From IMG/VR virus record IMGVR_UViG_3300020179_000132, positions 1 through 28,570 of that record: a DNA stretch of 28,570 bases; one strand, 5' to 3'. The stretch is from a virus. Under the pieces are notes generated by a model. The model searched no databases, was not told the origin of the DNA, and was given only the letters and a program-made list of their open reading frames with translations. Within the stretch, counting starts at the first letter, position 1. Every line of letters starts with the position of its first letter. Below, piece after piece: positions 1 through 28,570 of this stretch. The translations under genes and the position numbers were made by a program.

Positions 1-2
1 GC

Positions 3-215
3 GCTTCAATTCGACAGGGCAAACAAGGTTACACCTTGATGCAACGCATCTTGGACTCACAAGCCAAGCATTGTCAAAATTGCTTGAATTATGCAGCTCG
101 TGGCATTGTTCCCATTGGAAGCTTGCCACTGCCAGGGCAGCGTTGTGAGTGCCGATCAAACTGTAAATGCAGGGTGAGATATTTACGACAGCAAGCGCCG
201 ACGGTGGCCGTTTGA
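3..215 (+). CDS. Phage head morphogenesis or portal-associated protein, C-terminal end only (partial)
   Basis: This frame is open from the left edge and gives 70 residues before TGA at 213-215. It is not preceded by a start here, so the gene begins outside the window. The tail carries a cysteine pattern (CQNC, then PIGSLPLPG, then CECRSNCKCR) that I recognise from the C-termini of Mu gpF-like head-morphogenesis domains, where the cysteines look metal-binding. Position supports this: such proteins (or portal fusions) lie upstream of the prohead protease, which appears here at 4764 after an inserted cassette. The family call rests on about 35 residues, so it is moderate; the reading frame itself is more certain than the name. 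Confidence 0.62.
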   Translation, partial: ASIRQGKQGYTLMQRILDSQAKHCQNCLNYAARGIVPIGSLPLPGQRCECRSNCKCRVRYLRQQAPTVAV

Positions 216-270
216 TTGTGCATAAACAAATGAAAAGCGGCCCTTATGATATCAAAGATTTGTTTTTGCC

Positions 271-1494
271 ATGGCCAAAATTCTTTATTGCGGCGACGCT
301 TTTGTCGAAACTGGTTTTGGGCGCGTTGCTGAAAACCTGCTTCCCGCTTTGGCGAGGGATCATGAAGTTAGTGTACTGGCGGTAAATTACCACGGTGATC
401 CTGACTCAGAGGCCAGGAAATATGATGTTTATCCGGCCATGCTGCATGGCTCCGATCCATTTGGCTCACATCGAATTGGCGAACTTGTTCAAAAAATCAA
501 GCCCGATTTGGTATGGGTGACAAATGATATCTGGATTGGGATTAGTTTATGGAAGGCCGTTAAGGCATTTAAACAAAGCATTGGTTTTAAATATTTTGTT
601 TATACTCCCATTGACAGTTATGGGCTATTTTCCGAGCTTTTGGAACCCATCAATGAATGGGATGGCGTTGCCACTTATACAAAATTTGGAGCGGCTGAAA
701 TTGAAAAAATTGGCTACGAAAAAGAAATTGCCATCATGGGACATGGCACTGATTTTTCTAAATTTTTTCCAATGGACAAAGAGGAATGTCGAGAAAAGCT
801 GGGTGTGCCAAAGGACAAATTTATTGTTTTCAATGGCAATAGAAATCAACCGCGCAAGCGAATTGATTTGACAATTAAGGCTTTTATTAAGTTTGCAAAA
901 GACAAAGACGACGCACGATTGTGGCTCAATATGGGCAGTAAAGATATGGGGTGGGATATTGTGCCGTTATTTAAGCGCGTGGCTCGCGATGAAGGATATG
1001 ATCCCACTGGCAAACTTATTCTCACCAGCCCTCACTTTTCCACGGCAAACTGTTTAAGCATTGAACAACTTAACATGGTTTACAACGCCTCCGATATTGG
1101 TATTAACACTTGCATTGGAGAGGGCTGGGGGCTGGTTAATACTGAACATGCTGCCACTGGCGTGGCTCAATTGGTGCCCGATCATACGAGCCTGGCCGAA
1201 ATTTTTGACGAACTGCCACGGATTTTATGTAATGCTGCAGAGACTGATAGGAACTATGGTTTGGAACGATTGCTTCCCGACCCGGATTCTGCCGCCGAAT
1301 TGCTTTCTTATTATTATGATTTCCGAGATTCATTGAAAAAAGACGGTCAGTGGTGTTACAACCGTATTCGCGAAGAAGCTTTTACTTGGCCCCATATCAC
1401 AAAGCAAATGTTAGAAATTGTCGGAAAAACATTAGCGGCAAAACCGGCAGAGCCTGAATTTAAGGGCTTTGGCACTCCTGCAAAAATTAATTAA
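271..1494 (+). CDS. GT4-like (GT-B fold) glycosyltransferase
   Basis: A 407-residue protein with GT-B glycosyltransferase architecture, expected to move a sugar from a nucleotide-sugar donor in the cytoplasm. The N-terminal half starts MAKILYCGDAFVETGFGRVA, with the Gly-rich acceptor-side loop (GFG, residues 15-17). The C-terminal half has a basic segment (NGNRNQPRKRIDLTIKAF, near residue 190) and the EX7E-type motif GEGWGLVNTE, Glu284 to Glu292, which binds the donor in GT4 enzymes. The ATG at 271 is the only usual start after an in-frame stop at 247-249; no clear Shine-Dalgarno is seen. It heads a cassette with two further carbohydrate-related genes and a methyltransferase, suggesting joint synthesis of one glycan. 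Donor and acceptor cannot be read from the sequence. Confidence 0.85.
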   Translation: MAKILYCGDAFVETGFGRVAENLLPALARDHEVSVLAVNYHGDPDSEARKYDVYPAMLHGSDPFGSHRIGELVQKIKPDLVWVTNDIWIGISLWKAVKAFKQSIGFKYFVYTPIDSYGLFSELLEPINEWDGVATYTKFGAAEIEKIGYEKEIAIMGHGTDFSKFFPMDKEECREKLGVPKDKFIVFNGNRNQPRKRIDLTIKAFIKFAKDKDDARLWLNMGSKDMGWDIVPLFKRVARDEGYDPTGKLILTSPHFSTANCLSIEQLNMVYNASDIGINTCIGEGWGLVNTEHAATGVAQLVPDHTSLAEIFDELPRILCNAAETDRNYGLERLLPDPDSAAELLSYYYDFRDSLKKDGQWCYNRIREEAFTWPHITKQMLEIVGKTLAAKPAEPEFKGFGTPAKIN

Positions 1495-1498
1495 AGTT

Positions 1499-2215
1499 AT
1501 GCAAATTTCGCAAATCTTTTTGACTACCAATACGGAAGAAAAGCTTAGTCCTTTTCTTAAATATGCCACTGGCACCATTGACAATGTGTTTCCAAATGCG
1601 GAGCATATCATTTATAACAATGAAAGTCTTCGTGCCTTTATTGAGCAGCATTATGACAAGGAAGTGGTGTGGGCTTATGATAGTTTGAAGCCATTTTCTT
1701 ACAAAGCTGATCTTGGTCGCTTTTGCTTGCTAAATATTTTTGGCGGATGGTATTTTGATATTGCAGTGAGAGCTGTTAATCCCGTTGAAGTGGGAGAGCG
1801 CATCAAATTCTTAGCCTTTCGCGATATTCAACGGTTTAGTTATACAAGTTGGGCTTGTGCTACTACTGTCCTCTATTCAAAGCCTGACAACAAAGGATTG
1901 CAAATTGCCATTGAAAAGATTGTGGCAAATTGTAAAAATAAATATTATGGCATCACACCATTGTGCCCCACTGGTCCCACCTTGCTTGGCGAGGCACTGG
2001 CTGCTAATGGCAGCCAGGCCGATTTTGTGTATGGCGATTATTTAGAGCTAACACCTACGCATGAGCAAAAGAATAGAGCATTTGTATTGCCTGATGGCAC
2101 TATCATGGCATGGAGCAAACCTTCTGGCGGTGGCGATTTAACTGGCGTGGGAGCCAAGAGCGTTAATAATTACAATGAGCTGTGGGCCGCGAGGGATGTT
2201 TATGCAACCGTCTGA
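1499..2215 (+). CDS. GT32-like glycosyltransferase (sugar-binding DXD region family), altered DXD
   Basis: About 238 residues. The segment YKADLGRFCLLNIFGGWYFD matches the core of the Gly_transf_sug (DXD-containing, GT32-like) family, which typically reads KADLxRYxxLxxxGGxYxDxD. Here the metal-binding DXD is replaced by D-I-A (FDIAVRAVNP), so the second Asp is missing. I chose the ATG at 1499, four bases after the upstream stop, because MQISQIFLTTN is a typical N-terminus; an earlier in-frame ATG at 1469 would overlap the preceding gene by 26 nt. The gene sits between a GT4 enzyme and a DUF4422 protein and overlaps the latter, so they are probably co-translated. Fold assignment is fairly secure; activity is uncertain. 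Confidence 0.75.
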   Translation: MQISQIFLTTNTEEKLSPFLKYATGTIDNVFPNAEHIIYNNESLRAFIEQHYDKEVVWAYDSLKPFSYKADLGRFCLLNIFGGWYFDIAVRAVNPVEVGERIKFLAFRDIQRFSYTSWACATTVLYSKPDNKGLQIAIEKIVANCKNKYYGITPLCPTGPTLLGEALAANGSQADFVYGDYLELTPTHEQKNRAFVLPDGTIMAWSKPSGGGDLTGVGAKSVNNYNELWAARDVYATV

Positions 2216-2918
2216 TTGCACCATCTACGCCGTTTGCATTAACGACGAAAAAGTGCGCTACGAAGCCAAAAGTAACATTGTGCCCATTCTTGGTGGGGCA
2301 TGGGCTATCGCTGATGAGAAGCGCGATGCGCTTCGTAAAGAGGGCTATATGTTTGATGATGAGGGTGGTTATATGTCTGCATTAAACGAACGATGGGGAG
2401 AATTAAGCTGTGTGCAGTGGATGATGCTTAATGCAGAAGAAAAAAATATTGGCAATGCTCAGTACCGCCGAAATTGGATTGAACCTCGAAGTGAATGGTA
2501 TTTAGACGATACATTATACGTTCCAGAACCCGCCGTTTTTGCTTGTTCATTAGAGAAACAGTTTTATGGCGGTCATCGTGATTTTGATGCTCCTCTTATC
2601 ACTCGGGAGCTAGCGGATGGCGGACAGTGGCTATTCAATCGAGAGGAGATTGATGCCCTATGGGCACAAAATTTATTTATTGGCTGCAACATGGCGCGTG
2701 GTCCGAAGCGAGAATATAAAGAATTTATGACTGTTCTTTTTCATGCTCTTATTCCCATTTGGGAACAACATAAGAATCATTTTCTTTCCATTGAGGGATA
2801 TGACAGGAGGGCCATTGCTTTCATTGCCGAACGTATTATTACCGGCATTGTGTTGTATCGTGATAAGATTCTGCCTGGCGTAAAGATTGCCACGGCTCCC
2901 ATTGGGTATATTTCATAA
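2202..2918 (+). CDS. DUF4422-family protein, probable glycosyltransferase
   Basis: A 238-residue protein resembling the DUF4422 family, found in capsule and exopolysaccharide clusters and thought to include glycosyltransferases. The diagnostic parts are LNERWGELSCVQWMMLNAEE followed by IGNAQYRRNW (family: LNxxxCELTxxYWxWKN...YIGxxHYRR), and near the C-terminus RRAIAFIAERIITGIVL (family: GYLAERLLTxWL). Of three nearby in-frame ATGs (2175, 2196, 2202) I prefer 2202, because GAGGG at 2191-2195 stands 6 nt before it. The start lies inside the end of the preceding gene, a 14-nt overlap in another frame. It probably acts on the same glycan as its neighbours; the substrate is unknown. Confidence 0.7.
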   Translation: MQPSDCTIYAVCINDEKVRYEAKSNIVPILGGAWAIADEKRDALRKEGYMFDDEGGYMSALNERWGELSCVQWMMLNAEEKNIGNAQYRRNWIEPRSEWYLDDTLYVPEPAVFACSLEKQFYGGHRDFDAPLITRELADGGQWLFNREEIDALWAQNLFIGCNMARGPKREYKEFMTVLFHALIPIWEQHKNHFLSIEGYDRRAIAFIAERIITGIVLYRDKILPGVKIATAPIGYIS

Positions 2919-3460
2919 TGGCTCATCGCGAACAAGGCGAATACATCGCTTCCGTAAGGCAACGGTTTCCTGAATTTTTCAAGGGAGGGCGAGTCTTAGA
3001 AATTGGAAGCCTCAATATCAATGGAACAGTGCGACAATTCTTTGATGCCAATGAATATGTGGGAGTTGATGTTGGTGAAGGCCCCGGTGTCGATGTTGTA
3101 ATCAGCGGGCATGAATATAACAGTGAACAATTATTTGATTGTTGTATTTCATGTGAGTGCTTCGAACATAATCCATTTTGGGAGGAGACCTTCTTGAACA
3201 TGGTGAGGCTTTGTCGAAAGGACGGTCTTGTTGTATTTACTTGTGCCACCACTGGCAGACCGGAGCACGGCACCGAACGCACAACCCCGCAAGATAGCCC
3301 TTTAACCATTGCCAAGGGTTGGTCATACTATCGCAATCTGACGCAAGAAGATTTTCTCTCCGCCATTGATTTCAAAAAGTTTTTTAAGGAGATGCAATTT
3401 GCAACGAACAAGGAATCTTGTGATTTATATTTTGAGGGAATTAGGGCGGAACAGTATTGA
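2918..3460 (+). CDS. Class I SAM-dependent methyltransferase
   Basis: 180 residues with a Rossmann-type methyltransferase core. Motif I is VLEIGSLNINGTV (about residues 26-38), the acidic ribose-binding region is YVGVDVGEGPGVDVV, and a motif IV-like strand reads FDCCISCECFEHNP. It is followed by the segment GRPEHGTERTTP, seen in methyltransferases of glycan and phage clusters. The start codon overlaps the stop of the DUF4422 gene (TAATG), implying translational coupling. In this setting a sugar or glycan is the most likely methyl acceptor, but this is inferred from the neighbours; nothing in the sequence fixes the substrate. Confidence 0.8.
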   Translation: MAHREQGEYIASVRQRFPEFFKGGRVLEIGSLNINGTVRQFFDANEYVGVDVGEGPGVDVVISGHEYNSEQLFDCCISCECFEHNPFWEETFLNMVRLCRKDGLVVFTCATTGRPEHGTERTTPQDSPLTIAKGWSYYRNLTQEDFLSAIDFKKFFKEMQFATNKESCDLYFEGIRAEQY

Positions 3461-3518
3461 CTTTGCTTCAAAAGGCATGGCTAGAATTGCCAAAGTTAGT
3501 ATGCTTCCGTGAATTCAA

Positions 3519-3764
3519 GTGAACAAGAAACAAAGGAAAACAAAGATTGCTCGTGTTATGCGAGAGTTTAAAGCTGGCACTTTAAAGGGCAGTGATAAAA
3601 AGCCTGTTACAAGCTATAAGCAGGCAATTGCAATTGCTCTTTCTGAAGCTGGCATGAGTCGTCGTGGCAAGAGCGATGAATATTGGGACAATTATTTCAT
3701 GACCCTCATCGGAGAAGAAGAGGAAGAAGAGGAAATGGATGGTTCTTGCGGAAAAAAGCGTTAA
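3519..3764 (+). CDS. DUF6496-like small basic/acidic protein (zero-frame product)
   Basis: 81 residues from a GTG start; an in-frame stop at 3510-3512 excludes anything longer, and no clear Shine-Dalgarno is present. The stretch KIARVMREFKAGTLKGSDKK followed by PVTSYKQAIAIALSEAGMSR matches DUF6496, a short family with the signature KVMREFKxGxL...TSRKQAIAIALSEAG, of unknown function. After the domain comes an acidic run of seven Glu and the end MDGSCGKKR. The two last Lys codons form a slippery A_AAA_AAG just before the TAA, so this is probably the shorter of two products of one gene. Confidence 0.7.
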   Translation: MNKKQRKTKIARVMREFKAGTLKGSDKKPVTSYKQAIAIALSEAGMSRRGKSDEYWDNYFMTLIGEEEEEEEMDGSCGKKR

Positions 3765-4111
3765 GGGGTGATGTTGAAAGCTTCGCCCCTCCTGCTGCAG
3801 TACGGGCCGCCGCAAGGCGCGGTCTTGAACTGCGAAAGAAATATGGCAGGGGCGGACTAACCACTCAAGAAGCCGGAAAGCAAGGCATTGGTAGTGGCGT
3901 GGCGCGGGCTGGTGATTTAGCTGGCGGAAGCAGGATTAGCTTTGAAACTATCAAACGCATGTCTGCGTTTTTCTCGCGCCATGAAAAGAATAAGAGCGGA
4001 GGAGAAAGCGATGCGGGCTATATCGCGTGGATGCTTTGGGGTGGGGATGCTGGTAGGTCTTGGGCTCGGCGTATTATTAAGATGGTAGAAAGTCGTCAAA
4101 AAGACCAATGA
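3519..4111 (+). CDS. Predicted -1 frameshift fusion: DUF6496-like domain plus conserved phage helical domain
   Basis: If ribosomes slip back one base at 3752-3758, reading continues in the -1 frame to TGA at 4109-4111, giving a fusion of about 197 residues. The downstream part carries a coherent domain: RGLELRKKYGRGG, then ARAGDLAGGSRISFETIKRM, FFSRHEKNK and GYIAWMLWGGDAGRSWA. I recognise this pattern as recurring in phage head-region proteins but cannot name the family safely. The domain has no good start of its own. The only ATG in its frame (3683) would begin with an Arg-rich out-of-frame shadow of the Glu run, and no ATG or GTG is seen next to the domain (a TTG at 3746 is possible). An alternative is a natural frameshift mutation splitting one ancestral gene. 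The function is unknown. Confidence 0.6.
3752..3790 (+). promoter_or_regulatory. Programmed -1 ribosomal frameshift signal (slippery site plus stem-loop)
   Basis: The heptamer A_AAA_AAG (3752-3758) lies in register with the zero-frame codons GGA AAA AAG. Five bases later an 8-bp stem starts: 3764-3771 (AGGGGTGA) pairs with 3783-3790 (TCGCCCCT) around an 11-nt loop, with one G-U pair. Slippery site, spacer and hairpin match the dnaX-type layout. An upstream purine-rich GGATGG (3737-3742) is a weak candidate for a stimulatory Shine-Dalgarno. The TAA of the zero frame is at 3762-3764. Confidence 0.65.
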
Positions 4112-4422
4112 GCGAGTATGTGCGCGTGATGGAAGAAGAAGACGAAGGCATTGGTCTCATGAAATCATTGGCGCTTCTTTCCGCCAATGAACATCGCAAT
4201 ACTTCTCGTTGGGAGCTTGTTGAAAAACAATGCTTTAAAAACGGACGGCTCGATGAGACTCATATTTACGTGGTGAGCGTCTACGAGAAGCCCGATGATC
4301 ATTTTGAGCCTGCAAAATTTTTAGTTTTTGAGGCCGAGGCAATTGCAAAAGCTTATGTGATGGAAGGCGTGGAACAGCAGCTTCGCGAGATTCGTGGTGA
4401 AAATGATGAAAACGAAGACTAG
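4108..4422 (+). CDS. Hypothetical protein, 104 aa
   Basis: A 104-residue, mostly acidic protein that I do not recognise. It begins MSEYVRVMEEEDEGIGLMKS and ends in an acidic tail (RGENDENED). A central segment with alternating hydrophobic residues (HIYVVSVYEKPDDHFEPAKF) suggests a small alpha/beta fold. There is no signal peptide or membrane segment. Its ATG overlaps the preceding TGA as ATGA, so it is probably translated by coupling with the frameshift gene upstream. Its stop codon overlaps the stop codon of the convergent regulator at a shared CTAG. Confidence 0.6.
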   Translation: MSEYVRVMEEEDEGIGLMKSLALLSANEHRNTSRWELVEKQCFKNGRLDETHIYVVSVYEKPDDHFEPAKFLVFEAEAIAKAYVMEGVEQQLREIRGENDENED

Positions 4423-4700
4423 TTTTTCGTATGGGCGATGAAAGATGGATAGCCCATAAGCCACAATACGCTAATTCCATAGAGGCCACTAAGGGTGCGT
4501 ATTTGCACGCAATCTGGCGCAAGAGTGGCGCGTTCCATGCGAGAGTAAGAGCTTTGGCTGATATGGAGCACTTCGGCCACGTCTTTTTGCGATAGACCAC
4601 TATTGAGGCGGGCGTCTTTTACTCTCTGGGCAATAAGCTGCCGCGCCTGATGGTGCGGCATTTTAAGCACGTCCGCATTGCCCCTTGCAAGAAACATCAT
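4419..4700 (-). CDS. XRE/Cro-CI family helix-turn-helix regulator
   Basis: 93 residues on the reverse strand, against all surrounding structural genes. The core RVKDARLNSGLSQKDVAEVL followed by HISQSSYSRMERATLAP is a classic HTH_3 unit: Gln after the first Ser (SQKDVA), then the recognition helix SQSSYSRMER. A hydrophobic end (LSGLYGISVLWLMGYPSF) follows. Two adjacent ATGs (4700 and 4697) and an internal one at 4658 are possible starts; none has a Shine-Dalgarno, and 4658 would leave the HTH intact. Such a gene inside a late operon looks like a moron or regulator with its own promoter. It may bind the divergent intergenic region at 4701-4763. No integrase is near, so a lysogeny role is unproven. 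Confidence 0.8.
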   Translation of the reverse strand: MMFLARGNADVLKMPHHQARQLIAQRVKDARLNSGLSQKDVAEVLHISQSSYSRMERATLAPDCVQIRTLSGLYGISVLWLMGYPSFIAHTKN

Positions 4701-4763
4701 GCCGCTAGTCTAAATTGCATAAGCTTTTTAATTGTAATAAGAATTATTTGGTAAAGTATATCT
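4701..4763. promoter_or_regulatory. Divergent intergenic region with candidate promoters and operator
   Basis: This 63-bp AT-rich gap separates the reverse-strand regulator from the forward prohead protease. On the reverse strand TACAAT (complement of 4731-4736) resembles a -10 box. On the forward strand the region just before the ATG reads TAAAGTATATCT. A degenerate direct repeat, AAATTGCATAAG (4712-4723) and TAATTGTAATAAG (4729-4741), could be an operator for the HTH protein. No Shine-Dalgarno precedes 4764. These are visual matches only. Confidence 0.35.
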
Positions 4764-5957
4764 ATGAGCACCATCTCTTATCGGTACGATTTCTCGCCAA
4801 TTGAGAAATACGAAATGACGCCGGAAGGCTACCTTCGGGCGTGGGCTTCGATTGCTCGCACTGGCGTTCAGCTCTACACAGACGCTGATGGCTCAGTCCG
4901 TCGTGAATATCGTCCCGCTATTGAAGTGGCGTCTCCAGAAAGCTTGGCCTCATTTGCGGGCAAAGCTATCACTTCTGAACATCCCCCAGTTCTTCTTGAT
5001 GCTGAAAACACTAAAGACTACCAAGTAGGATTTAGCGGCACTGAAGTGGTTTACGACGATGGTTTCGTTAAAGCCGTGATGACAATTACGGACAAAGAAG
5101 CCATTGAACGTATTATGCGTGGTGATGCTCGTGAAGTGAGCGCGGGCTATCGGGTGAATTATGATCCCACGCCTGGCGTTACAGAAAACGGCGAACATTA
5201 CGATGGCATCCAAAAGGAAATCATCGGTAATCACATTGCCGTTGTTCGTCGGGGCCGCGCAGGCCCGCAAGTGAAGCTTCATCTTGATCGTCAAGATGCT
5301 GCTAATCCATCTCTACTCTCTATACACGGAGACCGTCCAATGACTGCCAAAGTCGTTTTCGATGGCGCCGAGTTTGAAGTGACGGAGAGCGTTGCTCTTG
5401 CGATCACCAAAGAACGCGAAGACGCCAAAATGTCCTATGAGGACATGAAGAAAAAATACGACGAGTTGCAGGCTGCTGCCGATGCCATGAAATCCGAAAT
5501 GGATGCCATGGAAAAGAAAATGAAGGGTAAGTGCGACGCTGCCGAAGGCCGCGCCGATGCCCTGGCAGAACAAGTTGAGGAATTGAAGGGCGATTTAGCT
5601 GCCGCCAAGGAAATCAATCTTGATTCCATGGTGGAAGAGCGTCTTTCCCTCATCGAAAAAGCCAAGCCTGTTCTCGATGCTGCTTACGATTTCAGCGGCA
5701 AAGAAGCTCGTGAAGTGATGGTTGATGCCATCCAAGCCGTTCGCGGCGACAGCATTGACCTGTCCGAAAAGTCTGATGACTACGTGCAGGCCATGTTTGA
5801 CACTCTGGAAGCGTCCCGTAAGGACTCTGCCACCACTGATGAGCTGCGTAAAGCCGTAGCTTCCATTGCTTCTCCCATGTCTGCTCCTTCGTCCTATATG
5901 GACAATCTGCAGAATGCCTGGAAAAAGCCCCTCTCCATCTCCAAAGAGGCTAAGTAA
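4764..5957 (+). CDS. DUF2213 prohead protease with C-terminal scaffold domain
   Basis: 397 residues. The N-terminal part matches DUF2213, the phage head-maturation protease family: TPEGYLRAWASIARTGVQLY (residues 19-38), EHPPVLLD with His73, and REVSAGYRV with Ser126. His and Ser are the likely catalytic pair of an S78/U35-like protease. GNHIAVVRRGRAG closes the protease fold. From about residue 215 the protein becomes a charged coiled coil (MSYEDMKKKYDELQ onwards), typical of a capsid scaffold. The start at 4764 gives the usual family N-terminus. It stands directly before cement and capsid genes. The protease would process capsid components inside the prohead; the scaffold part guides shell assembly and is normally removed. 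Confidence 0.85.
   Translation: MSTISYRYDFSPIEKYEMTPEGYLRAWASIARTGVQLYTDADGSVRREYRPAIEVASPESLASFAGKAITSEHPPVLLDAENTKDYQVGFSGTEVVYDDGFVKAVMTITDKEAIERIMRGDAREVSAGYRVNYDPTPGVTENGEHYDGIQKEIIGNHIAVVRRGRAGPQVKLHLDRQDAANPSLLSIHGDRPMTAKVVFDGAEFEVTESVALAITKEREDAKMSYEDMKKKYDELQAAADAMKSEMDAMEKKMKGKCDAAEGRADALAEQVEELKGDLAAAKEINLDSMVEERLSLIEKAKPVLDAAYDFSGKEAREVMVDAIQAVRGDSIDLSEKSDDYVQAMFDTLEASRKDSATTDELRKAVASIASPMSAPSSYMDNLQNAWKKPLSISKEAK
5328..5342 (+). promoter_or_regulatory. Internal ribosome-binding site for nested scaffold start
   Basis: GGAGA at 5328-5332 is followed after 7 nt by an in-frame ATG at 5340 inside the protease-scaffold gene. It is a better start signal than the one in front of the full-length ORF at 4764, which has no visible Shine-Dalgarno. 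Confidence 0.55.
5340..5957 (+). CDS. Predicted nested capsid scaffold protein (in-frame internal start)
   Basis: Starting at Met193 of the protease gene, this would make a 205-residue protein beginning MTAKVVFDGAEFEVTESVAL. It starts after the protease domain ends and a linker has passed (about residues 175-192), then covers the whole coiled-coil region with many Lys, Glu and Ala residues. The nested protease/scaffold layout is known from lambda C/Nu3 and related phages, where the smaller product is the scaffold. Support comes from the GGAGA box and from the domain boundary falling exactly at the start. It is not proof of expression. Confidence 0.55.
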   Translation: MTAKVVFDGAEFEVTESVALAITKEREDAKMSYEDMKKKYDELQAAADAMKSEMDAMEKKMKGKCDAAEGRADALAEQVEELKGDLAAAKEINLDSMVEERLSLIEKAKPVLDAAYDFSGKEAREVMVDAIQAVRGDSIDLSEKSDDYVQAMFDTLEASRKDSATTDELRKAVASIASPMSAPSSYMDNLQNAWKKPLSISKEAK

Positions 5958-5959
5958 TT

Positions 5960-6520
5960 ATGGCCGTCACTTTCTCTGCCTCGGGCACTGCTACGGCTGG
6001 TGGTGTGCAACAGAGCTACGCTCTCACTCACACTGCTTTGCTTGAAGGCCAACTGTCCGACATCCGCGACAACACTATTTCCACTGGTCTTAACCAAACT
6101 GGCGCTGTGCTGGCTTTTGGTAATCTGGTGGTTTATAACACTGCAGGCACCGCTGCAAATTCTGTCACGACCATTTCCGGTACTTCCGATACCGTTATTG
6201 GTTTAAATGCCCTCACTTATGTTGATGAAACTGCTCTTGATTCCAACAGCCGTCCTGGCGTAAAGGACAAGCAAGCCGTCAACGTGGTAAATGAAGGTGC
6301 TGTGGCCGTCTATGTTACGGGCGCTGTATCTCCCACTTCTCCCGTCCGCGTGCTCTATGCAGCCAGTGGCACTGGTAAAGCTGGTCAATTCTCCCATGCC
6401 TTCGCTTCGGGTAAGACCGTGCGGCTGGCTGGCGCTCGTTTCCTCACCACCACTACTAGCAGCGGCCTAGCCGTGCTGGAGCTGAACGGTCCGAGCTTCA
6501 CCCTCTCTGCTGATTCTTGA
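5960..6520 (+). CDS. Capsid structural cement / decoration protein
   Basis: 186 residues, rich in Thr, Ser, Ala, Gly and Val, with no Cys, as expected for a small beta-rich capsid surface protein. Stretches such as DKQAVNVVNEGAVAVYVTGA and the later SPVRVLYAASGTGKAGQF resemble the Gp24-like structural cement proteins that sit between the protease/scaffold and major capsid genes in many siphophages. The start ATG lies two bases after the scaffold stop. Position, length and composition agree; the exact family is inferred from memory of the motif. Confidence 0.65.
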   Translation: MAVTFSASGTATAGGVQQSYALTHTALLEGQLSDIRDNTISTGLNQTGAVLAFGNLVVYNTAGTAANSVTTISGTSDTVIGLNALTYVDETALDSNSRPGVKDKQAVNVVNEGAVAVYVTGAVSPTSPVRVLYAASGTGKAGQFSHAFASGKTVRLAGARFLTTTTSSGLAVLELNGPSFTLSADS

Positions 6521-6521
6521 T

Positions 6522-6527
6522 AGGAGG
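6522..6527 (+). promoter_or_regulatory. Strong ribosome-binding site of the major capsid gene
   Basis: A perfect AGGAGG stands 8 nt before the ATG at 6536. Most genes in this window lack so good a site, which fits the high expression needed for the major capsid protein. Confidence 0.7.
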
Positions 6528-6535
6528 CCCTCACA

Positions 6536-7438
6536 ATGTCTGAATTCCGTATGGATGAAGCGGGTCTGTTTCTTGAGCGTCAGCTTGAGTTCATTCGCCC
6601 GCAAGTGTTTGAAGTGCAGTATGCGGATATTAAATATCCGACTGTGCTGCCTGTCACCTCTGAAGCTGGTCCTGGCGCCCAGACCTTCACTTTCCGCATC
6701 ATGGACTCCACTGGTGAGTTCCGTCTGATTGCGGATGCTGCTGATGATCTGCCCCGTGCTGACATCAGCCAAACTGAAAAGAGCATCAACATTCGCTCCT
6801 TCGGCGGTAGCTTCGGTTACACCGTTCAGGAACTGCGTGCTGCTCAAATGGCCAACATCGCTCTGGAACAGCGTCGTGCTGCTGCTGTTCGGCGTGCTTA
6901 CGAAGAGAAGGTGGAAAGCCTTGCATTCTTCGGTGAGAGCACCGTGGGTCTGTCTGGTTTCTTCAACAATTCCACCGTGGATGTGGTGGCCGCTGATAAG
7001 TGGTTCTCTAATGCCACTGCTGCGGAAATGCTGGAACTGCTGAACTATGGCGTGTCTGCCATTATCAACGCTTCCAAAATGAAGGAGCAGCCAGACACCA
7101 TTCTGATGGCGTATGAGGATTACAACAAAGTAAGCACCACTCGCAATTCCGATTCTTCGGACGTGACCGTGCTTGAGTACTTCCTGCGTACCAATCCCTA
7201 CATCCGTAATGTTGAGCCCATCAACGAACTGGATGCTGACAATAGCGTGCTGAACACCAACCGTATGGTGGTTTACAAGCGCGATCCCGAGAAAGTGCAA
7301 CTGCACATTCCTCAACCCCTGGAGCTGTTCCCCCCTCAACAGCGCGGTCTGGAATTCATCGTTCCCGCCCATGCTCGCGTTGGTGGCGTGGCTCTGTACT
7401 ATCCCAAGAGCGTCATTTACGTTCAGGCCAACGCCTGA
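6536..7438 (+). CDS. Major capsid protein (DUF2184-like, HK97 fold)
   Basis: 300 residues, a usual size for an HK97-fold shell protein without an N-terminal delta domain; scaffolding is supplied by the upstream gene. It begins MSEFRMDEAGLFLERQLEFI and includes SFGYTVQELRAAQMANIALE, a long spine-helix-like stretch, then RRAYEEKVESLAFFGE, typical of DUF2184/encapsulin-like capsid proteins. The C-terminal part, LQLHIPQ-like beta strands and GLEFIVPAHARVGGVALYYP, is characteristic of the P-domain end. A perfect Shine-Dalgarno precedes it and codon use is richer in C-ending codons than in neighbours, both signs of high expression. It would form the icosahedral shell. Confidence 0.85.
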   Translation: MSEFRMDEAGLFLERQLEFIRPQVFEVQYADIKYPTVLPVTSEAGPGAQTFTFRIMDSTGEFRLIADAADDLPRADISQTEKSINIRSFGGSFGYTVQELRAAQMANIALEQRRAAAVRRAYEEKVESLAFFGESTVGLSGFFNNSTVDVVAADKWFSNATAAEMLELLNYGVSAIINASKMKEQPDTILMAYEDYNKVSTTRNSDSSDVTVLEYFLRTNPYIRNVEPINELDADNSVLNTNRMVVYKRDPEKVQLHIPQPLELFPPQQRGLEFIVPAHARVGGVALYYPKSVIYVQANA

Positions 7439-7494
7439 GGATAGTTAATCAAGCTGAGGGGCGTTAAGCTATTGACGATTGTTTCTTTAGAACA

Positions 7495-7881
7495 ATGTTA
7501 ATTGCTTACCGCCCTGAACTTGAGAATCCCCCTCGTGATGCTGGTTTTGGCGTTATCACGAAGAGTGGGCTTATTCAACTTGCTCCAGGGTTAAATCAGG
7601 ACATTCCTGATGAACGATGGAAAGAGGCGAAGGAAAACACTACTGTCAAGAAACTTCTTGCCATTGGTGCCATTGAGGAAATGCGGGAACAGGTGATGGT
7701 TGAAGACCTGCCTGAAAACGTGCAAAGCCTTAGTGAACTTCCCCTCACTCAAGCCATTCGTGCCATTGAACTCATCCATGATGCAGATCGTTTGGCTGAT
7801 TGGAAAAAGATTGAAGGGCGCATTCGCGTGAGAAATGCTATTGCCAAACGTATGGAAGCCATTCGTATTGGAAAAGCTTGA
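7495..7881 (+). CDS. Hypothetical head-tail region protein, 128 aa
   Basis: 128 residues that I do not recognise as a named family. The protein starts MLIAYRPELENPPRDAGFGV and continues with a probable alpha-helical C-terminal half rich in Arg, Glu and Ile. There is no membrane segment. It lies 56 nt after the capsid gene and is followed at once by the head-completion adaptor gene (stop at 7879-7881, next ATG 7884). In this slot siphophages often carry a small head protein or connector subunit, which is only a positional hint. No Shine-Dalgarno is evident before the ATG. Confidence 0.6.
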   Translation: MLIAYRPELENPPRDAGFGVITKSGLIQLAPGLNQDIPDERWKEAKENTTVKKLLAIGAIEEMREQVMVEDLPENVQSLSELPLTQAIRAIELIHDADRLADWKKIEGRIRVRNAIAKRMEAIRIGKA

Positions 7882-7883
7882 TT

Positions 7884-8195
7884 ATGGCTGTCACCTACGC
7901 AACTTTTCTGGAACGGTTTCCTGAATTCACGCCCCATCCATCGGGCATTGTGAATGGTGCCATCACGGAGGCGTCTTATGACGCCTCTTCGGACGTGTTT
8001 GGGGATCAAACTGATCGAGCAGTGAAATTTTTAGCTGCTCATATTATTGCCATACAACTTGCACAAATGGGCATTCAAATTGGTGCCACAGATGGGAAGG
8101 TGTATGGTGGGGGGCTTGACGCCTCACAATATGGTCAAGAGTTTAAACGGTTGTTAAATTCTCTTCCATCGACTGCAGTTGGTTTTGTTGTATGA
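7884..8195 (+). CDS. Head completion adaptor (DUF4054-like)
   Basis: 103 residues starting MAVTYATFLERFPEFTPHPS, which matches the opening of DUF4054 and other head-tail adaptor proteins (xxFxxRFPEF). It continues with a helix (AVKFLAAHIIAIQLAQMG) and the late element YGQEFKRLLNSLPSTAVGFVV. These adaptors bind the portal and form the first ring of the neck. The ATG at 7884 lies two bases after the preceding stop. The end overlaps the next start by ATGA. The family call is by pattern. Confidence 0.7.
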   Translation: MAVTYATFLERFPEFTPHPSGIVNGAITEASYDASSDVFGDQTDRAVKFLAAHIIAIQLAQMGIQIGATDGKVYGGGLDASQYGQEFKRLLNSLPSTAVGFVV

Positions 8196-8581
8196 GCAAT
8201 CTTCTGGAGCCATTAGCCAATGCCACGTTGGTATGGTATGTGGCTTCAGGGTATGTGCTTGACAGCGAAACTGGCAATTATACGGCCACAACGACGGGCA
8301 TTACTTATTATGCATCGTTAAGACAAAAGCGTGCGCCACAATACGATCATCTCCTTGGGGCTGATCAAACTGTAGTTTATATGGAAGGGCGTTTAACACG
8401 CCCTCTAACGCTTTCTGGCATTGTTCCTGGTGATTCCGCTCAGGCCACAATCAATGGGAGGGAAGGACGGTTTGAACTTTTACCTAACGAGGAAATTGCT
8501 ATTCATTATTGGCAGTTCCTCGGCACGCCAATTAGGGGAATTTTTAGACTAATTGGCAAAGGAAGCGTTGACAACGCTTAA
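8192..8581 (+). CDS. Probable head-tail connector / stopper protein
   Basis: 129 residues beginning MSNLLEPLANATLVWYVASG, beta-rich in the middle (ATTTGITYYASLRQKRAP, VVYMEGRLTRPLTLSGIVPG) and ending in a conserved-looking strand pair (HYWQFLGTPIRGIFRLIGKG). Small beta-barrel stopper proteins (SPP1 gp16 type) have this size and follow the adaptor gene. I see no diagnostic motif, so the role rests on position and fold impression. Coupled to the adaptor gene by an ATGA overlap. Confidence 0.5.
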   Translation: MSNLLEPLANATLVWYVASGYVLDSETGNYTATTTGITYYASLRQKRAPQYDHLLGADQTVVYMEGRLTRPLTLSGIVPGDSAQATINGREGRFELLPNEEIAIHYWQFLGTPIRGIFRLIGKGSVDNA

Positions 8582-8615
8582 TCACTTTCCCTTTCATTGC
8601 TGAGGATTTCCTCTC

Positions 8616-9194
8616 ATGCTCTACCATCCCACTGAACTGGTAAAGAGCCAAGACGTGATTGTGCGCGTTGGCTCTATCGCAGGCACCACCCGTCCTGTGA
8701 TCACCCAGAGCGGCGCCACCTTTACTGTGAGCGGTGCCCCGACGCTTTACACCCTGCAAGCTGCTACTACCGCCTCTGTTGCCTTTAACGATGGCAACCA
8801 AGAATTCTATCTGCTGGGCGGCGGTGGCTTCGCTGATAGCGTGATTACCACCTCTGCTGCAACTGCCTCCGTCACTTCTTATTTCCAGAAGGACGTGGAT
8901 GGCACCACCTTCATCCCCAATAGCTTTGACGAAGCGTTCCAAGCCATTAGTGCTTCGCGCTACGACAAAAACCACGAAGTGTACGTGGAGATTAACAAGC
9001 AACTGGGCGTGAGCGGCTCCACCTATTTCTATGATCGCGTGGCTTATGTGGCTTGCGTGATGAACTACAACGAGAGCTATCCTGCTGATAATCTCGTGGA
9101 GTGTACTTTCGATCTGCAAAGCCGTGGTCGTATTGGCATTCACCAGAATGCTCAAGAAAACGGCAGCATCATCCCGACTGCTCCCAATAGCTGA
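8616..9194 (+). CDS. Probable major tail protein (tail tube)
   Basis: 192 residues, beta-rich, Thr/Ser/Ala-rich and without membrane segments. The C-terminal half has DEAFQAISASRYDKNHEVYV and YFYDRVAYVACVMNYNESYP, then VECTFDLQSRGRIG, compatible with a tail-tube fold. GAGGA at 8602-8606 lies 9 nt before the ATG. It is followed directly by an intrinsic terminator, which fits a highly made protein whose transcript is partly ended here. Codon use is also richer in C-ending codons, as in the capsid gene. In many siphophages the tube gene follows the tail terminator; here the terminator candidate comes after it, so the assignment is moderate. Confidence 0.6.
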   Translation: MLYHPTELVKSQDVIVRVGSIAGTTRPVITQSGATFTVSGAPTLYTLQAATTASVAFNDGNQEFYLLGGGGFADSVITTSAATASVTSYFQKDVDGTTFIPNSFDEAFQAISASRYDKNHEVYVEINKQLGVSGSTYFYDRVAYVACVMNYNESYPADNLVECTFDLQSRGRIGIHQNAQENGSIIPTAPNS

Positions 9195-9219
9195 TCACTG
9201 TTCCATTGATTTTCTTGCT

Positions 9220-9244
9220 AGCCTCCCTATAGGGAGGCTTTTTT
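9220..9244 (+). terminator. Intrinsic (Rho-independent) terminator that also carries the next gene's RBS
   Basis: A perfect 8-bp stem (AGCCTCCC, 9220-9227, with GGGAGGCT, 9232-9239) around a TATA loop is followed by a run of T to 9244. The next ATG is at 9245. The 3' arm contains AGGGAGG (9231-9237), 7 nt before that ATG, so the same bases form both the hairpin and the Shine-Dalgarno. Confidence 0.88.
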
Positions 9245-9655
9245 ATGAATATTATGCAATTGAGAGAAGCTATTATTGAGCTTCTTTCGTCTTCTCCCAA
9301 TCTGATTGGCACTTATACGTTGCCCAATGGTTCCACTTTGCCTGCTGTGTATGTGGTGGGACAGCAGAGTGTGCCGAAGGAATGGAAAGTGAAGGGACTG
9401 GAAGTGACGATGCGCCAGTTTCCAGAATTAACGCCTTCTTCTCCATTGGGGGGAACAGTGAAAGTGAGTCAATTATGGGAAGTGATTTTGGTGCAATATA
9501 CGACTAACGAAAATAATTTAGCTGTGGCAATGGACAGAATGGTTCGGCGTTTTCCCGACTCTACGCCTCGGTATTTTCCTGGTGATGACATTGCCTATGA
9601 GCGTTGTCGTTTTGTCATTCCTGATTTAATTCTTCGTCATCTTTATCAAATATGA
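9245..9655 (+). CDS. Probable tail terminator / tail completion protein
   Basis: 136 residues. The layout of an N-terminal helix (MNIMQLREAIIELLSSSPNL), a strand with the ligand-facing PAVYVVGQQSVP, a central strand (SQLWEVILVQYTTNENNLAV) and a final helix/strand is that of lambda gpU-like tail terminators, which cap the tail tube and dock it to the head. Its start lies directly at the end of an intrinsic terminator, and its Shine-Dalgarno is inside that hairpin, so its output should be low compared with the tube protein. The name is inferred from size, fold impression and position. Confidence 0.5.
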   Translation: MNIMQLREAIIELLSSSPNLIGTYTLPNGSTLPAVYVVGQQSVPKEWKVKGLEVTMRQFPELTPSSPLGGTVKVSQLWEVILVQYTTNENNLAVAMDRMVRRFPDSTPRYFPGDDIAYERCRFVIPDLILRHLYQI

Positions 9656-10098
9656 GCGGCGTTATTGTTGGCGGAAAAATTATTAATGCCAAAACCCTAG
9701 AGCAAAAGCTTGTTCAGGCTTTTGAACTTTGGGCAAAAGAGGATGTGAATAATTTTTTTGAAGATCAGTTTACGAATAATATTTGGTATTATCCAAGGGA
9801 GACAAAGCGAAAGAGTGGCAAACCTGCCGGCACAACTCGGGACATCTATGATCTCGGAACTCTATATGAAAGCGGAAAAGATGTGGATATTAATTTAGGC
9901 CCCAACAATGTTTCTGCAGCATGGAACTGGGATGCAAAGAACAGCACGGGAGGAGCCTATGCCGTATATGTGCATGAAGGAATAGGGACTAATTTAGTTC
10001 CTCGTCCATGGACCGATGATTTGTACTATCCACAGAAGTTTGCAAACAGCAGCGTGCGTTTAGCATTGAAAGCAAGAATTAAGGCGGCATTTGGCTGA
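9652..10098 (+). CDS. Minor tail / neck protein, HK97 gp10-like (tentative)
   Basis: 148 residues. After an N-terminal helix (KTLEQKLVQAFELWAKEDVN) come TTRDIYDLGTLYESGKDVDI and AVYVHEGIGTNLVPRPWTDD. The pairing of a DxGxLxxS-like segment with YAxxVHEG and RPW is typical of HK97 gp10-like tail completion or neck proteins. It overlaps the preceding gene by ATGA and the next by one base (TGATG). A role in joining tail to head is likely, but the family is assigned by motif memory alone. Confidence 0.55.
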   Translation: MSGVIVGGKIINAKTLEQKLVQAFELWAKEDVNNFFEDQFTNNIWYYPRETKRKSGKPAGTTRDIYDLGTLYESGKDVDINLGPNNVSAAWNWDAKNSTGGAYAVYVHEGIGTNLVPRPWTDDLYYPQKFANSSVRLALKARIKAAFG

Positions 10099-10361
10099 TG
10101 CAGATTGATTATTTATGGAGCGCGGATAAAACCGTGCATGCTATTAATTGCTCATTAGATGGCACTGCATTGGAAGTGGGCATATTGTGTCTTATTTCCT
10201 GCGGGGAAGAGACCATTAGAATATCGAACGAACATCATTCAATGCTGATTGAAGTGCCTAAAGAATTTCGCTCTAACAGCGAAAGAGTGAGGGTCTTTAA
10301 TGCATTGTTAAACGTGCTAGATCATGAGCAAGTACAGCTTCCTTCTGGAAACCAAAACTGA
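10098..10361 (+). CDS. Hypothetical protein, 87 aa
   Basis: 87 residues, unrecognised. The start MQIDYLWSADKTVHAINCSL and a compact mix of strands and helices suggest a small globular protein; no membrane segment is present. Its ATG overlaps the previous stop (TGATG), and its last 38 nt overlap the start of the chaperone gene in a different frame, which suggests translational coupling. It sits between the neck and tail-chaperone genes and is probably a tail-assembly accessory, by position only. Confidence 0.55.
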   Translation: MQIDYLWSADKTVHAINCSLDGTALEVGILCLISCGEETIRISNEHHSMLIEVPKEFRSNSERVRVFNALLNVLDHEQVQLPSGNQN

Positions 10362-10857
10362 AGATTTCTTTGATCTTCTGCCTAATATTCGCCTAAAGAA
10401 ATATGGCGGCTGGCTGGTTGCAGAAGCAATTGAACAGGAAGAAATTAGTAAGCTTCAAAGTCAAGCCACCATTCGCGCCGTGCAACTTGCCAAGCGCATT
10501 GCTTCCGCCAAAGGCGTTCCCCTTGACGAGGCATTTGCATTGCTGCAAGGCGGCGGCACGCTCACTGAAGCCGAATTACTTGCGGACTACACCGAAGAAA
10601 CCCTTGGCATGATCACCAGCGGCACATCTGTCGAGGCTACTAATGCTCGTATGGTGACTGCCTTCATGCGTTCACGCGGGCAGGGCATGGTTGACGGGGA
10701 ATGGCAAGACCTTAAAGATTGGGAACTGGATGACACCAAAGCATTGCCACGCAAGGCCATCGCAAAGATGGTGGAGTTTATTGGCGCCGAACAAAATGCT
10801 GAGGCGAAGGAGGCTGCAAGCGCAAAAAAAGCTCCGAAGAGAAATGGTCCTCAATAA
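10324..10857 (+). CDS. Tail assembly chaperone, short form (lambda gpG-like)
   Basis: 177 residues directly upstream of the T-like frame and the tape-measure gene, the invariant place of tail chaperones. The protein starts MSKYSFLLETKTEDFFDLLP, is mostly helical, and ends in an Ala/Lys-rich tail (AEAKEAASAKKAPKRNGPQ) typical of a flexible linker reaching a slip site. The two Lys codons in that tail form A_AAA_AAA. The short form is expected in excess over the frameshifted form and coats the tape measure during tail assembly without entering the virion. Sequence similarity to lambda is not apparent; the call rests on gene order and the frameshift. Confidence 0.78.
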   Translation: MSKYSFLLETKTEDFFDLLPNIRLKKYGGWLVAEAIEQEEISKLQSQATIRAVQLAKRIASAKGVPLDEAFALLQGGGTLTEAELLADYTEETLGMITSGTSVEATNARMVTAFMRSRGQGMVDGEWQDLKDWELDDTKALPRKAIAKMVEFIGAEQNAEAKEAASAKKAPKRNGPQ

Positions 10858-11297
10858 CAGAACGCACTGAAGCACAAGCTCGCTCTACGCTGCGTAATCT
10901 TACGCCATGGAACGAGCTTTATTTTCGCCTTTCATCGTCAGACTTTAAAGACGATAGATGGTCGGCAAAGAATTTTGGGCGCCAGAAAATATCTGACGTG
11001 AGGAAGGCTTTGTTGTATTTAGACAAGCATGACATTGCTAAATACAACACAGACAGTATTGCCATTGCCAAACTTGGCACAATGGTTGCTGGCATGATGG
11101 CTGGCAGGAAGAGCAAGGTGAAGCCAGAAGATTTCCTGCCATTTGACACAAAGAGCATTAAGAAAGAGGGCGGCGTTACTGACGCAAGTCTGATTGTTCT
11201 TCAAAGATTAATGAAGACCAGGATGATTGATGGAAGAGTGATCGCTTTAATGGCCGATGAAATCAAAGCGTTTGCTGGGCGTAATAATGGTGAATGA
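10324..11297 (+). CDS. Tail assembly chaperone, -1 frameshifted long form (lambda gpGT-like)
   Basis: Slipping back one base at 10824-10830 continues reading in the -1 frame to 11297, about 324 residues in all. The frame is open without interruption: just after the slip it reads SSEEKWSSITERTEAQARST, later LTPWNELYFRLSSSDF and KPEDFLPFDTKSIKKEGG. The -1 frame opens only 21 nt upstream of the slip site (stop TGA at 10800-10802). It contains no ATG before the slip or for 160 nt after, and the first GTG is at 10998. Independent translation is therefore unlikely. In lambda the T part recruits the tube protein, so the ratio of short to long form matters. Confidence 0.8.
10807..10830 (+). promoter_or_regulatory. 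Programmed -1 frameshift site of the tail chaperone gene
   Basis: The heptamer A_AAA_AAA (10824-10830) is in register with zero-frame codons GCA AAA AAA. AAGGAGG (10807-10813) stands 10 nt before it, the spacing at which an internal Shine-Dalgarno stimulates -1 slipping in dnaX. No convincing downstream hairpin was found by eye. The zero-frame TAA follows at 10855-10857. Confidence 0.82.
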
Positions 11298-11333
11298 TTA
11301 TAGAATGAAAGGAAAAGTATCTGGATAAGCAAA

Positions 11334-14300
11334 ATGGCTCAAGACGCCGAACTTAAACTTAAGGTAAGTCTTGACCTAGGATTTTTTAGGCAGCAATTAG
11401 TAGGACTTGGGCAAGCAGCGGCGGGTTATAACATTCCCGTGCAAGTTAAGTTTGATCGACGTTCTGTTCAAAATGAACTTAATACGTTAGGGACAAATAT
11501 TAGGCGACGAAATTATGTTTTAGAAGTAAAAACTAATTTAAGCAAAGAAATTGATAACGCCAAGAAACTGGCGGACGCCCTTCGGGCGCTGGAAAGCGGT
11601 AAATCCACTGGAGGCACAGTTAAATCTGGCGGTACTTTTCGGCAACAACTTGAGAAAATAGATACTGCCACAATTAGAAATATTTATGCAGCGGCAGCGA
11701 AAGAGGGAATATTAGCGTTTAACGAAGAAACCAACAAGAGTAAATCAGCTTTAATTACAGCCTTAAACAAAGCAGCACAAGATGCTAGTCAAGGATTTCT
11801 TGATGCTTTTTCCGCTCAAAATTCTGCCGTTCATAAAGCAGCGGGCGATTATGGAGATGCATTATTAAATGGATTAAGAAAAAAATTGCGTAGTCAATCT
11901 CCTTCACGGGAGATGTTTGATATTGGCGAAGACGCAGGAAAAGGCTTTGAACTTGGCCTTTTAAAGTCAATGGAGCTAGCGGAACAATCCGCTACGCGCA
12001 AAATGCGCCGCATGTTAGATCGCCTTGCGCGTGTGGCTTTGATGGCTAGCGGCATGAGCGCCGCTGAAATCAATAGACAAGCTGGTCAATTTCAAGCAGG
12101 TCCAACCATTAATGCCCCTTCATGGGCTTCTACTGTTCCTCCCTCGCGAGGTGGAGGAGGAGGTGGTCGCCTGCTGCCTCCAGGGCCTACTTTTGCGGCC
12201 CTTGGCGGTACAGCTTTTGGTGCTCAAAAATATTTACCCACTGATTTAAGTGCTGAATTAAAGCAAATTTTACGTGGCGCAGCATTTGCTTTTGTAGATG
12301 CCATTCGCAGTGAAGCCAGGAAAACCAGTGTATTAAATCTTGGTCCTCAACAAAGAATGTTGGGCGGAACAAGAATTGCTGGTCTTCTTGAGGCGGGATC
12401 GCTAGGGAGATACTCAACTGGAAGAATCGGAGGGGAAACTCGCGAACAAATGTTTGCCCGTCGTACTCAGGAAGCATACACTCGTTCTGGACTGAGAAGC
12501 TTAGACATTATGGGGGGAGGCGAAGGTAGGCCCCCTTCGCCCTATAGCTATGCCTACAGAGGCGCTCGTCCACTTACGTCCATTGTTCCTTATCAGTCTC
12601 CAGGCGCACTTGTCGCAATGGGCGGGGGTGGCGGTGGCGGACAGCCGCCACAAGGCCCCACTGGTGGCGGTGGAGGTGGAGGTTTTGGTCAATTTGGTCG
12701 TGCAATGGGGCAAATCAATCTTCCTGGCGCAGGGACCATTCGCGAACTTGGCGCTGAATTCTCTTTCGCTGCTAAGCAGGTGCTTTTATTTGGCACTGCT
12801 TATAAAGCATTGGCGTTTATTCAGGCATTCCCTAGTCAAGTGGGACAAGCCGTTGGCCAGTTGCAAAGTTTTAGGAATACATTAAATACAATCTCCCCGT
12901 CCGCACAAGAAGCAGCAGCTTCAAATAAATTAATTCTTGATTTGGTTGACAAATATAATGTTCCCCTCCAATCGGCAAGGGATGGTTTTACAAAACTTTA
13001 TGCTTCGATGGCGCCCGCTGGTTTTAGCGGCAACGAAATTAGAGATTTGTTTACTGGCATTAGTAAAGCTGCTGCGACTTTTGGCATGAGCGCGGATAAA
13101 GTGGATCGCGTTAATTATGCCTTTGCTCAGATGGCAAGCAAGGGTCAAGTGATGAGCGAAGAGCTTAAAGGTCAATTGGGAGATGTGCTGCCAGGCGCTA
13201 TGGCAATTTTTGCTGAAGCGGCGGGATTTGAGGGACCAGATGCTATTCAAAAATTTAGCAAAGCTTTAGAAGATGGTGCTTATAAGGGCAAAGCGATGCG
13301 CGTTTTATTAAAAAACGTTGGCATTGAAATGAATAAGGAATTTGGACCAGGAGCGGAAGGAGCCGCAAAAACTTTCCAGGGTTTAATGAACCGAATGGCA
13401 AATTCAACACAAATGCTTTACGAAAGCTTTGAGCCAGTTGCCGTGGGGTTTTTGAATTCTGTTGTTGTTCCATTGACTTCTGGAATCAAACAAATTAGCG
13501 ATGGTTTTAATGCGTTTTTTACTGGAACAAAAGCCCAGACTGCGGGTGGATTTGCATTTGCAAAGGCATTAGAGGATTTGCGGCCTGCCTTTGATGGTAT
13601 TCGCAATAATTTGTCGAGCCTTGTTCCGCAACTAACTCAGTTTGGACAGATTGCATTAAATATCGCCAAAATTTTACTACAAATTGCTGGCAATCCAATT
13701 GTCGGTTATTTAGGAAAATTATATTTAGTGGCTTTGCCATTGAATATGTTATTTAATGGTCTATCTGGGATTATTGGCAGAGTCGTAATGGCAATGACCA
13801 CTTTAAACGTGGGCCTTCTTGCTGGCACTCAAAGGTTTACGACGTATCGGATTGCCATGCAAGCATTTGGTGTGTCTGCAGCGCAAGTTAGCACTACGTT
13901 AAGAACTTGGGCGCCAGCATTAAACGCCGCAACAATTGGACTAAGGGCTATCGCTGCTCCAGCAATATTGTTTGGTGTTTCGCTTTTGATAGAGAGATTC
14001 ATGATGCTTCAAGGAGCAATTAATGGAGTGGCTCAATCAACGCAAAGCATGCTGGGTAATATTTCTAGCTTGGCAAATTCTGGAGCCGTTAAAGATTTGA
14101 AGAATGTAGGCAAAGACATTCAAAATCAAATTAGCAGCTTTGAAAGCCTACGTCCTTTCCTCGGTAGTGGCGCCGCTGGATTGCCGCAACAAAAATTAAC
14201 AAAACAAGGAGCGGCCAAAATGAGAGAGCTGGGGCTCGGCTCTTTTGTTAGCACAGACGTACTTGGCGGTTTTTACGTTAATGATTTTATTAATGCCTCT

Positions 14301-16367
14301 AGGATTGTTGAAGAACGGCTTCGTGGACTGCGTAAGACGGCTGAAAGTGTTCGTGAAAAACTTCCCTTAGCAACGCGAATTCAGGAGGATATTAGTCAAC
14401 AAGTAACCCCTAAGCCAACAGCAATACCAGAAGAGGAAGACGATGGAACGGGCACCAAAAAATTAAGCGATTATTTATCGCAACGGTCCCAACTTTTGGA
14501 AAAGCTTGGTCAAATTGAAACCAACAGGATCAATCTTCTTGCCAATACCTCGCAAGAGGAGCGTGAGATATTACAGGCGCAACAAACATTTATCAACGAG
14601 AATCAAGTTAATGAGCGCAAATATTTAGAAGAACAAGCCAAGGCAAAAGATTATTCTGCCGCAACACGAGGAGCATATCTCGCGGAATTAAAGGCAAGTT
14701 ATCTTGCAGAGAAAAAGCTGATTGAACAACGCCGAGAATTGGCAATCAGGGGACCAATTATCAGGATGCAGGAGGAGTTAATCAACCAAAATTATGATCT
14801 TACGGCATCTTTAAACGCTTTAGAGCAAGGTCGAACTGAGCTTTCGGCTGTAGAAAAGGCCGCTTTAGAACTTGCCAAAAGAGCAAGTGAATTAAGCAAG
14901 CAGGGATTGACTATAACTGAAGAGGAAATTCAACTCACCTTAAATCTTGCTAAGGCGCAAGATATTTTGGCAAGCAAATATAAAACTAGACTGAGGCTTA
15001 AGAGTTTAAAAGACGAAATTGCATTATTGCGAGCGATTAACGATGAGGAGCGCAAACGTTTACAAATTCAACAGGAAAATCCGCAGGCGACAGAAGAGCA
15101 AAAAAATCAAATTTTTGATCTTGAAAAGATTCGCGACAATCTCAAACAAGCGAGGGAGCTAATTGATAATTTTGTTGATTCCACTTCATCGGACTATAAG
15201 GGCTTCTTAAAAGCAGTAATTAGCGGCGAAGACGCTGTTGATGCATTAGAAAAATTCCAAGAAGGTTTAAAAGATAGAGTTTTGACTATTTTCTTGGATT
15301 TTGCAATGAAGCCAGTAGAAGATTTCTTTAAGGACGTTGTTGGTGGCAAAATAATTGAAAAATTATTCCCTCGATCTGAAGCCGAAAAACAACCGCAAAA
15401 AGTGCAAACGCCAGTTGAACAAAAGCTAGATACAGCAAATGCTACGCTTAACAGAATTGAACAAAATACGCGGCCTGGCGCCGGTGCCGCCACTCAGGCT
15501 CTACCAGCCGGACTTAGTACTGCAGTAGGTTTTGGCGCGGGCTCTATTGATGATATTGGGTCAATGTATACAGGGGCTGGGTCTACAAATTTCCTTGCCA
15601 ATGCTGGAATTAACATGAGTGGAATGGATATGTCTCAAGGTTTTGGCCAAACAGTTAATGGATTTAGCTCTGCCTTTGAACAAATTAATGCAAATGGTGA
15701 AACTTTTGCAAACGGTCTTTTACAAACTGCAGAAAAAACTGGTGAGGCAGCAACAAATACACAAACTGCAGGTCTTGATTTTGTCGAAAAATTAGGCGGC
15801 GTAGTGCAAGGCATTGGCATGCTGGCTAGCGCGGCCATGGGCATTGTGGCCGGTATTAGACAAATTGAAAAAGGAGACACGGCAAGCGTAATTGGTGGTA
15901 TTGGTTCTATCTTGATGGGAGTGGGCGGCAGCATTCTTGGTTTTGGAAGATTATTTGGCGCCAATGGCGGCGTAGCCCAAGGTGGTTGGAAGCCATTCCC
16001 CATCACGCCATTTGCAACTGGGGGAACAGTTTCTGGCCCTACATTAGGTCTTGTTGGTGAAGGTAAGTACAACGAGGCCATTGTGCCCCTGCCTGACGGA
16101 AGGAGTATTCCCGTGCAAATGCAAGGCGATAGCGTAAGAGACAGAATGAATAATAGCAGCAATAGTGGTGCTGCATCGCCAGTGTTATCAATGAACTTTG
16201 AAACCACTACCATTAATAACGTGGAATATGTAAGTAGGGAGCAATTAGAGAGGGCTATGATGGAGACTAGAAGTCTTGCCACAAGAGATGGTGCACGGCA
16301 AGGGGCTAATTTGGCCATTGATAAACTTCAACAAAGTCCTAACACTCGTCGGAGAATTGGCATTTAA
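11334..16367 (+). CDS. Tape measure protein
   Basis: 1677 residues, the longest gene, directly after the chaperones. Residues about 470-690 contain the tape-measure N-terminal domain: KQVLLFGTAYKALAFIQAFP, then FTGISKAAATFGMSADKVDR and MSEELKGQLGDVLPGAMAIF. Two glycine tracts (near residues 275 and 430-455) look like flexible linkers. Hydrophobic segments near 775-830, 866-893 and 1493-1540 fit parts that enter the host envelope. Residues about 1040-1290 are strongly coiled-coil. The C-terminus has FATGGTVSGPTLGLVGEGKY and NEAIVPLPDGRSIPV, the usual tape-measure ending. It sets tail length and is ejected with the DNA. At about 0.15 nm per residue the tail would be near 250 nm. Confidence 0.93.
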   Translation: MAQDAELKLKVSLDLGFFRQQLVGLGQAAAGYNIPVQVKFDRRSVQNELNTLGTNIRRRNYVLEVKTNLSKEIDNAKKLADALRALESGKSTGGTVKSGGTFRQQLEKIDTATIRNIYAAAAKEGILAFNEETNKSKSALITALNKAAQDASQGFLDAFSAQNSAVHKAAGDYGDALLNGLRKKLRSQSPSREMFDIGEDAGKGFELGLLKSMELAEQSATRKMRRMLDRLARVALMASGMSAAEINRQAGQFQAGPTINAPSWASTVPPSRGGGGGGRLLPPGPTFAALGGTAFGAQKYLPTDLSAELKQILRGAAFAFVDAIRSEARKTSVLNLGPQQRMLGGTRIAGLLEAGSLGRYSTGRIGGETREQMFARRTQEAYTRSGLRSLDIMGGGEGRPPSPYSYAYRGARPLTSIVPYQSPGALVAMGGGGGGGQPPQGPTGGGGGGGFGQFGRAMGQINLPGAGTIRELGAEFSFAAKQVLLFGTAYKALAFIQAFPSQVGQAVGQLQSFRNTLNTISPSAQEAAASNKLILDLVDKYNVPLQSARDGFTKLYASMAPAGFSGNEIRDLFTGISKAAATFGMSADKVDRVNYAFAQMASKGQVMSEELKGQLGDVLPGAMAIFAEAAGFEGPDAIQKFSKALEDGAYKGKAMRVLLKNVGIEMNKEFGPGAEGAAKTFQGLMNRMANSTQMLYESFEPVAVGFLNSVVVPLTSGIKQISDGFNAFFTGTKAQTAGGFAFAKALEDLRPAFDGIRNNLSSLVPQLTQFGQIALNIAKILLQIAGNPIVGYLGKLYLVALPLNMLFNGLSGIIGRVVMAMTTLNVGLLAGTQRFTTYRIAMQAFGVSAAQVSTTLRTWAPALNAATIGLRAIAAPAILFGVSLLIERFMMLQGAINGVAQSTQSMLGNISSLANSGAVKDLKNVGKDIQNQISSFESLRPFLGSGAAGLPQQKLTKQGAAKMRELGLGSFVSTDVLGGFYVNDFINASRIVEERLRGLRKTAESVREKLPLATRIQEDISQQVTPKPTAIPEEEDDGTGTKKLSDYLSQRSQLLEKLGQIETNRINLLANTSQEEREILQAQQTFINENQVNERKYLEEQAKAKDYSAATRGAYLAELKASYLAEKKLIEQRRELAIRGPIIRMQEELINQNYDLTASLNALEQGRTELSAVEKAALELAKRASELSKQGLTITEEEIQLTLNLAKAQDILASKYKTRLRLKSLKDEIALLRAINDEERKRLQIQQENPQATEEQKNQIFDLEKIRDNLKQARELIDNFVDSTSSDYKGFLKAVISGEDAVDALEKFQEGLKDRVLTIFLDFAMKPVEDFFKDVVGGKIIEKLFPRSEAEKQPQKVQTPVEQKLDTANATLNRIEQNTRPGAGAATQALPAGLSTAVGFGAGSIDDIGSMYTGAGSTNFLANAGINMSGMDMSQGFGQTVNGFSSAFEQINANGETFANGLLQTAEKTGEAATNTQTAGLDFVEKLGGVVQGIGMLASAAMGIVAGIRQIEKGDTASVIGGIGSILMGVGGSILGFGRLFGANGGVAQGGWKPFPITPFATGGTVSGPTLGLVGEGKYNEAIVPLPDGRSIPVQMQGDSVRDRMNNSSNSGAASPVLSMNFETTTINNVEYVSREQLERAMMETRSLATRDGARQGANLAIDKLQQSPNTRRRIGI

Positions 16368-16372
16368 TTACC

Positions 16373-16813
16373 ATGGCTAATTTTCCATCATTAAAACCAA
16401 CTCGCCGTAATTTTACGCTGGGTGAATATCCCACTAAAATTTATCGTTCCTTGTCCGGCAAAACCATTCGCAGAAGTTTTGGCAATCGTCCGTATGGGGC
16501 CACGTTAGAACTAGTGTTTGAAAACGTGAGCGAAGACGCATTGGCCGCCATTTATAGCCATTATCACGGGCAGCTAGGTAATTCCACGGGCTTTGCATTA
16601 TCCGATGAAGCATTGGCAGGATTAACTGCTGGTACAAATACAACTAGGCAGTTAAAAGCTGGAGCGCCATTTATCGTGCTACAACAACTTGGCATTGGAA
16701 GTGGAAGTTCTTCTGAAATGCTTTGGTTTTATGATGAAGCCCCTCAAGTGGAAAGCACCTATAGAAATTTAAGCACAATTAGCGTCAAACTTAGCTCTGA
16801 ATTTACACCATGA
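16373..16813 (+). CDS. Minor tail protein, 146 aa (lambda M-like position)
   Basis: 146 residues starting MANFPSLKPTRRNFTLGEYP, a pattern seen in minor tail proteins that follow the tape measure (PxLxPTxRxFxxGxYP). It is beta-rich, ends SVKLSSEFTP, and has no membrane segment. It stands six bases after the tape-measure stop and overlaps the next start by ATGA. By order it corresponds to the distal tail or lambda gpM slot, forming the ring between tape measure and tip. I give no finer family. Confidence 0.62.
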   Translation: MANFPSLKPTRRNFTLGEYPTKIYRSLSGKTIRRSFGNRPYGATLELVFENVSEDALAAIYSHYHGQLGNSTGFALSDEALAGLTAGTNTTRQLKAGAPFIVLQQLGIGSGSSSEMLWFYDEAPQVESTYRNLSTISVKLSSEFTP

Positions 16814-17349
16814 CCACGCTAAGAATTGTTCAATATTTTGATCTTCTAGCAATGACAGATACGGCTGCTACGGCAGCTAATTTGGCAGGCATGAATCAAG
16901 CTGATACCATCACTCTTGGCAGCGATCCCAACACTGTTTATCATCGCTACCAAAATTTCTTTGTCAACGAAGCCAAGACTTACGATGGGCAATCATATTC
17001 TTTCGCTCCATTTCGCACAGAAGGCACAATTAGCAATTTGGGCGGCGACAATACATTATTGCAAGTGTTATTTCCCAATGTAGAAGTGGCACTACGTTTA
17101 GTTGAACAGGGCAATGGCAATAGGCTTAGTCGATTAGCTTTAACCACGCAATGGCTTAATGCAAATTTTGCTCCAGTAAAAACTTATGAAGAAAGATATA
17201 TTGGTATTGGCGCCGCATTTTCTGATACTACCATTGAGCTTAGATTTAGAAGCGCAATGGATAGCGTAGGAACACAATTTCCGGCACGCTCGTTAACGCG
17301 CAGTCTTGTAGGATTATTGCCGTTAAGCGCAAGCGTTTCATTGCGATGA
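16810..17349 (+). CDS. Minor tail protein, 179 aa (lambda L-like position)
   Basis: 179 residues, beta-rich. It begins MTTLRIVQYFDLLAMTDTAA, and its C-terminus AFSDTTIELRFRSAMDSVGT followed by RSLTRSLVGLLPLSASVSLR resembles the ends of DUF1833/gpL-like minor tail proteins (VGxLPLxAxxxL). Unlike lambda gpL it has no cysteines for an iron-sulfur cluster. Both ends overlap neighbours by ATGA, so it is tightly co-translated with the gene before and the NlpC/P60-like gene after. This M-L-K-J order is the classical tail-tip block. Confidence 0.62.
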   Translation: MTTLRIVQYFDLLAMTDTAATAANLAGMNQADTITLGSDPNTVYHRYQNFFVNEAKTYDGQSYSFAPFRTEGTISNLGGDNTLLQVLFPNVEVALRLVEQGNGNRLSRLALTTQWLNANFAPVKTYEERYIGIGAAFSDTTIELRFRSAMDSVGTQFPARSLTRSLVGLLPLSASVSLR

Positions 17350-17738
17350 TTGATTACAGCGATCTGATTGGACTAAAGCATCAATATGCTGCACGCCCAA
17401 GTGATGGTGAAGGCTTCACTGATTGCTGGCTTCTTTGCATGGAAGTTAGAAAACGGCTGGGCCTTAAGCATTTAGAGGCTTCCTATCCATGGGTGTATCA
17501 AGATTATGAAGAAGAAGAGCTGACCATTTGGAAAATTTTACGTTGGTTGTTAAGTTTTGGCAAAAAAATTACTGAACCACGTCCTGGCGCAGTATTTTAC
17601 TTGCCGGGTGGCAATTCATTGCTTGCCATGGCTGTTGTATTGGACGATGGCAATTGTTTATTTCTCGGGCCAAGTAAGATGGTAGTAGCAGCGCCTGTTT
17701 CAAGGGTGCGGCCAAAGTATTATTTTTGGGCAGATTAA
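17346..17738 (+). CDS. NlpC/P60-like tail-tip protein (lambda K-like position), probably inactive
   Basis: 130 residues. The segment GEGFTDCWLLCMEVRKRLGL matches the Cys-helix of NlpC/P60 peptidases (xDCWGLVxxVYxxxG), with Cys27 in place of the nucleophile. The strand that normally carries the catalytic His reads GNSLLAMAVVLDDGN, so the expected HVGxxL His is Ala94. This suggests a fold kept for structure rather than peptidoglycan cleavage. It lies between minor tail protein L-like and the J-like tip protein, the place of lambda gpK. The start overlaps the preceding stop by ATGA. Confidence 0.6.
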   Translation: MIDYSDLIGLKHQYAARPSDGEGFTDCWLLCMEVRKRLGLKHLEASYPWVYQDYEEEELTIWKILRWLLSFGKKITEPRPGAVFYLPGGNSLLAMAVVLDDGNCLFLGPSKMVVAAPVSRVRPKYYFWAD

Positions 17739-20700
17739 TGAGCGACAAGCGTGACAAACTGCTTCCTTATGAATACCAATTAATTGATGCTCTTGGCATT
17801 ACTAAGGAAGAGTATTTAGATTTTGTCGCACAGCAACAACTATATGCGGATGTAAAGGAAGGCACTATTTTAGATGCCAGAAATTGGCCTGTTGTCGCGG
17901 CGATCCTGATGGTTGTCGGGGTTATTTTCCAAGTGGTGGCGGCACTTATTGCGCCTCCACCTGTTGAAGCTCCTCAAGCGCGTGCCACGTCTTCTGGCGG
18001 AGGGGCAGCCACACGCGACGAGGTGTTTGCCCCTCGTTTTGGCTTTGATAGTCAGCAGCAATTAGCGGCCTATGGTGATCCAGTTAATCTTGTTTATACC
18101 AATACTGATGCCAACCCTGAAGGTGGCGTGCGCGTGGCCACGTCTTTAATTTGGTCGGCAGTATTAAGCTATGGCAATAGTCAATTAGTACGTTTAATGT
18201 TTGTACTTTGCGCTGGTGGAATGGGGCGCATTGATGAACAAAAAAGTGCTTTTGGGCAAACCGCCCTCAGGGATTTAATAGCACAAAATTATTGGATTTA
18301 TTTTGCTCAAAATTACACTGGATTTCTTCGTAATAGCGATGTAAGGCCAGCTTTAAATGGACTAACCGTTTCGGACCCAACTACAGTTGGCGGAACCGCT
18401 GAAAATCCTTATGTGATTCGCAATGAAGCCAATTCCACTGCTAATGGTTTTAGTCATTGCTATTCACCAACCACTGCCAATACATTTGGTATTTATGGAG
18501 CGGTGCCAATTAATGTTTCAATTTTTATTAGAAATAGTGCTGGTGATTTTGAAAGCGCCATCAATGGTGTGCAAATGTCCGTGGCGGAACAGACTGGTTA
18601 TACGGTTCGTCAAATTATTCCCATCGATACAAACGTAACCATTACAATATTACAAGCATCGAATGCAGATGAAGGACTTGCCCATGAGGAGGCGAAAGAT
18701 TCGCGGCGTGTACTTGCTTCTGTTTTTGATAATTCTGGTTTGTTTAAATTTGGTTCAACAAAATTGAAAGTAATTTCGGCAAATCGTGGGGATATTGTTG
18801 ATGGTCCAATGGTGGTCAATTTAAAAGCAGTTGAACAAGGCAGGGCGCATACTGTTGCTTATGGCACTAATAATTTTCAGGGAGTGAATGCTCAAGATGC
18901 CATAACCAACACTCCATTGGGAGAAAGAAGACGCCAATGGGAAGTCGTAAGGACAACAACCAATAATTTGCTAAATGAAGATGCTCGTCCACAAATTAAC
19001 AGTGCTCAAGCATTGTTAAATGATGGTCGAATTTTTAGGTATGGAATTGTTGGGTATAGCAATCGCAGTGCTACCAGGAGCAGACTTACAGGCAGGGGTT
19101 ACCAGACATACATAGAACGCTGGAGGGCTCCTGACTATAATTACATTTTTCAGCGCGATATAACCAACGACGAGCGAAATGCCTTAACTTCTTACATTAG
19201 TCTCAACCCAATCGTGGGGGATGGTGTTTTATCTAATTATAGAAATGATTTTTTTTACACTAAAGCTATTGTTCGCATAGAAGAAGCATCTTATGAAACT
19301 ATTTCTCCATGCAATATTGTTGATTTCTCGTTAAAAGCTCGCGTCTTTAAACGTGTTAGCGGAAGGCAGGAGGAATACGGAAGCAGAAGACGCAGTTCAG
19401 GCTATAGAAGTGCTGATAATGGCTTGAAATATAGAACAGCAATGTTTCTTTTAAAAGTGAAACGCACTCAAGATAGTAACTACACGTATGTGCCTTGCGT
19501 TTTTGTAATTCGCAGAAGCGCAGACATTGAGAATTTTATCTATCTACGCTTTAATAGCAGAACTTCAGGAATAAACAATGCCCAGAATTGGCAGTTTAAA
19601 TTTGAACCAATTTATGACATTGCGGCTGAAGTGGCGACAAAACCAAATCTTCTTAATTCGTCTGGAGAAACTGTTTATTGCATATTAGAAAACTCTGGCA
19701 GTCAATTATCCATTCCCCTTAATTCATCGCTATATCCCGGCGCACAATGTAATTTTGTTGGCTCAATTAACACTTCTATACTATTCCCACCTGTTAATCA
19801 ACAACCGGCTGGCCTGAACGAATGGGACGTATTTGGCAATACTTCGGACAGCCAAATTCAGTTTTCGTTTGACAATGGTCCGGAAATGCGAATTGCTGCA
19901 GTCACGGAACAAATTGTTGATTCGTTTAATAACTATTCATCGCTTTATAACAATTTAAGCCTGATTGGGCTCAATATGTATTCAGGTAAGAGCGTGCAAG
20001 ACTTGCGTTCCTTTAGTGTGTTTGCTACGCAAGGACGCCGCTGCCGCCTTCTTCGCACCTCTGGCACTGTCAATAATATTGCATGGGGACAGCCTGGTTT
20101 CCAATATCTTTCGGACTCAGCCAATGGCTATGCAAATACCGCTCCAGATATTTTTATTGATACCGTCCTTGATGTGCAAGATGGCATTGGCCGCCATGCA
20201 AGCGTGCATTCCGTAGATTTGGAACAGTTGGCAAAGAGTAAAAAGTTTTGTGAAACCAATAATTTATTCATGGATGGAGTGATTGCGGAGCCGGTTTCGT
20301 GGCGCCAATTCTGGGCGCAAACATCTGGCTTTAGTTTGTTAGAGCTTGCAAAAGTTGGCGGACAAGATGTATTAATTCCGGCTGTGCCATACGTGCAAAA
20401 TACTGGTGCAATTACCAGGCAGATTAGTATTTCTGCATTGTTTAACCAAGGCAATATTATTGAAGAATCGTACAAAGAAGAGTTTATTGATTATGGGGAA
20501 AATACGCAAGACATGATTGTCACTGTTGTTTACAGAAAAAGCAGTGCGGAAGATACATTTGGCAAGAATATAAGCGTGGACGTACAATTTACTGATGTTG
20601 TAGAAAGCAATGCATCTCGCAAGACGATTGATGTGTCAACATTTGTTACGCGCCGTCAGCAAGCCCTTTTGATGGCAAAATTCCTTTGCAATAGCAAACG

Positions 20701-21199
20701 CTATTCACAGCGTGCCATTGAATTTAAAACTTTTCCCACTGATAGTCCCGTCTTCCCTGGCGCATATATTTACGTGGAACTGGCCCATAACCAATGGGAT
20801 GGTATTTACACGGGGACCATTGAAGACGGAGGCAAATTAAACCTGCCGGTGACTACTACTATTCCCGATGGAACAAACTATTCAATGCTTGTGTATACGC
20901 CAGATGGTGGAGCATCTTCCACTCGATTATTTACTGGTGTTACTGTTGCTAGCAATCAAGCGCGAGTAGGGAATGATTTTGGGGCTTTCCAAAATTACGT
21001 GGGCAAGCTTTTTGTAATTGGCACCGTTGTCAATACAAAGCGAGTGTTTCGCGTGACGGAAGTGCAAATGGATGAAGAAGGGGAGGTGACCATTCGCGCC
21101 GTGCATCATGCCACTGATGGCAATGGCCTATCCATGATTTCTCGCGGTTTGACAGAAACAGTAAATGGTTTGTTCTTAATTGATGGTCGCTCAGAATAG
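17738..21199 (+). CDS. Central tail-tip / host-specificity protein (lambda J-like, with N-terminal membrane segment)
   Basis: 1153 residues from the ATG that overlaps the previous stop (TAATG). Residues about 50-73 form a hydrophobic helix (WPVVAAILMVVGVIFQVVAA), followed by a Pro/Ala/Ser linker and FGFDSQQQLAAYGDPVNLVY. This layout is like lambda gpI fused to the N-terminus of gpJ. The middle holds beta-rich repeats including LARVGGQDVLIPAVP-like text (AKVGGQDVLIPAVPYV), then ISALFNQGNIIEESYKEEFI and an LLMAKFLCNSKRYSQRAIEF stretch typical of the J hub domain. It would form the tail-tip hub and help contact the host. The gene ends the tip block. Confidence 0.82.
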   Translation: MSDKRDKLLPYEYQLIDALGITKEEYLDFVAQQQLYADVKEGTILDARNWPVVAAILMVVGVIFQVVAALIAPPPVEAPQARATSSGGGAATRDEVFAPRFGFDSQQQLAAYGDPVNLVYTNTDANPEGGVRVATSLIWSAVLSYGNSQLVRLMFVLCAGGMGRIDEQKSAFGQTALRDLIAQNYWIYFAQNYTGFLRNSDVRPALNGLTVSDPTTVGGTAENPYVIRNEANSTANGFSHCYSPTTANTFGIYGAVPINVSIFIRNSAGDFESAINGVQMSVAEQTGYTVRQIIPIDTNVTITILQASNADEGLAHEEAKDSRRVLASVFDNSGLFKFGSTKLKVISANRGDIVDGPMVVNLKAVEQGRAHTVAYGTNNFQGVNAQDAITNTPLGERRRQWEVVRTTTNNLLNEDARPQINSAQALLNDGRIFRYGIVGYSNRSATRSRLTGRGYQTYIERWRAPDYNYIFQRDITNDERNALTSYISLNPIVGDGVLSNYRNDFFYTKAIVRIEEASYETISPCNIVDFSLKARVFKRVSGRQEEYGSRRRSSGYRSADNGLKYRTAMFLLKVKRTQDSNYTYVPCVFVIRRSADIENFIYLRFNSRTSGINNAQNWQFKFEPIYDIAAEVATKPNLLNSSGETVYCILENSGSQLSIPLNSSLYPGAQCNFVGSINTSILFPPVNQQPAGLNEWDVFGNTSDSQIQFSFDNGPEMRIAAVTEQIVDSFNNYSSLYNNLSLIGLNMYSGKSVQDLRSFSVFATQGRRCRLLRTSGTVNNIAWGQPGFQYLSDSANGYANTAPDIFIDTVLDVQDGIGRHASVHSVDLEQLAKSKKFCETNNLFMDGVIAEPVSWRQFWAQTSGFSLLELAKVGGQDVLIPAVPYVQNTGAITRQISISALFNQGNIIEESYKEEFIDYGENTQDMIVTVVYRKSSAEDTFGKNISVDVQFTDVVESNASRKTIDVSTFVTRRQQALLMAKFLCNSKRYSQRAIEFKTFPTDSPVFPGAYIYVELAHNQWDGIYTGTIEDGGKLNLPVTTTIPDGTNYSMLVYTPDGGASSTRLFTGVTVASNQARVGNDFGAFQNYVGKLFVIGTVVNTKRVFRVTEVQMDEEGEVTIRAVHHATDGNGLSMISRGLTETVNGLFLIDGRSE

Positions 21200-21236
21200 A
21201 CTATGTATAGAATGTAATTATTAACGATTCATCGAC

Positions 21237-21719
21237 ATGAGCTTTTACACTGGTCGTTCTGGAAGCCTGTCTTTTGGTACAACGAATAGCACTGCGCCTT
21301 CTAGCAGTCTTGGCCAGCCCACTGACATTCGTCAGGTGGCCAAGATTCGTGACTGGTCGCTTGACACCACTGTTGAATTAATTTCTACCAATTCCATTGA
21401 TAGTGGCGTTAATACTTTCACTCCTGGCATTAAAGGCGCCACTGGTAGCGCCACATTGATTTATTACCGCCTGGAGGGTAACGAAACCAACACTTTATAT
21501 TCTTTCGTGAATTTGCTGCAAAATTCAATTATGAAGACTGGCAATATTACGGAAGCTGATCGTTTGTTTTTTGAACTCAATACTGGTGGGGATGGGGCAG
21601 ACGACGTTAAATTCTGGGGCTATATTACTTCCGCTGGTGTGGCTGTTTCAACCGGCGAGCTTTCTACTGTTCCCATTCAATTTACAATGGATGGGGATTT
21701 TGTGGAAGTGTTGAGCTAA
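21237..21719 (+). CDS. Tail-tube-like protein A (downstream of tip gene)
   Basis: 160 residues. The segment VAKIRDWSLDTTVELISTNS followed by GIKGATGSATLIYY is a tail-tube-type pattern (xDWSLxxSxExIxTTxxxD...GxxxGSGSxxxxYY), and the C-terminus has SAGVAVSTGELSTVPIQFTM. The same two elements recur in the next gene, so the two are probably paralogues. It lies 37 nt after the J-like gene, an unusual place for a tube protein. It may instead be a fiber-base or tail-decoration protein using the same fold. No Shine-Dalgarno is visible; a TATAGAATG motif lies 22 nt upstream. Confidence 0.55.
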   Translation: MSFYTGRSGSLSFGTTNSTAPSSSLGQPTDIRQVAKIRDWSLDTTVELISTNSIDSGVNTFTPGIKGATGSATLIYYRLEGNETNTLYSFVNLLQNSIMKTGNITEADRLFFELNTGGDGADDVKFWGYITSAGVAVSTGELSTVPIQFTMDGDFVEVLS

Positions 21720-21723
21720 TTTA

Positions 21724-22599
21724 ATGACTTTCTTCGCTGGACATACGGGCGCAGTCCGTTTGCGGAGAAATTCGCAAGTGATTTCATTTAATAGTGAAAT
21801 TACGCCAGACGACGTAAATGTAGTTTTAAATCGACTTGGGTTTGACGGAAGTTTAGAAAATTTAACCACTGGTGATCGCATAACAATTTCTACCACTGAT
21901 CCAAGAAAATTAATTTGCTTTCCTGCCGCAAATTGGCCTAGCGTCTTGCAAGTGCAAGAATCATTTGCCGCCTATGTCAATGTAAATTTATATGGTGGAT
22001 TAAGATTTTTTCGTACTTTTGAGGCAAGCGTTAATAATGATCGCGATTTGGAACTGCCATTGGCAGTTTTTACTGGCGCCCCCATTGCAATTCGCGTGGA
22101 GATTGAAGATACTGATTTCAACATAGCAGGAAGCGTTACTGGCTTTGATTTTCAAACAGAACGCGAAGCCATTGAAACCACTTCATTAAGCGATAAATTT
22201 AAACAGCAATTTACAGCAGGATTGATTAGTGGCAGTGGCTCTTTGGATGCACTCTTTGATCCAAATGTTAGTGGACGCCAGGAAACATCCTTGCTATTGT
22301 TGCAGCTCATTCAGCGAGTGGAAATTGGAAGCGCTTTTGAAGCGCAACTATTTATTACCAATGAAAATGTTTATGGCAGTGATTTGGACGTTTACTATCA
22401 ATTTAATGCTGTTGTAACAAGGGCTGGAGTGGAAGTGAGAGGCGATAACATTATTTCTGCTTCCATTGATTTTCTTTCCACTGGAGAGATTGGCCTTAAA
22501 GTCGGTATCGCACCTAGCGATATTATGCTCCAGGATGGAGGGCGCATTCTTCTTAGTACATTTGGCACTGACGTATTGCGTCTGGAGGTGGATGATTAA
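21724..22599 (+). CDS. Tail-tube-like protein B, longer paralogue
   Basis: 291 residues. Its C-terminal half contains VTGFDFQTEREAIETTSLSD, then QFTAGLISGSGSLDALFD and RAGVEVRGDNIISASIDFLS, parallel in order and spacing to the preceding gene. The N-terminal half (about 130 residues, MTFFAGHTGAVRLRRNSQVI onwards) is extra. The gene begins four bases after the stop of its neighbour, so the pair is co-expressed. Function probably concerns the tail or fiber base. The paralogy is seen in the sequence; the role is inferred. Confidence 0.55.
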   Translation: MTFFAGHTGAVRLRRNSQVISFNSEITPDDVNVVLNRLGFDGSLENLTTGDRITISTTDPRKLICFPAANWPSVLQVQESFAAYVNVNLYGGLRFFRTFEASVNNDRDLELPLAVFTGAPIAIRVEIEDTDFNIAGSVTGFDFQTEREAIETTSLSDKFKQQFTAGLISGSGSLDALFDPNVSGRQETSLLLLQLIQRVEIGSAFEAQLFITNENVYGSDLDVYYQFNAVVTRAGVEVRGDNIISASIDFLSTGEIGLKVGIAPSDIMLQDGGRILLSTFGTDVLRLEVDD

Positions 22600-22649
22600 T
22601 ACAATGATGGCAATGGTTAGAATTCTTTTAATAGCACAGACATTGTAAG

Positions 22650-24902
22650 ATGGCCGACCAGTCAATTTCCCAGCTTAATCTACTTGCTGCTGGATCACTG
22701 GCCGCTGGTGATGAACTGCCTATTGTTGATATAAGCGCTAGTGAAACAAAGAAAATTCGTGCGGCTAGTTTGGTTGAGGCTGGTATTGCCTTAATTACTG
22801 ATGGCAGCATTGATTTAATCAAGCTTAATCAAGCTAGTGCAACCAAAATAGGCACGTCTGCATTGGCAGATGGCCTCATCACTTCCGCAAAATTAAACGA
22901 TAATAGCTCTATTGTTTCAGCCAGCACTTTTCCCGCCGCCAATAATTTTACTGGCAAAGGTTGGTTCCGCTCTACTGATCAAAATCTCTATATTTATTCT
23001 GCTGGCTCTTATCAGCAAGTGGTTATGCCCACTGCTGGTATTGCGGATGGTGCCATTACAACGGCAAAAATTGCTGCCAATGTCATCACTGATGCCAAAA
23101 TTCAAAGCGGTGGTTTAACAGCCAGCAGCATTGCTTCTGATGCAATTGTTACCGCCAAAATTCTTGATAGCAATATAACAACCGCCAAAATTGCTGATAG
23201 CGCCATTACAAATGTAAAATTAGCAGCTAATACCATTGAAGGAACTAAAATCGCGGCTGGCGCTGTTGGTACAGCCGCGCTAGCAGCAAGTGGCATCACT
23301 TCTGCTAAATTTGCGACGGGGGCTGTTGATACTGCTGCATTAGGAGCAAGTGTTGTTACAACGGCAAAGATTGCAGATAGCGCTGTCACTTATGCAAAAC
23401 TTGGCCTGTCCGATGGCGACATTCCTGGCACAAAGATTACTTCCGCAACCATTAGTGGGCTACAAATTAGCACTGGTGGTGTTCTTACAGCCAATTTAGC
23501 CGATGGCGCCGTAACGAATGCAAAGATTGCATCAACCACCATTGGAGCCGGAAAATTTGCTGCGGGTGCTATTGCCACAGTAGATATTGCTGACGATGCC
23601 ATTACCAATGCCAAAATTGGCGATAATGCAGTGGATACACTGCAAATTGCTAATAGTGGCGTTACAGCCATTAAGCTCGCTAATAGTTCTTCTACTGTTG
23701 TTCAGGCAAATGCACCAATTTCCAATGGCGCTTTTACTGGCCAACAATTTTTAGACACTTCCACTGGTTATGAATATACGTGGAATGGCAGTAGTTGGCA
23801 GCGCCAATCAGCAATTAATGATATCACTTTTAACAATTCCACTCCTCTTGCTTTTTCTGTTTCTTTTCCCGATAATTTTTCGGCAGTTATCACTTCATCG
23901 TTAGATAGTCAAGCTGCTAATAATTTTTTTGTTGGCCCAACAACTGGTGCAAATGCAGCGCCAACTTTTAGGGCAATGGTTCCGGCTGATTTGCCATTAG
24001 CCACGAGTGGTACTGTTGGCGCTGTGCAGCCCGGCGGGGGCTTGCAAATGGGCAATCCTGGCGTCATTCAACATATTAATGCAACCACGGCGGGCACATT
24101 TACTGGCGCTGTCACTATTGATGCTCAAGGGCACATTGTCAACATTGCCGATGGTTTAACGGCTGATGAAATTCCAGAATTAGACGCTACCAAGATTACC
24201 ACTGGCACTTTTGATAGTACATTTTTAGCGCCAAATAGCGTCACTGCTTCACAGTTGGCGGATTACGGCATTGCACAAGTTAGCGAAAGCGCTCCCACTC
24301 CTGAATTTGCTGGACAATGGTGGGTCAATCCAAATGATCGTGCAGCATATATTTGGGTGGGTGTGGTGTCACCCACGCCCGAGGGTTATTGGCTAAACCT
24401 TGGATATGGCAGCCCCACGCAAATCAACCTTCGTTTTGGCGGCACTTATAACGCATCTGGAAATATTGTTGAAAGTATTAACAGCTATGGTATTGAGGCT
24501 GGTCTAACTATTGGTCAAGCATTATCTAGTCCAAGTACAAGCAATAATGGTGTCTATTTAATCTGCACGTCTTCTGGTGTTGGCACCACTCCTGCACCCA
24601 ACATTGATCTTGCTATTGGCAATTGGGTGCTCTCTCAAGGGATTGGGTCTAATTGGACAAAAATAGATCTTGGAAGTGCTGTTGCTGGCGTTGGCGACCA
24701 AGATGTATTGGTAGATGGCGGTGCGCTCGTTCCAGTGGCCCCTGGCGTATCCACCCAAGAAGACTTTAATGTATTGGTATATGGAAGAGTGCAAATCGCA
24801 AACTTAATCACGGCAGGCATTGTGCGTGCTTCGTCTGAGGTTGCAGTGGCATCTGGAACTGGCGTAATGACTATTGGCACTGTTGATGATGGCAGCTATT
24901 AA
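22650..24902 (+). CDS. Tail fiber protein with decapeptide-repeat shaft
   Basis: 750 residues. The opening MADQSISQLNLLAAGSLAAG and ELPIVDISASETKKI is a recurring phage fiber or virion-attachment start. Residues 132-343 are 21 tandem units, mostly of exactly ten residues, with consensus A-x-x-x-[IV]-T-x-A-K-[IL], a beta-helical or triple-stranded shaft. Residues about 365-385 include GQQFLDTSTGYEYTWNGSSW, a small cap-like element. The C-terminal third has GYGSPTQINLRFGG and VLVDGGALVPVAPGVSTQED, of unknown fold. There is no S74 domain, so it is likely a separate, proximal fiber component. No Shine-Dalgarno is evident. Confidence 0.75.
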   Translation: MADQSISQLNLLAAGSLAAGDELPIVDISASETKKIRAASLVEAGIALITDGSIDLIKLNQASATKIGTSALADGLITSAKLNDNSSIVSASTFPAANNFTGKGWFRSTDQNLYIYSAGSYQQVVMPTAGIADGAITTAKIAANVITDAKIQSGGLTASSIASDAIVTAKILDSNITTAKIADSAITNVKLAANTIEGTKIAAGAVGTAALAASGITSAKFATGAVDTAALGASVVTTAKIADSAVTYAKLGLSDGDIPGTKITSATISGLQISTGGVLTANLADGAVTNAKIASTTIGAGKFAAGAIATVDIADDAITNAKIGDNAVDTLQIANSGVTAIKLANSSSTVVQANAPISNGAFTGQQFLDTSTGYEYTWNGSSWQRQSAINDITFNNSTPLAFSVSFPDNFSAVITSSLDSQAANNFFVGPTTGANAAPTFRAMVPADLPLATSGTVGAVQPGGGLQMGNPGVIQHINATTAGTFTGAVTIDAQGHIVNIADGLTADEIPELDATKITTGTFDSTFLAPNSVTASQLADYGIAQVSESAPTPEFAGQWWVNPNDRAAYIWVGVVSPTPEGYWLNLGYGSPTQINLRFGGTYNASGNIVESINSYGIEAGLTIGQALSSPSTSNNGVYLICTSSGVGTTPAPNIDLAIGNWVLSQGIGSNWTKIDLGSAVAGVGDQDVLVDGGALVPVAPGVSTQEDFNVLVYGRVQIANLITAGIVRASSEVAVASGTGVMTIGTVDDGSY
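23043..23678 (+). repeat. 21 tandem decapeptide-coding repeats (30-bp period)
   Basis: Twenty units of ten codons and one of twelve, starting at ADGAITTAKI and ending at ANSGVTAIKL. Hydrophobic residues fall at positions 5 and 10, Lys mostly at 9 and Ala or Gly at 1 and 4. The DNA is diverged between units, so it is an old protein repeat rather than a recent DNA expansion. Confidence 0.85.
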
Positions 24903-24922
24903 GTAAATAAGCAGGACAAATT

Positions 24923-25102
24923 ATGCCCTCTCACTACGGAACGTCAAAATTTGTTTATGCAGGCAAGGAAGTGCCACCATACGGCCTGCCAATGCAAGTT
25001 TTAGTCAAAACGAGTGGCGCTTTTTACTACACGGCATGGGATAACGTTGATCATATTATCAATGAAAGCAATGCGTGTATAGATGAGGGCGAATATTATT
25101 AG
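24923..25102 (+). CDS. Small hypothetical protein, 59 aa, between fiber genes
   Basis: A 59-residue ORF beginning MPSHYGTSKFVYAGKEVPPY and ending ACIDEGEYY. AGGA at 24913-24916 stands 6 nt before the ATG, one of the better Shine-Dalgarno sites in this window, and codon use resembles the neighbours. It is rich in Tyr and Pro and lacks membrane or signal segments. It fills most of the 240-nt gap between the two forward fiber genes. I do not recognise a family; a fiber-assembly or adaptor role is a positional guess only. Confidence 0.65.
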   Translation: MPSHYGTSKFVYAGKEVPPYGLPMQVLVKTSGAFYYTAWDNVDHIINESNACIDEGEYY

Positions 25103-25142
25103 AATGTGAAAGACTTAATCGCCACCTTTTTGGTTTAGGCAC

Positions 25143-27815
25143 ATGGCTTCCATTCTTAAGCATCTTCGTTCGTCCACTGCTGACAAGCGCCCCACTGCAT
25201 CGGGCTTGGCTGATGGACAAATTGCAATTAATACGGCGTCAGGGACGCCTGCGATGTTCTTCAAGGACAATGCTGGAAACATTGTCAAAATTGGTCCTGC
25301 TCACATCGGCACCGCTGCTCCAAACGCAATCCCTGCTGGTAGTGCTGGCAATTCTGATGGCGAATTATGGATTGATGAAAGTCTGACCACTCGTGGATTG
25401 AAATATTACCGTGGCGCCACGTTTGTCAATTTAACACCTTCTGGCACCACTACTACTGTTGGTCTTGTCGAGCTTGCCACTGACGCAGAAACTCAAACTG
25501 GCACTGACAATGTAAGGGCAGTCACGCCTTCTGGCCTGCAAAGCAAAATTAGCGATAGCACGAGCACAACCAGTTCCACCACCATTGCATCTTCTACGGC
25601 TGTTAAGAGTGCTTATGACCTAGCCAATGCTGCACTTCCGAAAGCTGGCGGCACTCTTACTGGCGAACTCTTAATTAGTCCTAGCGGAAGTTTAGTTTTT
25701 GAAGGAAGTAGTGATGATGGTTTTGAAACAATTATTGCCGTTACCAATCCTACGGCAGATCGCACCATTACTTTTCCAAATGTAACTGGCAACGTTGTCA
25801 CGACTGGCGATAGCGGTACGGTCACCAGTACGATGATTCTTGATGGCACCATTCTTAACGCTGATATTAACGCGAGTGCTGCAATTGTCGATACAAAATT
25901 AGACACAATTGCCACTGCAGACAAGGTAAGTCTTTCCGCATTGAATATTGACGGGGGCACCGACATTGGTAGCGCCTTAGAAAATGGGGATTTATTTATT
26001 GTTGACGATGGAGCAGGGGGGACCAACAGGAAGGCTCAAGCTTTCCGCATGGCGCAACTTACCTATAGCGGTGTCACTGGGGATATTACAGTTGCCTCTG
26101 GCGGCACTGCTGCTATTTCCGCTGGCGTCATCGTTAATGCTGATGTCAACGCCTCTGCAGCCATCGCTGGCACCAAGATCAGCCCTGACTTCGGCAGTCA
26201 AAACGTCACCACCACTGGCACGGTTACGGGCGCCAGCTTGTCTCCGACCAGCAGCACGGTCCCGTCAAACGGGGTTTATCTACCTGCCGCAAACAGCGTA
26301 GCCATCAGCACTAACAGTGTTGAACGCCTCAAAATTGGCACTAGCGAGGTGGTGTTTAATGATGCAGGAAATGATATTGATTTCAGGGTTGAAGGTGATA
26401 CAAATGCAAACCTGCTATTTGTTGACGCCTCAACAGATCGAGTAGGCATAGGGACTAGTTCGCCTCAGAACCAACTGCATCTTGTCGGATCCGCCGCCAG
26501 CAACTACATCCGACTTGATAATAGTTCGGGTGCCAGAACGTATATAGCAACTGAAGCAGCAATTTCTGCAATTTATGCACAAAATAACGCTGGTGGAGAG
26601 TCACCGCTTCAACTTATAACTGGTGCAACGCCACGTATTCACATTGCTGCGGCAGGCAATGTAGGGATTGGCGTTACGAGCCCTGATGCGCTTGTTAGCT
26701 TAGGCAACACCGCTGACGCTAAAAAATTCCTTGTCTATCAAGACACAGGAAATAAAATTTATTACGGCTTTGGGATACAAGCCGGTGAGATGCGGACGTT
26801 TGCTGCATCAAATGGTGTACTAACTTTTGGTCAAATAAGTACATCAGACGGCACTACGTACACCGAACGCGCCCGCATCGATACATCGGGACGCCTGTTA
26901 GTTGGCACGTCTAGTGCGCGTAGCGGGTACGCAGGCGGAAATAACTTCACTCCTTATCTGCAAGTCGAAGGAAACAGTGACGGAACCAGGTTTTACAGTT
27001 TAACCAATAATTCAAATGCTAACGCTGTTTCTGCTCCAATCTTAAATCTTTCGAGAAGCCGCTCATCCAGTATTGGCGGCACCACAGTTGTCCAAAATGG
27101 TGATTGGCTTGGAACTATTTCATTCAATGGCTACGATGGGACTAATCCGGTCGAAGCCGTACAAATCAAAGCAGAAGTAGACGGCACCCCTGGCACCAAT
27201 GACATGCCAGGCCGCCTAGTGTTCTCGACTACTGCCGACGGGCAGAGTTCTCCGACGGAGCGGATGAGGATTACAAATCAAGGGATCCTGAACTTAAACG
27301 GTCAACGTTCAGGATTTGGCTTACCCATGAGTGGTAGCGGAAACGTGCGTGTTGCTGCTTCTTCTGCCGGAGGAATGTCCATTAGCACCTTCGATACTCT
27401 GGACTACACAGCAGTTCAGTTTGTCCGTGAAGTATCCGGCACTGCTATACAAGTAGGCACCATCACTTGCACATCCACTACTACGGCATACAACACCAGT
27501 TCTGACTATCGACTGAAAGAAAATGTTATTGCGCTTGATGATGCTGCAACCCGTCTCAAGCAGATCCCTGCCTACCGCTTCAACTTCATCGCTGAGCCGG
27601 ACAAGACTGTCGATGGCTTCTTGGCACATGAAGTGCAGGACGTTGTTCCTGAAGCAATCACCGGCGAGAAGGATGCAGTCGATGATGACGGCAACCCTAT
27701 CTACCAAGGCATCGACCAATCCAAGCTGGTGCCCCTGCTGACGGCTGCGCTCCAAGAAGCCATTGGTGAGATTGAATCACTGAAAGCTCGTGTTGCTGCC
27801 CTTGAAGCCCAGTAA
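25143..27815 (+). CDS. Tail fiber/spike with C-terminal peptidase S74 (intramolecular chaperone) domain
   Basis: 890 residues. The start MASILKHLRSSTADKRPTAS with LADGQIAINTASGTPAMFFK is the common fiber N-terminus that attaches to the tail. Residues about 150-350 carry shaft repeats, including the related units ILNADINASAAIVDTKL and VIVNADVNASAAIAGTKI. Residues about 425-700 resemble head-binding or adhesin modules with VGIGTSSPQNQLHLVG. PGRLVFSTTADGQSSPTERM precedes the S74 domain, whose core is SSDYRLKENV with Ser787, Asp788 and Lys792. It ends in a coiled-coil, KARVAALEAQ. S74 domains trimerise the fiber and are usually cut off by autocleavage at the Ser. The distal half has higher GC codons than the proximal half. 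Confidence 0.88.
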   Translation: MASILKHLRSSTADKRPTASGLADGQIAINTASGTPAMFFKDNAGNIVKIGPAHIGTAAPNAIPAGSAGNSDGELWIDESLTTRGLKYYRGATFVNLTPSGTTTTVGLVELATDAETQTGTDNVRAVTPSGLQSKISDSTSTTSSTTIASSTAVKSAYDLANAALPKAGGTLTGELLISPSGSLVFEGSSDDGFETIIAVTNPTADRTITFPNVTGNVVTTGDSGTVTSTMILDGTILNADINASAAIVDTKLDTIATADKVSLSALNIDGGTDIGSALENGDLFIVDDGAGGTNRKAQAFRMAQLTYSGVTGDITVASGGTAAISAGVIVNADVNASAAIAGTKISPDFGSQNVTTTGTVTGASLSPTSSTVPSNGVYLPAANSVAISTNSVERLKIGTSEVVFNDAGNDIDFRVEGDTNANLLFVDASTDRVGIGTSSPQNQLHLVGSAASNYIRLDNSSGARTYIATEAAISAIYAQNNAGGESPLQLITGATPRIHIAAAGNVGIGVTSPDALVSLGNTADAKKFLVYQDTGNKIYYGFGIQAGEMRTFAASNGVLTFGQISTSDGTTYTERARIDTSGRLLVGTSSARSGYAGGNNFTPYLQVEGNSDGTRFYSLTNNSNANAVSAPILNLSRSRSSSIGGTTVVQNGDWLGTISFNGYDGTNPVEAVQIKAEVDGTPGTNDMPGRLVFSTTADGQSSPTERMRITNQGILNLNGQRSGFGLPMSGSGNVRVAASSAGGMSISTFDTLDYTAVQFVREVSGTAIQVGTITCTSTTTAYNTSSDYRLKENVIALDDAATRLKQIPAYRFNFIAEPDKTVDGFLAHEVQDVVPEAITGEKDAVDDDGNPIYQGIDQSKLVPLLTAALQEAIGEIESLKARVAALEAQ
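27207..27272 (+). repeat. Outer inverted repeat, left copy (66 bp)
   Basis: Matches the reverse complement of 28501-28566 without gaps, 58 of 66 identical. The last 27 bp (27246-27272) are perfectly identical to the complement of 28501-28527. It encodes the segment just before the S74 tip. Confidence 0.85.
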
Positions 27816-27934
27816 TCCCCTTCGTTAGATACGTCATCTAAATCAAAGGGTTCTTCCATTGGATCGCCAACATCATCTTGATTGCTCAAGTCAAGACTGG
27901 CTTCGCAGTATTCTTCCCAGGCGGTGTCAGGCAT
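27701..27934 (-). CDS. Small acidic ORF downstream of the reverse fiber tip; probably chimeric or truncated
   Basis: 77 codons on the reverse strand, starting 14 nt after the stop of the reverse S74 gene. The first 39 residues (MPDTAWEEYCEASLDLSNQD, VGDPMEEPFDLDD) lie in the spacer between the two fiber tips and look like a real acidic protein. The remaining residues are simply the antisense of the forward fiber's C-terminus. The ORF therefore seems to have lost its own 3' end where the two arms meet. There is no Shine-Dalgarno. The function is unknown, and it could be a chance ORF. Confidence 0.35.
   Translation of the reverse strand: MPDTAWEEYCEASLDLSNQDDVGDPMEEPFDLDDVSNEGDYWASRAATRAFSDSISPMASWSAAVSRGTSLDWSMPW
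27792..27823 (+). repeat. Inner inverted repeat, left copy (32 bp)
   Basis: Matches the reverse complement of 27941-27972 at 28 of 32 positions without gaps. It covers the last codons, the stop and eight bases beyond (TCCCCTTC), so similarity extends past the coding end. Confidence 0.82.
27818..27850 (+). terminator. Candidate hairpin after fiber stop codon (weak terminator)
   Basis: TTAGAT (27825-27830) pairs with ATCTAA (27836-27841) and, across a small internal loop, CCCTT (27818-27822) pairs with AAGGG (27846-27850). TTCTTCC rather than a T-run follows, so intrinsic termination is doubtful. It lies between convergent genes. Confidence 0.3.
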
Positions 27935-27940
27935 AGTAGT

Positions 27941-27972
27941 GAAGGGGACTACGCGGCCTCAAGGGCAGCAAC
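27941..27972 (-). repeat. Inner inverted repeat, right copy (32 bp)
   Basis: Complement of 27792-27823 with four mismatches. It covers the end of the reverse S74 gene and the eight bases after its stop codon (TAG at 27949-27951). Confidence 0.82.
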
Positions 27973-28570
27973 TTTGGCTTCAAGGGTTTCGATGCGCTCC
28001 ATCGCTTCCTGCAGCGCCTTGACTGCCTTCATATAAAGCACGGAATACTGGACCCCTTTTGTCGTTGTACCAAGGTCGTTGCCATCCTTATCACGATCTT
28101 GCGCTTCATAAACTAAGCCAGGGCTGATGGACTCAACCTCTTGGGCGATCACGCCAATTTGGCGATGGGTTGGATCTTTCTTGAAATTATAGTTACGAAC
28201 TTGAAGCGATTTAATGTCATCCCATTGCGAATTTGCATCGACAATGTTTTCTTTCAGTTTGATGTCAGAAAGGGAGCCATAACTATTGTTAGTGTTTTGG
28301 GCATTGCCGTTGCCAATGATTTTAAATCTTTCAGAACCAAAATTGCCTGACCAGCATTGTAAAAAACTAAATCCTGTGCCTGCTGCTGTGTAATTATTTA
28401 TATTGAATTGATTAGATACATATGATGTGCTTGTTGCATTAATCAACAAATTACCTTGGTTATGAGCCGGTACTGTTGTAGTAATAAAACCATCCTGAGC
28501 AATCCTCATCCGCTCCGTCGGAGAACTCGACCCATCTGGCGTAGTCGAGAACACTAGACGGCCAGGGGTA
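27949..28570 (-). CDS. Second S74 tail fiber tip on the reverse strand (partial, 5' end outside window)
   Basis: The reverse frame is open from the right edge and gives about 206 residues ending AALEAA. It opens with TPGRLVFSTTPDGSSSPTER, nearly the same as the forward fiber. It then has a different middle (LINATSTSYVSNQFNINNYT, CWSGNFGSERFKIIGNG) and an S74 core SLSDIKLKENI, followed by RQIGVIAQEVESISPGLVYE and a terminal coiled coil. No start is required inside the window: GTG 28554 is only a possible start, and similarity runs upstream of it. The gene converges on the forward fiber gene. It is either the tip of a full second fiber or a spare tip for the forward shaft. Confidence 0.82.
   Translation of the reverse strand, partial: TPGRLVFSTTPDGSSSPTERMRIAQDGFITTTVPAHNQGNLLINATSTSYVSNQFNINNYTAAGTGFSFLQCWSGNFGSERFKIIGNGNAQNTNNSYGSLSDIKLKENIVDANSQWDDIKSLQVRNYNFKKDPTHRQIGVIAQEVESISPGLVYEAQDRDKDGNDLGTTTKGVQYSVLYMKAVKALQEAMERIETLEAKVAALEAA
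28501..28566 (-). repeat. Outer inverted repeat, right copy (66 bp)
   Basis: Complement of 27207-27272, 58 of 66 identical, with a perfect 27-bp core at 28501-28527. The window ends four bases later, so the repeat may extend further right. Confidence 0.85.

Follow-up and report, generated by a model that had tools for sequence, protein, structure and literature searches.

The DNA analysed here, which we call the window, is the whole of a public viral contig, a linear fragment of 28,570 bp. In its head genes, it is similar to the cyanosiphovirus S-CBS4: the major head protein is 86% identical to the homologue of Synechococcus phage S-CBS4, and the gene order glycosyltransferase, methyltransferase, protease, head protein also resembles S-CBS4. 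The source phage is most probably a cyanosiphovirus, with the host group read from the S-CBS4-like head protein; a search for an isolate with closely related tail genes found none. The right-hand end of the window holds two fibre genes arranged tail to tail, with the following features.

25143 to 27815, plus strand: forward tail fibre gene, 890 aa (open reading frame, Pfam S74 and PHROG tail fibre matches)
27207 to 27272, plus strand: forward arm of the outer repeat, the hinge GRLVFSTTADGQSSPTERMRI, read as the 5′ seam of a tip cassette from the hinge-family comparison
27792 to 27823, plus strand: forward arm of the inner repeat, coil end, stop and TCCCCTTC, read as the 3′ seam, truncated after TCCCCTTC
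27812 to 27934, minus strand: small ORF MPDTAWEEYCEASLDLSNQDDVGDP..., first ~41 codons, truncated at the junction with the forward gene and lying on the downstream side of the reverse gene
27816 to 27833, no strand assigned: tail-to-tail junction of TCCCCTTC with GTTAGATACG, common only to one other locus, L168, among 367 loci
27941 to 27972, minus strand: reverse arm of the inner repeat, coil end, stop and GTCCCCTTC, leading into the start of the small ORF
27949 to 28569, minus strand: reverse fibre (tip R and S74), C-terminal 206 aa only, open at the contig end (open reading frame, Pfam, PHROG)
28501 to 28566, minus strand: reverse arm of the outer repeat, the hinge GRLVFSTTPDGSSSPTERMRI (hinge-family comparison)

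The forward fibre consists of a shaft up to around position 27206, the hinge, a tip (tip F) whose receptor-facing segment spans roughly 27273–27498, an S74 chaperone and a coiled-coil end. Peptidase_S74 (PF13884) matched both tips above its curated cut-off, at residues 787–839 in the forward (E 8e-8) and 101–153 in the reverse (E 2e-12), which bears out the original prediction of two convergent S74 fibre tips on opposite strands. Tips F and R are only ~30% identical. The outer arms form an inverted repeat of 66 nt with 58 identical positions (88%), including 27 bp of perfect identity, and the inner repeat has a 28/32 core at each stop codon within wider arms (27747–27823 and 27941–28017) that are 71% identical; the stretches from outer to inner repeat measure 519 and 528 bp. 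The repeat matches and spacings had been claimed beforehand, and their coordinates held to the base. The two outer arms share one codon phase, and when 27207–28566 was inverted in silico, the forward fibre stayed open, at 893 aa, and had tip R as its end, in agreement with the earlier claim that recombination at the outer repeats would join the reverse tip in frame to the forward shaft. Convergent tips and in-frame arms would also suit programmed inversion, with a site-specific recombinase encoded outside the contig flipping 27207–28566 and switching the forward fibre between F and R, like Mu Gin or Rin.

The outer repeat, however, encodes a hinge that also occurs in phages with no second tip. 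Its motif, GRLVFSTTxDGxSSPTERMRI, is present in ~100 fibres of unrelated phages whose shafts and tips differ, and it precedes several non-S74 tips as well as S74 tips, including the tip of the cultured Synechococcus phage S-LBS1 (hinge, non-S74 tip, TAGTAGTCCCCTTCAC). We compared 70 distinct 60-nt DNA versions of the hinge, which gave 1,919 pairs whose flanking sequences are unrelated on either side; 22% of these pairs were at least as alike as the arms of the window (53/60), and median pair identity was 82% across the motif versus 42% and 33% for the flanking sequences. In the marine podovirus 7B11-B, the hinge agrees with arm A of the window at 57/63 and with arm B at 56/63, where arm A matches arm B at 56/63, and a strict DNA pattern for the hinge matched 14 contigs with differing shafts and tips. 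For the same residue, the codon was identical at a frequency of 0.60 in the hinge versus 0.42 in the S74 domains of divergent pairs, a comparison set not matched for age, and 0.32 expected from codon usage, an excess that is an indication of conservation at the DNA level. The repeats of the window are far beyond chance as DNA, yet, judged on these comparisons, within the likeness of any two hinge-bearing fibres of the phage group, and they are most readily interpreted as population-wide seams rather than private recombination sites.

In this phage group, (A)GTCCCCTTCACT(A/T)C(T/C)ATG often comes after the stop codon of a fibre gene, and its ATG starts one of several small genes. The GTCCCCTTCACT boundary was seen after S74, SYRL and VLMAC tips, that is, after S74 and at least two other classes, and the genes downstream of it differ. 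In the window, the boundary of the reverse gene is intact and runs into the small ORF MPDTAWEEYCEASLDLSNQ..., and the forward gene meets the opposite end of this ORF in a tail-to-tail join. The inner repeat reaches exactly 8 bp past the stops because the forward gene keeps only TCCCCTTC before the join. The inner repeat itself is the usual 3′ boundary of these fibres, a stop followed by GTCCCCTTCACT.

The junction string occurs in no fetched locus besides the window and L168, which belongs to a phage whose tail is lambda-type (J protein, PHROG 31) and unrelated to that of the window. When proteins of L168 and the window were compared, the fibre was the sole match. The forward fibre of L168 ends in the reverse tip R of the window (97.6% identity across 578 bp), the match breaking off within the hinge on one side and within the coil on the other; L168 also shares the tail-to-tail junction, likewise oriented (87% across 214 bp). 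As R occupies the forward slot in L168, tips must move between slots. The minus strand of L168 carries a third tip, the outer arm of which is 100% identical to window positions 27196–27272 over 77 bp; we rejected this match as proof of exchange within a genome because the hinge and part of its upstream sequence are widely shared. A comparison with related phages for flipped arrangements had been suggested, and L168 provides one in part: R stands in the forward slot beside the same junction, but the small ORF lying between the two tips keeps its orientation, and the coil end of tip R differs. Such a slot change would not result from one simple inversion at the outer repeats, a point against programmed inversion in spite of R lying in the forward slot of L168; it fits either exchange at hinge and coil or two successive inversions.

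It is most improbable that the arrangement is an assembly chimera of two phages, merged by the assembler at the hinge or the common 3′ boundary. In favour of such an artefact, both seams recur in numerous phages from the same samples, and fibre genes are a frequent place for contigs to end; but the junction was also recovered in L168, in an independent assembly from a different sample and at 87% identity, and therefore does not stem from the same molecule.

In three further pairs, near-identical tips that begin to match at the hinge sit on unrelated shafts: L217/L228 (98.9%), L010/L026 (98.5%) and L216/L217 (95.8%). At identities above 95%, these tip exchanges are probably recent. The pair L293/L294 was rejected as a case of tip exchange, as L293 has just 76 bp of shaft. 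These exchanges, together with the presence of the same junction in L168 with R in the other slot, argue against two independent convergent fibre genes shaped only by ancient domain shuffling, with nothing exchanged between the slots. The low identity of F and R would suit such independence, as would the fact that several cyanophages have more than one S74 fibre and the layout of another locus, L260, where two complete fibres with different N-termini converge and the reverse fibre (394 aa) has its own start. On balance, we regard independent genes as unlikely.

Related tips in bacterial genomes were seen in one contig, in a Planctomycetota MAG.

Only two contigs have tip R or the junction at all, and each of them has both; this hints at a travelling unit whose tips trade places inside one genome, contrary to exchange between phages. 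Inversion within a genome is possible, and it would not have to be programmed: the inverted seams could recombine by homology, through an annealing protein or host RecA, so that the population always holds both arrangements and the layout is kept as a store of spare tips. Arms with 27 bp of perfect identity would suit this process, phage annealing proteins tolerate diverged homology (PMC3945230), and S-LBS1 has an annotated annealing protein. R changes slot between the window and L168 while the junction stays, and a double inversion, at the outer and then at the inner repeats, gives exactly the L168 arrangement with the small ORF unflipped. Against this, a search of IMG/VR for the same shaft with another tip found no pair; the convergent layout occurs in only 3 of 235 S74-bearing loci, where a useful switch should not be rare; and L168 has a third tip, so that exchange with other phages is needed anyway. 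We therefore consider unprogrammed switching unlikely as the main explanation. The missing pair with one shaft and different tips also counts against exchange between phages, as does tip F, for which the search for a close relative elsewhere returned a best match of 63%, so that the exchange history of F itself is not visible.

The ends of the two contigs bear on the same question. The window stops 4 bp past its right outer arm (28501–28566), and the window and L168 contigs both stop within 4–11 bp beyond their right outer arms. An assembly stop at this position is expected for a segment present in both orientations, which favours programmed inversion and weighs against the exchange reading. 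However, contigs of this phage group often break in the fibre anyway: an R-type tip is present in 80 contigs, of which 11 stop less than 1 kb upstream of the hinge and another 18 over the following 5 kb, and many contigs related through the tail module end inside the fibre. The break at the right arm of the window is therefore weak evidence for a switch.

Neither Phage_integrase (PF00589) nor Resolvase (PF00239) was found when the window, L168, L260 and two long related contigs (54 and 47 kb) were searched; for the window, this agrees with the earlier statement that no recombinase is present there. When both outer arms were searched for a dyad crossover site, none scored above shuffled sequences. 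A tyrosine recombinase does lie downstream of the fibre in seven loci that bear the small ORF or a related fibre (L251, L256, L259, L265, L267, L268 and L028), and its nearest isolate homologue is the integrase of S-LBS1 (61%), which adjoins the S-LBS1 fibre gene. This neighbourhood would favour programmed inversion, for which a tyrosine invertase that shuffles receptor-binding C-termini offers a precedent (PMC6109161). Four of these relatives (L251, L028, L256 and L265), however, have one tip at most, and only short, weak inverted repeats, none of them long, were found around it. Given these observations, the arms without a dyad and the unflipped small ORF, we judge programmed inversion quite unlikely. 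Of the Mu-G-like invertible switch originally proposed, the convergent C-termini and in-frame arms stand; the arms proved to be common to unrelated phages and to lack a dyad core, and a dedicated switch of this kind is not supported.

The authors of the S-LBS1 study propose lysogeny for this phage, although integration in the host was not found (PMC6157547). It is conceivable, but very doubtful, that an S-LBS1-type tyrosine recombinase, perhaps encoded beyond 28570 in the present phage, acts at the hinge or the GTCCCCTTCACT boundary as a tip recombinase rather than (only) as an integrase. If so, cyanophages would have a tip switch driven by a tyrosine recombinase, and this switch would also acquire tips from other phages.

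Together, these observations lead us to favour, with a probability of roughly 60%, a reading in which the window carries two tip cassettes, placed tail to tail, and homologous recombination at a pair of conserved seams exchanges them. Each cassette would run from the coding hinge (the outer repeat) to the 3′ boundary at the stop (the inner repeat), both conserved as DNA, and would contain a receptor-facing segment of ~75 residues followed by the S74 folding chaperone. The nested inverted repeats would then be the two seams of two cassettes in opposite orientation. The exchange partners would be phages infecting the same cell, or the two slots of one genome, and the process would be ordinary homologous recombination, probably phage-type single-strand annealing; a dedicated invertase would not be needed, and the reverse slot may hold a second fibre or a reserve tip. 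In place of a private switch, aquatic phages of different tail types appear to have a common receptor-tip plug, DNA-conserved at both ends, by which a tip with its chaperone could pass from one phage to an unrelated one, and even from strand to strand within a genome. If this is true, the seams could serve as search keys for exchangeable tips in metagenomes and show which phages use the same tip pool, and they may also explain the frequent contig breaks inside the fibre gene in this phage group.

Several known systems resemble this arrangement in part. The Mu G/Gin and P1 C/Cin segments, inverted by serine invertases, likewise have alternative C-termini that converge, are flanked by inverted repeats and can be read in frame with an unchanging shaft. 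They differ in that the repeats of the window are 66-bp coding seams common to unrelated phages, without a dyad crossover site, and in that no serine recombinase was found in the window, which ends at the repeat. The Rin shufflon of Bifidobacterium prophages also places variable receptor-binding C-termini behind a constant shaft, and relatives of the window have a tyrosine recombinase near the fibre; Rin, however, has a row of tip genes, each with an 11-bp site, and an invertase alongside (PMC6109161), whereas the window has long seams and no recombinase. Tyrosine-recombinase shufflons such as Rin and R64 Rci have three or more tip segments with sites, whereas no locus here has more than two tips. 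Because we found neither private dyad sites nor three or more tips, we did not place the window in the Mu-G or shufflon families. As fibres with an intramolecular chaperone, both tips of the window carry the C-terminal PF13884 domain of Peptidase_S74 fibres. Work on fibre-domain mosaicism and host-recognition modules has described fibre parts and chaperones common to different phage families (PMC10579305, PMC10684548), as here; the exchange unit in the window differs in being sub-genic, with defined 5′ and 3′ DNA seams. The boundary (linker) sequences of mosaic phages, at which Rad52-like relaxed recombination acts, are alike in their short conserved border homology between unrelated flanks (PMC3945230), and the features of linker recombination found here are conserved border DNA, unrelated flanks and near-identical modules in unrelated genomes. 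In contrast to those linkers, one seam of the window lies inside coding sequence and is conserved at synonymous sites, and the cassette, a tip with its chaperone, is present in both orientations in one genome. On the best reading, the locus works like phage module-border exchange, applied to fibre tips inside a gene.

Small open reading frames 3′ of the fibres carry a module of around 60 bp, W(E/D)EYCEASLDLSNQDD(V/I)GE, that is conserved at the DNA level, with copies in the window and in comparison loci:

27812-27934 (-), window: small frame between the convergent fibre tips
L251, L267, L272, L273 and L275: further copies

The frames that carry it otherwise differ, and the module is initial in some and central or terminal in others; one of these frames contains DUF433, and the L249 copy is interrupted by an in-frame stop. 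The module may represent a portable peptide or a DNA element.

Several phages carrying this module or a related fibre encode, 3′ of the fibre, a tyrosine recombinase of the type found in the cultured Synechococcus phage S-LBS1, in some cases close to a DUF7936-like protein:

L251, 3451-4332: tyrosine recombinase
L256, 8751-9641: tyrosine recombinase
L259, 281-1135: tyrosine recombinase
L267, 615-1466: tyrosine recombinase
L028, 10179-11030: tyrosine recombinase

The L311 fibre contains two hinges (the conserved coding motif at the 5′ seam of the tip cassette), at 5697 and 6018, and because the sequences 3′ of them share a perfect 279-bp overlap, the hinge unit appears to have been tandemly duplicated. 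A tip resembling that of the window's reverse-strand fibre (58%; L355, 1306-1887) was found within a Planctomycetota metagenome bin, possibly as a misbinned phage contig.

Contigs L088 and L089 diverge from the window within the tape-measure gene (12314-16003 compared), having no nucleotide match to around 13.2-16.0 kb despite 99.3-99.6% identity in the tail genes, which points to recent internal recombination. Positions 271-3460 of the window, upstream of the head genes, contain additional genes besides one for a glycosyltransferase (PHROG 2170), in a layout similar to that of S-CBS4 (glycosyltransferase, galactosyl transferase and methyltransferase).
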